Source of the DNA: Prevotella sp.
GTDB taxonomy: Bacteria; Bacteroidota; Bacteroidia; Bacteroidales; Bacteroidaceae
Direction of reading: 5' to 3'
NCBI GenBank assembly: GCA_017651265.1
Contig: JAGCDO010000029.1
Location: forward strand, 1-64,000
DNA length: 64,000 bases
Shown: positions 1 through 64,000 of the stretch, in pieces
How the letters are laid out: every line of letters starts with the position of its first letter
How positions within the stretch are numbered: position 1 is the first letter of the stretch
Notes under the pieces: model-generated
What the model saw: the letters and a program-made list of their open reading frames with translations, nothing else
The model's database searches: none
What the model was told of the DNA's origin: nothing
Position numbers and translations under genes: made by a program

Positions 1-31
1 ACCCTTTGTTTATCGGTGTTTCAAGAGTTTT

Positions 32-42
32 ATGTTAGGTCT
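32..42 (+). repeat. Single ATGTTAGGTCT box
   Basis: An 11-bp ATGTTAGGTCT box identical to those around the VapE-like gene at 43806-45433. Read on the minus strand it follows the palindrome pair at 136-172 by 93 bp. This is the same order as upstream of the VapE-like gene (palindromes, then an AGACCTAACAT box), but pointing left out of the window. Confidence 0.7.
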
Positions 43-135
43 TGGGAAAAACACAAAAATTCTTTCATTTTGTGGAGCCGAATTACATATTCGCCGGAAC
101 ACAGTGAAGATAGTTTCTTGTCATAATACAATTTG

Positions 136-172
136 TTCCCAACGTGGGAATAAACTGTTCCCAACGTGGGAA
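136..172. repeat. Pair of TTCCCAACGTGGGAA palindromes, 22-bp period
   Basis: Two exact 15-bp copies of TTCCCAACGTGGGAA lie at 136-150 and 158-172, starts 22 bp apart. The same element, in the other reading orientation and with the same 22-bp period, occurs six times at 43607-43731. Apart from these, the box at 32-42 and the tamB promoter, I see nothing in 1-377. Confidence 0.85.
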
Positions 173-377
173 ATCCTACAAGGCTGATTAGCGTTATTCG
201 GGTGCAAATATCTAAAATAATACATTTAGTTGTATAGGAATTTCCCTATTATTATCATTTTAATCCCTATTTTTGCAATTATTTGCTGACTTATTGGATA
301 TAATTCTCTCGTTTTCTTCTCACTTAATCGAATTATTCGTATCTTTGCCGTCAATAAGGTGAAGAAGAGGCACCGAA

Positions 378-3300
378 ATGAAGAAAGCGTTGAAATGGAC
401 GGCCCTGGCCGTCGCCATTCCTATTCTGCTGATTGTACTATTGGCCGTACTGCTTTACTTGCCCCCTGTACAGAACTGGGCAGTGAAGCAGGTGGCTCGT
501 GTTGCCTCAGAGAAGACCGGTATGGAGATCACTGTGGAGCGTGTGAACCTGGAGTTCCCGCTGAACCTCGGCGTGGAAGGACTGCGTGTGCTGCAGCCCA
601 ACGACTCTCTTCCTGAGCAGAAAGATACGGTGGCCGATGTGCGCAAGCTGGTGGTCAACGTGCAGTTGTGGCCCTTGCTGAAGAAACAGGTGGAGATAGA
701 TGCCTTGGATTTCACCGACCTGACTTTCAATACCACCCATTTTGTTCCTGAGGCCAGGGTGAAAGGTAAGGTGGGCAATATGCACCTTGCTAGTCATGGT
801 ATCGACCTGAAAGGACAGCTCCTTCGTGTCAACGAGGCTCAGTTGGCCGACGCGAAGATAGATGTGCAGCTGAGTGATACCGTTCCTCCCGATACGACGA
901 AGAGTGAGAACTTCTGGAAGATCAGTGTCGACCAACTGAATATCGACCGAAGTGATGTAACCGTACGCATGCCGAACGACACCTTACAGGTGGCGGCTCA
1001 TCTGGGAAAGGTAGAGGCCAAAGAAGGATTCTTCGATCTGTACAAGGGTGAGTATAAGGTGAAACGACTCGATTGGAACGATGGTGCCTTGGCTTATGAT
1101 GATCGTTTCGCACCCAAGGTGAAAGGTCTTGACTACAACCACTTGAATGTACGGGATATCCAGTTGGGTGTTGACTCCCTTTCCTATAGCTCCCCCAAGC
1201 TTAGTCTTAACGTGCGCTCTTGTTCCTTGAAGGAGCAGAGCGGATTGGAGGTGACGGAACTGAAGGGCGGGTTTGCCATGGACGACAAGAAGTTCTATTT
1301 GCCTGATCTGAAACTGCGCACACCGGAATCGAGTCTGGATGCGCATGTGGTGATGGATCAGAACGCCTTTGCCGACCAGCAGCCTGGAAAGATTCACGTT
1401 ACGGCCGACGGCTCCTTGGGGAAACAGGACATCATGCGCTTCTTAGGTGGTATGCCTACCAAGTTCGTCCGTCAGTGGCCGAACCAGCCGCTAACCGTGA
1501 AGACCGTTCTTTCTGGTAATATGAACCGTATTGAGTTCACCGGACTGAACGCTAAACTGCCCTCCGCCTTTAATATCAATGCACGGGGCTATGTGATGAA
1601 TCCCACTGATCCTGATAAGATGGTGGCAGATGTCACCCTTGACGCCAAGACATATAACATCAACTTCCTGACGTCGTTAGTCGATCCGAAGACGATGGAA
1701 GGAATCCGCATACCGCAGGGTATCGGTGTAAAGGGAAAGTTCAAGGCTGACGGTAATAGGTATATGGCCGACTTCACCGCCACGGAAGGGATGGGTAGCG
1801 TGAAGGGAAAGGCAGATTTCGACACGAAGACCATGAGGTATCAGACAAACATGACGGTGAACAATCTTCACATCGGTCATTTCCTGCCGGGGTATGAGAT
1901 GGGGGCCTTTACCGGTGATATCGACCTGAAAGGACAGGGTACTGATTTCTTCTCACCCAAGACAAACCTGCAGGCTAAGGCACGCATCAAGAAATTCCAG
2001 TATGGACAGTATAACCTGGATGGAATGAATGCCACGGCCATGGTGAAGAACGGTAGGATGAAGGCTGATATAGATTCGAACAATCCGTTACTGAAAGGAC
2101 AGTTCACCGTTGATGCACTCACCAACAAGAAGAATATCAAGGCCACGATAGCTGCTGATGTGCTGCATGCCGACCTTTATAAACTGCATCTTACCGATGA
2201 ACCGATGACGGTAACGATGTGTGGACACTTCGATGTGGCTACCGACATGAACGACTTCTACCAGGTGCAGGGAATGGCTTCTGACATCACCGTGCGAGAC
2301 AGTAGGGAGGTATATCGTCCTGATGATGTGGTACTGGATGTGCTGACACGTCGGGATACCACTCATGCGGTGGTTGACTGCGGCGATTTCCATCTTGACA
2401 TGGATGCGAAAGGTGGTTATAAGCAGTTGATGAAGGTGGGTGACCAGCTGATGACAGAGCTGAGTAAGCAGACTAAGGAGAAACATATTGACCAGATGGC
2501 ACTGCGACGGAAGTTCCCCACGGCACGTATCCGACTGCATACTGGGAATGATAACTTCTTTGTACGAATGCTGGAACGTGAAGGCTATTCGTTTGCGAAG
2601 GCCGACATCGATATGGTTACCTCTCCACAGGAGGGACTGAACGGACAGATGAAGATCCTGACGCTCATGGCCGATAGCGTACAGTTGGATACAGTGCGTC
2701 TGAACTTCGTGTCAGACAGTACGAATATCACCTTTAACGGTCAGGTGCGCAACAACACCAAGAATCCGCAGTTTGTTTTCAACACCTTGTTCGATGGTTA
2801 CCTGTTGGAGAAAGGTGCCGGCGTGAACCTACGGTATTACGATTCCAACGATAAGCTGGGTGTGCGCCTTGGTGCTGAGGCTGCGATGGAGGATAACGGC
2901 ATCCGACTGCACCTACTCTCAAAGGATGCTGTGATTGCTTACCGACCGGCACGCATCAACGACGATAACTATGTGTATCTGGCGGATAACCGACGGGTGT
3001 CGGCGCAGCTGGAGATACTGGCAGACGACGGTACAGGTTTGAAGGTCTATTCCAACGACGAGAACCTGGAAGCCCTGCAGGATATTACCGTATCACTGAA
3101 CAAATTGAATCTCGAAGAGCTGGTATCGGTCATTCCTTACATGCCTGATATCAAGGGATTCCTCAATGGCGACTTCCACTACGTGCAGGATGGTGATCAC
3201 TTTACCGTGTCATCCTCGATGGAAGGTAACGGCTTGTACTACGAAGGCAGTAGGATGGGTAACCTGGGAACGGAGTTCGTCTATATGCCGATGGACGATG

Positions 3301-5024
3301 GCTCGCACTTTGTGGATGGAACACTGGCCGTGGAAGGTAATGAGGTAGGTACGATCTCAGGTACTTACCAGCCAAAGGGAAAGGAAAACATGGATCTGGT
3401 GGTGAACCTTGCCCGATTGCCGATCTCGCTCGTCAACGGTTTTATTCCCGATCAGCTGTTCGGTTTCAAGGGCTATGGCGAAGGCGAACTGACAGTCAAA
3501 GGCTCGCTTGACAGACCAAGAGTGGATGGAGAAGTGTTCCTCGACTCCTGTCATCTGGTGAGTGTACCCTATGGTATGGACCTCCGCTTTAGTAACGACC
3601 CGGTACGTATCGTAGGCAGTCATCTGCTCCTGGAAAACTTCGAGATGTACGCCCATAACGAGAACCCGCTGAACATCGCGGGTAGCATCGATTTCTCTAA
3701 TCTGGAACGTATCATGATGGATGTGCGGATGCGGGCCGACAACTACGAGATCATCAACGCCAAGGAGCAGCCTAACAGCGTGGCTTTCGGTAGGGCGTTC
3801 GTAAACTTCTACGGTACGATGAACGGTAGACTTGACAACTTGATCATGCGGGGAAGACTCGATGTGCTGGGCACTACAGACCTAAGTTATGTGCTGCGCG
3901 ATTCTCCATTGACTACTGATAACCAGTTGGATGAGCTGGTGAAGTTCACCGATTTCACCGATACCACAGAAACCATTGTAAACCGTCCGCCACTGAACGG
4001 TTTCCGCATGGATCTGACCATGGCTGTGGCTAAGGGAGCCCATATCATGGCTTACCTGAATGCCGACCACTCGAACTATATCGACCTGATGGGTGGCGGA
4101 AACCTGCGCATGCAGTATAATACGGCAGATAACCTCCGTCTGACGGGGCGTTATACGTTGGATAACGGTGAGATGAAATACTCGCTGCCCATCATCCCGT
4201 TGAAGACCTTCACCATTCAGGATGGAAGCTATATTGAGTTCACGGGCGACCCGATGAATCCTACGCTGAATATCACGGCCACGGAGAAGACCAAGGCTAC
4301 GGTGTCGAATGCCAATGGGGTGGGGCGCGGCGTGAACTTCGAATGTGGCGTGATTATCACCAAGACGCTGAACGACATGGGACTGGAGTTCACACTCGAT
4401 GCACCGGAGGATATGGCGCTGCATAATGAGTTGCAGCAGATGAGTGTGGAACAGCGGGGTAAGCTGGCGGTAACGATGCTCACCACGGGTATGTATCTGG
4501 CCGATGGAAACACCAGCGGATTCTCGATGAATGGTGCCCTGAGCAGTTTCCTCGAGAACGAGATCAACAATATCACAGGAAATGCCCTGCGCACGCTCGA
4601 CCTCTCCATCGGTCTGGATAATGCCACTGATGCCTCTGGTACGATGCATACCGACTACTCGTTCCGTTTCGCTAAGCGGTTCTGGAATAACCGTGTGAAG
4701 ATATCGGTGGGTGGAAAGGTGTCGACAGGTGCACAGAATGCCTATGGCAACGAGTCGTTCTTCGACAATGTCACCCTCGAATATCGTTTGGATGACACGG
4801 CGAACAAGTATGTGAAACTGTTCTTCGACAACAACAGTTACGACTGGTTGGAGGGCTATACACAGGAATACGGTGGTGGTTTCATCTGGCGCCGTACATT
4901 GCAGCATTTCAAGGATATCTTCCGTTTCAAGAGCGACACGCAGGAGATTCCTGATCTGGTTCCGACGGAAAAGGTTAACATTCCTGACTCCATCACTGTG
5001 AAAGCGGTGGAATACAAACAATGA
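378..5024 (+). CDS. tamB: TamB-family translocation and assembly module protein (AsmA/DUF490)
   Basis: A very large (1548 aa) inner-membrane-anchored protein of the TamB/AsmA type, thought to span the periplasm and move lipid or help outer-membrane protein insertion together with a TamA-type barrel. A single membrane helix lies at about residues 7-29, followed by an AsmA-like repetitive beta region and a C-terminal TamB (DUF490) domain from about residue 1150. The next gene, 13 bp downstream, encodes the outer-membrane partner, which supports the call. A TATCTTTG -7 element at 340-347 precedes the ATG by 30 bp; no clear -33 element is seen. Confidence 0.9.
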   Translation: MKKALKWTALAVAIPILLIVLLAVLLYLPPVQNWAVKQVARVASEKTGMEITVERVNLEFPLNLGVEGLRVLQPNDSLPEQKDTVADVRKLVVNVQLWPLLKKQVEIDALDFTDLTFNTTHFVPEARVKGKVGNMHLASHGIDLKGQLLRVNEAQLADAKIDVQLSDTVPPDTTKSENFWKISVDQLNIDRSDVTVRMPNDTLQVAAHLGKVEAKEGFFDLYKGEYKVKRLDWNDGALAYDDRFAPKVKGLDYNHLNVRDIQLGVDSLSYSSPKLSLNVRSCSLKEQSGLEVTELKGGFAMDDKKFYLPDLKLRTPESSLDAHVVMDQNAFADQQPGKIHVTADGSLGKQDIMRFLGGMPTKFVRQWPNQPLTVKTVLSGNMNRIEFTGLNAKLPSAFNINARGYVMNPTDPDKMVADVTLDAKTYNINFLTSLVDPKTMEGIRIPQGIGVKGKFKADGNRYMADFTATEGMGSVKGKADFDTKTMRYQTNMTVNNLHIGHFLPGYEMGAFTGDIDLKGQGTDFFSPKTNLQAKARIKKFQYGQYNLDGMNATAMVKNGRMKADIDSNNPLLKGQFTVDALTNKKNIKATIAADVLHADLYKLHLTDEPMTVTMCGHFDVATDMNDFYQVQGMASDITVRDSREVYRPDDVVLDVLTRRDTTHAVVDCGDFHLDMDAKGGYKQLMKVGDQLMTELSKQTKEKHIDQMALRRKFPTARIRLHTGNDNFFVRMLEREGYSFAKADIDMVTSPQEGLNGQMKILTLMADSVQLDTVRLNFVSDSTNITFNGQVRNNTKNPQFVFNTLFDGYLLEKGAGVNLRYYDSNDKLGVRLGAEAAMEDNGIRLHLLSKDAVIAYRPARINDDNYVYLADNRRVSAQLEILADDGTGLKVYSNDENLEALQDITVSLNKLNLEELVSVIPYMPDIKGFLNGDFHYVQDGDHFTVSSSMEGNGLYYEGSRMGNLGTEFVYMPMDDGSHFVDGTLAVEGNEVGTISGTYQPKGKENMDLVVNLARLPISLVNGFIPDQLFGFKGYGEGELTVKGSLDRPRVDGEVFLDSCHLVSVPYGMDLRFSNDPVRIVGSHLLLENFEMYAHNENPLNIAGSIDFSNLERIMMDVRMRADNYEIINAKEQPNSVAFGRAFVNFYGTMNGRLDNLIMRGRLDVLGTTDLSYVLRDSPLTTDNQLDELVKFTDFTDTTETIVNRPPLNGFRMDLTMAVAKGAHIMAYLNADHSNYIDLMGGGNLRMQYNTADNLRLTGRYTLDNGEMKYSLPIIPLKTFTIQDGSYIEFTGDPMNPTLNITATEKTKATVSNANGVGRGVNFECGVIITKTLNDMGLEFTLDAPEDMALHNELQQMSVEQRGKLAVTMLTTGMYLADGNTSGFSMNGALSSFLENEINNITGNALRTLDLSIGLDNATDASGTMHTDYSFRFAKRFWNNRVKISVGGKVSTGAQNAYGNESFFDNVTLEYRLDDTANKYVKLFFDNNSYDWLEGYTQEYGGGFIWRRTLQHFKDIFRFKSDTQEIPDLVPTEKVNIPDSITVKAVEYKQ

Positions 5025-5037
5025 AAGGTTGACGATC

Positions 5038-7482
5038 ATGGATAATAGACGCAACATATATAATAAGGTATCTACGGGGATCACTCTTTTGACGATGTTC
5101 CTCTGTTCCTGGGTATGTTTCTCTTGCTCCACCACCAAGGGAGTGCCCGAGGGTGATCAGCTGTTTGTGGGTCTTACCAAGATTGATTACCAGGACTACG
5201 AGCGCAATTCCAATTTCATCGATACGCAGGTGGAGGTGGAGGCGGCGCTGGCCACGGCACCTAACGGAGCCCTGTTCGGCAGCAGCTACTATCGTACCCC
5301 GTTCCCTTACGGCTTATGGATATGGAATGCCTTCAATGACAAAGAAAGCGGTTTTGCCAAGTGGATGACGAAGTCGTTCGGTAAGCAGCCCGTGCTGATG
5401 AGTTGGGTGAATCCCGCCTTGCGTGCCTCCGTGGCTCAGTCGGTATTACGTAAGTACGGCTACTTCCGCGGTTCCGTCTCCTACGACACTATCCCTCGTC
5501 GGAACCCCAAGAAAGCTAAGATCGGCTATACGGTGAAGATGGGTCATCTGTTCACAGTTGACAGCATCGACTATGTGAACTTCCCTGAAGGAGCTGACAG
5601 TCTGATTAGCGCCACCATGAACGAGGCCATGATCCGTACTGGTGATGCTTTTACCGTTCCTGCCCTTGATGCAGAGCGTACTCGTATCACCAACCTCTTC
5701 CGTAACAACGGCTATTTCTATTTCCAGAACGGCTACGCCTCGTATCTGGCTGACACACTCGCCGTTCCAGGTAAGGTACAGCTGCGTTTGCAGGCTGCCG
5801 ATGATCTCCCTGAAGAGGCAACGCATAAGTGGTATATAGGTAAGGTGACCATCGACTTACGCCGACAGTTCATGCAGGAGCTGACCGACTCCATGGGGCG
5901 TCGCTCCTTCAAGGTGCGTTTCCATGGCCGTCGTCCGCCGGTACGTCTGAGCGTCATCATGAACAACATGAAGTTGCGGCACGGTCAGCCGTACAGCTAT
6001 GACAAATACTTGGAGTCGGTGGCGAAGATCAACAGTACGGGTATCTTTGGTATGGTCGACTTCACTTTCACACCCCGGGATACAGCTTTCACCTCTCATC
6101 AGGACACCCTTGACTTGAATCTGAACTGCGTGCTCGATAAACCGTACGACAGTTATATTGAGACAAACCTGAAGAACAAGACATCAGGTAGGTTCGGTCC
6201 TGAGTTGGTGTTAGGTTTCACCAAGCGTAACGCCTTCAGAGGTGGAGAACTGCTGGACATCAACCTGCACGGCTCTTACGAATGGCAGCGGGCACAAGGC
6301 AGTTATGGTAGTAAGCGGTTGAATTCATACGAGTATGGTATCAGTGCCTCACTGGAGTTCCCTCGTATCGTATTACCTTGGCGTGAGTGGCTGGAGCAGC
6401 AGGCCAGCAGGAGAAGGGAAGCGGCTCTGAGAGACACCACCATGCACCACCAGCGAACGCACCGCCGTCCTGTGCAGCGATACTACAGTACACCGTCAAC
6501 TCTTGCCAAGATGTCGCGAAACACCCTGAACCGTCCCAGCTATTTCAAGATGGTGAACTTCAGTGGTGAATGGACCTACCGTTGGCAGAAAGCACAGAAC
6601 CGTCGTCATGAACTGAGTCCGCTGACCATCACCTACCAGCACCTGGTACATACCACCCATGGCTTCGACAGCATTGTCAGCAGTAATCCTTACCTCACCG
6701 CGACGATGCATGATGTGTTCATCCCCAAGATGCGTTACACCTTTTATTATGTCAGTCCGCCATCCCTGCACAATCCTATAACATGGGAAACAACGGTCTC
6801 AGAAGCCGGAAACCTCTCGTCGCTGGCTTATATGGCCTTCGGCAAGAAATGGAACACCGAGGACAAGGAGATGTTCAACAATCCTTATTCGCAGTTTGTG
6901 AAGATTGAGACCGATTTCACCAAGCGTTGGCGATTGAGTAGTACCTCGCAGTTGGTGGGGCATCTCAATGCGGGTGTGATCTATGCCTATGGTAACAGCA
7001 GTAAGGCGCCGTTCAGCGAGATGTTCTATGTGGGAGGTGCCAACAGCATCCGTGCCTTCACCGTGAGAAGTATCGGACCAGGTAACTTCAAACCGATGGA
7101 GGAGGCTGGCTTCTCGTATCTGTTCCAGAACGGTGATGTGAAACTGCTGGGGAACCTCGAATACCGCACCCGACTGTTCAATGGATTGTATGGTGCCATC
7201 TTCCTCGATGGAGGAAATGTGTGGACCATGAAGGAGCACTACGGGGATGCCGCCACCGATGCCGCTATGGATGGATCTGCCTTTAAGTTCGACCGGTTCT
7301 ATCGTCAGATGGCATTGGGTACGGGTATCGGCTTGCGTTATGACCTCGATTTCCTCGTGCTCCGTCTCGACTGGGGTATCGGTCTGCACGTGCCCTATGA
7401 CACAGGAAAGAGCGGATTCTATAATATACGCCGCTTTGGTGACGGACAGGCCTTGCATATCGCTGTGGGATATCCATTCTAA
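5038..7482 (+). CDS. tamL: TamL-type BamA/TamA family outer-membrane lipoprotein
   Basis: An Omp85-superfamily barrel of 814 aa. The N-terminus is a lipoprotein signal with Cys30 followed by STTKGVPEGDQL, typical of the Bacteroidota lipid-anchored TamA variant (TamL). POTRA-like segments follow, then a 16-strand-type barrel ending in a terminal Phe (VGYPF). ATG 5038 is preferred over an upstream TTG at 5029 because AAAGG at 5023-5027 is well spaced and the signal peptide then starts normally. It probably forms a complex with the TamB product encoded just upstream. Confidence 0.88.
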   Translation: MDNRRNIYNKVSTGITLLTMFLCSWVCFSCSTTKGVPEGDQLFVGLTKIDYQDYERNSNFIDTQVEVEAALATAPNGALFGSSYYRTPFPYGLWIWNAFNDKESGFAKWMTKSFGKQPVLMSWVNPALRASVAQSVLRKYGYFRGSVSYDTIPRRNPKKAKIGYTVKMGHLFTVDSIDYVNFPEGADSLISATMNEAMIRTGDAFTVPALDAERTRITNLFRNNGYFYFQNGYASYLADTLAVPGKVQLRLQAADDLPEEATHKWYIGKVTIDLRRQFMQELTDSMGRRSFKVRFHGRRPPVRLSVIMNNMKLRHGQPYSYDKYLESVAKINSTGIFGMVDFTFTPRDTAFTSHQDTLDLNLNCVLDKPYDSYIETNLKNKTSGRFGPELVLGFTKRNAFRGGELLDINLHGSYEWQRAQGSYGSKRLNSYEYGISASLEFPRIVLPWREWLEQQASRRREAALRDTTMHHQRTHRRPVQRYYSTPSTLAKMSRNTLNRPSYFKMVNFSGEWTYRWQKAQNRRHELSPLTITYQHLVHTTHGFDSIVSSNPYLTATMHDVFIPKMRYTFYYVSPPSLHNPITWETTVSEAGNLSSLAYMAFGKKWNTEDKEMFNNPYSQFVKIETDFTKRWRLSSTSQLVGHLNAGVIYAYGNSSKAPFSEMFYVGGANSIRAFTVRSIGPGNFKPMEEAGFSYLFQNGDVKLLGNLEYRTRLFNGLYGAIFLDGGNVWTMKEHYGDAATDAAMDGSAFKFDRFYRQMALGTGIGLRYDLDFLVLRLDWGIGLHVPYDTGKSGFYNIRRFGDGQALHIAVGYPF

Positions 7483-7571
7483 TGAATGTTAATTCGGAAC
7501 GGCGATGGCAGATTCTGCCCAAAATGTATTACTTTTGCAGCAACAATACAATAGATAAACAATAGAAGAAG

Positions 7572-8513
7572 ATGAAACCTACTCTTTTTTTGCTCGCTGC
7601 TGGCATGGGAAGCCGTTATGGCGGACTGAAGCAGCTCGATGGTCTGGGACCAAACGGCGAGACCATCATGGACTATAGTATCTACGACGCCATCCAGGCC
7701 GGATTCGGTAAGGTGGTATGGGTCATCCGCAAGGACTTCGAAGAGCAGTTCCGTACGCAAATCCTGTCAAAATATGAGGATAAGATTCCCTGTGAGCTGT
7801 GCTTCCAGGGATTGGATGCGCTGCCCGAGGGATTCAGCGTTCCTGAAGGACGTGTCAAGCCATGGGGAACCAACCATGCAGTGCTCATGGGCAAGGATGT
7901 GATTAAGGAACCCTTCCTGGTCATTAACTGCGATGATTTCTATAACCGTGATGCCTTTATGGTCATCGGTAAATACCTGAGTGAGCTGCCCGAGGGCGCA
8001 CGTAACCAGTATGCCATGGTGGGCTTCCGTGTGGGAAACACCTTGTCAGAGAATGGTACTGTGGCTCGTGGCATCTGTTCAAAGGATGACCAGGATCACC
8101 TCACAACCGTTGTGGAGCGTACGGAGATTGTGCGTTGCGCCGAGGATGGCTCTAATGCGGGTGCTGCTAATGAGCCGATTCGCTACAAGGATGAGGAAGG
8201 CAAGTGGGTAACGGTGGATGATGTGACGCCTGTATCCATGAATATGTGGGGATTCACACCCGACTATTTCGAGTACTCTGAGGCTTATTTCAAGGAGTTC
8301 CTCAGTGATCCAAAGAATATGACGAATCTCAAGGCCGAGTTCTTTATCCCGCTGATGGTGAACAAGCTCATCAACGAGAAGACTGCCACAGTGAAGGTGC
8401 TCGACACCACGAGCAAGTGGTTTGGCGTTACCTATGCTGCCGACCGTCAGACAACGGTTGACCGTATCCAGCAGTTGGTTGATGAGGGCGTATATCCAGC
8501 AAAGCTGTTCTAA
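7572..8513 (+). CDS. Sugar nucleotidyltransferase (NTP_transferase family)
   Basis: A 313-aa nucleotidyltransferase with the N-terminal signature LAAGMGSRYGGLKQ (residues 8-21), which binds the NTP phosphates and marks enzymes that join NTP and sugar-1-phosphate. Asp residues in NCDDF (about residues 117-121) fit the metal site. The exact sugar is not readable from the sequence. A TACTTTTG -7 element lies at 7530-7537. The gene stands alone between tamL and the DHH phosphoesterase. Some homologues sit beside an APH-like kinase, which is absent here. Confidence 0.8.
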   Translation: MKPTLFLLAAGMGSRYGGLKQLDGLGPNGETIMDYSIYDAIQAGFGKVVWVIRKDFEEQFRTQILSKYEDKIPCELCFQGLDALPEGFSVPEGRVKPWGTNHAVLMGKDVIKEPFLVINCDDFYNRDAFMVIGKYLSELPEGARNQYAMVGFRVGNTLSENGTVARGICSKDDQDHLTTVVERTEIVRCAEDGSNAGAANEPIRYKDEEGKWVTVDDVTPVSMNMWGFTPDYFEYSEAYFKEFLSDPKNMTNLKAEFFIPLMVNKLINEKTATVKVLDTTSKWFGVTYAADRQTTVDRIQQLVDEGVYPAKLF

Positions 8514-8522
8514 GCTTCGCTG

Positions 8523-8555
8523 AATTGATAATTGATAATTGACAATTGACAATTG
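8523..8555. repeat. Heptamer array, about 4.7 units of AATTGAY
   Basis: Four exact 7-bp units (aattgat x2, aattgac x2) plus a partial fifth fill the gap between the nucleotidyltransferase stop and the DHH gene. The last unit supplies the TTG start codon at 8553. Same repeat family as arrays at 11177-11211 and 56347-56381. Confidence 0.9.
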
Positions 8556-9578
8556 GAGATAGAGATTCTTTCTGCAACGCAATGTGAGCAGATGCGGCAA
8601 CTGATAGCTGCGGCTGAACACATCATGGTATGCTGTCATCAGAACCCCGACGGTGACGCTATCGGCTCTTGTCTGGCCTTGGCTGAGTATCTCAGGATGC
8701 ACGACAAGGATCCGATGATTGCCGTACCGGATAAGTACCCCGACTTCCTACAGTGGATGCCGGGCACGGAGCGTATCGTGCGCTACGACAAGCATCCGGA
8801 GCAAGTGGAGACAGCCTTCGCCCAGGCCGATCTGGTGTTCTGTCTCGACTTCAACCGTCCGGAGCGTATGGAGAAGATGGGGGAGGTGATGGCGGCCTCG
8901 TCGGCCAAGAAGGTCATGATTGACCATCACCCCGATCCTACCATCGATACCGTTCTATGCATTTCTCATCCGGAGATGAGCAGCACTAGCGAACTGCTCT
9001 TCAGGGTAATCTGGCAGCTGGGGGGCTTCGAGGAGATGACGCGTAAGATAGCCGTTCCCATCTACTGTGGCATGATGACCGATACGGGTGGTTTTACCTA
9101 CAACTCCAACCGTCCGGAAATCTATTTCATCATCAGTCAGCTGCTCACCAAAGGGTTCGACAAGGACAAGATCTTCAGGAATGTGTATAACAACTATAGC
9201 GAATGGCGTCTCCGTCTGATTGGCTATGTGCTGTACCAGAAGCTGAATGTGATTCCCGAGAAACATGCCTCGTACTTCTGTTTGACACGCCGCGATCTGA
9301 AACGCTTCCACTATCTGAAAGGTGACGCTGAAGGACTGGTGAACATGCCGCTGCAGATTAAGGGAATGAAACTGAGCATCTCTCTCCGTGAAGATACCGA
9401 ACGTGACAACCTGATCTGGGTGAGTTTGCGCAGCGTGGATGATTTCTCGTGTACCAAGGTAGCAGAAACTTATTTCAATGGCGGTGGACACTTGAATGCT
9501 TCTGGCGGTAGGTTGAACTGCTCAATGGAGGAAGCAGAGAAGATTGCACAACAGGCTATTAGGGAACTGGAAGGGTGA
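8553..9578 (+). CDS. DHH/DHHA1 family phosphoesterase (NrnA-like oligoribonuclease / pAp phosphatase)
   Basis: A 341-aa bifunctional-type DHH phosphoesterase, likely degrading nanoRNA and pAp. Motifs: HQNPDGDAIGS (residues 29-39), DHH at 124-126, a TDTGGF motif and the DHHA1 loop GGGHLNASGG from about residue 310. The start is taken as TTG 8553: an in-frame TGA lies 6 bp upstream, the first ATG (8592) would remove the N-terminal helix, and no other good start exists. The TTG itself is the end of a heptamer array. No promoter was seen, so the gene is probably co-transcribed with 7572-8513. Confidence 0.85.
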   Translation: MEIEILSATQCEQMRQLIAAAEHIMVCCHQNPDGDAIGSCLALAEYLRMHDKDPMIAVPDKYPDFLQWMPGTERIVRYDKHPEQVETAFAQADLVFCLDFNRPERMEKMGEVMAASSAKKVMIDHHPDPTIDTVLCISHPEMSSTSELLFRVIWQLGGFEEMTRKIAVPIYCGMMTDTGGFTYNSNRPEIYFIISQLLTKGFDKDKIFRNVYNNYSEWRLRLIGYVLYQKLNVIPEKHASYFCLTRRDLKRFHYLKGDAEGLVNMPLQIKGMKLSISLREDTERDNLIWVSLRSVDDFSCTKVAETYFNGGGHLNASGGRLNCSMEEAEKIAQQAIRELEG

Positions 9579-9672
9579 GGGATTTATTAAGTAATCCTAA
9601 TTTCTTGTATCTCCTTCCTCGTTTCTCATTTTTTATCCTTACCTTTGCGGACGAATTCGCGAATAAACAAAA

Positions 9673-10311
9673 ATGAAGATGAAAAGAACGATTATAGCAG
9701 TGTTCTCGTTGGTTGCCCTTCTGCTCGTGAGCAGTTGCAGTCATTACGAGACCTATGCCGAGCAGACCGAGAAGGAACGTGACGCCATACGGAAGTTCCT
9801 CACCGAAAAGAAGATCAATGTGATCAGTGAGGCTACCTTCAAGGCACAGAACTACACCACGGATGTCAACAAGAACGAGTACGTGCTCTTCGACAACACC
9901 GGTGTTTACCTCCAGATCGTTCGCAAGGGCTGTGGCTCTCCCATTGCTAATGGTGAGACGACCAGCGTACTCTGCCGCTTCAAGGAGTATAATATCCTGA
10001 CCGATTCGCTCATCCTTACCAACGAGGTGATGAAATTGTCGTACCTGGTGGATAAGATGAATGTAACGCGTACCAGCGACTCCTTCACGGCTTCGTTTGT
10101 GGAGGGTGTGATGTTCACACAGTATCAGAGCGCCTCTGTACCCGCTGGTTGGCTGGTGCCGCTTCTCTACATCAATGTGGGACGACTGGAGAAGGAAGAG
10201 GATGAGATCGCCAAGGTGAACATCATCGTGCCACATTCACAGGGACATCAGTCGGCTGTGACAGGTGTCTATCCCTGTTATTATGAGATTACATACCAAA
10301 AAGGAAGATAA
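9673..10311 (+). CDS. DUF4827 family lipoprotein
   Basis: A 212-aa predicted lipoprotein: hydrophobic signal ending VALLLVSSC with lipidated Cys22. The body resembles DUF4827, a Bacteroidota family with an FKBP-like fold and no known reaction. A TACCTTTG -7 element at 9640-9647 precedes the gene. It is followed after 3 bp by glmM, so the two are probably one operon, which hints at an envelope role but does not show it. The second in-frame Met (residue 3) is an alternative start. Confidence 0.75.
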   Translation: MKMKRTIIAVFSLVALLLVSSCSHYETYAEQTEKERDAIRKFLTEKKINVISEATFKAQNYTTDVNKNEYVLFDNTGVYLQIVRKGCGSPIANGETTSVLCRFKEYNILTDSLILTNEVMKLSYLVDKMNVTRTSDSFTASFVEGVMFTQYQSASVPAGWLVPLLYINVGRLEKEEDEIAKVNIIVPHSQGHQSAVTGVYPCYYEITYQKGR

Positions 10312-10314
10312 ACC

Positions 10315-11739
10315 ATGACTTTAATCAAATCCATATCTGGCATCCGCGGAACCATCGGCGGACCCACTGGTAATACCCTGAACCCATTAGACATTGTCAA
10401 GTTCGTAACGGCGTACGCCACATTTATAGACCCAAGAAGCAAGAAGCAAGAAGCAAGAGGTAAGAAGACCATCGTGGTGGGTCGCGACGCCCGCATCTCT
10501 GGCGAGATGGTGAAGAACGTGGTGTGCGGCACCTTGATGGGCTACGGCTTTGATGTGATCAATATCGGACTGGCTACTACGCCTACAACAGAGTTGGCTG
10601 TCCGCATGAGTGGTGCTGATGGCGGTATCATCATCACCGCCAGTCATAACCCCCGTCAGTGGAACGCTTTGAAACTGCTCAACAGCGAAGGTGAATTCCT
10701 GAACAAGGAAGAGGGCAATGAGGTGTTGGCTATTGCTGAGGCTGAGGATTTCCAGTATGCTGATGTGGACCATTTAGGTCATTATACCGAAGATAACACA
10801 TTCAATAAACGACATATCGACAGCGTGCTCGACCTGAAGCTGGTGGATGTTCCAGCCATCAAGAAGGCTAAATTCCGCGTTTGTGCCGATACTATCAACA
10901 GTGTGGGAGGTGTTATCCTTCCTGAACTGTTCCAGGCATTGGGTGTTGACTATGAGATCCTGAACGGGGAGCCCAATGGTGACTTCGCTCATAACCCTGA
11001 GCCACTGGAGAAGAACCTTACAGGCATCATGGACAAGATGCGCCAGGGTGGGTTCGATTTAGGTATTGTGGTGGATCCCGATGTTGACCGTTTGGCCTTT
11101 ATCTCGGAAGACGGTACCATGTTTGGCGAGGAATACACCCTTGTCAGCGTAGCCGATTACGTCCTTTCTAATACCAAACTGTCAACTGTTAACTGTCAAC
11201 TATCAACAGTCTCCAACCTCAGTTCGACGAGAGCTTTGCGTGATGTCACCGAGAAATACAGCGGTACATACGCTGCCGCAGCCGTAGGCGAGGTGAATGT
11301 CACCACCAAGATGAAAGAGGTGGGTGCTGTTATCGGTGGCGAAGGCAATGGCGGTGTGATCTATCCTGAGAGTCATTACGGTCGTGATGCCCTCGTAGGT
11401 ATCGCCCTGTTTCTCTCATCCCTGGCACAGAAAGGCTGTAAGGTATCTGAGCTGCGTGCCACCTTCCCCAACTATTTCATTGCCAAGAACCGCATCGACC
11501 TCACACCTTCTACCGATGTAGATGCTATTCTGGTGAAGGTAAAGGAGATGTATTCCGGTCAGGAAGGCGTTACCGTGAACGATATCGATGGTGTGAAGAT
11601 CGACTTCCCCGACCAATGGGTACACCTCCGTAAGAGCAACACCGAGCCTATCATCCGTGTCTATAGCGAAGCTTCCACTATGGAGGCCGCCGATGCTATA
11701 GGCAAGAAGATCATGCAGGTGGTGTACGATATGCAGTAA
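10315..11739 (+). CDS. glmM: Phosphoglucosamine mutase (GlmM), with two heptamer-repeat insertions
   Basis: Converts glucosamine-6-phosphate to glucosamine-1-phosphate for UDP-GlcNAc, needed for peptidoglycan and LPS. The phosphoserine loop TASHNP (Ser110), metal loop DPDVD (254-258) and C-terminal phosphate-binding RKSNTEPIIRVYSEA are all present, so the enzyme should be active. Length is 474 aa, slightly long for the family. Residues 41-51 (SKKQEARGKK) and 287-301 (TKLSTVNCQLSTVSN) are encoded by 7-bp tandem arrays and look like extra surface loops. The stop codon abuts the stop of the convergent SDR gene with no base between. Confidence 0.92.
   Translation: MTLIKSISGIRGTIGGPTGNTLNPLDIVKFVTAYATFIDPRSKKQEARGKKTIVVGRDARISGEMVKNVVCGTLMGYGFDVINIGLATTPTTELAVRMSGADGGIIITASHNPRQWNALKLLNSEGEFLNKEEGNEVLAIAEAEDFQYADVDHLGHYTEDNTFNKRHIDSVLDLKLVDVPAIKKAKFRVCADTINSVGGVILPELFQALGVDYEILNGEPNGDFAHNPEPLEKNLTGIMDKMRQGGFDLGIVVDPDVDRLAFISEDGTMFGEEYTLVSVADYVLSNTKLSTVNCQLSTVSNLSSTRALRDVTEKYSGTYAAAAVGEVNVTTKMKEVGAVIGGEGNGGVIYPESHYGRDALVGIALFLSSLAQKGCKVSELRATFPNYFIAKNRIDLTPSTDVDAILVKVKEMYSGQEGVTVNDIDGVKIDFPDQWVHLRKSNTEPIIRVYSEASTMEAADAIGKKIMQVVYDMQ
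10434..10467. repeat. Heptamer array inside glmM (AAGAAGC units)
   Basis: Three exact aagaagc units, one aagaggt variant and a partial unit, in frame within glmM and encoding a basic loop just before the conserved IVVGRDARISG segment. Confidence 0.85.
11177..11211. repeat. Heptamer array inside glmM (AACTGTC units)
   Basis: Five consecutive 7-bp units (aactgtc, aactgtt, aactgtc, aactatc, aacagtc) in frame within glmM. The unit is close to the reverse complement of the array at 8523-8555 and matches that at 56347-56381. Confidence 0.9.
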
Positions 11740-12495
11740 TTATTTCCTGACGATCACACTACCGCTGGCTTGATGGGTAGCCAGGATGAGCACCTCGGCA
11801 ATCTGCACGTGGGCAGGTGCATTGGCAGCATACACGGCTACATCGGCAATATCATCCCCTGTTAGCGGCTTGATTCCCTTATACACATTGGCGGCACGGT
11901 CGTTGTCGCCATGGAATCGTGTGTTACTGAAGTTCGTCTCCACCAGACCGGGTTTCAGGTTCGTTACTCGTACAGCAGTGGGAGCTACATCAATGCGAAG
12001 ACCGTCGCTCAGTGCCTTCACGGCAGCCTTGGTGGCACAATACACGTTACCTCCTGCGTAAGCAGCATCACCGGCAACGGAACCGATGTTGATGATATGA
12101 CCGCTGTTGCGCTTCACCATCTTAGGCACAATCAGACGTGTGATGGTGAGCAGTCCTTTGATGTTTGTATCGATCATCGTATCCCAGTCATCGAAGCTGC
12201 CCTCATACTCAGGCTCCAAGCCCAGGGCGAGTCCTGCATTGTTCACCAGGACATCAATATCCTGCCATTCTGCTGGTAATCCATCCAGACACTGCTTGGC
12301 CTTCTCGCGGTCTCTTACGTCGAACACCAGAGTCAGCACCTCCGCACCTTTCCCAGTCAGTTCCTGACAGATTTCCTTCAGTCGCTGTTCGTTTCTACCC
12401 GTGAGAATCAGTCTGTCGCCATTCTCAGCGAACTTTCTTGCACAAGCCAGACCAATGCCGCTTGTGGCTCCTGTAATCAATACTGTTTTGTTCAT
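11740..12495 (-). CDS. SDR family NAD(P)-dependent oxidoreductase
   Basis: A classical short-chain dehydrogenase of 251 aa: cofactor motif TGATSGIG (9-16), NNAG (85-88), catalytic Ser139, Tyr152 and Lys156. It most resembles the YdfG-type serine / 3-hydroxy acid dehydrogenases; the substrate is not certain. The ATG at 12495 is preferred over an in-frame TTG at 12504. It follows the DUF4252 gene (12507-12983) closely on the same strand, so it may be the last gene of the sigma factor operon. Confidence 0.85.
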   Translation of the reverse strand: MNKTVLITGATSGIGLACARKFAENGDRLILTGRNEQRLKEICQELTGKGAEVLTLVFDVRDREKAKQCLDGLPAEWQDIDVLVNNAGLALGLEPEYEGSFDDWDTMIDTNIKGLLTITRLIVPKMVKRNSGHIINIGSVAGDAAYAGGNVYCATKAAVKALSDGLRIDVAPTAVRVTNLKPGLVETNFSNTRFHGDNDRAANVYKGIKPLTGDDIADVAVYAANAPAHVQIAEVLILATHQASGSVIVRK

Positions 12496-12506
12496 GGTGT
12501 ACAAAT

Positions 12507-12983
12507 TTATTTCTTAACCATCTTCATCACATCCTCTGTGGTGAACTTGCCGGAGAAAACAACGGCTGTAACGCCATCATTCTCCTCCACCAGCATGACG
12601 ACTGCTGATTGCTGCGGACCAATGTTCTGGTAGATATCGGCCTTGTTGTTGTCTTCTTTGACCTGCATCAGCAACTCATACTTGTTTTGTTTTACGATGC
12701 TCTGCACCTCACTTCTCAGTTTCGCACGCATGTTGTTCTTTTCTGCATGGATGAGTTGAATGCCTGACATCTTACTGGCCAGGGCCTGCGCGTTTACGTT
12801 GGGCATGGAAGGCATCGAGTTCAGTTTGCTGGATATCGCCGAAAGCATGGCCTTGGAGATATATACATAGGTGATGCCGTTCATGTCAGAGTATTTCTCG
12901 AATGCCTTTACCTGTGCATGGGCATTGAGAGTGGTGAGTGCCATCACTGCACAGAGGATGGTTTTAATCATTATCTTTTTCAT
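12507..12983 (-). CDS. DUF4252 family secreted protein
   Basis: A 158-aa protein with a cleavable signal peptide (MKKIMIKTILCAVMALTTLNAHA) and the DUF4252 layout seen in Bacteroidota. Function unknown. It is a paralogue of the 13898-14455 product: both have a signal peptide, a FEKYSDMNGITYVYIS / FEKLAKIDGVEYEHLT-like segment and a C-terminal VVFSG or VIFGS strand. It is the fourth gene of an operon built around an ECF sigma factor, one base downstream of the putative anti-sigma gene. Confidence 0.75.
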   Translation of the reverse strand: MKKIMIKTILCAVMALTTLNAHAQVKAFEKYSDMNGITYVYISKAMLSAISSKLNSMPSMPNVNAQALASKMSGIQLIHAEKNNMRAKLRSEVQSIVKQNKYELLMQVKEDNNKADIYQNIGPQQSAVVMLVEENDGVTAVVFSGKFTTEDVMKMVKK

Positions 12984-12984
12984 G

Positions 12985-13377
12985 TTATTTCAATGCTTTT
13001 AATTGTTCGTTTAATGTACGTTCCGTCTTGTCACTAAGGGCCTTTGCCTTCTCCAGCTGTTGCATTCCCTTGTTCAGGTTGAGTGCCAACAGATTGAATG
13101 CGCGTTCAGCCTCCTTTTGTGCCAGTACGGGATCCTGATAGGTGTCTTGTTCAGCACGGTTCACGTATTGATCACGACTATACCAATGGAATCCCACGCC
13201 TGCAATCAGGGCAAAGCTGGCAGCAATGACCGTATAACGTAGCGCTCTCGGCAGTCGTATATGACGGGCGGTTTGTTTCTCCTCCCTTTCCCATTCATCG
13301 ATCTTTTTCGAGAGCCGTTCCTCCAGTCCTTCTGGAATAGGTATTCGCTCTAATTCTTTCATATTCAGTTCGTCCAT
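12985..13377 (-). CDS. Putative single-pass membrane anti-sigma-like protein
   Basis: A 130-aa protein with a charged N-terminal region (residues 1-45), one membrane helix at about 48-66 (YTVIAASFALIAGVGF) and a helical extracytoplasmic tail. Its start overlaps the end of the sigma factor gene by 13 bp. Position and topology suggest an anti-sigma factor. No zinc-binding ZAS motif (HxxxCxxC) is visible, so this is inference from context. Confidence 0.6.
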   Translation of the reverse strand: MDELNMKELERIPIPEGLEERLSKKIDEWEREEKQTARHIRLPRALRYTVIAASFALIAGVGFHWYSRDQYVNRAEQDTYQDPVLAQKEAERAFNLLALNLNKGMQQLEKAKALSDKTERTLNEQLKALK

Positions 13378-13877
13378 GTCTTCGTGAGATGTATAAATTG
13401 TTCTTTGAGTTTCTTTTTCGTTCGCATCACGATGATGCGGATATTTCCCTGTGAGAGACCGGTGTCTTGTTCTATCTCTTCATATGAGCGTTCTTCCATC
13501 AGGTGCATCCGGATGATCTTCCCGTCTCTTTCTGGAAGCTGTTGGATGAGTCCTTCCATCTTTGATGCCTCGTCGTGGGAATCGATCTGACGGTCAAGGC
13601 TCTGTTCATCCGGTGGTTCGGCCACCTCCTCGAGAACTTTGGAAGTGTCGATATGCTTCAGTCGTTGCTGGTCATAAAACAGGTGTCGCATCATGGTTAT
13701 GAGATAAGCCTCGTTCATTGCCTCCTCCTTCAGATCATTGCGCTTCTGCCACAGCTTCAAGTAGGTATCCTGAAGCAGGTCTTCGGCATCCTGCGCATTC
13801 TCTGTCATACGGTAGGCCACCCGATAGAGCAGTCTGTGGTAGGGCATGAACCGTTGCTTGAACTCCCGTGCATCCAT
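13365..13877 (-). CDS. RNA polymerase ECF-type sigma-70 factor
   Basis: A 170-aa sigma factor with region 2 (about residues 10-75, including DAEDLLQDTYLKLW) and region 4 helix-turn-helix (about 115-160, RSYEEIEQDTGLSQGNIRIIVMR). No region 1 or 3, as usual for the ECF group. It sits between a DUF4252 gene and a putative membrane anti-sigma gene, so its signal is probably sensed in the envelope. It likely transcribes its own operon. Confidence 0.88.
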   Translation of the reverse strand: MDAREFKQRFMPYHRLLYRVAYRMTENAQDAEDLLQDTYLKLWQKRNDLKEEAMNEAYLITMMRHLFYDQQRLKHIDTSKVLEEVAEPPDEQSLDRQIDSHDEASKMEGLIQQLPERDGKIIRMHLMEERSYEEIEQDTGLSQGNIRIIVMRTKKKLKEQFIHLTKTWTN

Positions 13878-13897
13878 GAGGATTACTCCTTATCGGT

Positions 13898-14455
13898 CTA
13901 TTCTATGCCTTCTACTATTCCCTGAAACTGCTGCATCATTTGTAGGATGCCGAGCGGTCCCTCAATGACCATCAATGTCGTATCTCCCTTATCTGAACCG
14001 AAGATCACACTGGTTTGCTTGTCATCTGTCTTGTTCTGATAGATCTTCACAATCTGACCATCTTCGCCCTTGATGTCAAGGATCGATTCCCATCCGTCCC
14101 CTTTCAGGATTTCCTGGACCGACTTCTTCAATGGTTCAACGGCTTTCTCTTCTTTACAGGAAAAGACCTGTAAATCATCCATATTGAGTATCTTCGCAAT
14201 GTTATTCATGATCTCTGCCTTGTCTAAGGTCATTCCGTTGACTTCAACTTCATTGAGAAGATCCTGCTTCTTCTGGACGGCTTCACAAATCATGTCTTTG
14301 GTGAGGTGTTCATACTCGACACCATCGATCTTGGCCAGCTTCTCAAAATCCTTGTTTTGTGCAGAAGCATTGGCACACACGATCATCAATATGGCGCAAA
14401 CGGCCAACCTCTTCATCGTCCTCAAAGGACTGTTTTCTTTCAATAGTTTTTTCAT
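13898..14455 (-). CDS. DUF4252 family secreted protein
   Basis: A 185-aa DUF4252-type protein, first gene of the sigma factor operon. If translated from 14455 it has an unusually long basic n-region before the signal core. A second Met at 14416 (MKRLAVCAILMIVCANASAQ) gives a more normal signal peptide and may be the true start. Function unknown. A minus-strand TATTTTTG -7 element is at 14569-14576. It lies 20 bp upstream of the sigma gene. Confidence 0.7.
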   Translation of the reverse strand: MKKLLKENSPLRTMKRLAVCAILMIVCANASAQNKDFEKLAKIDGVEYEHLTKDMICEAVQKKQDLLNEVEVNGMTLDKAEIMNNIAKILNMDDLQVFSCKEEKAVEPLKKSVQEILKGDGWESILDIKGEDGQIVKIYQNKTDDKQTSVIFGSDKGDTTLMVIEGPLGILQMMQQFQGIVEGIE

Positions 14456-14669
14456 GACTGCATTTTTAATTTTAAGTTTTTAATGATGAAGTAGCTCCTT
14501 CTATCAGTACAAACGTGACTTCTTCCAGGTTTGTTACAACGTGAAGTAAGATTTTTGTTGCGAAGATACAAAAATAAACTTAATTATGCCCGTCAAGATA
14601 TGGATAATTGCTGAAAATGACGTATTTTTGCAACTCAAGTGTGTTTATAACATGTTTTATAGCTTATAG

Positions 14670-15815
14670 ATGATTTCAACGAAATATCATACACGAGGTT
14701 TAGCTAATACCCGAATCGATGTGGCCGATGCCTTGCGAGGCATTGCCGTGGCGGGCATCATCCTCTATCACTCCGTGGAGCACTTCGACATCTTTACGCA
14801 GGATCCCATCGTTCATACACTGGCATGCGATAAGACAGTGGGGGATGTGCTGGCATGGCTCCTTTCAGGTAAGATGTACGGTATTTTTGCTATGCTCTTC
14901 GGACTCAGTTTTTTCATCATGAACGACAACCAGCAGCAGAAAGGTCGTTCGTTCTCTGGTCGCTTTGCATGGCGCATGTGCTTACTCTTCGTATTCGGTC
15001 TTATCAACGTGGCTTTCTACGATGGCGATATCCTGATGCTCTATGCCGTCTATGGCTTGTTGCTCATCCCCATCAGCTACCTGCCATCGGAAGCCGTGTG
15101 GTGCATCATTGGCCTGCTGGCCATCCAACCCGTCGAGCTGTACTGTCTCATCACAGGTACCACCATCGACCATTCCACGCTCTTCGAAATATACAACAAG
15201 ACCATTGCCTTGCATGAGCATGGTACGTTCTGGGAGAATGCTGTGAACAACCTGCGCTACGGCTTCGAGCTGAACCTGCGGTTCAATGTCTTTAGCGGAC
15301 GACTAACGCAGCTTCTCTGTCTCTTTATCTTAGGTATGCAGTTAGGGCGCCAGAGGCTGTTCTATAACGAAGGAAAGAATCAGCAGATATGGCATATCAT
15401 CCTTTGTATATCAGCAACGCTTGTCATCGCCTTGAGCTTTGTTGACTTTGGTGTACTTGAGATGTGGCTCAAACCGATATATAGCCTTTTCATCCTGTTG
15501 ATGATTGTTTCGGGTGTTGTCTCTGCATGGTATGCTTTCAAGGGCGTACGCAGCGTGCTACACCATTTGTGTATATTCGGTCGTATGAGTCTTACCAACT
15601 ATCTTCTCCAGTCTATCATCGGCAGTTTCATCTTCAGTGGCTACGGTCTTGAATGCTATCGACTTGTAGGCATTACATACGCCGTTCTCATCGGTCTGAG
15701 CATGGTTATCTGCCAATACCTTTTCTGCCGTTATTGGTTCAGCACCCATCCACGCGGTCCGCTGGAGGGAGTATGGAGAAAATTGACGTGGCTCAACAGC
15801 AACGCCGTTAATTAG
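14670..15815 (+). CDS. DUF418 family integral membrane protein
   Basis: A polytopic membrane protein of 381 aa. The opening RIDVADALRGIAVAGIILYH is typical of DUF418 (YeiB-like) proteins, with about eight hydrophobic segments and the DUF418 C-terminal signature near WRKLTWLNS. The family is uncharacterised and distantly like acyltransferase-3 proteins. A TATTTTTG -7 element is at 14623-14630. It converges on the alpha/beta hydrolase gene 18 bp away. Confidence 0.82.
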   Translation: MISTKYHTRGLANTRIDVADALRGIAVAGIILYHSVEHFDIFTQDPIVHTLACDKTVGDVLAWLLSGKMYGIFAMLFGLSFFIMNDNQQQKGRSFSGRFAWRMCLLFVFGLINVAFYDGDILMLYAVYGLLLIPISYLPSEAVWCIIGLLAIQPVELYCLITGTTIDHSTLFEIYNKTIALHEHGTFWENAVNNLRYGFELNLRFNVFSGRLTQLLCLFILGMQLGRQRLFYNEGKNQQIWHIILCISATLVIALSFVDFGVLEMWLKPIYSLFILLMIVSGVVSAWYAFKGVRSVLHHLCIFGRMSLTNYLLQSIIGSFIFSGYGLECYRLVGITYAVLIGLSMVICQYLFCRYWFSTHPRGPLEGVWRKLTWLNSNAVN

Positions 15816-15833
15816 CGCCGTAGGGTAGGGGTA

Positions 15834-16637
15834 TTACTTCGGTGCGGTGAGTCGCTTGATCTGCTCTTTCAGGATATGATAGGCAGGATGCGGCATGGCC
15901 CCATGATCATAACCCTGCATCTCGTAGATGCTCACATCCTTGTGCCCTACCAATTTCAGCATGCGCCAGAAGTAAGCCTGTTCTTCATAACGTCCATAAA
16001 GTTCCTGTTCCCTATCACCCGAAATGATGATGATTGGCGGCGCATCAGCTCGGACAAAGGTAAGTGGCGCATACTGGTCGATGGTGGCTTGCAGCGGACC
16101 GATTCCTTGCAGTTTCCTCACATTGTAGTGGGTAACACACTGACCGCTAAAGGGGAACAGGGCAGCCAGAGAATCTGCGTCCACCCCATACTTAGCCAGC
16201 CATTTCTTGTCAAGTCCGATCATGTCCAGTAGGTAGCCACCTGCAGAGTGCCCCGCCACGAATATCTTGCGCTTGCTTCCTCCGTATTTCTCAATGTTCT
16301 TGTACGTCCAAGCCACAGCAGCCGCCGCATCGTCAATGCACTCGTCGATCGTAGCCTTGGGCAGCAGACGGTAGTTTGGGGCAACCACCACATAGCCGCT
16401 GTTCCGCAGCTCCTGATCAATATATTTACTACCACCTTCCAGTCCGCCCCCATGGAACCATACCACCACCGGTGCATCCTTTTGGTCGGTCGGGTAGTAC
16501 ACGTCGAGCTTGCAACGTTCCTTAGCGTATGCATTCGTTGATTCCGTATAAGGAATATCGTTCACTTGTTGATACTGAGCCTTTGCGATGATGGTACACA
16601 GCAGAAGCACGAAAGTCAGAACAGTCTTGTTATTCAT
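15834..16637 (-). CDS. Secreted alpha/beta hydrolase (esterase, HGGG type)
   Basis: A 267-aa exported esterase/lipase-like hydrolase. Signal peptide residues 1-20, oxyanion HGGG at 62-65, nucleophile elbow GHSAGG (Ser131), a likely Asp in the SGDREQE segment and a C-terminal His in YDHGAM. The fold resembles BD-FAE or hormone-sensitive-lipase-like enzymes acting on small acyl esters, possibly on plant polysaccharide side groups. It is the last gene of the operon starting with the VTC-domain gene at 18835. Confidence 0.8.
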   Translation of the reverse strand: MNNKTVLTFVLLLCTIIAKAQYQQVNDIPYTESTNAYAKERCKLDVYYPTDQKDAPVVVWFHGGGLEGGSKYIDQELRNSGYVVVAPNYRLLPKATIDECIDDAAAAVAWTYKNIEKYGGSKRKIFVAGHSAGGYLLDMIGLDKKWLAKYGVDADSLAALFPFSGQCVTHYNVRKLQGIGPLQATIDQYAPLTFVRADAPPIIIISGDREQELYGRYEEQAYFWRMLKLVGHKDVSIYEMQGYDHGAMPHPAYHILKEQIKRLTAPK

Positions 16638-16652
16638 ATTTAATTGTTTCAG

Positions 16653-17378
16653 CTATAGCGAAAGTGTATATCCAAGACCGAGGATGTGGCGGTCGCCTTC
16701 GTTATCTTCATCATCGTACAGATGCTGATACAGGTACTTCACATCGAATGAGTGATGTTTGTTGATACGAATCTCGGTACCTGCTGCATAACGCATCTTT
16801 TCAAGTCCTTTACCCACATATGATTCTGCTCTGACATAAGGGCGGAACACGCTGGTGGCCTTGTATTTTACCTGTAAGCGGTTGCGCCAGACGTTCTTTC
16901 CCTTTCCGCTATAGGTGTGCTCATCAGCTTCAGAATCATCTTTCGTCTTGTAGCGCTGCACAGTCTTCTCAGGACGGTAGGTGTATTGCCAGCGTTCGCG
17001 CAGCGATACCGTGAACTTGCCAAACGACTGTGAGGCGGTGAGCGATACGTGTACACGATGACGCAGTCCCCAGTAATCGGCGTACTTCTTTCCGCTATCA
17101 TTTACCTTGTAACGATGGTCGTCAAGGAGCCAGTAGCCAGTAGAGGCCTTCAGCCAGTTGTTGATCTTATAACTCACGTCAGCGCCCACACTGAAGCGGT
17201 CGTTGGTCTTCATGTCGTCGCGACTGCGATATTCGGCACCCAGACCTGCTGTCCAACGCTTGTTGAGCTTCTTTTCAACGTTCAGTTCGCCCCACAGACC
17301 TGTGTCATCACCTTGAGCGAAAAGAGGCATACTCATCACGAACATGAGCATAGCCAGAATAGTTCTATGCGTCTTCAT
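16653..17378 (-). CDS. DUF2490 family outer-membrane beta-barrel protein
   Basis: A 241-aa protein with signal peptide (residues 1-22) and alternating beta-strand pattern ending in an aromatic/hydrophobic strand (LGLGYTLSL), typical of DUF2490 barrels. Function unknown. Its start overlaps the DUF4956 gene by 14 bp, implying translational coupling within the CotH/VTC-associated operon. Confidence 0.75.
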   Translation of the reverse strand: MKTHRTILAMLMFVMSMPLFAQGDDTGLWGELNVEKKLNKRWTAGLGAEYRSRDDMKTNDRFSVGADVSYKINNWLKASTGYWLLDDHRYKVNDSGKKYADYWGLRHRVHVSLTASQSFGKFTVSLRERWQYTYRPEKTVQRYKTKDDSEADEHTYSGKGKNVWRNRLQVKYKATSVFRPYVRAESYVGKGLEKMRYAAGTEIRINKHHSFDVKYLYQHLYDDEDNEGDRHILGLGYTLSL

Positions 17379-18045
17379 AATCTGATTTCTTAATCTTTAC
17401 CATGTTATCCACATCATTGCTGTCCTCGTGGTCGTACGTGACCTTCAGCATGGCCATGTCGCGGAGGAAGTCGATACCACCCACCTCTACATGGAGCACC
17501 TTGATGCCTAAGCGATTCTCGATGTCGGCAATGAGCTCAGCCCGTTTTTCGGGCTTTACAAGTTCAATGCGGTCGTACTGGATAAGCTTTGTAGCTTTTA
17601 CCGTGTATTTCTTCTCGAAGATGATGATAGCAAGGATGGTGATGATGTCAATGACAATCAGCTCCATCAACGGTGTACCAACTAGGACGCCATTGGCATC
17701 TACGCCGAGTGAGGAGGCCATGGCATGTACCACCGAGAGACAGATAACCACAAACAGGTAAGTCATCTCACGCACCGGCATAGAGTCGGTACGGTAACGC
17801 ATGATACTGAAGATGCCGAAGAGTCCTAATCCCACACCCATCGTAGCCTTTCCGCGATCCATGCCCATCATAAGGTAAACAAGGAAGTAGATAGCTACTG
17901 AGATGATGATAAACGTGAAGAAGAAATCGCGGCGATGGCTTTTTTTGTAATACAGAAAGTTGACAATCAGCCAGTTAGCAACAAAACAAATGGCGAACCG
18001 TATGAGGGTATCACCAAATCCTGCAGAAAACAATTCTTTAAACAT
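17365..18045 (-). CDS. DUF4956 family membrane protein
   Basis: A 226-aa protein with about four membrane helices in residues 10-140 and a soluble C-terminal domain of about 70 residues. DUF4956 proteins recur next to VTC-type polyphosphate polymerase-like and CotH genes, as here. Function unknown; context suggests they work together at the membrane. Confidence 0.78.
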   Translation of the reverse strand: MFKELFSAGFGDTLIRFAICFVANWLIVNFLYYKKSHRRDFFFTFIIISVAIYFLVYLMMGMDRGKATMGVGLGLFGIFSIMRYRTDSMPVREMTYLFVVICLSVVHAMASSLGVDANGVLVGTPLMELIVIDIITILAIIIFEKKYTVKATKLIQYDRIELVKPEKRAELIADIENRLGIKVLHVEVGGIDFLRDMAMLKVTYDHEDSNDVDNMVKIKKSDYEDA

Positions 18046-18076
18046 ACTTTAGGTTTTTATTTATTATACTCATGAT

Positions 18077-18835
18077 CTATTCAATGTTGACAAGCTTGTT
18101 CACTTCGATGAGCTTGCTCTTGAAACGGTTTACCTGAAGCTCGGGATTGGTCAGTGCTGACCCCATGCTGTACTTGGAGAACCCGTGTGGATGGATATGC
18201 AGTTGGCGTAGCATCTCTAATACTGGTGAGAACACTCGTCCGTCGCGCTTCAGCTCGATGATGACCAGTTCTCCCATGTCGCGTTTCACACCGCTCACGA
18301 TGTTGTTGAAACGCAGTGAGCTGTCGATGGTAAGGCGTTCCGTATGACCTTTGTTCACCAAGGTGATGCGACGGAAATTATTGTTGATGGCTGGTATCAG
18401 CGATTCGGCATCGTAACGCAGATGCTTGGAAAGGAAAGTCCGCTTCTCTTCGTCGAGCACATCCATGTCGGATACCTTGATGCGCTTCTTCTTGGTACGC
18501 CCGTGGTTATCCTTGGTCTTCACCTCCATGAACTGCAGGTGGGAGCTGACATATGTGCGGAAACGGATCTTCTGACGGTTGGTGTGACCCCATTGGTGCT
18601 GGTAGAACATATCGAACGCCGTGGTGTCGAAATAGGTGGTGTCGTACTCCATGTTGCGTTCGCCGTTGATGTCCTGCACGAAATAGTCGTTCTCTGCCAA
18701 CTGCAGCAGCTGACATAACTTTTCGGTATTGGTCACAAACTTCGTGTCTGTCCTGTTCATCAACTTCACTCCGCTCATCTGCTCCAAGGTGATGGGGGCG
18801 AAGGAGGTTAGTAAATCGTTTGTAAAATCACTCAT
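18077..18835 (-). CDS. VTC-domain polyphosphate polymerase-like protein
   Basis: A 252-aa protein of the VTC (CYTH-like tunnel) fold, related to the catalytic domain of the eukaryotic Vtc4 polyphosphate polymerase. The basic and acidic residues that line the tunnel appear as NRTDTKFV, QKIRFRTY, EVKTK, RTKKKRI and ELKRDGR. Bacterial members sit with DUF4956 and CotH genes. The reaction is not proven for these bacterial forms. A minus-strand promoter (TTG, N20, TAACTTTG) lies at 18864-18895, back to back with the CotH gene. Confidence 0.82.
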   Translation of the reverse strand: MSDFTNDLLTSFAPITLEQMSGVKLMNRTDTKFVTNTEKLCQLLQLAENDYFVQDINGERNMEYDTTYFDTTAFDMFYQHQWGHTNRQKIRFRTYVSSHLQFMEVKTKDNHGRTKKKRIKVSDMDVLDEEKRTFLSKHLRYDAESLIPAINNNFRRITLVNKGHTERLTIDSSLRFNNIVSGVKRDMGELVIIELKRDGRVFSPVLEMLRQLHIHPHGFSKYSMGSALTNPELQVNRFKSKLIEVNKLVNIE

Positions 18836-18863
18836 TTGTAGGGAGCTGTTTGTAAAACGGTGC

Positions 18864-18895
18864 CAAAGTTAGTATAAATATTCGAGAAACACAAC
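18864..18895 (-). promoter_or_regulatory. Promoter of the VTC-DUF4956-DUF2490-hydrolase operon
   Basis: On the minus strand GTTG, a 20-bp spacer and TAACTTTG match the Bacteroidota form, 29 bp before the VTC start. Confidence 0.6.
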
Positions 18896-19004
18896 TTTGA
18901 GAAGTGTTTTTTTACAATATTTACTTTTTTCGGTAAAAATAGTGTTTGTTTGATGATTTATTTGTACTTTTGCATCCGGATTAACAAAGAATGTACATTT
19001 GTTC

Positions 19005-20765
19005 ATGAAAACTGTTCTATTTATAACTATCTTATCGTTTCTTCTGTCGTCTGATGATTCCATGTCACTCGACATGAATAACGACCGTGCTGCTCTTGCA
19101 GCAACGATGACTGACGTACAGGCACCATCTGAGGATTCACTTCCGCTGATTACCATTACCACGCAGACACCACTGAATGCGCGGGAGAAGGTGGGGGCTA
19201 TGATGAAAACTGTTGGTTACGAGGGTGCCATCGGAATAAAGTTGCGCGGCAATAGTTCACTCAGCTTCAATCAGAAGAAATATACAATCGAGACCCGTAA
19301 CGAGAATGGTAAAGACAGCGTGGTGAGTCTGTTGGGACTGCCTGCTCATAGCAAATGGGTATTACTGGCTCCTTATAATGATATTTCCATGATGCGCGAT
19401 CCGCTGGCTTTCCAGCTGTGGCGCGATATGGGGCATTGGGGTCCGCGTACCGTGATGTGTGAACTGATGTTGGATGGCGAATACCGCGGCATCTATATCC
19501 TTGCTGAGGCTATCAAAAGGGGAGAGGAACGTGTTCCGATCAGTAAGCTGAAGAAGAGTGATGTGAGCGGACGAGAGCTGACAGGTGGTTACATGCTTCG
19601 TATCGATGCGTACGATGAGGATGATGTAACCTTTGCGTCGAAGATACCGGGCATCGGCGACGGCATCATGAACAGTCAGATTACATGGTCGATTATCTAT
19701 CCCAAGAAAGAGAACCTGCAGCCTGAGCAACTGGCATATATACAGAATTATGTGGATACTGTGGAACAGGTGATACAATCTGACTACTTTGCTGATCCCA
19801 AGAAAGGATATGCCCGCTATATCGATGTACCGTCGTTTGTTGACTATTTCATCCATTCAGAACTGAGTCTGAATGCCGACGGCTATAAGCGTAGTGCTTA
19901 CTTCTACAAAGAGAAACTGCATGCCGACGGCAGCGGAGGAAAACTGTGTGCGGGTCCGGTATGGGACTACAATCTGGCTTACGGTAACTGTAACTTCTGT
20001 AATGCAAACAACCTGGAAGCATGGTGCTTTGAAGGAGGAAACACCAACCCGACGCCTGCTTTCTGGCAACGGTTATTGCAGGATCCTGCCTTCCGTCGTG
20101 CCGTGAAAGAACGTTACTTCCAGCTGCGTAAGGATGTGCTGAGCAACCAACGACTCTTTCAGTATATCGACAATCATGCACATCTTCTGGCGAAAAGTGT
20201 TGATCATCACTTTGAGACATTCCCTGAACTGCTGGTAAGCGAAGAACGTAAACAGCAACTGGCTGAGCAGCAGAAGCAAATGGAGGAGATGCAGAAACAG
20301 TTTGAACAGATGCGTAGTCAAAGTCCGCAAGGTGGATTCCCTATGGGTGGATTCCCTATGGGTGGATTCCCACAAGGTGGCTTCCCGCAAGGCGGTTTCC
20401 CGATGGGCGGATTTCCACAAGGTGGTTTCCCACAAGGTGAATTACCACAGGGTGGATTCCCGCAAGGTGGCTTCCCGATGGGCGGTTTCCCCATGGGTGG
20501 TTTTCCAATGGGTGACTTCCAGCAGGGAGGCGGTGGTTTCCAGTTTGATGCCATCGGAATGTTTGCGGCCTACAGGGTAAGTAGCTACGATGAGGAGATC
20601 AAGATTCTGAAACAATGGTTATCTGACCGACTGGCCTTCCTGGACAAAAATATAGAGCGCTTCGACCGCGACTGGGAACCTCGAGTACAGGAATTGGTCG
20701 AGAGGAAGATGTCGTTCCCTGGATTTGGCGGCGGTTTCCCCGGTCCTTTTGGTCCTATGCAATAA
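19005..20765 (+). CDS. CotH-family spore-coat-like kinase with GGFPM/Q repeats
   Basis: A 586-aa exported protein (signal at residues 1-18) of the CotH family, atypical kinases first known from Bacillus spore coats and common in cellulosomal and Bacteroidota cell-surface proteins. Family features: KLRGNSSLSF near residue 75, the metal/ATP region SELSLNADGYKRSAYFYKE and GPVWDYNLAYGN. After a charged helix comes a run of 13 pentapeptides (20331-20525) rich in Gly, Phe and Pro, then a C-terminal helix. ATG 19005 is chosen over TTG 18999. A TACTTTTG -7 element is at 18965-18972. It is divergent from the VTC/DUF4956 operon. Confidence 0.85.
   Translation: MKTVLFITILSFLLSSDDSMSLDMNNDRAALAATMTDVQAPSEDSLPLITITTQTPLNAREKVGAMMKTVGYEGAIGIKLRGNSSLSFNQKKYTIETRNENGKDSVVSLLGLPAHSKWVLLAPYNDISMMRDPLAFQLWRDMGHWGPRTVMCELMLDGEYRGIYILAEAIKRGEERVPISKLKKSDVSGRELTGGYMLRIDAYDEDDVTFASKIPGIGDGIMNSQITWSIIYPKKENLQPEQLAYIQNYVDTVEQVIQSDYFADPKKGYARYIDVPSFVDYFIHSELSLNADGYKRSAYFYKEKLHADGSGGKLCAGPVWDYNLAYGNCNFCNANNLEAWCFEGGNTNPTPAFWQRLLQDPAFRRAVKERYFQLRKDVLSNQRLFQYIDNHAHLLAKSVDHHFETFPELLVSEERKQQLAEQQKQMEEMQKQFEQMRSQSPQGGFPMGGFPMGGFPQGGFPQGGFPMGGFPQGGFPQGELPQGGFPQGGFPMGGFPMGGFPMGDFQQGGGGFQFDAIGMFAAYRVSSYDEEIKILKQWLSDRLAFLDKNIERFDRDWEPRVQELVERKMSFPGFGGGFPGPFGPMQ
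20331..20525 (+). repeat. 15-bp coding repeats, 13 GGFPM/Q pentapeptides
   Basis: Thirteen 15-bp units encode GGFPM or GGFPQ (variants GELPQ and GDFQQ) inside the CotH-like protein. The repeat is in frame, low in complexity and likely to vary in copy number between strains. Confidence 0.9.
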
Positions 20766-20804
20766 CCTAATAATTAATTTACCGCCGAATACGGAAACTG
20801 AAGA

Positions 20805-21308
20805 TTGAAAAGGACTATCAGAGAGGCGAAAGCTACGGACATGTCCGATATTATGCAGGTGATGGAAGAGGCTAAGGCCATCATGCGACAGTCGGGCAAC
20901 AGACATCAATGGGCTGATGGCTATCCGTCGGAGGCGGTTATTGCATCTGATATGGAGAAACATGGGGGCTTTGTGATGGAAGAGGAAGGTAGGATAGTAG
21001 CTTACTTTGCGTTCCTGCTGTCGCCGGAGCCTACCTATGCGAGAATTTACGAGGGGGCGTGGATAGATGATACCCTTCCGTATCATGTAATTCATCGGAT
21101 TGCCAGTGTTCCGAATGTGCATGGAATCTTCAAGAGCATCATGGATTTCTGCTTTTCAAAGGAGAGGAATATCCGTATTGATACGCACAGAGACAACCTT
21201 ATTATGCAGCATAACATCCTGAAGCATGGCTTCACTTATTGTGGCATCATTTATTTGGCATCGAGAGACGAGAGACTGGCGTATCAAAAGAAAGAACAAT
21301 TACCCTAG
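20805..21308 (+). CDS. GNAT family N-acetyltransferase
   Basis: A 167-aa GNAT protein. The start is taken as TTG 20805 because the first beta strand of the fold (TIREAKATDMSDIMQV) begins there and the next ATG would remove it. Strand beta4/5 (GRIVAYFAFLL) and the IRIDTHRDNLIMQHNILKHGFTYCGIIY tail fit the family; the acetyl-CoA loop is degenerate (VPNVHGIFKS). Substrate unknown. It overlaps the convergent ZIP gene by 9 bp. Confidence 0.78.
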   Translation: MKRTIREAKATDMSDIMQVMEEAKAIMRQSGNRHQWADGYPSEAVIASDMEKHGGFVMEEEGRIVAYFAFLLSPEPTYARIYEGAWIDDTLPYHVIHRIASVPNVHGIFKSIMDFCFSKERNIRIDTHRDNLIMQHNILKHGFTYCGIIYLASRDERLAYQKKEQLP

Positions 21309-22082
21309 AACCACGTCGAGTACCATCATGAGGACAAAGCCGATGGCGAAGCCGATGGTGCTGAGGTTGGAGTGCTGACCGCTGGAGGCTTCGGGAATGA
21401 GTTCCTCGACAACTACGTAGAACATGGCTCCTGCGGCGAAGGTGAGCATGTAGGGGAGAATGGGCATGAGCAGCGAGGCGAGTAACAAAACGGACAAGGC
21501 TCCGATGGGCTCTACGGCTCCGCTGAGAGAACCTATGAAAAACGACTTCCATCTGGAATTGCCTGCTGCCCGCATGGGCATGGAGATAATGGCACCCTCG
21601 GGCACATTCTGGATAGCAATACCCAATGATACGGCAATAGCACTGGCCAACGAGATGTTCGACAATCCGTTTTCTGCTCCTGCAAACACTATGCCGACGG
21701 CCATTCCTTCGGGTAGGTTATGAATGGTTACAGCCAAGGCCAGCATGGCGGTCTTGGAGAGGTGTGAGCGCATTCCTTCAGGCTTATCGGTACCGATATG
21801 CAGGTGGGGCGTAAGTTCATCGATAAGTAGCAGGAACCCCATTCCCAACAGGAAGCCGATGGCTGCAGGCATGACCGACCACGCTCCTTTCGCCTCTTCC
21901 ATCTCCATGGCAGGGATGAGCAACGACCAGACAGAGGCGGCTACCATCACGCCTGATGCAAACCCTAACAATGATTTCTGTAGGCGCAAAGGCATATCGT
22001 CCTTCATCAGGAAGACGAAGGCAGAGCCGAGCATGGTACCCAGCAACGGAATCAATAAGCCAATAACCAGTGTTGTTATCAT
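21300..22082 (-). CDS. ZIP family divalent metal transporter
   Basis: A 260-aa polytopic ZIP-type transporter, likely importing zinc or another divalent ion. The metal-binding helices carry HNLPEG and QNVPEG, the hallmark pair of ZupT/ZIP proteins. Eight membrane segments can be drawn. The His-containing loop (ELTPHLHIG) between helices 3 and 4 is short. A perfect promoter lies at 22119-22150. Confidence 0.88.
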   Translation of the reverse strand: MITTLVIGLLIPLLGTMLGSAFVFLMKDDMPLRLQKSLLGFASGVMVAASVWSLLIPAMEMEEAKGAWSVMPAAIGFLLGMGFLLLIDELTPHLHIGTDKPEGMRSHLSKTAMLALAVTIHNLPEGMAVGIVFAGAENGLSNISLASAIAVSLGIAIQNVPEGAIISMPMRAAGNSRWKSFFIGSLSGAVEPIGALSVLLLASLLMPILPYMLTFAAGAMFYVVVEELIPEASSGQHSNLSTIGFAIGFVLMMVLDVVLG

Positions 22083-22118
22083 ACTTCGACAATGTTACCA
22101 TGCATTGTACATGCAGTG

Positions 22119-22150
22119 CAAAGATACGAAGAAATACCTGAAGAACCAAA
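22119..22150 (-). promoter_or_regulatory. ZIP transporter promoter
   Basis: Minus-strand TTTG, 20-bp spacer, TATCTTTG; 36 bp before the ZIP start. Confidence 0.75.
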
Positions 22151-22159
22151 CAATTAGTC

Positions 22160-22825
22160 CTATACTTTACGACGAGCCCTGAAATACAGCATGGCTCCCT
22201 CAATATGGAAGTCGAGAATGTCGTAATACGGCTCCAGTCGGCTGCGCACGTCATCTGCCGTGTCAAATGGTGGTGTGAACCACCCCATGCGCGTCATGAC
22301 AGTCTTGGCGAGCCAATCGGCCACCTTCTGTTCACCAGCAATATAGAAACAAGCTAATAGTCCGCCACCTGGCTTCAACGTCCGGCGGATCTCGGCATAC
22401 GCCTTATCCTTATCGGGAAAAACATGGAGTCCATTCATGCAGAGCACCTTGTCGAACGTTTCGTCGGCATAGGGCAGAGCCCCCACGTCGCCCTGTACGG
22501 TCTTGATATGAGTAATGCCCGCCTCGCGGAATCTTTGTTCTGCCTGTTCGAGCATGTCTTGACTGTAATCAAGACAAGTAATGTCGGCCTGCGTCATGCG
22601 TTGGTATTTCGCAGTGGTAAACACGGCTGTGCCAACGGGAACATCAAGTAGCTTTCCTGAGAAATCATCAGGAATCCACGAAAGAACCCTTCGGGCTATC
22701 TCATTATCATCGACACCGCCCCAGAGCAGGTTGAAATACAGACGACTCCACCATTTGCCCTGTGTGATAGCGTCGTCGTAGAAATGTTTGCTGAACTTGT
22801 ACGATTTTTTAATCTTGTCTGCCAT
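22160..22825 (-). CDS. Class I SAM-dependent methyltransferase
   Basis: A 221-aa methyltransferase of the UbiE/Methyltransf_11 kind. Motif I reads LLDVPVGTAVF (usual form LDVGCGTG), motif II is ITCLDYSQDML, and the post-motif segment is LKPGGGLLACFYIAG. Substrate unknown. A minus-strand TACCTTTG is at 22854-22861. Confidence 0.8.
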   Translation of the reverse strand: MADKIKKSYKFSKHFYDDAITQGKWWSRLYFNLLWGGVDDNEIARRVLSWIPDDFSGKLLDVPVGTAVFTTAKYQRMTQADITCLDYSQDMLEQAEQRFREAGITHIKTVQGDVGALPYADETFDKVLCMNGLHVFPDKDKAYAEIRRTLKPGGGLLACFYIAGEQKVADWLAKTVMTRMGWFTPPFDTADDVRSRLEPYYDILDFHIEGAMLYFRARRKV

Positions 22826-22891
22826 ATATCTTTTAAATCTTCTAATCTGGGTGCAAAGGTAAGGGAAAAGGTATGCAACCAGGTTGCAAAT

Positions 22892-23179
22892 TTACGATGA
22901 AGCACTTGAAGGCTTGGCAATCTCTGCCTGGAAGTTGGCTGCGGTAAGTGTTTTCTGAATAGCCTCTACGTTTGTTTTCTTCGCATCATAGCTAACGCAT
23001 ACCGACTGACTCTCCAGATTTACCTTCACTTCACTAACTGCCTCATTGGCCTTCAGTGCGTTTTCAACTCGTTTTGCACAATTCTCGCAGTGCATGTTAC
23101 TAATCGTGAACTTTACATTCTCTGCCATCACATTCATGGCGAACAATCCGGCAAACATCATTAATACAATCTTTTTCAT
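22892..23179 (-). CDS. Exported heavy-metal-associated (HMA) domain protein
   Basis: A 95-aa protein: signal peptide MKKIVLMMFAGLFAMNVMA followed by one HMA domain with the metal-binding MHCENC motif. It probably handles copper or a similar soft metal in the periplasm. No transporter is adjacent, but a permease with its own HMA domain is encoded at 42381-43601. Confidence 0.82.
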   Translation of the reverse strand: MKKIVLMMFAGLFAMNVMAENVKFTISNMHCENCAKRVENALKANEAVSEVKVNLESQSVCVSYDAKKTNVEAIQKTLTAANFQAEIAKPSSASS

Positions 23180-23271
23180 TCTTTTTTTTTGATTCTTTAA
23201 AATGGTGGCTGATCGTTATGACCAACCACCGGCAAAAACTAAACAAATACTATATGAACTACTGTCTGTGT

Positions 23272-23766
23272 TTACAAAGCTGGGGTGATGGCGGCAATCC
23301 AGGCATCGATGCGTGAATCGGTCTTGTCATCCTCGTTCACATCATCGAGAGGCAGGCCGATGAACTTTCCGTCAACAATAGCTTCCGAATCGTCGAAGGT
23401 ATAGCCGTATGTCTCCACGGAACCGATGAAGGTGGCGCCGCTCTCCTTAATACCATTATATAATTCACCGATACCACCCACGAAGGTGTCGCTATACGAC
23501 TCACAGTCGCCGCAGCCAAACAGGGCGATGGTCTTATCGGAAAGATCAGCATCCTGCAGCACCCTCAGACCGTCGTACCAGTCATCCTGCAGTTCTCCTG
23601 CACCCCATGTTGAGGTGCCGAGAATGAGGTTTTTGTTGTTACTTACCACGTCGGTTGTGAGGTCTTGCACGTTGATGACCTCACAACCTAACTTCTGAGC
23701 TATCTTCTCTGCGATAGCCTCGCAGGTTCCAGTTGAGGAACCATAAACTACAATCGTTGCATTCAT
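23272..23766 (-). CDS. fldA: Flavodoxin
   Basis: A 164-aa long-chain flavodoxin, an FMN electron carrier. The FMN phosphate loop is YGSSTGTCE (residues 8-16), the 50s loop GTSTWGAGELQDDW and the 90s loop FGCGDCESYSDTF. The frame stays open upstream to 23898, but ATG 23766 aligns with the flavodoxin N-terminus (MNATIVVYGSSTG). A minus-strand promoter (ATTG, N20, TACCTTTG) is at 23807-23838. Confidence 0.92.
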   Translation of the reverse strand: MNATIVVYGSSTGTCEAIAEKIAQKLGCEVINVQDLTTDVVSNNKNLILGTSTWGAGELQDDWYDGLRVLQDADLSDKTIALFGCGDCESYSDTFVGGIGELYNGIKESGATFIGSVETYGYTFDDSEAIVDGKFIGLPLDDVNEDDKTDSRIDAWIAAITPAL

Positions 23767-23806
23767 TATTATTATATGACTAAAAAAGACTTTAAAAAGC
23801 ACGGTG

Positions 23807-23838
23807 CAAAGGTATGGCGAAAAAAGGAAGTGCGCAAT
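23807..23838 (-). promoter_or_regulatory. Flavodoxin promoter
   Basis: Minus-strand ATTG, 20-bp spacer, TACCTTTG, 40 bp before the flavodoxin ATG. It supports the shorter gene model. Confidence 0.65.
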
Positions 23839-23857
23839 ACCTAAAAATGAGTGTTTT

Positions 23858-23889
23858 TTTGGAAGATTCCGCAACTCTTTGTACTTTTG
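23858..23889 (+). promoter_or_regulatory. Promoter of the Ntn-type amide hydrolase gene
   Basis: TTTG (23858-23861), 20-bp spacer, TACTTTTG (23882-23889), 33 bp before the start. Confidence 0.75.
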
Positions 23890-23922
23890 TAGCGTCAAAT
23901 ATTCATTACTGATAAAAAAACA

Positions 23923-24990
23923 ATGAAGAAAGTATTAAAGATTGCGTTGTTTAGCGTGTTGGGATTGGTTGTTGTAGCCGGAGTGTTGATGTGGATAGAG
24001 TTCGGACCGCTGGTAAAAGGAGCCATGTCGTGCGAGAAGCTCGATGAAGGTCTGTACTATATGGAGTACGAGGGCGACGACGGGTTTGCTGGTCTGATAG
24101 AACGGGGCGGCTTTGAGAATGCCGACCAGCTGGCAGGCTATGCCATGGAGTTCCTCTCGAGAGGTCATTACAAGCCGGAGGTGAAGACCTCAGCCAATGG
24201 CTACGGCTGCTCGGCCATTACTGCCAAAACGCCTAAGGGCAATGTCCTGATGGGGCGTAACTTTGACTTCCCTTCTGCAACAGGTATTGTGCTTCACACG
24301 ATTCCCAAGCAAGGCTACGAGTCGATCACTACATTTAATGTGGAGTTCTACGGATTCGGTGATGACTTCAAACCGGAGGGATTCAAAAACCAATATATGT
24401 GTCTCACGGGTTTGTTCTTCGCGCTCGACGGTATCAATGAGAAAGGTCTTGCCATTGCCGATCTGATGGCAGGCGACTCGATAGAGACGCATCAGCGCAC
24501 CCGTAAGCCCGACCTTACCACAACGACGGCCATAAACTATATGCTGAAGAATGCAGCCAACGTACACGAGGCGTTGGAACTGCTGGGCAGGATAGACATG
24601 CACTCTGACATCGGTTCTGCTCATCACTATGCCATTGCTGATGCTTCAGGAAGAAGTGTGGTGGTGGAATATGTGAATAACAAGATGGTAGTGACAGAAT
24701 CGCCGGCCGTGACCAACCATTATCTATGCGAGGAGAAGCATAATGTAGGACTGGTTGAGGGTGATGACCGCTACGACCGTCTTTGCGACCAGTATAGTAA
24801 GTCGGGTGGTGTGATGAGTGAGAAGCAACTCACCAAGGCCATCGAGGATGTGTCGCAATCACAGAAAGAGGGTTTCTTAGGTACAGCCTGGACGATGGTG
24901 ATGGATCTGAAGAATCCGTCGGTAACCTACTACTCCCGTCGGCATTTCAACAAACCGTTCCACTTTAAACTTTCGCGTTCCAATAAATAA
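23923..24990 (+). CDS. Linear amide C-N hydrolase (Ntn / choloylglycine hydrolase-like)
   Basis: A 355-aa Ntn hydrolase anchored by an N-terminal helix (residues 5-27). The likely nucleophile is Cys96 in GYGCSAI, followed by GRNFDF (Arg112, Asp115), the typical pattern of the choloylglycine hydrolase / acyl-transferase superfamily. Such enzymes cleave linear amides such as acylated amino acids or bile salts; the substrate here is unknown. Cys96 would have to be exposed by removal of the preceding segment. Confidence 0.8.
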   Translation: MKKVLKIALFSVLGLVVVAGVLMWIEFGPLVKGAMSCEKLDEGLYYMEYEGDDGFAGLIERGGFENADQLAGYAMEFLSRGHYKPEVKTSANGYGCSAITAKTPKGNVLMGRNFDFPSATGIVLHTIPKQGYESITTFNVEFYGFGDDFKPEGFKNQYMCLTGLFFALDGINEKGLAIADLMAGDSIETHQRTRKPDLTTTTAINYMLKNAANVHEALELLGRIDMHSDIGSAHHYAIADASGRSVVVEYVNNKMVVTESPAVTNHYLCEEKHNVGLVEGDDRYDRLCDQYSKSGGVMSEKQLTKAIEDVSQSQKEGFLGTAWTMVMDLKNPSVTYYSRRHFNKPFHFKLSRSNK

Positions 24991-25053
24991 AGGTATAACT
25001 GCATCATCATGTTTTTCTGAAAGCATGGGAAGATAATAGGTTAAATGAATGAT

Positions 25054-25944
25054 CTACCCTTGCTTTATTGCATCCTTGATTTGTGCCATGTTGCTACGCG
25101 AGACGGGGAGTGATTCGTGGCAGTACTTGATGAGCAACTGGGTGGAGCCGGAATGTGAGATGATTTGCTCTACCTGACCAAGGTTTGCCAGGAAGGCGCG
25201 ATGGCAGCGGACAATCATCGGATAGTCCTTCAGCGTTTCCTCCATCTGTTTCATAGTGGCACGAAGCATGTCTGTACGAACCTGTCCGTCGCGCAGATGG
25301 CAGATCTTGACATAGTTGCCAACGGCCTCAATAAATAATAGGTAGGAGATCTGGATCGTCACAGATTCGTTGGTTGTGCCGGTGAGTTTTAGCTCCTGCT
25401 GGAGTGGTTTCTCGTTAGCCTTCTCTACTTCGTGCGGCAAAAACAGCTCCGGCTCTTGCTTCTTCTTCAGTTCTTCGTTCAGCAGTTTAGTTTCTTCCAA
25501 TTCCATCGCCAGATACTTGTTACGGAACTTGAAGCGCCAGTAGAGTCCGATAGCGAAGGAAAGGAAGGCAATAATTGCCAGTGTTTCAAGATAGTTGCTC
25601 AGCGAGAACTGATTACTCTCCACAAGACTGCTCATCATAAAGTGGCGATAAAGGCAGATAAACAGTGCCACTAAGGGAGTATTGATGAGCTGAAAGCGCA
25701 GATTGCGACTGATGATATAGTTGATGCCACGTTCATAGGAGCGAGGCATGTGTACCGTGTATCGCAGAATGACCTCTGTTATGAAACAGCTGAATAAGCC
25801 CAACACAAAAAGACATAGCAGATGAAGATAGGATTGCCATTGCCCAGCTTCGAGTCCGAAGGGCTTGAAGATGGCAATCGCCAGAATCATGAAAGCTGTA
25901 CTGATGAAACGAATGCTGATGGTTTCTTTGTGACTATTGTTCAT
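25054..25944 (-). CDS. LytTR-domain transcription regulator with membrane N-terminus
   Basis: A 296-aa regulator: four hydrophobic segments in residues 10-150, a coiled linker (about 145-175) and a C-terminal LytTR DNA-binding domain (about 190-292, including VTIQISYLLFIEAVGNYVKI and MIVRCHRAFLANLGQVEQI). No receiver domain, so it may sense a membrane signal directly. It is divergent from the LiaF-like/receptor operon. A 9-bp match to the LytTR consensus lies in the shared intergenic region, and a near copy precedes the paralogous receptor at 35406. A minus-strand TAACTTTG is at 26027-26034. Confidence 0.85.
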   Translation of the reverse strand: MNNSHKETISIRFISTAFMILAIAIFKPFGLEAGQWQSYLHLLCLFVLGLFSCFITEVILRYTVHMPRSYERGINYIISRNLRFQLINTPLVALFICLYRHFMMSSLVESNQFSLSNYLETLAIIAFLSFAIGLYWRFKFRNKYLAMELEETKLLNEELKKKQEPELFLPHEVEKANEKPLQQELKLTGTTNESVTIQISYLLFIEAVGNYVKICHLRDGQVRTDMLRATMKQMEETLKDYPMIVRCHRAFLANLGQVEQIISHSGSTQLLIKYCHESLPVSRSNMAQIKDAIKQG

Positions 25945-26119
25945 ATGTCGGCAAAACTGCGATTACATGAGTGCCAATATGCTCGCATGATTGGTCGAGC
26001 GTGAGCAGGTTCGCAGCTTCAATCCACAAAGTTACAATATATAAATGAAAAGTGAAGTGAAAAAAGTGGAAAATTTGCTCCCGCTCGTCACTTTTTATAC
26101 ATTTTGTCCCATATTCTTG

Positions 26120-26148
26120 ACCGTTCGTCACAAACTCATGCAGTATAT
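26120..26148 (+). promoter_or_regulatory. Candidate LytTR-regulator binding site
   Basis: ACCGTTCGT (26120-26128) fully fits the LytTR consensus [TA][AC][CA]GTTN[AG][TG]. A weaker second half, GCAGTATAT, starts 20 bp later. The pair ends 8 bp before the -33 element of the 26223 operon, where an activator would bind. Confidence 0.55.
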
Positions 26149-26156
26149 CCCAGATA

Positions 26157-26188
26157 TTTGGAAGGATAAATCATGAAGCCTACCTTTG
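26157..26188 (+). promoter_or_regulatory. Promoter of the LiaF-like / receptor operon
   Basis: TTTG (26157-26160), 20-bp spacer, TACCTTTG (26181-26188), 34 bp before the start. Confidence 0.8.
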
Positions 26189-26222
26189 CACTCAGAAATC
26201 ATAAAATAAACTGAATAGAGAA

Positions 26223-26795
26223 ATGAAAACGAACATGAAACCAAGAACGGTTATCGGTATTCTTTTTGTTGTAGCCGGTCTGTTGAAACTCGCTACGTTG
26301 TGGGGTATTCTCCATTGGAGTTGGTTTGAAACGATGTCGGAAGGCCCATGGACCATGTATTTTTGTATCTTCATATTATTATATGTGGGTGTACATCTGA
26401 TCATCGAAAGCTACCGTCGCGACCCCGATCAGTGGCTACAGCGCCCCTTACCCATCGGCGAAGACGGCAAGCGCATCTGTTGCTCAGTGCACTACGGCGG
26501 TGACGAGTACGTCTATCGCGGCGAGACGTTCCATGGTGCCCGTCTCGATGCTTTCTGCGGCGGCATCCGAATGGATCTGCGCGAGGCTGTCATCACAGAA
26601 GATGAGGAGATCGACATCCATACGTTCTGTGGCGGCATCGAGCTGTTTGTGCCCACTCACGTCAATATCGATGTGAAGAGCCGTAGCTTCATCGGCGGTG
26701 TTGGTAATCATGTCTTACATACCGCTGACAAGAAGGCCCCAACCATCCATATCGTCGCCAGCAATTTCCTTGGTGGCGTGGATATCAAGAATTGA
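26223..26795 (+). CDS. LiaF-like membrane protein with beta-helical C-terminus
   Basis: A 190-aa protein with two N-terminal membrane helices (about 10-30 and 43-63) and a C-terminal domain built from repeated FCGGIRMDL, FCGGIELFV and FLGGVDIK-like turns, as in LiaF / cell-wall-active antibiotic response proteins. In Firmicutes LiaF restrains a cell-envelope stress sensor. Here the gene lies between a LytTR regulator and a barrel receptor, so a role in envelope signalling is possible. Confidence 0.72.
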   Translation: MKTNMKPRTVIGILFVVAGLLKLATLWGILHWSWFETMSEGPWTMYFCIFILLYVGVHLIIESYRRDPDQWLQRPLPIGEDGKRICCSVHYGGDEYVYRGETFHGARLDAFCGGIRMDLREAVITEDEEIDIHTFCGGIELFVPTHVNIDVKSRSFIGGVGNHVLHTADKKAPTIHIVASNFLGGVDIKN

Positions 26796-26810
26796 GAAAT
26801 AAAGACAAAT

Positions 26811-29201
26811 ATGAAAACAATGAATTATTTGAGATTCGCAGCGCTGATGGCTGCAATAGTGATGACAATGACAGCCCAAGCTAAGACACAGGACTGGGGC
26901 GGACGGGTGATTGACGAGAAGGGTGAGCCGATGCCTTTTGTGAATGTGGTGCTGCTGTCGCTGCCCGACTCAGCGTTCGTACAGGGTGCAATGACCGACG
27001 AGCAGGGCATGTTCAAGATTGTGACGAATGTTAGCAATGGTGTGTTCAAGGTGAGCAGTGTGGGCTATCAGACTTTGTATATAAACGCGGGTGAGGGCCT
27101 AACCATCCAAATGAAGGAGGACACGCAGTTGCTTAGCGAGGTGGTGGTGAAGAGCCAGTTGCCCAAGACGCATGCCAAAGGCGACGCCATGCGAACGACG
27201 GTGGCAGGAACGATTCTGGAAAAAGCAGGGACGGTGAGCGATGCCTTGTCGAAGATTCCGTCGCTCGAAGCAGAGCGCGACGGTGGCGTGAAGGTGCTGG
27301 GCCGTGGCGATGCCGAGGTGTATATCAACGGACGCCGTGTACAGGATGTGAAGGAACTCTCTCGTCTGCGCTCCGACCAGATTCTCCATGTCGATGTAGT
27401 GCAGAATCCCGGTGCCCGCTATGCCGCTGCTACAAAAGCCGTAGTCCGTATCACGCTAAAAAAAGCGAAAGGCGAGGGTTTCAGTTTTCAGGATTATGTG
27501 GACGGCATGTACCAGTATGGACACACACTGACGAATAATCTGGATGTGAACTACCGCACAGGCGGTCTTGACATTACTGCCTCGTTCTGGGCTGGCCGCT
27601 ATGGCCATGGCAAGTCGTTGCAGGAAAACACCATCACCTATTTTGCAGGACCAGACATAATTGAGGGCGTCAGTACTCAGGAGTCGAAGAACATCTGGAA
27701 AGGCTGGTCGCCGCAGTTGCAAGTGAACTACATGGTAAATGAAAACCACAGCTTTGGCGCATACTATAAATACGACCGCCATCCGAATGGCAAATACAGT
27801 AGCATGTTCTTTACCGACAACTACGAGAATGGTGTCTTTTCAGAACGCTCTGAGAGTAACATCACTCAGGAGGACGAGTTCAAGAAGCACATCTTCAATG
27901 CCTACTACAATGGCAAATTGGGGCAACTGAGTGTTGACCTGAACATCGACGGCTTGTTCGATGACACGCAGTCACCAGGCAACACGAAGGAGGTGACGAC
28001 AGAGGCTGGTGGTAGTCCTACGAACCGCAGCATAGAGAGCAACACCATTAGCCGCAACAACTTCTGGGCATCGAAGCTCATTTTCGGGTATCCTGTCTGG
28101 AAAGGCAACCTGTCCATCGGAGGCGAGTACAGCTACAACCACCGTACAGATGCCTACGACTTCTATGCCACCGATGCCGTACCTGTGAAGACTACGGACA
28201 CGGAAATCAATGAGAAATCCAGCGCAGTCTTTGCTGAGTATGGTCGCTCTTTCGGCAAGGTGTTCGCACAGGTTGGCTTGCGCTATGAACACCTGACGAA
28301 CGACTATTTCAACTTCGGAAAGAAAGAGGAGGAGGTGTGCCGCGACTATGGTGACTGGTTCCCATCAGCCGTCATCTCAGCTCCTATAGGCAAGGTGCAA
28401 CTCTCACTGTCCTATCGACATGACATCGAACGTCCGAACTATTCCAACCTCACCAGTTCCACGGTCTACATTAATAGATATACCTACCAGAGTGGCAACC
28501 CCTATCTGAAACCGACCTACACAAACAGTCTTGTGATGAATGCTGCCTACAAGTGGATGAATCTCACACTGAATTATGGTCGTGTGAAGGACGCTGAAAC
28601 GATGTCTACAGAGCCTTACCCTGGCTCCACCGATCCACTCGTCAGCCTCGTGCGTCCCATCAACAGTCAGAAGGATTACGACCGCCTTACTGTTATCGCT
28701 TCCGCACAGCCAACTTTCATCTTTCGACTTTCAACTTTCAACTGTTCGTGGCATCCCACATGGTCTGTCGTGGCCATGTTCCAGAACTATGTTTCTCCTA
28801 CCGCCGCTGGTGAAATGATCAAGCTAAACCAGCCTTGGTTTAACAACTCTTGGAGAAATACCATCGAACTGCCTCATGACTTACGTTTGAATGCAGACAT
28901 GGAGTGGGCTACGAAGGGTGAGTACAACAACTTCCACATGACCAAGCCACGCTTCGTTGGCAACCTCGGAGTGCAGAAGGATATCAACCTGCATCGCCTT
29001 GGCACACTGACTGCCGATTTGCGATGCTACGATGTCTTTAACACCAATAAAACCGATGCTATCGTCTACGGCTATCGAGACCTTATCGTACACAACCCCG
29101 CCCGCCGCACCTTCGTACTCGATGTGACGTGGAAGTTCAACGAGGCACGCTCAAAGTATCGTGGCTCCGGAGCTGGCGACAAGCAGAAGGCCCGTATGTA
29201 A
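26811..29201 (+). CDS. Outer-membrane beta-barrel family (TonB-dependent-receptor-like) protein
   Basis: A 796-aa protein: signal peptide (1-24), carboxypeptidase-regulatory-like domain (about 27-110, DWGGRVIDEKGEPMPFVNVVLL), a plug-like region (KVLGRGDAEVYINGRRVQD) and a large barrel of the OMP_b-brl_3 type. No SusD partner is present. Residues around FIFRLSTFNCSWHP are encoded by a 7-bp tandem array (28712-28746). It is a paralogue of the product of 35406-37775, with the same C-terminal KYRGSGAG / KYKGTGAG tail. Substrate unknown. Confidence 0.83.
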   Translation: MKTMNYLRFAALMAAIVMTMTAQAKTQDWGGRVIDEKGEPMPFVNVVLLSLPDSAFVQGAMTDEQGMFKIVTNVSNGVFKVSSVGYQTLYINAGEGLTIQMKEDTQLLSEVVVKSQLPKTHAKGDAMRTTVAGTILEKAGTVSDALSKIPSLEAERDGGVKVLGRGDAEVYINGRRVQDVKELSRLRSDQILHVDVVQNPGARYAAATKAVVRITLKKAKGEGFSFQDYVDGMYQYGHTLTNNLDVNYRTGGLDITASFWAGRYGHGKSLQENTITYFAGPDIIEGVSTQESKNIWKGWSPQLQVNYMVNENHSFGAYYKYDRHPNGKYSSMFFTDNYENGVFSERSESNITQEDEFKKHIFNAYYNGKLGQLSVDLNIDGLFDDTQSPGNTKEVTTEAGGSPTNRSIESNTISRNNFWASKLIFGYPVWKGNLSIGGEYSYNHRTDAYDFYATDAVPVKTTDTEINEKSSAVFAEYGRSFGKVFAQVGLRYEHLTNDYFNFGKKEEEVCRDYGDWFPSAVISAPIGKVQLSLSYRHDIERPNYSNLTSSTVYINRYTYQSGNPYLKPTYTNSLVMNAAYKWMNLTLNYGRVKDAETMSTEPYPGSTDPLVSLVRPINSQKDYDRLTVIASAQPTFIFRLSTFNCSWHPTWSVVAMFQNYVSPTAAGEMIKLNQPWFNNSWRNTIELPHDLRLNADMEWATKGEYNNFHMTKPRFVGNLGVQKDINLHRLGTLTADLRCYDVFNTNKTDAIVYGYRDLIVHNPARRTFVLDVTWKFNEARSKYRGSGAGDKQKARM
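28712..28746. repeat. Heptamer array inside the receptor gene (AACTTTC units)
   Basis: Five 7-bp units (aactttc, atctttc, gactttc, aactttc, aactgtt) in frame in the barrel domain, encoding FIFRLSTFNC; probably an external loop or turn. Confidence 0.8.
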
Positions 29202-29202
29202 A

Positions 29203-29234
29203 TTTGGTTTATTCCGCAACTATTTGTATCTTTG
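29203..29234 (+). promoter_or_regulatory. Promoter of the 29261 operon
   Basis: TTTG (29203-29206), 20-bp spacer, TATCTTTG (29227-29234), 26 bp before the GNAT ATG. It fixes that start, although the frame is open further upstream. Confidence 0.75.
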
Positions 29235-29260
29235 CAACGTCCAATAAAAAAGAAGCAACA

Positions 29261-29890
29261 ATGAATATCAGATTGGAAAAACCGCAAGACTGGCGTGAGG
29301 TAGAGAACCTGACACGTGAATCGTTCTGGAATGTTTATCGCCCAGGGTGCACTGAGCACTATGTACTTAATCAGTATAGAAATAATCCCGATTTCATTCC
29401 GGAGCTTGACTTAGTGATGGAGGAGGATGGGCGTATCATCGGCCATGTGATGTTTTCGAAGGCAGAAATCGTTCTTGATGATGGTAGCGTCTTTCCTTCA
29501 TGGACTTTCGGCCCCATCAGCATCCATCCCGACTATAAACGCAAAGGTTATGGACTCAAATTGCTACAATATGCGCTAAAGAAGGCTAAGGAGATGGGAA
29601 TCGGTCTGCTACAGATGGAGGGTAACATCGAATTCTACAAGCATGCAGGCTTCGACTTGGCCTGCAAACTGAAGATCCACTATCATGCAGAGCCAAGAGA
29701 GTCTGATGTGCCTTATTTCCTTGCCCAGGAACTGATACCTGGCTATTGGGGCCATCGCGAGGGAACCTATTGTCCTCCCAAGGGCTATTTCGTGGCAGAT
29801 GCGAATCCGGAGGCCTTCGAGGCTTACGAGGCAACCTTCCCGCAGAAGGAAAAACTCCGTCTGCCAGGACAATTAGGATATGAAGAATAA
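29261..29890 (+). CDS. GNAT family N-acetyltransferase
   Basis: A 209-aa GNAT enzyme with the acetyl-CoA loop HPDYKRKGYGLKLL (about residues 90-103) and a C-terminal extension (FLAQELIPGYWGHREGTYCPPKGYFV) seen in a Bacteroidota subgroup predicted to act on small molecules. First gene of a tightly packed run of six downstream genes. Confidence 0.83.
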   Translation: MNIRLEKPQDWREVENLTRESFWNVYRPGCTEHYVLNQYRNNPDFIPELDLVMEEDGRIIGHVMFSKAEIVLDDGSVFPSWTFGPISIHPDYKRKGYGLKLLQYALKKAKEMGIGLLQMEGNIEFYKHAGFDLACKLKIHYHAEPRESDVPYFLAQELIPGYWGHREGTYCPPKGYFVADANPEAFEAYEATFPQKEKLRLPGQLGYEE

Positions 29891-29902
29891 AAAGGTTCAT
29901 AA

Positions 29903-31678
29903 ATGAAACACTTGTTTTTAATCTTGGCGTTTCTGATTGCTGGAGCCATTCCCCATCAGGCGCAAACACCAATAAACGACAGCAATAAGCTATCGAAAGA
30001 ACAGGTGTTGGCACATGTGGACGAACTTAAGGAACTGATAGATGAGAAAATCTGGCCGACATACAATGATCCTGCCTATAGCATGGAAATGAACTATTAC
30101 GAGGACGGTCCTTTCCGCATGCATTTGAATCAGGCAGAAGACGATACGCTGGCTCGGATGGAGTGCAGTTCGCCTGAGATAACCATACAGGCTGTTCCAA
30201 GTGTAAAGACATACGAGGAATGGTATGCCATGCTGATGCATGAGTGCTTCCATGGATTCCAGTACAAGCACACGGATTTCTGGAACAAGATGTTGGCATC
30301 CACTCCAGAAAACTTTATTTCAAGCGACTCTCTAAAGACCCTCAGACGGAATTATGAGTGGTATCGCGACATGCTTTCGAAAGAGAACGCTCTCCTCAAG
30401 AAAGCATACGAGGCATCCGGCATCCATGAAGTCCGCCATATTCTCTCAGATTTCTTTTCCATTCGCGATGAGCGACTCAAAACCGTCAAAGACAGATTAG
30501 GGCTTGATATCATAGAATTCTACCCCATCATTGAGACAGTGGAAGGTTCCGCACGATACATCGAATACTGTTTGGCGCGTGAGCAAGGTATAACAGACAC
30601 AGACTGGATGACCAATCTCGACAGTAATTCCTGTTATTATGCCTCTGGTCTTTACCTGATGCTCATCATGGATAAGTTTGGTATTCCGTATAAGGATGAA
30701 CTGTTTCAGAAATGCTACACGTTGACGGAACTGATTCAAGAAAAGATCCGATTCTCAACGGAGGATATCCAGATACTGATAGAGATTCGCCCGGAGGTAA
30801 ACTATGTGACGCATCTCTACACACTTGCAGAACTGGGATTCTCTGACCCGGCCTATGCTGCGAAATATGGTAATTCGCTTCCAAAGGCAGCGATTGACAC
30901 ATTACAGAAATACAAAGAGTATCTGACCTTCGGACAAGGTGAGAATGCTCCTTATTCCTGGTTCTTTTTTAAGGTCGCTCAAGAAACATTTTCTAATGCT
31001 GACGAACTCAAAACCATCATGGATGACTATCGCGAAGAAGCGATAAGGATGGGGGCGCCTGCCAATGAAATGGCCATTCCTACAACTATCGCCAACGTGT
31101 ATGTGGAAAACTATGACAATTATCTCAAAAATGTCTATCCTCAAGTGAAGGCTGAAATGGAGGAGCGCCAGCAACTGCTGAGCCAGAAGATGCAGGGGCA
31201 GTCATTCGTCAGGGACTGGGAACGAGTGACGGGATATACTTGGCATCGGGGCGATTATCACTGGCTGCTGTATCGTGCTGGCCAGAAAGGTCCCTCGTAC
31301 AACAATCTGAACGACAGTACCAACACTGTATGGTACAATCAGAATATCGACTACCAACTGGCGATGTTCAGCCATGAGTTTGGCATCTTCCTGATGCAGG
31401 ACAGCATCGACCCCATCGTGGAGGAATTCAAGGAATACACGCGGAAACTTGATTCTGACCGTGACCTGACCTATGTTCCCTGGAGCGCCTTCGAGAGTCT
31501 GGCTTGTTGGTACAACTGCAAGATTGCTGGCCGTAAGACAGCCGATTACCATGCTTTCGGCGAGGCCGATGTGCAGACGTTCTGCCGGATATTCGACCGT
31601 TTGTCAAACTTCGGCATCAGCGATCCTGCAGAACTCTATCGCAAGGGTATTATGGAATATCTGAAAGGTGATGGATGA
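29903..31678 (+). CDS. Exported HExxH zinc-peptidase-like protein of two domains
   Basis: A 591-aa secreted protein (signal 1-20). The N-terminal half has HECFH (113-117) and, about 90 residues later, VEGSARYIEY, whose Glu could be the third zinc ligand, so a gluzincin-like metallopeptidase is likely. The C-terminal half (from about residue 415, SFVRDWERVTGYTWHRGDYHWLLYR) is a separate domain I do not recognise. The stop codon lies inside a short tandem repeat (31664-31691). No known family can be named with confidence. Confidence 0.65.
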   Translation: MKHLFLILAFLIAGAIPHQAQTPINDSNKLSKEQVLAHVDELKELIDEKIWPTYNDPAYSMEMNYYEDGPFRMHLNQAEDDTLARMECSSPEITIQAVPSVKTYEEWYAMLMHECFHGFQYKHTDFWNKMLASTPENFISSDSLKTLRRNYEWYRDMLSKENALLKKAYEASGIHEVRHILSDFFSIRDERLKTVKDRLGLDIIEFYPIIETVEGSARYIEYCLAREQGITDTDWMTNLDSNSCYYASGLYLMLIMDKFGIPYKDELFQKCYTLTELIQEKIRFSTEDIQILIEIRPEVNYVTHLYTLAELGFSDPAYAAKYGNSLPKAAIDTLQKYKEYLTFGQGENAPYSWFFFKVAQETFSNADELKTIMDDYREEAIRMGAPANEMAIPTTIANVYVENYDNYLKNVYPQVKAEMEERQQLLSQKMQGQSFVRDWERVTGYTWHRGDYHWLLYRAGQKGPSYNNLNDSTNTVWYNQNIDYQLAMFSHEFGIFLMQDSIDPIVEEFKEYTRKLDSDRDLTYVPWSAFESLACWYNCKIAGRKTADYHAFGEADVQTFCRIFDRLSNFGISDPAELYRKGIMEYLKGDG

Positions 31679-31691
31679 AAGGTGATGGATG
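31664..31691. repeat. Two 14-bp units (pairs of 7-mers) across a stop codon
   Basis: aaaggtgatggatg repeated twice exactly, each unit being two 7-mers. The first copy contains the end of the peptidase-like gene and the second fills the junction to the acyltransferase gene. Confidence 0.75.
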
Positions 31692-31697
31692 AAATAA

Positions 31698-32723
31698 ATG
31701 AATAAGAAACGACTTTTTTATCTGGACAATCTGAAGGTATGTCTGACGGCGCTGGTGATATTCCACCATGCTGGACAGGCATACGGTGATGGTGGAGGCT
31801 GGGCCTATACCCCCAGTAATCCTGCTGAGGTGATGCCTTGGATTTGGCATTTCTTCTCAGTAAATGCCGCCTTCTTCATGGGCTTGTTCTTCCTGATATC
31901 GGGCTATTTTGTTCCCACAAGTTACGATAAGCAAGGAGCCTCGGTATTTGTCCAAAAGAAACTGATACGCTTGGGCATTCCCCTGTTAGTGATGGGCGGA
32001 TTGCTGGGTGTGCTGTCAGGTAAATTAGAGATTGGCCACATGTGGTATATTGAAAGTCTGCTTGTGTTCTGTCTTCTCTATGCCTTGATACGACAGTTTT
32101 GTAAGCCCATCAATGGCGAGTGCTCATCGAGACCTACCATCATTGGCTTGCTGATATTCGGTGGCATCATGGGTATTGGCAGTTATCTGATACGTTTGGT
32201 CAGTCCGCAGGATCATTGGATATGGCCTTTCGGCATCATCCCTTTGCCGATGGAGCCTGCCCATTATCTGCAATACGTCATGATGTTTGTCATTGGTGTT
32301 CTTGCGCGTCGTTTCAATTGGCTTGTCAAGATGAGCAACACCACGGGAGTCTTGTCGTTAGCGATAGGATGCCTGTTGGCATTAGGCATCTATTTGCGCG
32401 ATGGCGGTGAGTGGAACGCCTTTGTTGCTCAGTGGTTCGGCATCTACGAGTCGTTACTCTGTGTGTTCATTTGTTTCGGTTTGCTGTGGCTGTTCCGTGA
32501 ATGTGGAAATTGGAACAACAAGTTCTGGAAGTGGTGTGCATCTCAAGCTTACGGAGCCTACATCTTTCATCTACTGTTGATGCTCATTCTGCAGCATGCG
32601 GTTGATGGCATCTGGATGGGTGCATTCGGCAAGTTCATGTTCATCGGAGTTGTCATCACCATCGCATCGTTCGGGTTTACCTGGCTGCTGCGGCTGATTC
32701 CTGGTGTAAAGAAGGTATTATAA
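31698..32723 (+). CDS. Acyltransferase-3 family membrane protein
   Basis: A 341-aa protein with about ten membrane helices. The N-terminal LDNLKVCLTALVIFHHAGQAYG carries the conserved His of acyltransferase-3 enzymes, which transfer acyl groups to glycans, antibiotics or lipids outside the membrane. Target unknown. Gap of 7 bp to the CatA-like gene. Confidence 0.83.
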   Translation: MNKKRLFYLDNLKVCLTALVIFHHAGQAYGDGGGWAYTPSNPAEVMPWIWHFFSVNAAFFMGLFFLISGYFVPTSYDKQGASVFVQKKLIRLGIPLLVMGGLLGVLSGKLEIGHMWYIESLLVFCLLYALIRQFCKPINGECSSRPTIIGLLIFGGIMGIGSYLIRLVSPQDHWIWPFGIIPLPMEPAHYLQYVMMFVIGVLARRFNWLVKMSNTTGVLSLAIGCLLALGIYLRDGGEWNAFVAQWFGIYESLLCVFICFGLLWLFRECGNWNNKFWKWCASQAYGAYIFHLLLMLILQHAVDGIWMGAFGKFMFIGVVITIASFGFTWLLRLIPGVKKVL

Positions 32724-32730
32724 TTAAAAG

Positions 32731-33219
32731 ATGAAAAAGGAAATCAATCCCAAAGAAACGAATCGGGCCATCGCCTTCGAGCTGTGGATGAAGTCGCCCA
32801 TGCCGATGGTGACATTAACAAAGACCTTCGACGTGACGCGGCTCTGCAAGGTGAGTCGGCGGCGTGGTATGAAATTCAACATGCTGCTCTGCTGGTGCAT
32901 CGGCAAGGCTGCATCAGGGATAGAGGAGTTTTACATGTTGCCGCATAACGGGAAACTATACAAATATGACCGTATGGCCATCAACATGATAGTGGAAAAC
33001 GTAAAGGGCGGGCTCAGTTTCTGTGATGTTGCCGTCAGCGACGATCTGGAACAGTTTAATGCCAATTACATGCATCTGACAGAGACCATCAGCCAGACCT
33101 GTCAGGACATATTAGACGATGAGGCTGTGATAGTCGGTACGTCGGCAGTGACAGGCACGGAACTAGACAGCATCGTCAACCAGTACAGCGAAGTGTCTGG
33201 AAATCACCGAGAAAGATAA
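32731..33219 (+). pseudogene. CatA-like O-acetyltransferase, truncated at the C-terminus
   Basis: A 162-aa protein resembling the first three quarters of chloramphenicol acetyltransferase-like enzymes (usual length about 210 aa): KKEINPKETNRAIAFELW, the KFNMLLCWCIGKA helix and the VGTSAVTGTELDSIV strand are present. The final segment with the catalytic HHxxxDG is missing, and only 42 bp separate the stop from the next gene, so it has been lost rather than shifted out of frame. It is probably inactive as an acetyltransferase. Confidence 0.7.
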
Positions 33220-33261
33220 ACAGAAGTGTCGTAAAGCAATAGAAAGACTTAATTATTTGAT

Positions 33262-33783
33262 ATGGCGATAACAAGCGAGATACTAAGTCAAACGTTTAGC
33301 GAGGGTGGCGCGCAAGACATATATCGGGAAGTCAGGGCTACAGGCGATTTCCTCGGCTTTGCACGACGATATGTGTTCGATTCGGACTATCGCGTGGCGA
33401 GGAGTGCCTTGTGGGGACTGACTAAAGCCAAGGACAATGAGTTGCCAGAATTGCAGGTGATACGCAATGAACTGATTGACCAGGCCATGCAGACGGAGAA
33501 CTCGTCCGTGAGGAGGCTGACGCTGAACATCATCGAACGATTGAAGATGGACGAGGATGATTTGCGGACTGATTTCCTAGACTTCTGCTACGAGCACATG
33601 GTCAGCATTGAGGAGTTCCCTGGAATCCAAACGCTCTGCATGAAGCTCGCTTATCGTATGTGCGGTTTTTATCCAGAACTGATGGATGAGTTGAAACGCA
33701 CCCTTGAAGCGATGGAGATAGATTATTACAAACCCGCTGTAAAGTGTCTTCGCAAAAGGATTCTTAGTGGGAAATTCAAATAA
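33262..33783 (+). CDS. Helical (HEAT/ARM-like) protein of unknown function
   Basis: A 173-aa all-helical protein. The pattern ARSALWGLTKAKDNE and SSVRRLTLNIIERLK suggests HEAT- or ARM-like paired helices as in adaptor or DNA-glycosylase-like proteins, but no catalytic motif is visible. It lies in the operon-like run 29261-35054 with a 7-bp gap to the following GNAT gene. Function not assignable. Confidence 0.65.
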   Translation: MAITSEILSQTFSEGGAQDIYREVRATGDFLGFARRYVFDSDYRVARSALWGLTKAKDNELPELQVIRNELIDQAMQTENSSVRRLTLNIIERLKMDEDDLRTDFLDFCYEHMVSIEEFPGIQTLCMKLAYRMCGFYPELMDELKRTLEAMEIDYYKPAVKCLRKRILSGKFK

Positions 33784-33790
33784 AACAAAT

Positions 33791-34315
33791 ATGGAAAATG
33801 ATCGTATTATATTGCGCCCTTGGCGAGATAGCGACGCGGAGACGCTATTCAAATGGGCTTCTGATCCGGACGTCGGCCCTCGCGCTGGATGGGCACCACA
33901 TAAGAGTGTGGAAGAGAGTCTGGAGATTATCCGCACAGTATTTAAAGATGCGTTGCACACATGGGCTATCGAGCTGAAAGAAACTGGTGAGGCAATAGGT
34001 GCTATGGGCTACGGTCCTTCGTGCGAGTGTAACCTGCCGGCCCGCGAGGGTGAACCGCTCATCGGCTATTGGGTGGCAAAGCCCTATTGGAATCATGGTA
34101 TCTGTACAGAAGCATTGCAGCTGATGTTAGACCACATCCGAGAAACTACTGATATCAAATCGCTCATTAGCGGTCACTTTGTGGATAACCCCGCCTCAGG
34201 CCGAGTGATGGAGAAGTGTGGTTTTGTTCCAACAGGTGAAACCTGCATCGATGCGACACAATATCAAGGTGAGAACAGGCCAATCAGAGTATTGAGATTA
34301 GAAATTAACAAATAA
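33791..34315 (+). CDS. RimJ/RimL-type GNAT acetyltransferase
   Basis: A 174-aa GNAT starting ENDRIILRPWRDSDAETLFKWASDP, the usual RimJ-like opening, with YWNHGICTEALQLML as the acetyl-CoA loop and VMEKCGFVPTGE as the final strand. ATG 33791 is chosen over an in-frame upstream codon because it starts at the first beta strand. Substrate may be a protein N-terminus or a small amine. Confidence 0.82.
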   Translation: MENDRIILRPWRDSDAETLFKWASDPDVGPRAGWAPHKSVEESLEIIRTVFKDALHTWAIELKETGEAIGAMGYGPSCECNLPAREGEPLIGYWVAKPYWNHGICTEALQLMLDHIRETTDIKSLISGHFVDNPASGRVMEKCGFVPTGETCIDATQYQGENRPIRVLRLEINK

Positions 34316-34322
34316 AGATAAA

Positions 34323-35054
34323 ATGGAACAAAGATTCTGTCAGAGCTGCGGCATGCCGCTCACAAATGATGTTCTCGGCACCGATGCCGACGGAAGCAAG
34401 AACGAAGATTACTGCATGTACTGCTACAAGGATGGCAAGTTTTTGCAGGACTATACGATGGACGAGATGATTGAGCATTGCGCCCAATTTGTGAACGCCG
34501 TTAATGAAGGCTTGGAAAAGCCGATTACCAAAGAGGAATATATTGGCATGATGAAATCGTACTTTCCCCAGTTGAAGCGTTGGCGCCAAACGTTGGATGT
34601 TAGTAACGATGAAGTCATGAATGTTAACCCCGCTTTGGCAGGTGTTAAAAAACTCATTGCACAGATGGCCGACAATCAGCCCATCGCTTACATCTCATCA
34701 GTAGACCAAGAAGGTTTTCCTTGGACCAAAGCCATGCTGGCACCTCGAAAGCGCGAGGGTATCAAAACCTTCTACTTTACCACCAACACCTTCTCCCTCC
34801 GCGTAGCCCATTACAAGGCCAACCCCAAGGCCTGCATCTACTTCTGCGATGCCGAAGGTTTCAAGGGTATGATGCTGCGAGGCACGATGGAGGTGCTGAC
34901 GGATGCAGCCTCAAAAGAGATGATCTGGCACGATGGTGACGAGCAGTACTATCCTGGTGGTGTGACCGATCCTAACTACTGCGTCTTGAAGTTCACCGCC
35001 ACCGACGGTCGCTTCTATAGCGATTTTTATCCAAGAAGTTTCGTAATTGAATAA
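34323..35054 (+). CDS. Zinc-ribbon plus pyridoxamine 5'-phosphate oxidase-like flavoprotein
   Basis: A 243-aa two-domain protein. Residues 1-90 form a putative zinc ribbon (CQSCGMPL ... CMYCYKDG). Residues 110-243 match the split-barrel FMN-binding pyridoxamine-phosphate-oxidase-like (general stress protein 26) fold, with PIAYISSVDQEGFPWTKAML and IKTFYFTTNTFS. Likely binds FMN or a related flavin; reaction unknown. Last gene of the 29261 run. Confidence 0.78.
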   Translation: MEQRFCQSCGMPLTNDVLGTDADGSKNEDYCMYCYKDGKFLQDYTMDEMIEHCAQFVNAVNEGLEKPITKEEYIGMMKSYFPQLKRWRQTLDVSNDEVMNVNPALAGVKKLIAQMADNQPIAYISSVDQEGFPWTKAMLAPRKREGIKTFYFTTNTFSLRVAHYKANPKACIYFCDAEGFKGMMLRGTMEVLTDAASKEMIWHDGDEQYYPGGVTDPNYCVLKFTATDGRFYSDFYPRSFVIE

Positions 35055-35107
35055 TAGGGAATGAGGTTAGTATAACAAATAAACGAAATACAACCTCGAA
35101 TTCGATT

Positions 35108-35305
35108 CGGTTAAGCTCGAATTTATTCGGCTTTACACTCGCTTAATCAAACCATTGAGCTTCGCTCGAAGGTTTTCACGCTCGGTTAAGCTCGAATATA
35201 TTCGGCTTTACACTCGCTTAATCAAACCATTGAGCTTCGCTCGAAGGTTTTCACGCTCGGTTAAGCTCGAATATATTCGGCTTTACACTCGCTTACTCAA
35301 ACCAT
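35108..35305. repeat. 75-bp tandem repeat, about 2.6 copies
   Basis: Copies start at 35108, 35183 and 35258 (exact 75-bp period) and are nearly identical. The unit contains GAGCTTCGCTCGAAGG, an imperfect inverted repeat, and several TCG-rich boxes. The array ends directly at the LytTR-like site upstream of the receptor gene at 35406. It stays open in one frame (25 residues per unit) but no start or family supports a gene. Confidence 0.9.
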
Positions 35306-35329
35306 TCGTCACAAAAAGTTGCAATTCAT
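35301..35329 (+). promoter_or_regulatory. Second candidate LytTR-regulator binding site
   Basis: ACCATTCGT followed 20 bp later by GCAATTCAT. This matches the site at 26120-26148 in spacing and in flanking bases (TCGTCAC, then TCCCAGA 23 bp on in both). It lies upstream of a weak TATGCTTG -7 element at 35359-35366 for the receptor gene. Confidence 0.5.
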
Positions 35330-35405
35330 CCCAGAAATGGGGTGGATTGCATCTTTTTTATGCTTGTGTGGCATCAAACTGGCAAAACATTTAATAATTA
35401 GTAAA

Positions 35406-37775
35406 ATGAAAAAGATCAGTTTGAAAATGGTAGCTTTGATTGCTACAATGATGATGTGTTTAACAGCCGAGGCTATGACTGAGGATGTAGGTGGACGAGT
35501 AATTAACGAGCAGGGTGAGCCCTTGCCATTTGTAAGTGTGGCCCTGCTTACGGCCGACTCTACTTATATACAAGGTGCAACGAGCGATGTGGATGGATGT
35601 TTCCAGATTAACACAACTGACGCCTGCTGCATTCTGCGATTCTCGTGCATCGGTTACCGTATCAAGTATGTTGACGTAATGGGTTCGGAAATAGGAACCG
35701 TCCAGATGGAGCAAGATCAGACAATGCTGAATGAGATCGTGGTGAAGGGCCAGATGCCTAAAACCAAACTGACAGGCAACTCGATGATTACCACCATTCA
35801 AGGTACCGTCTTAGGCCATTCGGGTACTGCTAAGGAAATGCTGGCCAAGGTACCAGGAATGACGTTGAAGGGCGAAGAACTCGAAGTGCTGGGCAAAGGC
35901 ACACCTGTCGTCTATATCAATGGTCGCAAGATGCAGGATAAGGACGAACTGAAACGACTGCGTTCGGAGGAGATTCAGAGCGTAGAGGTGATTACCAATC
36001 CTGGTGCGCAGTACGATGCAACCATTTCGGCAGTGGTACGTATCAAGACCGTTCGCCGTGAGGGAACTGGTTTCGGCTTCGACTTGATGGCTGCTAACAA
36101 CCAGGATCTGGCGTTTGGCTTCAGTGACCCCAGCACCACACTGAACCTGCGTTATCGCCACAACAACCTGGACCTATTTGGTATGGTGAACTATTGGACG
36201 TGGGATAGTCCTAACGACCTGCATATTACGCAATCTACATTTCTCCAGGCCGATGAAGGTATCAGGAATATTCTTCAGAACAGCCACATGCGTAACGACT
36301 GGCACGGAGAGGGCCTGAACTACAACCTGGGCTTTAACTGGCAGATTAACGACAAGCACTCGTTGGGTGCCAGAGTGGAGCGCCACAACCAGTTTAAAAC
36401 GTATAATGACATGTGGGTGGATACTGAAAACAATCTCACAGGCCGCGACCTTTCGCATCAGGGTGGTCATACACGCTACCCCTATAACTGGCAAGGCAAT
36501 GCCTATTATAACGGTCAGGTGGGTAAACTGAACATCGACCTAAATGTGGATTTCCTGACGGATAAGGAGAATGACGATAACCAGATAAATGTGTATTTGC
36601 CAGAAACCCAGACCATGCAACAGAACTCGCATATATGGTCGCGACTCTGGGCTACCAAACTGGTGCTGAGTTATCCTGTATGGAAAGGACAGTTACAGAC
36701 AGGATCAGAGATGAGTTTTGTAAAGCGTCAGAGCAGTACGTCGATTACCAACTATCCTCTCCCCTCTACTGATATGGATGTAGAGGAGAACAACGTGGCT
36801 GCCTTTGCGGTTTATAATGCCAACTTGGAGAAATATGGAACTGTAAGCGCCGGACTGCGTTACGAGCATGTAGGTTTCGACTATATGGACAACCTGGATG
36901 CCGAGAACAATATAGCGCGCTATCAGGACGAGTTTTTCCCCAATATCACATGGTCAAAGCAGTTTGGAGCCATCCAGACCTCGCTGAGTTATACCATGAA
37001 AACCGTGCGTCCTAACTACAGCGTACTAAGCGACCATATTTACTATATGAACTCGTTTACCCTATCGCAGGGCGACTCGAAACTAAAGAATGCTATCATG
37101 CAGGAGGTGAGCATCAATGCCCGTTGGAAGTGGATCAACCTGTTTGCTGCTTACGAACGTCGCGATAACACCATTACACAGGTACCGATGGCCTATAACA
37201 ACGAGGGTATCATGCTGCTGAAGCAGGCCAATCTACCTGATCCCGTTCGCAATCTGGCCATCTTCCTTTCGGCTAATCCTACTTGGGGCGTATATAGCCC
37301 AAGCTGGACGATTGGCGGACAGAAGTTCTGGAATACGATGACATTCGACGATCCCCGGAGTGCCACAGGAAAGACGGATGTCGTCTTCACCAAGCCCATC
37401 TTCTTCTTCGACCTGAACAACACCTTCCGATTTAAGCACAGCTGGCAGTTGGAGGCCAATGCCAACATCCAGACCAAGGGTGATGTACTGAACTACCGTA
37501 TTCTCTCGCCCTCATACGACATCCGTTTTGTGGTACAGAAGTGCTGGCTGAAGAACGATGCCCTGTGCCTGCGTGCCAGCATCAGCGATGTGTTCCAGCG
37601 TAGCGTACAGGATATGGCTCATGATTGTGGTTTCTTCTATACTGTGCAGAAATCACGAAGCCGTAGCCACCGTTTGGATATCTCTATCCGCTACACCTTC
37701 AACGCCCAGAAGAGCAAGTATAAGGGCACTGGTGCTGGTAAAGCCGAACAGGAGCGTATGAACAACAGCAATTAG
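35406..37775 (+). CDS. Outer-membrane beta-barrel family (TonB-dependent-receptor-like) protein
   Basis: A 789-aa paralogue of the 26811-29201 product: signal peptide (1-20), regulatory-like domain (EDVGGRVINEQGEPLPFVSVALL), plug-like segment (EVLGKGTPVVYINGRKMQD) and barrel. ATG 35406 gives a normal signal peptide; the open frame upstream from 35319 does not. The last 420 bp (37341-37760) recur, about 93% identical by eye, at 41034-41456. It may be controlled by the LytTR regulator at 25054. Confidence 0.83.
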   Translation: MKKISLKMVALIATMMMCLTAEAMTEDVGGRVINEQGEPLPFVSVALLTADSTYIQGATSDVDGCFQINTTDACCILRFSCIGYRIKYVDVMGSEIGTVQMEQDQTMLNEIVVKGQMPKTKLTGNSMITTIQGTVLGHSGTAKEMLAKVPGMTLKGEELEVLGKGTPVVYINGRKMQDKDELKRLRSEEIQSVEVITNPGAQYDATISAVVRIKTVRREGTGFGFDLMAANNQDLAFGFSDPSTTLNLRYRHNNLDLFGMVNYWTWDSPNDLHITQSTFLQADEGIRNILQNSHMRNDWHGEGLNYNLGFNWQINDKHSLGARVERHNQFKTYNDMWVDTENNLTGRDLSHQGGHTRYPYNWQGNAYYNGQVGKLNIDLNVDFLTDKENDDNQINVYLPETQTMQQNSHIWSRLWATKLVLSYPVWKGQLQTGSEMSFVKRQSSTSITNYPLPSTDMDVEENNVAAFAVYNANLEKYGTVSAGLRYEHVGFDYMDNLDAENNIARYQDEFFPNITWSKQFGAIQTSLSYTMKTVRPNYSVLSDHIYYMNSFTLSQGDSKLKNAIMQEVSINARWKWINLFAAYERRDNTITQVPMAYNNEGIMLLKQANLPDPVRNLAIFLSANPTWGVYSPSWTIGGQKFWNTMTFDDPRSATGKTDVVFTKPIFFFDLNNTFRFKHSWQLEANANIQTKGDVLNYRILSPSYDIRFVVQKCWLKNDALCLRASISDVFQRSVQDMAHDCGFFYTVQKSRSRSHRLDISIRYTFNAQKSKYKGTGAGKAEQERMNNSN

Positions 37776-37784
37776 TAATACGAT

Positions 37785-38669
37785 ATGAGAAAGATAGTAA
37801 CAATAGTTTTTGCATTCGTTGTTGCATCATGCTGGGCGCAAGAGCCAACGGACGGAGCAGCGAGAGCTATCCGAGCTCGCTCGGAGATGGCCGAGTCGTG
37901 TCGGACGAAGGCGAAGCCAATAAGCGACAGTACCAGATATGGTGCGTGCATCATGCGAAATGGATCTATTGTTGGTATTAACGAAAACGAGCGTTTTGCG
38001 ATGCATAGTGTGATGAAGTTCCCGCAAGCGTTATACGTTGCCAATTACCTGAGTCGGAAAGGATTGGATCTTGATGACACAATCGTTGTTGATAAAGCAG
38101 ACCTGATGCAAGACACCTGGTCGCCAATGCTAAAGCTATTTGAAGGCAAAAAGGCCTTTTCGTATGCGGAACTGCTGGAATTGTCTCTTGGACAGAGCGA
38201 CAACAATGCCAGCGAACTCCTTTTCAAGTTTTGCGGCAAGCCCCAATCAATAGAGAAATGCATGAGAAAACTTGGATTCCACGATATTCATATCCGCATG
38301 ACAGAGGAACAGATGCACAAGAATCCGGCAAAGGCCATCGAAAACAATTCCACCCCCGCCGAAATAGTTCGTTTGTTCGGGTGGTTTTATCAGCATAAAA
38401 ATGACAACCCATATCTGACGTTCATCTGGAAGGCGATGGTGAACTGCTCAACGGGACTGAAACGAATCCCTGCTGCGATACCCGTAGATGCCCGTATCGT
38501 ACATAAGACAGGTACGGGATTCCCATCATCTAAAGGAGAGCAAGACATGAACGATGCAGGTATCATTTTCATGCCTAATGGAAGCCATGCCATTATCGCC
38601 ATTTTCACCACGCACTCATCATCTGAGACAGTCATAGCAAATATTGCCAGGCAATTGTTAGCACAATAA
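37785..38669 (+). CDS. Class A beta-lactamase, subclass A2-like
   Basis: A 294-aa serine beta-lactamase that hydrolyses penicillins and cephalosporins in the periplasm. Active-site motifs: SVMK (Ser75, Lys78), SDN (138-140), TEEQMHKN with the likely general-base Glu (174 or 175), and KTG (241-243). The layout fits the CfxA/CepA/PER-like A2 group. The signal could be a lipoprotein type (VVASC, Cys16). Residues 22-45 (TDGAARAIRARSEMAESCRTKAKP) are unusually Arg-rich and encoded by a palindrome-rich GC-biased stretch (37848-37918) that does not look like the family's usual first helix. It lies between two copies of a receptor 3' end. Confidence 0.88.
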   Translation: MRKIVTIVFAFVVASCWAQEPTDGAARAIRARSEMAESCRTKAKPISDSTRYGACIMRNGSIVGINENERFAMHSVMKFPQALYVANYLSRKGLDLDDTIVVDKADLMQDTWSPMLKLFEGKKAFSYAELLELSLGQSDNNASELLFKFCGKPQSIEKCMRKLGFHDIHIRMTEEQMHKNPAKAIENNSTPAEIVRLFGWFYQHKNDNPYLTFIWKAMVNCSTGLKRIPAAIPVDARIVHKTGTGFPSSKGEQDMNDAGIIFMPNGSHAIIAIFTTHSSSETVIANIARQLLAQ

Positions 38670-38769
38670 GATATGCATACGTTGACCTAGACGATGATAG
38701 AACAACGGGATAATGTTAAATCCATGTTAATTTCTTCATTTCTCTTGACTCGTCCCTAAGGGCAGGCAT

Positions 38770-38777
38770 TATCTTTG
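38770..38777 (+). promoter_or_regulatory. -7 element of the MerR gene
   Basis: TATCTTTG, 40 bp before the start, with CTTG at 38744-38747 as a -33 candidate at a longer (22-bp) spacing. Confidence 0.45.
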
Positions 38778-38817
38778 CACCTGATTTTGAAACTATCTTC
38801 AGAATCATCGCGCGATT

Positions 38818-39642
38818 ATGAGTTATAAAACGAAGTTAAAGATCGGAGAGTTCTCACAGCTGATGCAGGTAACGGTCAAGACCCTGCGTCACTACGAGCA
38901 GAAAGGACTGCTGACACCTGACGAGGTGGACGAGCGGACAGGTTACCGTTACTATACCGTAGGACAGATGCAGACCTTGCAGACCATCCGCGACTTGCAG
39001 CAACTCGGTTTCTCTTTGGATGAGATCAAGGATTTGTGCCATTCGCATTCATGTACTCCCAGTATCCGCCAACTGACTGAGAAGATTAAGGAAACGGAGG
39101 TAGTATTACGGCAATTGATAGCTCGCCGCAACCGTCTGCTTAAGATGAGGAACGCTCGCAAAGAAATGAAGACAATGGAAAAATTCAGTATTCAAACACT
39201 GCCCGAGATTATCGTGGCAAGTCATCGTGAAATCCTGCCCGACTATGCGGCCATCGGTCCGATGTGCGTCAACACAATCGCCCCTGAGATGCAACGCCTC
39301 GGCTGCAAGTGTCCTTCGCCAGGCTATTGCTTTACGATAGAGCACGACATGGAGTACAAACCTACGAACGCTGACATAGAGTATTGCGAACAGGTAGAGG
39401 AGATGGGGCAGGATAGTGCCATCATCCAGTTCAAGCGCCTGCCCGCCGTGCCAAAAGCACTTTGCATGAAGCACGTCGGCCCCTACGAACGGTTCTACGA
39501 GTCGTTCATCGAGGCCTTCCGCTACATCGACGAACAGGGCTATAAGCCTGTAGGTCAGCACCGCACATGCTACATCGATGGAGTATGGAACCAGAAAGAC
39601 CCAGAGAAATGGCTCTCGGTAATTCAGATACCAATAGAGTAA
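38818..39642 (+). CDS. MerR-family regulator with GyrI-like ligand domain
   Basis: A 274-aa BmrR-like regulator: MerR winged helix (residues 1-75, KIGEFSQLMQVTVKTLRHYEQKGLL), a dimer coiled coil (about 80-118) and a GyrI-like effector domain (about 122-274) that usually binds hydrophobic small molecules. Such proteins twist the promoter spacer to switch on efflux or detoxification genes. The neighbouring DUF3795, GNAT and VOC genes are candidate targets. Confidence 0.87.
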   Translation: MSYKTKLKIGEFSQLMQVTVKTLRHYEQKGLLTPDEVDERTGYRYYTVGQMQTLQTIRDLQQLGFSLDEIKDLCHSHSCTPSIRQLTEKIKETEVVLRQLIARRNRLLKMRNARKEMKTMEKFSIQTLPEIIVASHREILPDYAAIGPMCVNTIAPEMQRLGCKCPSPGYCFTIEHDMEYKPTNADIEYCEQVEEMGQDSAIIQFKRLPAVPKALCMKHVGPYERFYESFIEAFRYIDEQGYKPVGQHRTCYIDGVWNQKDPEKWLSVIQIPIE

Positions 39643-39688
39643 TAATCCGTCCTGGTCGTCCCATATATTGGGGGGCGGTCAGGACAAA

Positions 39689-40081
39689 ATGAGTTACACA
39701 ATGAAAGATGTGACGAACAATTCCCGGCAGATTGCCGCATGTGGTTTATATTGCGGTGCATGCAAAAAGTTTCTCAATGAACAATGTGCAGGATGTCAAC
39801 CCTCAGAGGAAGATAACCCTGGCTTAGGCCAACCCCTTTCCAAGGGGTTTCAAAGGTGTAAAATCCGCAAATGTTGCCAAGAGAAAGGCTTTCACACTTG
39901 CGCCGAGTGCGACAAGGATGTGAAAGAATGTAAGATCCACAACAACTTTGTCGGTAAGATTTTTGCTTTCTTGTTCAATAGTGATAGGACGGCATGTATC
40001 CATTATATACACGAGCATGGTGAAGAAGCCTTTGCTGAGAAGATGGCAAAGGAAAAACAAATGACGATGAAAAGGAAATGA
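39689..40081 (+). CDS. DUF3795 family cysteine-rich protein
   Basis: A 130-aa protein with the DUF3795 cysteine pattern (CGLYCGACKKFLNEQCAGC, CKIRKCCQEKGFHTCAEC), probably metal-binding. Between the cysteine blocks, residues DNPGLGQPLSKGFQR look like an insertion; its DNA contains a perfect 8-bp inverted repeat with a 3-bp loop (39831-39849). ATG 39689 is chosen over an upstream in-frame codon. It overlaps the GNAT gene by 4 bp (ATGA). Confidence 0.78.
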   Translation: MSYTMKDVTNNSRQIAACGLYCGACKKFLNEQCAGCQPSEEDNPGLGQPLSKGFQRCKIRKCCQEKGFHTCAECDKDVKECKIHNNFVGKIFAFLFNSDRTACIHYIHEHGEEAFAEKMAKEKQMTMKRK

Positions 40082-40599
40082 AAATAGAATTAGCAACAAT
40101 ACAAGAATATGAATCCGTCATAGCTTTTTATGACGATGTGACAGCACGTACACCGGAGATGGCGGTTTATGCCCGATGGAGTAAAGGTAAGCACCCGACA
40201 GAAGAAGGCATCAGAGCCTATATTGATGAAGGAAGCATGTATGTTTATAAAGAAGGTGGAGAAATCATTGCGGCTATGGCTGTGACGATGTATCAGGGTG
40301 AGGATTATCACGCGATAAATTGGACACTGAAGGTGCCCGACGAAAAGGTGGCTGTGATTCATATCCTTGCCGTCAGTCCTGACAGCCAAGGCAAAGGCAT
40401 CGGCTCTGAGATGGTTAACGAGGCTATCCGTATGGCAAAAAGTAAAGGCATGCAGACCATTCGTCTTGATGCCCTTGCCTCGAACACACCCGCCCACAAA
40501 CTCTACGAACGTCTCGGCTTCGAGTATTGCGGCCAGCAGCACCTCTACGCTGAGAACACAGGCTGGACGGACTTCTATTTTTTTGAACTTAAACAATGA
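40078..40599 (+). CDS. GNAT family N-acetyltransferase
   Basis: A 173-aa GNAT with a clear acetyl-CoA loop VSPDSQGKGIGSEMV and the end strand LYERLGFEYCGQ. Coupled by ATGA overlaps to DUF3795 before it and the VOC gene after it, so the three are translated together. Substrate unknown; it may modify a toxic compound given the MerR and VOC neighbours. Confidence 0.85.
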   Translation: MKIELATIQEYESVIAFYDDVTARTPEMAVYARWSKGKHPTEEGIRAYIDEGSMYVYKEGGEIIAAMAVTMYQGEDYHAINWTLKVPDEKVAVIHILAVSPDSQGKGIGSEMVNEAIRMAKSKGMQTIRLDALASNTPAHKLYERLGFEYCGQQHLYAENTGWTDFYFFELKQ

Positions 40600-41006
40600 A
40601 TGATATGAAAGAAAGATTCAAATTCAACACCATCGGTCTATTTACTAGCAACAATAAGGCTACTGTTGATTTCTATACAAAAGCTTTTGGTTTTACCACC
40701 GATTGGGATGGCATTCAACCTAACGTGGAGATGATGCTGGGCAACATGCGCATTATCCTCTTCCCGCGTGACGCTTTCGAGCAGATGGTCTCTCGGAAAT
40801 TTCAATATCCCGAGGGGTTCAATGGTACTGTAGAATTGGCATTCGACGTGCCCACCTTCGCTGATGTCGATAAGGAATACCAGCATGCGCTCACGAATGG
40901 TGCCGCCTCCGTTCTTCCTCCCACCACAGAGCCTTGGGGTCAGCGTACTTGTTACGTTGCCGACCCAGATGGAAATCTGATAGAGATAGGGTCGTTTACG
41001 AAATAG
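40596..41006 (+). CDS. VOC (glyoxalase/bleomycin-resistance) family protein
   Basis: A 136-aa single VOC protein: two beta-alpha-beta-beta-beta modules, with ending WGQRTCYVADPDGNLIEIGSF typical of the family (metal ligand Glu in LIEIG). Likely an isomerase, dioxygenase or sequestering protein for a small molecule. Start overlaps the GNAT stop by 4 bp; an ATG three codons in (40605) is an alternative. Confidence 0.83.
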   Translation: MNDMKERFKFNTIGLFTSNNKATVDFYTKAFGFTTDWDGIQPNVEMMLGNMRIILFPRDAFEQMVSRKFQYPEGFNGTVELAFDVPTFADVDKEYQHALTNGAASVLPPTTEPWGQRTCYVADPDGNLIEIGSFTK

Positions 41007-41033
41007 TACATATCGCAGAATGTCATTCGTCAG

Positions 41034-41456
41034 ACATTCGACAATCCTCGTAGCGCCACAGGCAAGACGGATGTGACCTTCACCAAGCCCATCTTCTTCT
41101 TCGACCTGAACAACACCTTCCGCTTTAAGCACAGCTGGCAGTTGGAAGCTAACGCTAACATTCAGACCAAGGGTGATGTACTGAACTACCGTATTCTCTC
41201 GCCTTCATACAACCTTGGTTTTGTGGTACAGAAATGCTGGCTGAAGAACGATGCCCTGTGCCTGCGTGCCAGCATCAGCGATGTGTTCCAGCGTAGCGTA
41301 CAGGATATGGCTCATGATTGTGGCTTCTTCTACACTGTACAGAAAACACGAAGCCGTAACCACCGTTTGGATATCTCTATCCGCTACACCTTCAACGCTC
41401 AGAAGAGCAAATATAAGGGAACAGGTGCAGGGCAGGCAGAGCGTCAGCGAATGTAG
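41034..41456 (+). pseudogene. Duplicated 3' fragment of the receptor gene
   Basis: A 423-bp stretch that copies 37341-37760, including a run of over 80 identical bases, and encodes the last 140 or so residues of the barrel (TFDNPRSATGKTDVTFTKP to the C-terminus). It has no signal peptide or receptor N-terminus, so it cannot make a working barrel. It marks the site of a tandem duplication or a former second receptor gene. Confidence 0.85.
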
Positions 41457-41470
41457 TAAATATACTATTC

Positions 41471-41502
41471 AAGCAAAAAGAAAATCGATTTTCTTTTTGC
41501 TT
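41471..41502 (+). terminator. Perfect 32-bp palindrome, probable terminator
   Basis: A perfect 16-bp inverted repeat (left arm AAGCAAAAAGAAAATC) with a T-rich right arm, 14 bp after the receptor fragment. The -33 element of the vanW-like gene lies in its right arm. Confidence 0.7.
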
Positions 41503-41527
41503 TTTTGCTTGTTTAATCGTACCTTTG
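41496..41527 (+). promoter_or_regulatory. Promoter of the VanW-like gene
   Basis: TTTG (41496-41499), 20-bp spacer, TACCTTTG (41520-41527). It ends only 5 bp before ATG 41533, so the transcript may start at or next to the start codon. Confidence 0.7.
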
Positions 41528-41532
41528 TCCAC

Positions 41533-42366
41533 ATGAAAAGGAAAATGTTCTGCGAGATTTGTCCTTTCACCTATCGCCTGTCGATGGAGAAGGAGATTAT
41601 GAAACGGTGCCTGAAGGACACGTTTCAGCATACGCTTTTCGCCAAAGAGCGTACCGATACTGCTTTGCCCGTTCTGGTTTATCGGCATAACTCCCTGATC
41701 CGCCGCCGACTGGGAAATGTCAACATGCAGCTGCAGGAGAATAAGGCTACGAACCTGGCTCTGGCGGTTAAGCATATCGACGGACTGCTCATTCATCCTG
41801 GCGAGACCTTCTCTGTGTGGAAACAGGTAGGCCGAACTACGAAGAAGAAAGGCTATAAGGAAGGACTCACCATTGCTAAAGGTCAGCCGGCACAGGGTAT
41901 CGGTGGCGGCTTATGCCAACTGTCGAACCTGATTCACTGGATGGTGCTGCATAGCGATCTGACCATCACCGAGCATCATCATCACGACGGACTGGATCTC
42001 TTTCCCGACTTCGGCAGACAGATTCCTTTCGGCACGGGCACGAGTATTTCATACAACTACATTGATTACCGGGTAAAGAACAATACTTCCAATACCTATC
42101 AGTTACGACTGTGGGTGGATGATGAGTATCTGTGTGGTGAGCTGCGGGCAGAAGAAGCACTGCCTCATACCTACCATATTCATGCGGAGAACGAATTCTT
42201 CTCTCGTGAAGGAGAAAATGTCTATCGCAACGGAGAGGTTTATCGCGACACGATAGATCGTGTTACAGGCGAGTGCATCAACCATGAGCTTATTCGTACC
42301 AACCATGCCAAGGTGATGTACGAATGTCCTCCCTCTGTAGTAATCAGGGAACAGGAAGAACAATGA
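41533..42366 (+). CDS. VanW-like family protein
   Basis: A 277-aa VanW-like protein of unknown reaction. Core: PGETFSVWKQVGRTTKKKGYKEGL and the family hallmark GIGGGLCQLSNLIHWMVLHSDL. No signal peptide. Despite the name it does not by itself imply vancomycin resistance. The frame is open further upstream into the receptor fragment, but the promoter fixes the start at 41533 or at the ATG at 41545. A 14-bp gap to the permease gene suggests one operon. Confidence 0.83.
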   Translation: MKRKMFCEICPFTYRLSMEKEIMKRCLKDTFQHTLFAKERTDTALPVLVYRHNSLIRRRLGNVNMQLQENKATNLALAVKHIDGLLIHPGETFSVWKQVGRTTKKKGYKEGLTIAKGQPAQGIGGGLCQLSNLIHWMVLHSDLTITEHHHHDGLDLFPDFGRQIPFGTGTSISYNYIDYRVKNNTSNTYQLRLWVDDEYLCGELRAEEALPHTYHIHAENEFFSREGENVYRNGEVYRDTIDRVTGECINHELIRTNHAKVMYECPPSVVIREQEEQ

Positions 42367-42380
42367 TATGAACGGATGAT

Positions 42381-43601
42381 ATGCAGGAGATTTGGGCGCT
42401 AATCAATCAGATGTCGCCGTATCTGCTTCTGGGATTCGGCTTCGCAGGACTGCTGCACGCTTTTGTGCCGGCAGTGCTCTATCGGCGTTATCTGGGAGGA
42501 AATGATTTCCGGTCGGTATTGTGGGCTGCGATGATTGGTGTACCGCTGCCGCTTTGTTCTTGCGGCGTGATTCCCACGGCCATGTCTTTACGCAAGGAGG
42601 GGGCTTCGAAGGGGGCTACCACCTCGTTTCTGATCGCTACACCGCAAACAGGCGTGGATTCCATTCTTGCCACAGCCTCATTACTTGGTGTTCCCTTTGC
42701 CATCCTCCGACCAGTGGCCGCGCTGGTTACTTCCCTCGTGGGGGGTGAGATGGTGAATATGGCAAACCGCCATCAACCGTCGGAAAACATGACTCAGCAG
42801 ACGGAGCAGCCAACAGAAAAGCTGTCATTCGGTCAACGACTGCTGGTTGCCTTGCGCTATGGCTATGTGGATATGGTGCAGGATATCGGGCGCTGGCTTG
42901 TGATGGGACTCATTATTGCAGCGCTGATTACGGTTCTTGTACCTGATGATTTCTTCCTGCGCTTTGCCGATACACCAATAATCGGGATGCTCTTGATGAT
43001 TGCCATCTCCATACCGATGTATGTATGCGCCACAGGATCTATTCCCATTGCCGTTGCTTTGATGCTCAAGGGAATCACTCCAGGAGCGGCTCTCGTGCTA
43101 CTCATGGCTGGTCCGGCTTGTAACATGGCTTCCATATTGGTCATCCGTAAGGTACTGGGCAAGAGAACCCTATGGCTCTACCTGCTCTCCATCACACTTG
43201 GGGCCATCGTGTTCGGCTTGGGTATCGACTACCTGTTGCCGCGGGAATGGTTTACCTCGCACTTGACGCAATCGCACGCCTGCTGTCATGAGGCGCCTGC
43301 ATTCTTCAATGTCGTATGCAGCATCGTGCTCGGCGCCTTACTTGTGTATGCGCTCATCAAACGCTTGATACCTACTAAAAACAATCATACAATGGAAAAA
43401 AGACTATTCAAAGTGGAGGGCATGATGTGTAATCACTGTCGTGCCAATGTGGAGAAAGCGCTCCAGCAGTTGGAGGGCGTTACCAGCGTTGAAGTTGATC
43501 TTACAGCAGGAACTGCCGCGATAGAAGGTTCAGTGACCGACGAGGAAGTCATCAACTCGATTACCGGAATCGGTTATTCTGCCACCAAGTTGTCGAATTA
43601 A
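42381..43601 (+). CDS. SO_0444-type Cu/Zn efflux permease with C-terminal HMA domain
   Basis: A 406-aa permease with about nine membrane helices and the conserved PLPLCSCGVIPTA segment near residue 55 and GPACNMASILVI later. After a cytoplasmic linker it ends in an HMA domain (from about residue 338, VEGMMCNHCRANVEK). The DNA has an ATG at the HMA start, so a separate HMA product by internal initiation is possible. Predicted to export copper or zinc. Confidence 0.82.
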   Translation: MQEIWALINQMSPYLLLGFGFAGLLHAFVPAVLYRRYLGGNDFRSVLWAAMIGVPLPLCSCGVIPTAMSLRKEGASKGATTSFLIATPQTGVDSILATASLLGVPFAILRPVAALVTSLVGGEMVNMANRHQPSENMTQQTEQPTEKLSFGQRLLVALRYGYVDMVQDIGRWLVMGLIIAALITVLVPDDFFLRFADTPIIGMLLMIAISIPMYVCATGSIPIAVALMLKGITPGAALVLLMAGPACNMASILVIRKVLGKRTLWLYLLSITLGAIVFGLGIDYLLPREWFTSHLTQSHACCHEAPAFFNVVCSIVLGALLVYALIKRLIPTKNNHTMEKRLFKVEGMMCNHCRANVEKALQQLEGVTSVEVDLTAGTAAIEGSVTDEEVINSITGIGYSATKLSN

Positions 43602-43606
43602 GATTA

Positions 43607-43731
43607 TTCCCACGTTGGGAACACTTTATTCCCACGTTGGGAACACTTTATTCCCACGTTGGGAACATTTTATTCCCACGTTGGGAACACTTTATTCCCA
43701 TGCTGGGAACATTTTATTCCCAACGTGGGAA
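43607..43731. repeat. Six TTCCCACGTTGGGAA palindromes at 22-bp spacing
   Basis: Copies start at 43607, 43629, 43651, 43673, 43695 and 43717, exactly 22 bp apart, separated by 7-bp AT-rich spacers (cactttat, cattttat type). The first four are identical, the fifth has two changes, and the sixth is the same element in the opposite orientation. The array begins 5 bp after the permease stop and leads into an AT-rich stretch (43737-43860). Confidence 0.95.
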
Positions 43732-43805
43732 TATTTTTATCGACTTCTGTAAAATTTTGCTACAAATTTACTTCATAAATTTCTACAATTTTGCATCATT
43801 TCGAA

Positions 43806-43929
43806 AGACCTAACATTAAAAAAACTTAGTTGTTTGATTATGAGTAATTTAGCTTCAAAAACAGGTCTTAAAGACCTAACATAAGACCTAACATAAGACC
43901 TAACAAAGACCTAACATGACACCTAACAT
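43806..43929 (+). repeat. Upstream AGACCTAACAT boxes (one single, then five in tandem)
   Basis: A single box at 43806-43816, then five in a row at 43872-43882, 43884-43894, 43896-43906, 43907-43917 and 43919-43929 (period 11-12 bp, the last one degenerate). An overlapping near-palindrome AGGTCTTAAAGACCT is at 43863-43877. The boxes lie upstream of the VapE-like promoter. Mirror copies follow the gene. Confidence 0.93.
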
Positions 43930-43991
43930 TTTGATCTAGTAAAAGTTTTCGGTTTGTTTTACAAAATAATCATCATTTTCCCAGCTAAAAA

Positions 43992-44023
43992 TTTGGAAAT
44001 CGCGCAAAAATTTTGTACCTTTG
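43992..44023 (+). promoter_or_regulatory. Promoter of the VapE-like gene
   Basis: TTTG (43992-43995), 20-bp spacer, TACCTTTG (44016-44023), 62 bp after the last CCTAACAT box and 28 bp before ATG 44052. Confidence 0.8.
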
Positions 44024-44051
44024 CACTGCGAAATTTGAAAGGCTCGACGCT

Positions 44052-45305
44052 ATGAGAAACACCCATATGCCAATCCCGCCTAAACTTAATAATCTTTATT
44101 CAATGACCCAAAAAACAATGATCAATGGAGAACCTATGTCTCCTCTCTTGGAGACAACGCTCGTAGTTGAGCAGTTCCTCAATGAAAACTACTGTTTCCG
44201 TCGCAATGTGCTGAACGGGAAGGTAGAGTTTGCAACCCATCCTGATTCGCTAACCTGGCGCCCGCTGACTCAAGAGGCGATCAACAGCATCATCCGTCGT
44301 GCCAAGAAGGAGCAGGTATGCGAAAAAGGTAGTCCGAAGACGGAAATCATGGAGTTCGTTTACTCTGAGGATGTACCTGTGTATAACCCTGTTGGCGACT
44401 ACCTGAAACAACTGCCCCAATGGGACGGAAAGAACCATATCGCACAGCTGTTCAGTCGTCTGCCCGGCATTACTTCAGAGCAACAGGGCTATCTTTCCAC
44501 CTGGCTGTTGTCTGCTGTGGCGCACTGGCTTCAGATGGATACCCTTCATGGTAATGAGTGTGTACCTACCTTGATTGGTGCTCAGGGATGTGGTAAGACT
44601 ACCTTCTTCCACCGACTGCTGCCTGCCGATTTACGGGAATACTATCTTGACCATCTGAACCTGTCGAACAAGTTCGATAAGGAAATGGCTCTGACGAACA
44701 ATCTCTTGGTGAACCTGGATGAGCTGGATGCCATTCGTCCCAGTCAGCATGCTGCCTTGAAGCAGACGCTCTCGAAGAGTAAGGTGAACGGCCGACCTAT
44801 CTATGGGGCCTCACAAGAAGATCGTCCGCGTTTCGCCTCATTCGTGGCAACGACTAACAATCCTCATCCGCTGACTGATCCCACAGGTAGTCGTCGATAT
44901 ATCTGTCTGCAGATTCCCGAAGGTCAGTATATTGACAATACGGGTGAGATTGATTATGGACAACTGTATGCGCAGGTGGTGTATGAACTGACAGTGGCAA
45001 AGACGCCTTATTGGTTCACGAATGATGAAGTGGCACGCATTCAGCAGATGAACCATAATTATATGCATCAGAAAGATATCGGAGAGATGGTTGAAATATG
45101 CTTCCGCAAGCCCAAGGAGGGCGAGGTTGCTAAGCTGATGAACACGAAGATGCTGCTGAGTCACATCCAGAAGGAATACCCTTCAGTGGATATCAATCAT
45201 GGTAACAAGATCCGTGTAGGGCATGTCATGACTACCCTCGGCTATGAGTCGTCAGATCATAGCAATGTACCCTTCTATAAAGTCATCCCTTTACGGGCTG
45301 CATAA
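44052..45305 (+). CDS. VapE-like superfamily 3 helicase / ATPase
   Basis: A 417-aa protein of the virulence-associated E family, the helicase partner found in phage satellites, islands and plasmids. Walker A GAQGCGKTTFF, Walker B NLLVNLDELD, a sensor segment SFVATTNNPHPL and Arg-finger TGSRRYICLQ are intact. The C-terminal region (about 330-417) resembles DUF3874. No primase domain is fused, unlike many VapE proteins. ATG 44052 is chosen because it follows a perfect promoter; the open frame extends upstream to TTG 44013 inside the -7 region. No integrase, capsid or primase gene lies nearby. Confidence 0.82.
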   Translation: MRNTHMPIPPKLNNLYSMTQKTMINGEPMSPLLETTLVVEQFLNENYCFRRNVLNGKVEFATHPDSLTWRPLTQEAINSIIRRAKKEQVCEKGSPKTEIMEFVYSEDVPVYNPVGDYLKQLPQWDGKNHIAQLFSRLPGITSEQQGYLSTWLLSAVAHWLQMDTLHGNECVPTLIGAQGCGKTTFFHRLLPADLREYYLDHLNLSNKFDKEMALTNNLLVNLDELDAIRPSQHAALKQTLSKSKVNGRPIYGASQEDRPRFASFVATTNNPHPLTDPTGSRRYICLQIPEGQYIDNTGEIDYGQLYAQVVYELTVAKTPYWFTNDEVARIQQMNHNYMHQKDIGEMVEICFRKPKEGEVAKLMNTKMLLSHIQKEYPSVDINHGNKIRVGHVMTTLGYESSDHSNVPFYKVIPLRAA

Positions 45306-45311
45306 ACTAAA

Positions 45312-45433
45312 ATGTTAGGTCTTATGTTACCTTTTTGTTAGGTTTATGTTAGGTTTTTGTTAGGTGTTTAAAGTATACTATTTAAGTTAACGCATTTAAA
45401 TTCAATAAGTTATCAAAATTCAATGTTAGGTCT
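45312..45433 (+). repeat. Downstream ATGTTAGGTCT boxes, inverted relative to the upstream set
   Basis: Boxes at 45312-45322, 45324-45332 (degenerate ATGTTACCT), 45335-45345, 45346-45356 and 45357-45367, then a single one at 45423-45433. Five clustered plus one single mirror the upstream set (single plus five), so the VapE-like gene lies between inverted arrays. The last box overlaps the start region of the DUF6078 gene. Confidence 0.92.
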
Positions 45434-45434
45434 T

Positions 45435-45872
45435 ATGGAAAAACAACTAAAATTAGAAAATATCCCTAATGGATATGAACTTTGTTTCAATAACAACTGT
45501 CAGCAGTGCGAACGGTGCATGCATTATCAAGCTTATCGGCTTCAACCCGAAGTGCGACTTCATGGTCCTGCCATCTACCCGGCAGCATGGGCAAGTGGTC
45601 AATGCCAGCATTTCCGCGATACGAAGCCTGTACAGAAAGCCTGGGGTTTCAGTCAGCTTTACAAGAATGTGCCCCGCCACCTGAAGGCAGAAGCCCGCGA
45701 ATGTGTGATGAACTACTTCAGTAGTGGTTGTGGTCCTTATTACCGGTATCATCATGGCGAGAATCTGCTCTCACCCCGTCAGCAGGAAGACATCATGGCT
45801 ATTCTGTCACATTTCGGCAGTACCGATGATCTGACTTTCGATCATTATGTCACCGACTTCGACTTCAGTTGA
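45435..45872 (+). CDS. DUF6078 family protein
   Basis: A 145-aa protein with an N-terminal cysteine cluster (CFNNNCQQCERCMHY, residues about 16-30) that may bind zinc, then a helical region (QLYKNVPRHLKAEARECVMNYFSS). I recall DUF6078 as a Bacteroidota family of unknown function, often near VapE-like genes. ATG 45435 is preferred to 45423, which lies in the repeat box. No promoter of its own is visible, so it may be read from the VapE promoter through the array. Confidence 0.7.
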   Translation: MEKQLKLENIPNGYELCFNNNCQQCERCMHYQAYRLQPEVRLHGPAIYPAAWASGQCQHFRDTKPVQKAWGFSQLYKNVPRHLKAEARECVMNYFSSGCGPYYRYHHGENLLSPRQQEDIMAILSHFGSTDDLTFDHYVTDFDFS

Positions 45873-45929
45873 ACGTCAACGTCACCACTTATAAAGTACT
45901 TGGAAGGTGAAAAGTTTAGATCATAGTCT

Positions 45930-45957
45930 GAAAGATGTGGCGTGAGCCGCATCTTTC
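45930..45957 (+). terminator. Hairpin after the DUF6078 gene
   Basis: A 12-bp stem (GAAAGATGTGGC paired with GCCGCATCTTTC, one G-U pair) and a GTGA loop; short T run after. The rest of 45873-46120 shows only the RhuM-like promoter. Confidence 0.65.
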
Positions 45958-46120
45958 ATTGTAATTGGCATTATAACTAATCTTATTCCGAATTGGTGTG
46001 TCACTTGAAATGTCGGTTGAACCAAAATTAGCTATACATTTTTATATTTACGGAAGATTTAGTATATTTGCAGCAAAATACATTAATAATATAGGCTTTC
46101 AATTTAAATAATATAGAAAG

Positions 46121-46480
46121 ATGTCTGCCAATAAATCATTATCAATGCAAGATAACGAGATTGTACTCTATCAGCCAAATGATGCCATCCATCTTGAGGT
46201 AAGAATGGCGAACGAATCCGTGTGGCTTACGCAGCAGCAGATTGCCATCTTATTCGGAGTTAAGCAGCCTGCCATCTCTAAACATCTGAACAACATTTTC
46301 AAGAGTGGAGAGTTAGATGAAGCATCAGTTTATTCCATTTTGGAATATACTGCCACTGATGGCAAAATCTACAAGACCAAATTCTATAATCTTGATGCAA
46401 TCCTCTCCGTGGGCTATCGTGTTAATAGCATCAATGCTACCATGTTTCGCAAGTGGGCAAACGTTGGTTCGTCATCATGA
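46121..46480 (+). pseudogene. Truncated RhuM-family protein
   Basis: 119 residues matching the first third of RhuM-family proteins (full length about 330 aa): QDNEIVLYQPNDAIHLEVRMANESVWLTQQQIAILFGVKQPAISKHLNNIFKSGEL, a helix-turn-helix-like region. The usual FRIWANRVLKDYL is replaced by FRKWANVGSSS and a stop. 46481-46640 holds no recognisable continuation. Probably a decayed gene; a TATATTTG -7 element is at 46063-46070. Confidence 0.75.
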
Positions 46481-46643
46481 AGATGCAAGAAACTAAGGCT
46501 GACGAGATTCTCAGACACCTGTAAGAGTGTTTGGTCCACGAGACTTTGCAGAAAGTAAACGAGAGTTTTAACAAATGAGGGAGTGTAAAGAATCTGATAA
46601 AGACGAATGAAATACAAGTTAGGTATCCATTAATCATACAATT

Positions 46644-47207
46644 ATGAAAAGTTTCAAATCAACAGCGTGGCTATTGCCACAACCCGTGCTGATTATCGGC
46701 ACTTATGATAAGGAAGGTAAGCCCAATGCCATGAATGCGGCTTGGGGCGGTCAGTGGGATATGCATGAGATCATGATCTCACTGGGTTCACATGCTACGA
46801 CGGATAACCTTGCCGTTAATCCTGAGTTCACTGTAACCTTTGCTACAGCCAAGACGATGCTTGCTTCAGACTATGTGGGCATCGTAAGCGGTAGGAACAC
46901 ACCTGACAAGATGCAGAAGACGGGCTGGACAATCGAGAAGGCTCCCCATATGAACGCACCTGTATTCAAGGAGTTCCCGATGACATTGGAATGCCGTGTG
47001 AAGCAGAAGATAGATGAAAGTGAGACTGGCTATTATCTCGTAGCGGAAATCGTGAACATTCTATGCGACGAGAAATATCTGGCTGAGGATGGTAAGCCTG
47101 ATGTAGCCCAAATGGAACTGATTACCTTCGATCCTGTTCATCACACCTACATTCAGCTTGGAACAACCGTAGGTAACGCTTTCTCTGACGGTAAACAGTT
47201 GAAATAG
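46644..47207 (+). CDS. Flavin reductase family protein
   Basis: A 187-aa FMN-binding split-barrel protein of the flavin reductase-like type (QPVLIIGTYDKEGKPNAMNAAWGG, LAVNPEFTVTFATAKTMLASDYVGIVSGRN). Such proteins reduce flavin with NAD(P)H or act in small-molecule reductions; exact substrate unknown. It stands alone and is followed by a strong terminator. Confidence 0.85.
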   Translation: MKSFKSTAWLLPQPVLIIGTYDKEGKPNAMNAAWGGQWDMHEIMISLGSHATTDNLAVNPEFTVTFATAKTMLASDYVGIVSGRNTPDKMQKTGWTIEKAPHMNAPVFKEFPMTLECRVKQKIDESETGYYLVAEIVNILCDEKYLAEDGKPDVAQMELITFDPVHHTYIQLGTTVGNAFSDGKQLK

Positions 47208-47230
47208 CGTTTGACATGTTAGTATAATAG

Positions 47231-47265
47231 AAGCTCCCCCAAGTACTTGACTTAGGGGAGCTTTT
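47231..47265 (+). terminator. Rho-independent terminator of the flavin reductase gene
   Basis: AAGCTCCCC paired with GGGGAGCTT, an inner AAG/CTT pair and a T run. Confidence 0.85.
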
Positions 47266-47311
47266 CTTTGGTGCGGGTTGCACAGACATCATAAATTACC
47301 GATTTTTAAGT

Positions 47312-47343
47312 ATTGTCAGTTATACTAATAAGAACTACCTTTG
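47312..47343 (+). promoter_or_regulatory. Promoter of the methyltransferase gene
   Basis: ATTG (47312-47315), 20-bp spacer, TACCTTTG (47336-47343), 49 bp before the start. Confidence 0.7.
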
Positions 47344-47392
47344 CATCGTTCAAATAGCGTATTGCAGATGATCAACTATTTATAATAAAGGT

Positions 47393-48007
47393 ATGAAGAA
47401 TATTCTCAAGGATTTTTTCAGTCAGTGTGCCCGTCCTGAAGGATTTCTGGGGCGCTGCATGCTACGGTTCATGAATTTCGGTCATGCACCGCTCACCAAC
47501 TGGGGACTTGACCAAATCGTGTTTCATGAAGGGATGACAATGCTGGATATTGGTTGTGGCGGCGGTGCCACCCTGAAACGTATGCTCTTAAGAAGTCCTA
47601 AAGGTAAGGTTTATGGCATAGACATTTCTGAAGCAAGTGTCGCCAAGGCGAAGAAAGTGAACAAGGATTTGCTGGGCAGTCAGGTGTTTGTGGAACAAGG
47701 GTCTGCCGACAGTCTGCCCTGGAAGGATCAGATGTTTGATGTGGTGACTGCCGTAGAGACTGTTTATTTCTTGCCAGATCTGCCAAAGTGCTTCCAAGAA
47801 GTGAAGCGCGTACTGAAGTCTGGCGGTCAGTTTGCCATCATGCTTGAAGTGATTGAGGGCGATTCGGTGTGGACGAATGTCGTTGAAGGAATGACCGTTT
47901 ATTCCCCCGAGCTGCTGAAGGACATGCTGGAACAGGCAGGTTTCAGCGATGTGGAGGTCTTCAGGAAAAAACCATCGTATGCCACTATCAAAGGAGTAAA
48001 GAAATAA
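47393..48007 (+). CDS. Class I SAM-dependent methyltransferase
   Basis: A 204-aa methyltransferase with motif I LDIGCGGGATLKRM (about residues 50-63), motif II VYGIDISEASVAKAKK and LKSGGQFAIMLEV. Resembles small-molecule methyltransferases of the Methyltransf_11/25 group; substrate unknown. Confidence 0.85.
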   Translation: MKNILKDFFSQCARPEGFLGRCMLRFMNFGHAPLTNWGLDQIVFHEGMTMLDIGCGGGATLKRMLLRSPKGKVYGIDISEASVAKAKKVNKDLLGSQVFVEQGSADSLPWKDQMFDVVTAVETVYFLPDLPKCFQEVKRVLKSGGQFAIMLEVIEGDSVWTNVVEGMTVYSPELLKDMLEQAGFSDVEVFRKKPSYATIKGVKK

Positions 48008-48045
48008 TAATCATTCAAGTTTGTTAGGCAAGACGAGCAATAGTC

Positions 48046-48090
48046 ACAAACAAAGAGACATCGCCGATTCGGTGATGTCTCTTTGTTTGT
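48046..48090 (+). terminator. Hairpin terminator after the methyltransferase gene
   Basis: A 17-bp perfect stem (left arm ACAAACAAAGAGACATC) around GCCGATTCGGT. It belongs to the same GAGACATCGCCGA hairpin family as those at 48861-49041. Confidence 0.8.
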
Positions 48091-48168
48091 AGATAAATAT
48101 GTGAAAGTATGAATGATTATCAAAACTTTTTCGTATTTTTGCACCATCAATTGTTTTATTGTTCAACC

Positions 48169-48828
48169 ATGAAGAAAATCATTATCCTTACGCTGATGGC
48201 TGTTGTAGCAGTAGCAGCATCAGCACAGACAAAGAAAGTGTCCATCCTGGGCGACTCGTATTCAACCTTCAAGGGCGTGGGCCCCTCTCATTACGCTCCG
48301 TTCTATCCAAACGACAGAAACGATGTTGTAGAGGTGGAGCAGACATGGTGGAGTCTTTACATCAAGGCTAAGGGTTACACTTTGGAGAAGAACGACTCAT
48401 GGGGCGGTACTACTATCTGCGGTACAGGCTACGGTCGTATGGACTCTTCGCGTAACAACTTTATTTCGCGTGTAGATAGTTTGGGCAATCCTGATATCAT
48501 TTTCGTGTTTGGCGGCACCAACGACGCATGGGCCAACTCACCCGTAGGCGAGTATCAGTATGCTGATTGGACCAAGGATGACTGTAAGAACTTCCGTCCG
48601 GCACTCGCATGTCTGTTCGACATGTTGAAGAAACGCTATCCCCAAGCCACGATCTATTCACTTCTGAACTCTGAGCTAAGGGAGCCGATCAACGAGTCGA
48701 TGCGTGAGGTGTGCAAACACTACAACGTGCAGCTCATTGAACTACACGACATCGAGAAGCAGAATGGCCATCCCTCCATCAACGGTATGAAGAGTATCTG
48801 CGCACAGCTTCTCGAAGCAATACAATAG
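48169..48828 (+). CDS. SGNH/GDSL-family hydrolase
   Basis: A 219-aa exported hydrolase (signal peptide about 1-19) with block I SILGDSYSTF, block III VFGGTNDAW and a C-terminal GHPSINGMK carrying the likely catalytic His. SGNH enzymes remove acyl groups from sugars or lipids. ATG 48169 is chosen over 48109, which would precede the signal peptide. A TATTTTTG -7 element is at 48134-48141. Confidence 0.85.
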   Translation: MKKIIILTLMAVVAVAASAQTKKVSILGDSYSTFKGVGPSHYAPFYPNDRNDVVEVEQTWWSLYIKAKGYTLEKNDSWGGTTICGTGYGRMDSSRNNFISRVDSLGNPDIIFVFGGTNDAWANSPVGEYQYADWTKDDCKNFRPALACLFDMLKKRYPQATIYSLLNSELREPINESMREVCKHYNVQLIELHDIEKQNGHPSINGMKSICAQLLEAIQ

Positions 48829-48860
48829 TTTACATTTCTTATATGATATGCCTTGAAAAC

Positions 48861-48895
48861 AAAAAAGAGACATCGCCGAGCGGTGTCTCTTTTTT
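48861..48895. terminator. Bidirectional hairpin terminator after the SGNH gene
   Basis: AAAAAAGAGACA paired with TGTCTCTTTTTT around TCGCCGAGCGG, with a T run usable in both directions. Confidence 0.8.
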
Positions 48896-48917
48896 GTGCT
48901 TTTAGTACTTCTCACAA

Positions 48918-49041
48918 AAAAAAGACATTGCCTTTCGGCGATGTCTCTTTTAAGTCCTCTCACAAAAAAGACATTGCCTTTCGGCGATGTCTCTTTTAAG
49001 TCCTCTCACAAAAAAGACATTGCCTTTCGGCGATGTCTCTT
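48918..49041. repeat. Three tandem 46-bp copies of a terminator-like hairpin
   Basis: The unit, with GACATTGCC at 48924, 48970 and 49016, forms AAAGACATTGCC / GGCGATGTCTCTTT hairpins separated by aagtcctctcac. The third copy runs up to the 3' end of tRNA-His. Read on the minus strand each has the shape of a terminator for the tRNA and secG operon. Confidence 0.85.
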
Positions 49042-49046
49042 TCGAG

Positions 49047-49121
49047 GGTGCCCGGTGGGACTCGAACCCACGACATTCAGAACCACAATCTGACGCTCTA
49101 ACCAACTGAACTACGGGCACC
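49047..49121 (-). tRNA. tRNA-His (GTG)
   Basis: A complete cloverleaf on the minus strand: acceptor stem GTGCCCG/CGGGCAC, D arm, anticodon loop TTGTGGT with anticodon GTG, and T arm GGGTTCGAGTCCC. Position 49121 supplies the extra G-1 and 49047 the pairing C73, both typical for tRNA-His. CCA is not encoded. Confidence 0.95.
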
Positions 49122-49226
49122 ATGTACCGCCTTACTTCGATGAACGAAGAGCCTTTGGGCGTTTAGCGGGTGCAAAGATACGGGATTTATTTGAGATGGC
49201 CAAATAAATCCCGCTATTTTTTCTAT

Positions 49227-49643
49227 TTATTTCTTTGCAGGTGCAGCGGGTGCAGCTTCCTTAGCAGGAGCAGCAGGAGCAGCTTGCTTAGCATCGTTAG
49301 CTGCAGGTGCAGCTTGCTGAGTCTGACTGGCACCGAAGCCCGGGAGGTTGTTCGGATTGGTCTGCGGCTGCTCTGTAGCAACATTCTCGAGCACGCTCTG
49401 AGAAGAGGTAGCTGTAGGAGCAACGTAAGCACAAAGGACGCTAAGTACTACCATGGCGGCAGCAAGTGTCCATGTGGCCTTTTCAATGACATCAGTGGTC
49501 TTGCGAACACCCATGATGGCATTGCTTGATGCGAAGTCGGCGGCCAAACCGCCACCCTTGGATTCCTGGATAAGCACGATGCCAATCATGAGCAGTGCAG
49601 CCAGGACAATCAATACGACGAATAATGTGTAAATGCTTGTCAT
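49227..49643 (-). CDS. secG: Preprotein translocase subunit SecG
   Basis: A 138-aa SecG with two membrane helices (about 3-25 and 55-77), the cytoplasmic IQESKGGGLAADFASSNAIMG loop between them, and a long Ala/Pro/Lys/Gln-rich tail (KQAAPAAPAKEAAPAAPAKK) that is an addition to the core family. Part of the SecYEG channel accessory machinery. It follows the TPR gene by 6 bp. Confidence 0.9.
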   Translation of the reverse strand: MTSIYTLFVVLIVLAALLMIGIVLIQESKGGGLAADFASSNAIMGVRKTTDVIEKATWTLAAAMVVLSVLCAYVAPTATSSQSVLENVATEQPQTNPNNLPGFGASQTQQAAPAANDAKQAAPAAPAKEAAPAAPAKK

Positions 49644-49649
49644 TTTCTT

Positions 49650-50420
49650 TTACATATTTTTGTTATTATTTATAATCAATTTCTCTAAGAAACGAATTTG
49701 GTCTGCAAAGTAAGCATTTTTTTTTGGATAAATCAAATTTAAACGCTTAATAATTTCCAAAGCCTTTGAATATCTACCTTGTTTTATGTAAATTCGGGCT
49801 AAAGTTTCGGTAAAATAGCCTTCATCGGTAGAATTTTCTGCAATTATTTCTTCTTCTTCGATTTGCGGTGAGAATTCTAAATTTTCTTTAAGTTCTATTT
49901 TCCCACCTTCATTATTTATGAAATTATCGATCAAATCCTGTCCCCGCATGCTTGGTTGTTCAACCTGATTCTGGTTCTCTTCTTCCGTCTCAAGGAGGTA
50001 GGCCACATAGTCAACGGCTGCATCGGCAGGAGTGGGCTTGCGCTTGCTCTTGCCCGATGTCTGTTCGTCAACGACCGGTAGCGTATCGAGGAAGCGATCG
50101 ATAAGGGATATCGTACGGTTCTCGCGCTCTTCGGTAGATGTCTGACTATCGGCGCTGGTGCTTGCATGGGTGTTGTTGCGGGAATGAATCTTGTAGTGAC
50201 CAGCCTCCACGAGGTTGAAGATCGTCTTACGGTCGGTGATATAGATGGCGGCCCTTCTGAGCTCCTCATCGAAGGTAGGGTCGTGCAACAGGTACAGGTT
50301 CTGGAGCATGAGCAGTCGTGCCGTCTGGTAGTACGGATACATAGCCAGCAGGGAACGCAGGTCGTATAGCGTTTCCTTGTCGAGCAACTCGGGATGTTTA
50401 ATGAGGTGTTCTAAATCCAT
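49650..50420 (-). CDS. Tetratricopeptide-repeat protein
   Basis: A 256-aa helical protein with TPR-like units near the N-terminus (LLAMYPYYQTARLLMLQNLY) and C-terminus (ETLARIYIKQGRYSKALEIIKRLNLIYPKKNAYFADQI). Between them is a charged low-complexity linker. Its start shares one base with the stop of the lptE-type segment. A role in envelope assembly is suggested only by its neighbours LptE and SecG. Confidence 0.72.
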   Translation of the reverse strand: MDLEHLIKHPELLDKETLYDLRSLLAMYPYYQTARLLMLQNLYLLHDPTFDEELRRAAIYITDRKTIFNLVEAGHYKIHSRNNTHASTSADSQTSTEERENRTISLIDRFLDTLPVVDEQTSGKSKRKPTPADAAVDYVAYLLETEEENQNQVEQPSMRGQDLIDNFINNEGGKIELKENLEFSPQIEEEEIIAENSTDEGYFTETLARIYIKQGRYSKALEIIKRLNLIYPKKNAYFADQIRFLEKLIINNNKNM

Positions 50421-50917
50421 TACCAGTCTGCTACTGTTGCGTTGAATATTTGATCTACGATATCTTTCGACATTTGTGTAACGAGTTCCTCCTGAACGCT
50501 GTTGAGGCTTTGGGTGGTCTCGTACGATTTGCTGGAACTGAACTGCTGTTCAAAATCCTTCGTGTGGTTCTTATTGTTGGTGAACCTCACGTTAACAGTC
50601 ATGGTGAGTTCAGTCATGGCAGAATGACCTTCTGCGGTGACCGACTTATTTCGCTGTTCATAGCGGGCGATCTCACCTTCGATGACCAGGTCGCCGTTCT
50701 TCTTCACCTGTTGCAGTTTGGTGTGATTGGAGAACTCATCCTTGAGCCGGTTGTTGAAGATACCGGCCATGGGGCCCCAGACATAGTTGGAGCGGATGGG
50801 GAAATCGGCGATCGTGATGGTCTTGGTCTCGTTGTAGTCGATGCTGGCACCCGAGAAGGAGTAGCCCTTGAAGGCGCACGATGAGAACAACAGCGATCCT
50901 ACGCAAAGGATGAGCAT
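50420..50917 (-). CDS. lptE: LptE-type LPS-assembly lipoprotein (internal start within the fused frame)
   Basis: Starting at the in-frame ATG 50917 gives a 165-aa lipoprotein: signal MLILCVGSLLFSSC, lipidated Cys14, then FKGYSFSGASIDYNETKTITIADFP and an LptE-like beta fold. LptE plugs the LptD barrel that places LPS in the outer membrane. Since a lipoprotein signal works only at an N-terminus, separate translation from this ATG is more plausible than a working fusion. Confidence 0.65.
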   Translation of the reverse strand: MLILCVGSLLFSSCAFKGYSFSGASIDYNETKTITIADFPIRSNYVWGPMAGIFNNRLKDEFSNHTKLQQVKKNGDLVIEGEIARYEQRNKSVTAEGHSAMTELTMTVNVRFTNNKNHTKDFEQQFSSSKSYETTQSLNSVQEELVTQMSKDIVDQIFNATVADW

Positions 50918-52153
50918 GATGCACTCCAGACCGTATTGCTTGATGCGGCGGTAGAGGGTGCGGTCGGAGATGCCCAGTTCGGCAGCGGCCTTCTTCCTGT
51001 TTCCCTTGTTACGTTCCAAGGCTTTCTCTACCATCTGCCTACCGATATTCTCCAGGTTGAGAGTTTCGGGTTCTGTCTTGATCTCCTCAGCCACAGCATC
51101 TTCAGTCTTCAGCGACTCGTCGTAGGAATCGATATGCGACTGCGATTCGATGATGGTGGGAATCTTCTGCACCGCAGAGGGTGAGGGGATGAAACTGGCA
51201 TTGCGGGCATCGTCGAGCTGCTTACGGAGATTGTTCATATCACGACGCAGGTCAGACAATTCACCTCCCAGTTTCTGCAATACCTGATAGAGTGCTTCGC
51301 GCTCGTTCTCATAGCTGTGCCTTCCGCCACTCGAGGGGATGGTGGCCAGCATGGTGCTCTCGGTGTCATGGGGGATGAAGTGGTTGAGTGCCTCAGCGGT
51401 AATCTCGCGCTCCTGACTCAGTACCGACATCTGCTCGGTGATGTTCTTCAGTTGTCTGACATTTCCCGGCCATTTGTAGTGCAGCATCATCTGACGAGCC
51501 TCTTCGTTGAGCGTAATCTTTGGCAGACGGTATTTCTCGGCCATCTGCAGGGCAAAGAGACGGAACAGCAGGATGATGTCTTCGCCCCTCTCGCGCAATG
51601 GTGGCATCTGGATGGGCACTTGGTTCAGACGGTAGTAGAGGTCCTCACGGAACCGTCCTTCGCTGATGGCCTTCTGGATATTCACGTTCGTGGCAGCTAC
51701 CACTCTGACATTGGTCTTGCGGATCTGAGTGCCGCCCACACGGATATACTCGCCGTTCTCCAAGACGCGGAGCAGACGGGCTTGGGTGGCCATAGGCATT
51801 TCTCCCACCTCATCGAGGAAGATGGTTCCTTTGTCGGCCACGCCGAAATAACCTTCGCTCTCGCCGATGGCACCAGTGAAGGAGCCTTTCTCATGACCGA
51901 ACAGCTCGCTGTCGATCGTTCCTTCGGGAATAGAGCCGCAGTTGATGGCGAAATACTTTTCGCGACGGCGGGGGGAATTGTCGTGGATGACGCGGGGGAG
52001 GATTTCCTTTCCCACACCGCTCTCTCCGACGATGAGTACGCTGAGGTCAGTCGGTGCCACCTGAAGGGCGACATCGAGTGCGCGGTTCAACCCAGGACTG
52101 TTACCCACGATGTTGTACCGCTGTTTGATTCTCTGTAGTTCAGACGTATTCAT
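50420..52153 (-). CDS. Sigma-54-type AAA+ regulator fused in frame to LptE
   Basis: One open frame of 577 aa. Residues 1-260 are an AAA+ sigma-54 activator domain: Walker A GESGVGKE (43-50), GSFTGA loop (90-95), Walker B IFLDEVGE. Residues about 380-412 are a Fis-type helix-turn-helix (GNRKKAAAELGISDRTLYRRIKQYGL). From Met413 the frame continues into a lipoprotein signal (MLILCVGSLLFSSC) and an LptE-like domain. Separate genes for these two proteins are usual in Bacteroidota; here no stop codon lies between them. ATG 52153 is used; the frame is open to 52195. No N-terminal receiver domain. Confidence 0.82.
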   Translation of the reverse strand: MNTSELQRIKQRYNIVGNSPGLNRALDVALQVAPTDLSVLIVGESGVGKEILPRVIHDNSPRRREKYFAINCGSIPEGTIDSELFGHEKGSFTGAIGESEGYFGVADKGTIFLDEVGEMPMATQARLLRVLENGEYIRVGGTQIRKTNVRVVAATNVNIQKAISEGRFREDLYYRLNQVPIQMPPLRERGEDIILLFRLFALQMAEKYRLPKITLNEEARQMMLHYKWPGNVRQLKNITEQMSVLSQEREITAEALNHFIPHDTESTMLATIPSSGGRHSYENEREALYQVLQKLGGELSDLRRDMNNLRKQLDDARNASFIPSPSAVQKIPTIIESQSHIDSYDESLKTEDAVAEEIKTEPETLNLENIGRQMVEKALERNKGNRKKAAAELGISDRTLYRRIKQYGLECIMLILCVGSLLFSSCAFKGYSFSGASIDYNETKTITIADFPIRSNYVWGPMAGIFNNRLKDEFSNHTKLQQVKKNGDLVIEGEIARYEQRNKSVTAEGHSAMTELTMTVNVRFTNNKNHTKDFEQQFSSSKSYETTQSLNSVQEELVTQMSKDIVDQIFNATVADW

Positions 52154-52204
52154 AATCGCTGACAAAATTACGCATATTATTTCATAAAACTGCAAAAATG
52201 GCAG

Positions 52205-53242
52205 TTAATTTTTGTTTTTAGATTGTTTGCTCCTGCCGACTTTGATCAATAGCAGACCGATGGCTGTCCAGATCAGTTCACGCACCCTGACAATCAGTGC
52301 CACAAAGATTCCTGCACTGGCCGTCATACCAAGTCCGTTAACCGACATCAGGAAACCGCCTTCCCTGCCGCCTAACTGCAGGGGCATGAAGAAGAGCATA
52401 TTGGCAAACAGACTGGTAAAGGCGAGGATGAGGATGCACTGGATGAAGTTCACACTGGGCATGAGCACCATCAGGATGAACAAGATCTCGAGTGATGACA
52501 CCACCCTACAGGCCAGTTCCAGTAATACAGCCCCCAGGAAGGTGCGCGGGTTCTGGTTGTGCAGGGCCGCAATCTGGCAGTCCACATTATCGAGCTGTTC
52601 CTTGTGCGTTTCGATGAATCCGCGTGCCCATTTCTTCGCGCCGGGGATATGACGGAGGATGTTCATCAGTCTGAGCGCCAATCCTTTCTTGTAACCTTTC
52701 AGGAAGAACCAGATGCCGACAAGACAGAACAAGGTTATCAGTCCCAGTACCATTCCCATGAATACGTTCATGGGCTGTGTTATTATATATAATAAGGTGG
52801 CGAGTAGCCAGAACCATAGATGACTGAAGATATGGGTCATCACGTAGAGGATGACGGATGAGGAAGCACGTTCCGTCCCGATCTTGGGTGACAGCTCCAT
52901 GATACGGTAAGGCTCTCCACCCATCAGTCCGCCGGGTGTAGCATAGTTCAGCGCAAACCCCGAGATGGTGATCTTGTACAGCCACCAGAACGATACGGGC
53001 GTGTGTTTGACGGCATTGGCAGGAAGGTCGTTGTTCTCCTGACTCTTGATGATAATATACCAGGCTGCCGTATTGAAGATATAAAGCACAGCCCATAGGG
53101 CTACCACGGCGAAAAACCAGTAGCCGGCATGGCGTAAACCTTTCCATACCTCGGCGAAGTCGAGCTGTGTCACCATGATGGCGAGCACGACAATGCCGAA
53201 GATGAAGAAAATATTCTGATACTTGTTCTTTTTGTCAGCCAC
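52205..53242 (-). CDS. YbhN/UPF0104 flippase-like membrane protein
   Basis: A 345-aa protein with about eight membrane helices, of the lysylphosphatidylglycerol-synthase transmembrane / UPF0104 kind, with the conserved YATPGGLMGGEPYRI loop (about residues 107-121) and GGREGGFL near the C-terminus. It lacks the soluble aminoacyl-transfer domain. Likely a lipid translocator; substrate unknown. 16 bp after pdxA. Confidence 0.8.
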   Translation of the reverse strand: MADKKNKYQNIFFIFGIVVLAIMVTQLDFAEVWKGLRHAGYWFFAVVALWAVLYIFNTAAWYIIIKSQENNDLPANAVKHTPVSFWWLYKITISGFALNYATPGGLMGGEPYRIMELSPKIGTERASSSVILYVMTHIFSHLWFWLLATLLYIITQPMNVFMGMVLGLITLFCLVGIWFFLKGYKKGLALRLMNILRHIPGAKKWARGFIETHKEQLDNVDCQIAALHNQNPRTFLGAVLLELACRVVSSLEILFILMVLMPSVNFIQCILILAFTSLFANMLFFMPLQLGGREGGFLMSVNGLGMTASAGIFVALIVRVRELIWTAIGLLLIKVGRSKQSKNKN

Positions 53243-53258
53243 AGGTCAGGTAGGTGTA

Positions 53259-54365
53259 TTAGTTCTTCTCTGTCTTGGCCTTGGGGATGGCGAACCGTAC
53301 CTTCTCGCTGTCATCGCGCTTCTCATGATAGAGCTTGGGCAGTGGGTTGGCACTGGATGTGTCGGAAACATGACGGCGACGGGCGATATCGATAGCCAGG
53401 TAGATGGCATGACGGAAGGATGTCTCATCCGTCAGACCCTTTCCTGCCAAAGAGATGTCGTAGTCGGCTGCAGGACTTGTCCGGATAATGGGCAGACCAG
53501 CGGTATAGCATACTCCTTCGCCCATATCGATGGTTCTGAACGGAGCAAGTCCCTGATCATGGTACATAGCCAGCACACCGTCGAATGCTTCATACATTCC
53601 GTTACCGAAGAAGGTATCGGCAGGGTAGGGACCAAAGGCCTGAATACCTTTTGCTTCCAGATCAGCAATGGCGGGGATAATGATCTCCTGTTCCTCTTTT
53701 CCTGCAGGAGCCTCTTTGGTGTTACAGGGGTTCAGGGCGAGGATGGCAATACGAGGGTTGGTGATGATGAAATCACGCTTCAGGGTATTGAACAACACCC
53801 TGGCTTTCTCAACCACCGTCTCCTTTGTGATAGAACCGGCAATATCCTTAACAGGCAGGGGGCGGGTGGCCATGGCTACGCGAAGGTGCTCGTTCACCAG
53901 AATGGTGAGAGCCTTCTGTCCATTACCTGCAGTACGCTCTATATAGTCGGTCTGACTGGTAAACGGAAACGCGTTGTTCTTGATGCTTGATGGGTTCACC
54001 GGTGCTGTGACGAGCACGTCGAACAACCCTTTGGCATGGTCGTCAACGGCACGCTTCAAGGCTTTCAGCGCCGCTGTGCCGGCCTCGTCCGACTGTTCTC
54101 CCATGTCCACCTTGATCTCATCATCGAAGGTGGTGAGGAGGTTCACCTTTCCGTCGTGTGCATCTTCTGCCTTATTGATAATGGTGAAGTTTGCCTGGAT
54201 GCCTAGAACATTACGGTGGTAGGCGGCCACCTTGGGCGAACCGTAGATGATAGGGGTGCACAATTCAAGTATGGTAGGATCGGCGAACGTCTTGAATATC
54301 AGTTCATAGCCGATTCCGTTGGTATCACCGTGCGTGATGGCCACGCGAATTTTCCTATTTTCCAT
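53259..54365 (-). CDS. pdxA: 4-hydroxythreonine-4-phosphate dehydrogenase
   Basis: A 368-aa PdxA, an NAD-dependent enzyme of pyridoxal-5'-phosphate synthesis. Family segments: ITHGDTNGIGYELI (9-22), VTAPVNPSSIK, and the metal-binding LAMYHDQGLAPFR with conserved His and Asp near residue 280. It overlaps the DUF4837 gene by 11 bp. Confidence 0.93.
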   Translation of the reverse strand: MENRKIRVAITHGDTNGIGYELIFKTFADPTILELCTPIIYGSPKVAAYHRNVLGIQANFTIINKAEDAHDGKVNLLTTFDDEIKVDMGEQSDEAGTAALKALKRAVDDHAKGLFDVLVTAPVNPSSIKNNAFPFTSQTDYIERTAGNGQKALTILVNEHLRVAMATRPLPVKDIAGSITKETVVEKARVLFNTLKRDFIITNPRIAILALNPCNTKEAPAGKEEQEIIIPAIADLEAKGIQAFGPYPADTFFGNGMYEAFDGVLAMYHDQGLAPFRTIDMGEGVCYTAGLPIIRTSPAADYDISLAGKGLTDETSFRHAIYLAIDIARRRHVSDTSSANPLPKLYHEKRDDSEKVRFAIPKAKTEKN

Positions 54366-55299
54366 TGTTCTGAATTTTTAATGTATAGAGTGCAGCTTCC
54401 AACTGCCTGATTTTGTTTCTCTTCTTCGACTCCGGGGCAAAGACGAACGCCTCGGCCACGATCACTGTTGCATGGGCGGTGTCGTAAACAGCGTGAGCCA
54501 CCAGCGGACCGCCCATCATGTCGTTCTTCATCTCCCACAGACCGCGAAGGACGAGTCTTTCTTGGTCCTTTACCTTTATTCGTTCCTGCGAGAGACCGTT
54601 CCGTACGGTGGTCATATACATCCCTTGCTCCTCACCAGGTATATTCACCTTCATGATACTGTCACGCTTCACTATCCACTCTTCCATGTCAAGTCGTTTG
54701 GCAGGATACTGATAGAGACAGATGTTCTGCATGCCCTGTGCCTGCTGGTTGGAGAACCATAGGAATGCTTCTCCCTGCTTACTGGCAGTCAGTCCCTCTG
54801 GGATGCAGATCTCTGCGTTGAATGCCTGACGGATTCTTTTCTGTGCCTTGTCCTGATGATGCGCCATTAAGTAGGTAATGGCTGTATTCATTTCGGCTCG
54901 GTTAAGCATACTACGCAGTTGGGTACCTATTACCGGCATGGCCCTTCTGAGTGTTTCTGCCGATGGCGCGACAACGTTGATCAGCATCTGTGGCTTGGCA
55001 TCCACATTTTTGGCATATATGATCTGCGCCTTCTCGTATTTCGGATCGATCTTCACCCGAACGATGCTCCTGCACAGGGTGTACTCGGGAAAGTTATCCG
55101 TTATTTCAAAGACGTCGAACGACGGTTCCCGTTGGGGAAGTCCTGCCACATCAGTATCGAGGGCATGGAACACCAAACTGTCGCAGTCGTTCTCCACTAT
55201 TACGTAGTAAGGACTTCCACTGCTTCTGGGGAGGCGATGACTCCTGTCGCTGCAAGAGACGAGCAGGAAGAGGAGAACGAGCAGACACAGGTTCCTCAT
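54355..55299 (-). CDS. DUF4837 family lipoprotein
   Basis: A 314-aa lipoprotein (signal MRNLCLLVLLFLLVSC, Cys16) of the Bacteroidota DUF4837 family, function unknown. Segments such as SGSPYYVIVENDCD and GLWEMKNDMMGGPLV fit the family as I recall it. It is translationally coupled to rlmN (4-bp overlap) and to pdxA (11-bp overlap). Confidence 0.8.
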   Translation of the reverse strand: MRNLCLLVLLFLLVSCSDRSHRLPRSSGSPYYVIVENDCDSLVFHALDTDVAGLPQREPSFDVFEITDNFPEYTLCRSIVRVKIDPKYEKAQIIYAKNVDAKPQMLINVVAPSAETLRRAMPVIGTQLRSMLNRAEMNTAITYLMAHHQDKAQKRIRQAFNAEICIPEGLTASKQGEAFLWFSNQQAQGMQNICLYQYPAKRLDMEEWIVKRDSIMKVNIPGEEQGMYMTTVRNGLSQERIKVKDQERLVLRGLWEMKNDMMGGPLVAHAVYDTAHATVIVAEAFVFAPESKKRNKIRQLEAALYTLKIQNNGK

Positions 55300-56348
55300 G
55301 TTCCAACACTTTTCTTTTTCGCCGTGGAGAGGAGTCCGCAGGCAGCAAAGATATCCTGTCCTCTGCTGGCCCGGATGGTGGTGAACACCCCATGTTGCGT
55401 GAGGTAGTCACGAAACGCCTCCACCTTCTGATCATTGGTTCCTTTCAGATCCACACCAGGTATCTGGTGAAAACGAATCAGGTTGATCCTGCACTCCAGT
55501 CCTTTGAGCAGTTGGATGATAGCCCGTGCATGTTTCTCGGAATCATTCACACCGCTGAAGACGATGTATTCGAATGATAGTCGGCGCTGATGACTGAAGT
55601 CGTAGTTGCGCAGCAAGTCGATCACCTCCTGAATGCCCATGCCCCGTTCGGCAGGCATCAGCTGTGCTCGTTGGTCGGGCAGGGGAGAGTGAAGACTGAT
55701 GGCCACATGACAGTCGCTCTCATCCAGGAACCGTTTCAGTTTGTTCTTGATGCCGACACTGCTCACCGTGATACGTTTCGGACTCCAGGCATAGCCGTAG
55801 TCGGCTGTCAGGATCTCCGTAGCTCGCAGCACGTTGTCGAGGTTATCCATCGGCTCTCCTTGTCCCATGAACACGATGTTGGTGAGTGTGTCGCGCTCGG
55901 GTAGGGAGTAGATCTGGTTAAGGATGTCAGCTGCTGAGAGATTTCCTTCGAATCCCTGCTTACCGGTCTGACAGAACAGACAGTTCATCTTACAACCGAT
56001 CTGGCTACTCACGCAGAGCGTGGCCCTTTCACCATCTGGTATATAGACGGTCTCCACATACTTCGGTTCGCTGTGGTTGTTGCCACCTACGGGGAAGAGG
56101 TATTTCTTCGTTCCGTCTTTCGACTCCTGACAATCAGCGGGAGGCATGCATCCGATGACGTACTGCTCTTTCAGTCGTTCGCGGTTTGCCTTAGAGAGGT
56201 TTGTCATGTCGTCGATGCTGGTCACATGCTGTGTATAGAGCCACTTCGCCATCTGACTGCCCGTGAAGGCAGGCATTCCCAGACTTGTCGCCACCTCTTT
56301 CAACTCGTGCAGTGACAGTCCTAGTAACTCTTTCTTCTCACCTCCCAA
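55296..56348 (-). CDS. rlmN: 23S rRNA (adenine-2503-C2) methyltransferase RlmN
   Basis: A 350-aa radical-SAM methyltransferase that methylates A2503 of 23S rRNA and A37 of some tRNAs. Cluster motif CKMNCLFC (Cys119, 123, 126) and C-terminal catalytic Cys in FAACGLLS. The start is TTG 56348: an in-frame TGA lies 6 bp upstream and the protein begins at the usual KELLGLSLHELKEV region. The TTG is the end of a heptamer array. Confidence 0.92.
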   Translation of the reverse strand: MGGEKKELLGLSLHELKEVATSLGMPAFTGSQMAKWLYTQHVTSIDDMTNLSKANRERLKEQYVIGCMPPADCQESKDGTKKYLFPVGGNNHSEPKYVETVYIPDGERATLCVSSQIGCKMNCLFCQTGKQGFEGNLSAADILNQIYSLPERDTLTNIVFMGQGEPMDNLDNVLRATEILTADYGYAWSPKRITVSSVGIKNKLKRFLDESDCHVAISLHSPLPDQRAQLMPAERGMGIQEVIDLLRNYDFSHQRRLSFEYIVFSGVNDSEKHARAIIQLLKGLECRINLIRFHQIPGVDLKGTNDQKVEAFRDYLTQHGVFTTIRASRGQDIFAACGLLSTAKKKSVGT

Positions 56349-56381
56349 TTGTCAACTATCAACTGTCAACTATCAACTAAT
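56347..56381. repeat. Heptamer array joining carB and rlmN
   Basis: Five 7-bp units (aattgtc, aactatc, aactgtc, aactatc, aactaat) fill the whole junction. At one end the array contains the carB stop (56377-56379), at the other it supplies the rlmN TTG start. Confidence 0.9.
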
Positions 56382-59300
56382 TATTGTACTCCTGCCAGCT
56401 CTTCACCTTGATATCCTCCAGTTTCAGGTCGCAGAATGCCTGGATGAAGGCCTTGGCCAGACGGGTATTGGTCATCAGCGGAATGTTGTGGTCGATGGCG
56501 CCACGACGGATGCGGTAACCATTGGTCAGCTCACGCTTCGTGTGGTTCTTCGGTACGTTGATGATCAGTTCGAACTGGTGGTCGGCAATCATGTCCATCA
56601 CGTTGTTCTCACCATCCTCATCGGGCCATGACACAACCGTGGCCTTCACACCATTATCGTTGAAGAACTTGGCCGTTCCGCCTGTAGCATAGATATCGTA
56701 TCCGTTCTTGGCCAGTTCGCGAACCGGCTCCAGCAGATCAACCTTTCCTTTCACACCACCAGAAGAGATCAGTACGCTCTTCTTCGGAATTCTATAGCCA
56801 GTGGCGATGAGTGCGTTGAGCAGCGCTTCGTTCAGATCATCACCCAGGCAGCCTACTTCACCGGTGGATGACATATCTACACCCAGTACGGGATCGGCGT
56901 TCTGCAGACGGGCGAACGAGAACTGACTGGCTTTCACGCCAATGCGGTCGATGTCGAACTCGCTCCTGTCGGGCTTCGAATAGGGAGCATCGAGCATGAT
57001 CTTCGTAGCCGTTTCGATGAAGTTGCGCTTCAGGATCTTCGACACGAAGGGGAATGAACGACTGGCGCGGAGGTTACACTCAATAACGCGTACCTGACGG
57101 TTCTTAGCCAGGAACTGGATATTGAACGGACCGCTGATGTTCAGCTCCTTCGCAATCTTGCGGGCAATCTTCTTGATCTGTCGGATGGTAGAGAAGTAGA
57201 TGTGCTGAGCAGGGAATACCATGGTGGCATCGCCAGAGTGTACACCAGCGTATTCCACATGTTCTGAGATGGCATATTCCACCACCTCACCCTTGTCGGC
57301 AACGGCATCAAACTCAATCTCCTTGGTATCCTGCATGAACTGTGATACCACTACGGGGAATTCCTTCGACACCTCGGTAGCCATATTCAGGAAGCGGTGC
57401 AGTTCCTCATCATCATAGCAAACGTTCATGGCTGCACCTGAAAGCACGTACGACGGACGTACCAATACAGGATAGCCCACCTCGTCAACAAACTCCTTCA
57501 CATCTTCAAAAGATGTCAGCGCGCGCCATGCGGGCTGGTCGATACCTAACTTATCAAGCATGGCCGAGAACTTGTCGCGGTTCTCTGCACGGTCGATATT
57601 CACCGGCGAGGTACCCAATACGGGAACACCCTGTCGGTAGAGTTTCATGGCAAGGTTATTGGGGATCTGTCCGCCCACGCTGACAATCACGCCGCGGGGC
57701 TCTTCGAGGTCAATCACGTCGAGCACGCGCTCCAATGACAGCTCGTCGAAGTACAGACGGTCGCACATATCGTAGTCGGTGGACACCGTCTCGGGGTTGT
57801 AGTTGATCATGATCGACTTATACCCCAGCTTGCGGGCGGTGTTAATGGCATTCACCGAACACCAGTCGAACTCCACAGAGGAGCCGATGCGGTAAGCACC
57901 TGATCCCAATACAACCACCGATTTCTCATTCTTATAATAATCGATGTCGTGCTTGGCCACATATTTTTCTTTATTACTATTCTTACAAGTGAACTCATCT
58001 TGGAACGCAGGGATATGCGTATAGGTGAAATACAGATAGTTCGTCAGTTCCGGATTCTCGCTGGCCACGGTGGGAATGCGCTTCACACTGGGTACGATAC
58101 CTTTCTGCTTACGATAGCGGCGTACCTCCAGATTCTCTTTCTCCATGTTCCCCTCCTTCGTCTTCAGTACGAAGCGGGCAATCTGGAAGTCGGAGAAGCC
58201 GGCACGTTTCACCTCGAGCAACAGTTCATCAGACAGTTCCTCAAGCTTATTATATTTCTGCAACTCATGCTTCAAGTCAACGATGTGCTTCAGACGCTCC
58301 AGGAACCACACGTCGATCTTGGTCAGCTCCTCGATACGCTCAACGCTATATCCCTCTTCCAATGCCTGTGCAATGGCAAAGATACGCAGGTCGGTGGGGT
58401 TCTGTAACGCATCGTCGAGGTTATCGAACTTAGTATGGTCATTTCCCACGAAGCCATGCATGCCCTGACCAATCATACGCAGTCCTTTCTGGATCATCTC
58501 CTCGAAGGAACGACCGATGGACATGATTTCGCCAACCGACTTCATGGACGAGCCGATCAGACGGGATACACCAGCAAACTTCGTGAGGTCCCAGCGTGGA
58601 ATCTTACAGATCATATAATCGAGCTGCGGGGCAACGTATGCAGAAGATGTTGTACCCATCTCACCAATCTGGTCGAGTGTATAGCCGAGGGCGATCTTCG
58701 CAGCAACAAATGCCAGAGGATAACCTGTAGCCTTTGAAGCCAAAGCCGAAGAACGACTCAGCCGGGCGTTGATCTCGATGATACGGTAGTCGTTTGTCTG
58801 GGCATTGAAAGCGAACTGGATGTTACACTCACCCACAATACCAAGGTGCTTGACGCACTTGATGGTGATTTCCTGCAACATCTTCACCTGCTCGTCGGTA
58901 AGTGAACAGGTGGGGGCAACCACGATCGACTCTCCTGTATGGATACCCAGCGGGTCGAAGTTCTCCATAGAGGCCACGGTGAAGCAACGGTCGTTTGCGT
59001 CGCGGATGCACTCGAACTCTATCTCCTTCCAGCCTTTCAGACTCTCTTCAACAAGAATCTGAGGAGCGAAGGTGAAAGCACTTTCTGCCAGTTCAATGAA
59101 TGCCTTCTCGTTGGGGCAAATACCAGAACCCAGTCCACCGAGTGCGTAGGCCGAGCGGATCATGATGGGGAAACCGATTTCACGGGCAGCCTTCAGGGCA
59201 TCTTCCATGTTTTCCACGGCATGACTAATAGGAACCTTAAGTTCAACCTCGCCCAACTTCTTCACGAAGAGGTCGCGGTCCTCAGTGTTCATGATCGCCT

Positions 59301-59655
59301 CGACAGAGGTTCCCAGCACCTCCACGCCATATTCCTTAAGAATACCTTTCTGATAAAGTTCAGTACCGCAGTTCAAGGCCGTCTGTCCACCAAATGCCAA
59401 CAGAATGCCGTCAGGGCGCTCCTTTTTAATAATCTCCGTCACGAAATGGGTGTTCACGGGTTGGAAATACACCTTGTCGGCGATACCTTCCGATGTCTGG
59501 ATGGTAGCGATGTTCGGGTTAACCAGCACCGAACGGATTCCTTCTTCACGTAATGCCTTGAGCGCTTGCGAGCCAGAGTAGTCGAACTCGCCTGCTTGTC
59601 CGATTTTCAAAGCGCCAGAGCCGAGTACCAGCACTTTATTCAGTTTCTTCTTCAT
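56377..59655 (-). CDS. carB: Carbamoyl-phosphate synthase large subunit
   Basis: A 1092-aa CarB making carbamoyl phosphate for pyrimidine and arginine synthesis. Two homologous ATP-grasp halves (about 1-550 with VLGSGALKIGQAGEFDYSG, and 555-940 with VLGSGAYRIGSSVEFDW) and a C-terminal MGS-like allosteric domain (from about 955). Full length. A minus-strand TACCTTTG lies at 59711-59718. No carA is adjacent. Confidence 0.96.
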   Translation of the reverse strand: MKKKLNKVLVLGSGALKIGQAGEFDYSGSQALKALREEGIRSVLVNPNIATIQTSEGIADKVYFQPVNTHFVTEIIKKERPDGILLAFGGQTALNCGTELYQKGILKEYGVEVLGTSVEAIMNTEDRDLFVKKLGEVELKVPISHAVENMEDALKAAREIGFPIMIRSAYALGGLGSGICPNEKAFIELAESAFTFAPQILVEESLKGWKEIEFECIRDANDRCFTVASMENFDPLGIHTGESIVVAPTCSLTDEQVKMLQEITIKCVKHLGIVGECNIQFAFNAQTNDYRIIEINARLSRSSALASKATGYPLAFVAAKIALGYTLDQIGEMGTTSSAYVAPQLDYMICKIPRWDLTKFAGVSRLIGSSMKSVGEIMSIGRSFEEMIQKGLRMIGQGMHGFVGNDHTKFDNLDDALQNPTDLRIFAIAQALEEGYSVERIEELTKIDVWFLERLKHIVDLKHELQKYNKLEELSDELLLEVKRAGFSDFQIARFVLKTKEGNMEKENLEVRRYRKQKGIVPSVKRIPTVASENPELTNYLYFTYTHIPAFQDEFTCKNSNKEKYVAKHDIDYYKNEKSVVVLGSGAYRIGSSVEFDWCSVNAINTARKLGYKSIMINYNPETVSTDYDMCDRLYFDELSLERVLDVIDLEEPRGVIVSVGGQIPNNLAMKLYRQGVPVLGTSPVNIDRAENRDKFSAMLDKLGIDQPAWRALTSFEDVKEFVDEVGYPVLVRPSYVLSGAAMNVCYDDEELHRFLNMATEVSKEFPVVVSQFMQDTKEIEFDAVADKGEVVEYAISEHVEYAGVHSGDATMVFPAQHIYFSTIRQIKKIARKIAKELNISGPFNIQFLAKNRQVRVIECNLRASRSFPFVSKILKRNFIETATKIMLDAPYSKPDRSEFDIDRIGVKASQFSFARLQNADPVLGVDMSSTGEVGCLGDDLNEALLNALIATGYRIPKKSVLISSGGVKGKVDLLEPVRELAKNGYDIYATGGTAKFFNDNGVKATVVSWPDEDGENNVMDMIADHQFELIINVPKNHTKRELTNGYRIRRGAIDHNIPLMTNTRLAKAFIQAFCDLKLEDIKVKSWQEYNN

Positions 59656-59850
59656 TTTTTGTTTATGGTAGTTTTATGGATATTTACTAATAGAATCCTC
59701 TTAATCCGTGCAAAGGTACGAAAAATATTCCGAAGGAGATAATTTTTTCCGCAATTTGACAACTAATTAACACGAAATCCTTTCATTTGTTGTCTTTTTG
59801 GAAAAACAGGGAGTCAAATTGTCGTATTTGGCCTATTTCGGATGTAGAGT

Positions 59851-59907
59851 GCGACAAATTTGAAGGGCATGAGGCCGATTTGTCGCAATTTTGAGCATTT
59901 GTCGCAA
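59851..59907 (+). promoter_or_regulatory. Three-site operator upstream of the small-RNA promoter
   Basis: GCGACA (59851), TGTCGCAA (59881-59888) and TGTCGCAA (59900-59907): spacings 30 and 19 bp, ending 51 bp before TACCTTTG. The same spacings occur at 60247 and 61244. A weaker TGTCGTA lies at 59820. Confidence 0.7.
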
Positions 59908-59934
59908 CAAGGTTGATGGAAAAAGAACGAAAAA

Positions 59935-59966
59935 GTTGCTAACTATGAAACGCACCCGTACCTTTG
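59935..59966 (+). promoter_or_regulatory. Promoter of the candidate small RNA
   Basis: GTTG (59935-59938), 20-bp spacer, TACCTTTG (59959-59966). Confidence 0.75.
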
Positions 59967-59972
59967 CATCAT

Positions 59973-60187
59973 CAAAACCGCCATGAAGCGGTTCGTTATA
60001 CCAGAGGTAATCATAAGATGTATATCTGCTCTTAACAGGGCGTTTGTCAAGATACTTCGTTTCGGATTAAAGATGGATAAATAAACCACATCCGAGACAA
60101 CACATATAAAATTCCTCGGTTTATAGGGTTAGCGACGGGGTACAACAGGCCGATCATTAAGAATCGCTGTTGTGCCTCGTTTTTTTG
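59973..60187 (+). ncRNA. Candidate small RNA of about 215 nt
   Basis: Bounded by a strong promoter (59935-59966) and a strong terminator (60136-60186), with no coding frame. Near the 5' end ACCGC/GCGGT form a hairpin; further on CCGAG/CUCGG and AUAAACC/GGUUUAU can pair in alternative ways. It does not match the riboswitch, 4.5S or tmRNA sequences I can recall; 6S RNA cannot be excluded. It could also be a long leader that ends before the dipeptidase gene. Together with the operators this accounts for most of 59656-60399. Confidence 0.55.
60136..60186 (+). terminator. Strong rho-independent terminator of the candidate small RNA
   Basis: A 13-bp stem (CGGGGTACAACAG paired with CTGTTGTGCCTCG), an extended inner CGAT/ATCG stem and a run of seven T. 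Confidence 0.9.
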
Positions 60188-60246
60188 TTATATAGTAGTC
60201 TTCGGGATGCTATTGTTTCGTTATCTTATCCTTTTTTTACCTTGTC

Positions 60247-60303
60247 GCGACAAGAAATGAGGGCATGTGCCTAATGTGTCGCAAATACCGTGTGTTGTCG
60301 CAA
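60247..60303 (+). promoter_or_regulatory. Three-site operator upstream of the dipeptidase gene
   Basis: GCGACA (60247, inside the perfect palindrome CTTGTCGCGACAAG at 60241-60254), GTCGCAA preceded by T-G at 60277-60284, and TGTCGCAA (60296-60303). Spacings 30 and 19 bp, ending 51 bp before TAACTTTG at 60355-60362. Confidence 0.7.
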
Positions 60304-60354
60304 CAATATTGTCAGAAAAAGTTCAAGATTCTTTTTTACAATAATTTGATGTCA

Positions 60355-60396
60355 TAACTTTGCATCAACAAACAATAACAACTATAAATTCAAGGA
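60355..60396 (+). promoter_or_regulatory. -7 element and leader shared with the 61396 gene
   Basis: TAACTTTG followed by a leader; all 42 bp are identical to 61351-61392 (positions 60355-60396). The -33 element is not clear here. Confidence 0.75.
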
Positions 60397-60399
60397 AAA

Positions 60400-61155
60400 A
60401 TGAAAAAGATGTTGATGATGGTTATAGTCGCCGTAATGACTTCCTGCGCATCGAGCAGTAAGTTAAGCACAATGGTCAAGGTAAATGACGACAGAAGTCA
60501 GTTCGTAGCCTTGGCCGAAGCTATTCCCGATGCCATTCTGGAGATACGCTATTACGGAACATATAACTTCGTAGGGGAGCGTATCGATGGCTATGAGGAG
60601 CCGGTAGCACTGATTACCCGACAGGCTGCCGAGTGTCTTCGAGCCGTGAGCGACGATGTGAAGGCACAAGGTTACCGACTGAAGATTTATGACGCTTATC
60701 GTCCGCAGAAGGGGGTGGATCATTTCGTACGTTGGGCAGCCAATGTTCCTGATACGTTGATGAAAAACTACTTCTATCCCGACCTCGACAAGAGTGTACT
60801 CTTCGATCAAGAGTATATCATGGCCAAAAGCGGACATTCAAGAGGCTCCACGGTTGACCTTACCCTATTTGATATGGCGACGGAGAAGGAATTGGATATG
60901 GGAGGCACGTTCGACTGGTTCGGACCAGAGAGTCATCCCGACTTCTGTGGAAATCCTGAAACAGGTGAATACACGGGTGATAACAGCAAGAGTCCTGCTG
61001 GACGCTCTATCACTGCCGAGCAGTTCCGTAACCGCATGATTCTCCGTCAAGCCATGCTCCGCCACGGTTTCAAACCTTTAGACACCGAGTGGTGGCATTT
61101 CACGCTGAAGGATGAACCATTTCCCGATACCTATTTTACCTTCCCTGTGAAGTAA
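60400..61155 (+). CDS. D-alanyl-D-alanine dipeptidase (VanX/DdpX-like, M15D)
   Basis: A 251-aa zinc dipeptidase of family M15D that splits D-Ala-D-Ala. Zinc motifs SGHSRGSTVDLTLFD (SxHxxGxxxD) and EWWHF are intact. N-terminal lipoprotein-like signal MKKMLMMVIVAVMTSC (Cys16) puts it in the envelope, so it more likely recycles wall peptides than gives glycopeptide resistance. Its promoter leader is a copy of that of the next gene. Confidence 0.88.
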   Translation: MKKMLMMVIVAVMTSCASSSKLSTMVKVNDDRSQFVALAEAIPDAILEIRYYGTYNFVGERIDGYEEPVALITRQAAECLRAVSDDVKAQGYRLKIYDAYRPQKGVDHFVRWAANVPDTLMKNYFYPDLDKSVLFDQEYIMAKSGHSRGSTVDLTLFDMATEKELDMGGTFDWFGPESHPDFCGNPETGEYTGDNSKSPAGRSITAEQFRNRMILRQAMLRHGFKPLDTEWWHFTLKDEPFPDTYFTFPVK

Positions 61156-61243
61156 CCCACTACAGGCGGTGTCTATATATAGGTGTCCGACAGATTGTGA
61201 TTCGTTAAGTTGTGAAGAAAACGATCGATTCGTATAATAGATT

Positions 61244-61300
61244 ACGACAGATTTGGAGAGCATCAAAACCATCTGTCGCAAATTCTTTGTGGTGTCGCAA
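61244..61300 (+). promoter_or_regulatory. Three-site operator upstream of the DUF4468 gene
   Basis: ACGACA (61244), TGTCGCAA (61274-61281) and TGTCGCAA (61293-61300): spacings 30 and 19 bp, ending 50 bp before TAACTTTG at 61351. Confidence 0.7.
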
Positions 61301-61326
61301 TAATATTCATAAATAATCGAGAATTA

Positions 61327-61358
61327 TTTGTTTGGTATGGGGATATACCGTAACTTTG
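61327..61358 (+). promoter_or_regulatory. Promoter of the DUF4468 gene
   Basis: TTTG (61327-61330), 20-bp spacer, TAACTTTG (61351-61358). Confidence 0.8.
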
Positions 61359-61395
61359 CATCAACAAACAATAACAACTATAAATTCAAGGAATA

Positions 61396-62121
61396 ATGAA
61401 AAAGTTATTTATGATAGCAGTAGTCACTATGATGACCACGTTGAGTGCTCAGGCACAGGTGATGAAGTCAGCCGATTTGGAGAAATATGCCAAGGAACGC
61501 TATGGTGACAAGTGGCTTGAGGCAGCCAAGAATCTGGCAGAGGGTTTAACGCTCGATAAGAATCAGAGTCTGACGTATCAGGAGGTAATCCAGGCGCCAG
61601 GCAAGACAAAGGAACAGCTGTATGTGGCGCTGAACTACTGGGCAACAGCCACCTTCAAGGACAAGCAGGCCATCACCCTGAACGACAAGGAAGCAGGATG
61701 TATCATCATCTCTTCCACCATCCTCGACATTGCCCGTCATATGGGAACACTGAACAAGTACTCAGTCAGCATCACACCCGTCATTCGTCTTGACATCAAA
61801 GAGGGTAGGGTACGTGTCACCTACACGGTACAGAATTATGACATCCTTACCGATATTAGCGGCGGATGGCTCAGTCTGGTGGAACCTGATGAGAGGACCT
61901 ACGGAGACGCTAAACGAAAGAAGGACGACAAGACCAATGCATTCCTGTACGATGACCAGTGGGAGATAGCCCGTCACTACCCCTTCGTAGAAAAGGATGC
62001 CCAGAAGCGCACATGTGCTAAGGCACTTGTCATGACCCATGCCTATTCCAACGCCATTATCGACAAGGTGGGGGAGGCCTTGAAGAACGGCATCGTAGGC
62101 AATGACGACGAAGACTGGTAA
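61396..62121 (+). CDS. DUF4468-like exported protein
   Basis: A 241-aa protein with a signal peptide (1-20, ending AQA). The central region (QAPGKTKEQLYVALNYWATATFKDKQAITLNDKEAGCIIIS) matches DUF4468, a Bacteroidota domain with a TBP-like fold and no known function. A C-terminal helical part follows. Its operator and 42-bp leader are copies of those of the dipeptidase gene, so the two are probably switched on together. Confidence 0.75.
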   Translation: MKKLFMIAVVTMMTTLSAQAQVMKSADLEKYAKERYGDKWLEAAKNLAEGLTLDKNQSLTYQEVIQAPGKTKEQLYVALNYWATATFKDKQAITLNDKEAGCIIISSTILDIARHMGTLNKYSVSITPVIRLDIKEGRVRVTYTVQNYDILTDISGGWLSLVEPDERTYGDAKRKKDDKTNAFLYDDQWEIARHYPFVEKDAQKRTCAKALVMTHAYSNAIIDKVGEALKNGIVGNDDEDW

Positions 62122-62146
62122 GACAATGTAAAAATCTCTCGATTTA

Positions 62147-62178
62147 TTTGGCTGTTCAGCAGATTTTCGTTACATTTG
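62147..62178 (+). promoter_or_regulatory. Promoter of the glycosyltransferase / DUF4922 gene
   Basis: TTTG (62147-62150), 20-bp spacer, TACATTTG (62171-62178), 28 bp before the start. Confidence 0.8.
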
Positions 62179-62206
62179 CGGGGAGAAAGTGAAATAGATT
62201 ATCATC

Positions 62207-64000
62207 ATGAGAGAAAAGATAGATGCTTTCCTGTTCGGCGATGAGGCTCAGATGACCTCCACGTTGCAGCAACTCAAGGAAAGCCGTTTCATCCATAAGG
62301 TGCATCTGTTGGACGGAGAGGTGACAGAACGACTCATGTCATCAGAGACGCTGGCCGAGATTGAAGAGAAGGCTACAGTCGACTATGTCCTCCTGTATCT
62401 GAAAGCAACGCCCCTAACCTTTGGTTATGGGGCTTTGCGGCGTTTACTAAGGGTGGCCGTGGAGACAGAGGCCATGTGGGTGTATGCCGACCGCTATTCG
62501 GTGGAGAATGGAACAACGGTGAAACATCCTGTGATTGATTATCAGCTGGGTAGTGTGCGCGACGATTTCGACTTCGGTAGTGTGCTGCTCATCCGTGCTG
62601 ATGGTCTGCACGACTACATATCACAAGCTGCCCCAACGCTGAACTATCAATATGCTGCCCTATACGACCTCCGCTTGTTCCTCAGTAGGAAGGGCTCGCT
62701 CTTTCACCTGAATGAGTATTTATATACCGAGGAGGAAAGCGATCTTCGTACCAGTGGAGAGAAGCAGTTCGACTATGTGAATCCTGCCAACCGTGAGGTG
62801 CAGATAGAGATGGAAAAGGCCGTTACGGCTCATCTCAAGGAGATAGGAGCATTGGTGGGCCCTGCTGATTATGTTGCGCCCGACTTCAACGAACAGAAAT
62901 TCGAGGTGGAGGCATCGGTTATTATCCCAGTCTTTAACCGTGAGAAGACGATTGCCGATGCAGTAAAGAGCGCTTTGGCGCAAAAAACTACCTTCCCCTT
63001 TAACGTTATTGTAGTAGATAACCACTCTACCGACAAAACGGGAGAGATCCTTCATAGCAGTCAACAGTCAACGGCCAATGGTCAACTTGTTGTGTTGAAA
63101 CCGACACGACACGACTTAGGTATAGGCGGCTGCTGGAATCTGGCCATCAACGATGAGCACTGCGGACGTTTTGCCGTGCAGCTGGACAGTGACGACTTGT
63201 ATTCATCTCCTGATACCTTACATCAGATTGTGCAGGCTTTCTATAAGCAGAAGGCCGCGATGATTGTGGGCAGCTACCGGATGTGCGACTTTGACCTCAA
63301 TACCTTGCCGCCCGGACTGATCAGTCATGCGGAGTGGACCGATGAGAACGGAATGAACAATGCCTTGCGCATCAATGGCTTAGGCGCGCCCCGTGCGTTC
63401 TTCACACCTCTGCTGCGCCATATACAGTTCCCAAACACCAGTTATGGAGAGGACTATGCTGCAGGACTGGCTTTCAGTAGGCGGTATCGTATCGGAAGAA
63501 TCTATCATGAGTTGTACCTCTGTCGTCGTTGGGGTGGAAACAGTGATGCTGCCCTGAGTGTAGAGAAGGTCAATGCCAACAACCTGTACAAAGACCGTTT
63601 GCGTACCATGGAAATCATGGCTCGTCAGCAGTTGAATGCCGGAAAGGGTATCACTTCTGAGGGGAGTGCCCTGACACGTTTCTTCAACCGACAGCTCGAG
63701 ACCTGGGAACTGGCGCGTCAGAACTATCATCTCCTGAAGAATGTCAAGTCACGCGACTTAGCCGTAGGCGACCAGAACATGCTGGTACAGTTCAATCCTG
63801 CAAGGATCGTGTCCACAGGAGCAAAGATCGATGCCAAGACCTTGGCGGAACGTCCTTGCTTCCTCTGCGACAAGAACCGTCCTGCCGAGCAGATGTCGAA
63901 GGATGTTGACGGTCGTTTCCATCTTCTCGTCAACCCCTATCCAATCCTTCCGGTTCATTTTACCATTCCGCAGAAGAAACACCAGCCGCAGCGCATCAAG
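62207..64000 (+). CDS. Glycosyltransferase family 2 / DUF4922 protein (runs past the window end)
   Basis: 598 codons are open to the last base, so the 3' end is missing. Residues 1-230 are a domain I do not recognise, about 235-500 a GT2 glycosyltransferase (ASVIIPVFNREKTI, and DSDD near residue 326), and from about 540 a DUF4922 domain begins with RPCFLCDKNRPAEQM, a zinc-like motif of proteins related to galactose-1-phosphate uridylyltransferase. Residues SSQQSTANGQLV are encoded by a heptamer array (63059-63086). Likely makes and uses a nucleotide sugar in one polypeptide. Confidence 0.78.
   Translation, partial: MREKIDAFLFGDEAQMTSTLQQLKESRFIHKVHLLDGEVTERLMSSETLAEIEEKATVDYVLLYLKATPLTFGYGALRRLLRVAVETEAMWVYADRYSVENGTTVKHPVIDYQLGSVRDDFDFGSVLLIRADGLHDYISQAAPTLNYQYAALYDLRLFLSRKGSLFHLNEYLYTEEESDLRTSGEKQFDYVNPANREVQIEMEKAVTAHLKEIGALVGPADYVAPDFNEQKFEVEASVIIPVFNREKTIADAVKSALAQKTTFPFNVIVVDNHSTDKTGEILHSSQQSTANGQLVVLKPTRHDLGIGGCWNLAINDEHCGRFAVQLDSDDLYSSPDTLHQIVQAFYKQKAAMIVGSYRMCDFDLNTLPPGLISHAEWTDENGMNNALRINGLGAPRAFFTPLLRHIQFPNTSYGEDYAAGLAFSRRYRIGRIYHELYLCRRWGGNSDAALSVEKVNANNLYKDRLRTMEIMARQQLNAGKGITSEGSALTRFFNRQLETWELARQNYHLLKNVKSRDLAVGDQNMLVQFNPARIVSTGAKIDAKTLAERPCFLCDKNRPAEQMSKDVDGRFHLLVNPYPILPVHFTIPQKKHQPQRIK
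63059..63086. repeat. Heptamer array inside the GT2 domain (AGTCAAC units)
   Basis: Four 7-bp units (agtcaac, agtcaac, ggccaat, ggtcaac) in frame, between the first GT2 strand pair and the KPTRHDLGIGGCWNLAI segment. Confidence 0.75.

Follow-up and report, generated by a model that had tools for sequence, protein, structure and literature searches.

The stretch of DNA analysed here, called the window, comprises the first 64 kb (64,000 nucleotides) of a 137-kb contig in a draft genome of the Prevotella group (3.16 Mb), and contains a helicase gene of the VapE type between two inverted sets of an 11-bp box (Table 1). The sequence-only reading had described these sets as mirror images, with one box and then five upstream and five and then one, inverted, downstream, and direct reading, a box scan, and Tandem Repeats Finder bear this out. 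The boxes of the left array start at 43872, 43884, 43896, 43907, and 43919, in steps of 11–12 bp and all on the forward strand, and those of the right array at 45312, 45324, 45335, 45346, and 45357, all on the reverse strand, the box at 45324 being degenerate by eye (GGTAAC for CCTAAC). The window holds nine occurrences of the word CCTAACAT, where 1.63 would be expected, and 0 of 100 shuffles attain this count. The closest named loci (98–99% helicase identity) belong to Prevotella metagenome genomes, with rumen or other ruminant gut sources further down.

Table 1. Features of the vapE locus, and related elements in the same genome.
Feature	Position or locus	Strand	Basis
Arm of a further, gene-less element cut by the contig end (outer box 32–42)	1..65	-	Box scan
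22-bp units with TTCCCANNNTGGGAA palindromes, left edge of the shared unit	43604..43731	.	Tandem repeat, 5.8 copies
Left outer (solitary) box AGACCTAACAT, 11 bp	43806..43816	+	Direct reading, box scan
A-type spacer of the left end, AT 0.76	43817..43871	+	Common to one end of dispersed elements
Left array, five tandem boxes	43872..43929	+	Direct reading, box scan, Tandem Repeats Finder
Putative vapE promoter, Bacteroidota-type (TTTG, then TACCTTTG)	43992..44023	+	Sequence reading
VapE-like SF3/AAA+ helicase, 417 aa	44052..45305	+	Open ORF from ATG at 44052, profile search
Right array, five tandem boxes, inverse orientation	45312..45367	-	Direct reading, box scan, Tandem Repeats Finder
Spacer of the right end, AT 0.82	45368..45422	-	Composition
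Right outer (solitary) box	45423..45433	-	Direct reading, box scan
DUF6078 protein, 145 aa, conserved Cys residues	45435..45872	+	PF19555, 3.9e-34
Hairpin GAAAGATGTGGCGTGAGCCGCATCTTTC, right edge of the shared unit	45930..45957	+	L087 homology stops just after
Two-armed gene-less elements	L031, L032, L034, L035, L036, L038, L039, L041, L042, L043, L045, L046		Box scan

VapE-type genes are known chiefly from phages, satellites, and other mobile DNA. The present one is an intact SF3-type helicase gene, as had been proposed, its product matching PF05272 (VapE-like, 2.9e-37) and PF19263, and these profile matches together with the box arrays also sustain the earlier description of an initiator-type ATPase accompanied by iteron-like boxes. 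A profile of the protein finds the solved VapE-type protein 7pds (6e-13). The C-terminal domain, at about residues 340–417, is DUF3874-like, the score for the C-terminal family PF12990 (27) lying below the cut-off of 28.3. Among 16 homologues, the residues that we take to be Walker A, Walker B, sensor, and the GSRR arginine finger are invariant, and the last 75 residues are more variable than the rest; over 61 loci, the mean distance is 0.475 for the C-terminus and 0.177 for the core. The gene is under strong purifying selection, with dN 0.005, dS 0.17, and dN/dS about 0.03 against the copy in locus L087 (Prevotella sp. Tb.RUG.501). Scans with Pfam, NCBIfam, PADLOC, and PHROGs found no nuclease domain and no known transposase family in VapE or in the adjoining DUF6078 protein. 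The promoter listed in Table 1 was called on what we presume to be the Bacteroidota consensus.

By comparison with L087, where it is ~95% identical, the unit that contains these features extends over about 43604–45960. The homology starts inside the array of palindromes at its left edge, which holds six of the eight TTCCCANNNTGGGAA palindromes of the window, and the hairpin at its right edge is, by eye, a probable terminator. The unit contains only vapE and the DUF6078 gene, in agreement with the claim that no integrase or primase is present. The neighbours examined are ordinary chromosomal genes: to the left, an ArsP-type permease that carries an HMA domain, and to the right, a RhuM-family fragment together with a flavin reductase; the RhuM-family (PF13310) ORF, at 46121–46480, matches the start of the profile only. 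An Rfam scan of the window found tRNA and no other RNA family. Elsewhere in the window, 2.9 near-identical tandem units of 46 bp, hairpin-like by eye, adjoin a tRNA-His gene (48911–49042), and the end of an OMP beta-barrel gene (35319–37775) recurs, by eye, as a short fragment ~3.3 kb downstream (41073–41456).

Tandem palindromes of the TTCCCANNNTGGGAA type, ~22 bp apart, adjoin many of the elements described below: in the window at 43604–43731 and 136–172, and also beside L031, L032, L035, L036, L039, L041–L043, L045, and L046. Palindromes of the kind AGTCCG..CGGACT occupy a similar place in relatives. These palindromes could represent a second repeat that is particular to the species, or else a neighbourhood that the elements prefer.

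Distribution of the Helicase and Conservation of the Ends

In a protein search at E ≤ 1e-60, relatives of VapE were found in 70 of 150 genomes of the same genus, the window's own included, a figure that takes in proteins of only 34–41% identity, many of them longer. At E ≤ 1e-85, the sole match among 393 genomes of the order (206 genera) is the window's own genome, a result that bears on other genera, since this sample lists only two further genomes of the same genus. Moreover, the best 80 of 379 named loci are all labelled Prevotella, Prevotellaceae, Bacteroidaceae, or Bacteroidales, and one of the genomes listed, the complete sequence of P. communis E15-14, carries two helicase elements. Thus, the close VapE subfamily looks confined to the Prevotella group.

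Flanks sufficient for an array test were available in 74 of these 80 loci, and a locus passed when each of its sides held the best 9-mer three times or more, in mirror orientation. Inverted arrays flank the helicase in 61 of the 74 loci and 13 fail, so that the search for boxes around orthologous genes, which had been suggested as a check, turned out positive; in a control on far flanks, possible in 54 of the 74 loci, the weaker side never held more than two. Long inverted repeats with a score above 60 are present in 51 of 72 loci, the maximum among shuffles (one per locus) being 29, and thus surround one gene in the manner of an insertion sequence. The best-preserved ends consist of an outer box, a spacer with a palindrome of the kind CCTTT..AAAGG, an inverted box, and then several tandem boxes. 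When ends were folded as single-stranded DNA, those of L133, L156, and L117 gave z values of -6.0, -4.3, and -3.6 against shuffles, whereas the left end of the window and one B-type end of the CCTAACA group fold no better than shuffles (z -0.4 and 0.3). Hairpins were therefore rejected as a universal feature of the ends, as three canonical ends fold well and the two CCTAACA ends tried do not.

Gene-Less Copies in the Same Genome

Across the 3.16-Mb genome, the exact word GACCTAACAT occurs 42 times and the reversed word twice, which counters a purely local regulatory array as an account of the boxes. The same genome carries 12 two-armed elements of about 230–350 bp without the gene (Table 1), of which all except L043 have an outer box at either end and three or more boxes in each arm (up to two mismatches allowed). 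One-armed remains are represented by L040 and by the first bases of the window, and a few solitary boxes are found elsewhere in the genome (e.g., L033 and L044). Ten of the 12 elements overlap no ORF of at least 80 aa, and two overlap a short ORF by 48–58 bases.

By eye, the gene-less elements typically have an A-type spacer at one end and a B-type spacer at the other, and ~20 further bases beyond the outer box are common to many of their ends. The B-type spacer as such was absent from the 80 helicase loci at up to four mismatches; again by eye, left ends (e.g., L092) contain its core and right ends are similar to the A type. Because these spacer types resemble the ends of the helicase element, the gene-less elements look like that element with a short centre in place of the gene. 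This centre measures 9–104 bp in the 11 copies measured, with an AT content of 0.49–0.67 (0.51 in the window). Thus, short dispersed copies without the gene carry the ends of a larger element, as MITEs do. The B-type ends often adjoin a further dispersed repeat (around GCGAAGCTGGGGTGGGG), in a way that resembles a nesting of elements within repeats; this is the case for L036, L038, L045, L046, L212, L214, L215, L220, L224, and L228.

Box Words and Their Cognate Helicases

The box word differs from clade to clade. Over 61 loci, box distance correlates with the distance of the C-terminal part of VapE (0.44), of the core (0.35), and of the N-terminal part (0.26). The partial correlation of C-terminus and box given the core is 0.31, reached in 0 of 500 permutations, which is not a strict probability because the permutations do not keep phylogeny; that of core and box given the C-terminus is 0.11. 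Such covariation is what a box-reading C-terminal domain would give, as a correlation and not as binding. Box reading by the C-terminus is reported for SaPI Rep and Cch2 in the available part of PMC7581432.

The exact word GACCTAACAT was also counted in 12 chosen genomes, and occurs 57, 32, 18, and 14 times in G203, G118, G061, and G162. Genomes G020, G074, G136, G112, and G155 hold 6, 5, 3, 1, and 2 boxes despite near helicases (79–85% identity), and G106, G033, and G025, whose best helicase is 66–69% identical and has another box, hold 1, 0, and 1. Over 60 genomes, the window's own has 42 boxes and the next one 7. A second test looked for two CCTCACT boxes 2–5 bp apart in 15 genomes reached through 16 loci, seven of them, the cognate genomes, picked for a CCTCACT-type box in the helicase flank. 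The pattern matches six of these seven, against none of the eight genomes with other boxes. Arrays away from the helicase's own ends occur in four of the seven, with two-armed loci in G425 (C21, C22), G426 (C78, C122), G428 (C42), and G430 (C2, C5, C24) and one-armed loci in G425 (C36, C38) and G430 (C35); G424 and G427 have pairs at the helicase's own ends only, and G429 gave no match. No helicase was found in the dispersed CCTCACT loci that were retrieved. Dispersed copies thus accompany the cognate helicase, though not in every genome with a near helicase.

The DUF6078 Partner Gene

The right outer box ends one base before the start of the DUF6078 gene, so that the interval 43806–45433 stops just short of a gene that belongs to the unit common with L087. 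The inverted ends may therefore not be the borders of transfer, since DUF6078 lies outside the right end and yet in the shared unit. In a two-round profile search, a DUF6078 gene adjoins vapE on the same strand in 45 of the 80 loci, just downstream in 39 and upstream in six; of the 35 loci without it, five have less than 400 bp of downstream sequence. The downstream partners are as low as 22% identical to that of the window, which makes the link between vapE and DUF6078 an old one. All six loci with an upstream gene (L125, L134, L138, L146, L149, and L164) are among the 13 that fail the array test, and L125, L146, L149, and L164 also have no inverted repeat above shuffle level; this last group of helicases is possibly an ancestral or immobile form. 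The DUF6078 protein gave no relative of solved structure below E 0.9 and no match to defence, phage, or NCBI families, and no paper on it was found in the open-licence literature, which is weak evidence of absence. Its adjacency to vapE and their transfer together make it a candidate helper.

Evidence on Movement

Movement of the element is supported, not proven, by comparisons among related sequences. In the window's genome, two copies of the helicase with a different type of box (C24 and C47, of which only the right halves are in the assembly) are 88% identical over 802 aligned bases; the match stops within 3 bp of the outer box and the flanks then differ. The L087 unit lies between an AcrB-family gene and a putative cas9 gene, just upstream of an ORF start, from about 5050, that we take from its first residues to be cas9. 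The L087 locus apparently belongs to the same genome as G118 (G118 and G224 give identical matches). Genome G118 keeps the left-flank gene of the window at 95%. Behind this gene stands one TTCCCACGTTGGGAA palindrome, the 1.2 kb that come after it contain no helicase, and the sequence past this site does not match the right flank of the window. Genome G203 carries the element at the window's left-flank gene. A gene-less element, L045, is complete in the window's genome (G000), one-armed in G203, and absent in G118. Moreover, 26 of 27 loci of the CCTAACA group, several of which have short flanks, show no match to the flanks of the window outside the unit at 1e-5 (blastn and tblastx), and L088 alone shares its left flank.

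The search for empty sites had been proposed for 43600–45880, an interval close to the unit defined by comparison, but in genome sets with one genome per species no clean site with both flanks emerged: the joined flanks of the window's unit match one side only, in G118 and G203, and a search of 398 genomes with those of L117, L118, and, in part, L116 revealed nothing that spans the junction. In G292, an element of the L117 type occupies the corresponding position; its gene is partly missing, and the left flank differs. At the site of L034, G203 and G118 have no element, but the intergenic DNA there does not align, and in L182, where G000 has its counterpart of the left flank of L087, the sequence runs into the edge of the contig. 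Among 25 elements compared at fixed offsets, none of the many offsets reached a z of 3, and no target-site duplication was detected. At least six of the 12 gene-less copies are at the same place in a close relative; thus, many of them are old, and they are not spreading very actively at present.

Interpretation and Alternatives

We lean towards regarding the locus as an IS-like, MITE-forming element of Prevotella whose only conserved gene encodes VapE, an initiator helicase resembling the Rep of SaPI/PICI. Both ends are inverted repeats, in each of which an outer box is followed by a spacer or hairpin and then by a set of tandem boxes. VapE would assemble on the boxes of both ends, in opposite orientations, via its variable C-terminal domain, a loading on tandem boxes that is expected from the reports on SaPI/PICI origins, and could then open and replicate the DNA between and beside the ends. 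This activity would serve its own element in cis and the gene-less miniatures, which would be two ends back to back, in trans; ends recognized in both ways would explain why copies go with the helicase and why the box matches the C-terminus. Spread could perhaps occur through copying into chromosomal DNA that is broken or forked; alternatively, DUF6078 or an enzyme of the host might make the cuts by which copies reach new sites. DUF6078, beside the right end, may be a co-travelling partner in many clades. What the comparisons show is the build of the ends, its conservation in the family, the joint variation of box and C-terminus, the company of dispersed copies and cognate helicase, a boundary at the outer box, and the unit at different places in two close genomes; from there we infer that VapE binds the DNA and does the moving, that spread proceeds by replication, and what DUF6078 contributes. 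More tentatively, and with considerable doubt, the element could represent a class of transposon without a transposase, in which an initiator helicase on arrays at the ends multiplies the element and its miniatures by local re-replication, with integration by host repair or DUF6078.

Set against the three options offered by the sequence-only reading (a minimal satellite replicon, a domesticated one, or an autoregulated locus), a mobile, IS-like unit fits best, and the symmetry that had been likened to the ends of such a unit is supported; an autoregulated locus leaves the dispersed copies unexplained. A wider network, domesticated or regulatory, in which VapE on dispersed arrays acts as a chromosome-wide regulator or auxiliary replication system kept for the host, is rather unlikely. 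It would account for the strong purifying selection on vapE (dN/dS about 0.03 against L087), for the intergenic position of the gene-less copies (10 of 12 free of ORFs of at least 80 aa), and for the at least six that are shared in place with close relatives. However, copy number varies widely among genomes with near helicases, three close genomes have the complete element, half of it, and none at one and the same site, and a pair of paralogues within one genome both stop at the outer box, beyond which their flanks differ. The repeats and miniatures could also owe their movement to an enzyme unrelated to VapE (e.g., a Y1/RAYT or DDE transposase) whose gene lies elsewhere, with vapE as a passenger. 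Family scans find no nuclease domain in VapE, the hairpins of three of the five folded ends (L133, L156, and L117) would suit Y1 enzymes, and an ORF that reads as a candidate Y1/RAYT-like gene adjoins element L162. Nevertheless, the latter is matched at 1e-5 only by itself and one ORF in L104 among the loci compared, the two CCTAACA-type ends tried fold no better than shuffles, the box word tracks VapE's own C-terminal domain, and the dispersed boxes track the cognate helicase; a passive role for vapE thus seems unlikely.

A minimal satellite replicon had also been proposed; in the form considered here, with the unit 43604–45960 excising as a circle and replicating from iterons like a PICI with helper-dependent transfer, it is very improbable. 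Two iteron-like sets are indeed present, as described for PICI origins in the available part of PMC6092414, the helicase is related to the VapE-type protein 7pds, and the surroundings of the unit, itself about 95% identical, differ between two close genomes. On the other hand, genes for an integrase, an excisionase, or a primase are absent from the unit, its matches among plasmid and phage records all stay below 60% identity, and the seven viral contigs found match at 28–36%. Furthermore, the PICI origin lies 3' of the initiator gene according to the same part of PMC6092414, whereas two sets flank the gene here. Three features were unforeseen by the earlier note, namely, the clade-variable box word, the 12 gene-less copies, and DUF6078 beyond the right array.

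In this locus, a replication-type helicase shows the build of a self-contained mobile element, together with a miniature family of its own. The element resembles PICI replicons, IS elements, and RAYT-REPINs but fits the definition of none of them, and its mechanism is a proposal; searches of the open-licence literature by title or topic found no paper on a VapE-box element, which is weak evidence of absence. Should the helicase be what moves the copies, this would be a way to spread DNA without a known recombinase, an idea that the many natural pairs of protein and box make directly testable. If true, satellite replication origins, REP-like repeats, and MITEs would be linked in one system, and DUF6078 would gain a context.

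Comparison with Known Systems

The origins of SaPIs and PICIs have two iteron sets and an initiator helicase with a C-terminal reader, as described in the available parts of PMC6092414 and PMC7581432. The Prevotella element shares with their rep-ori regions a helicase and two short iteron sets beside the gene, the Rep-type initiator being recognized by sequence only (PF05272 and 7pds). In contrast, its box sets flank the gene as inverted ends rather than surrounding a 3' AT-rich region, the unit, with vapE and DUF6078 only, has no integrase, att sites, primase, repressor, interference, or packaging genes, and two-armed copies without the gene are dispersed in the chromosome. VapE proteins of the BT4734/BF3469 type, from Bacteroides and Prevotella, contain a related ATPase (about 30–41% identity) and are mostly longer, often about 700 aa; they also occur in the window's genome (C41 and C5), with no arrays of the CCTAACAT type beside these two copies.

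RAYT/REPIN systems consist of one gene and many short two-armed chromosomal copies, and in this they resemble the Prevotella element. However, the latter has an SF3 helicase, with no match to Y1 (HUH) families in vapE or DUF6078, its boxes stand in tandem arrays at 11–12 bp, and its own genome holds several diverged helicase copies. REPINs are treated in the available part of PMC3116915. The BrickBuilt MITE of Porphyromonas gingivalis, present in 19 copies, is likewise a Bacteroidota MITE built on short tandem repeats and intergenic; in the available part of PMC4596501 it is described with 23-bp repeats in one block between leader and tail and with IS5-like ends, and no partner gene is named there. 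Insertion sequences differ in that the Prevotella element has no known transposase family and no target-site duplication at fixed offsets. The element nonetheless shares with insertion sequences and MITEs one gene between long inverted repeats, several paralogues per genome, and gene-less copies with the same ends.
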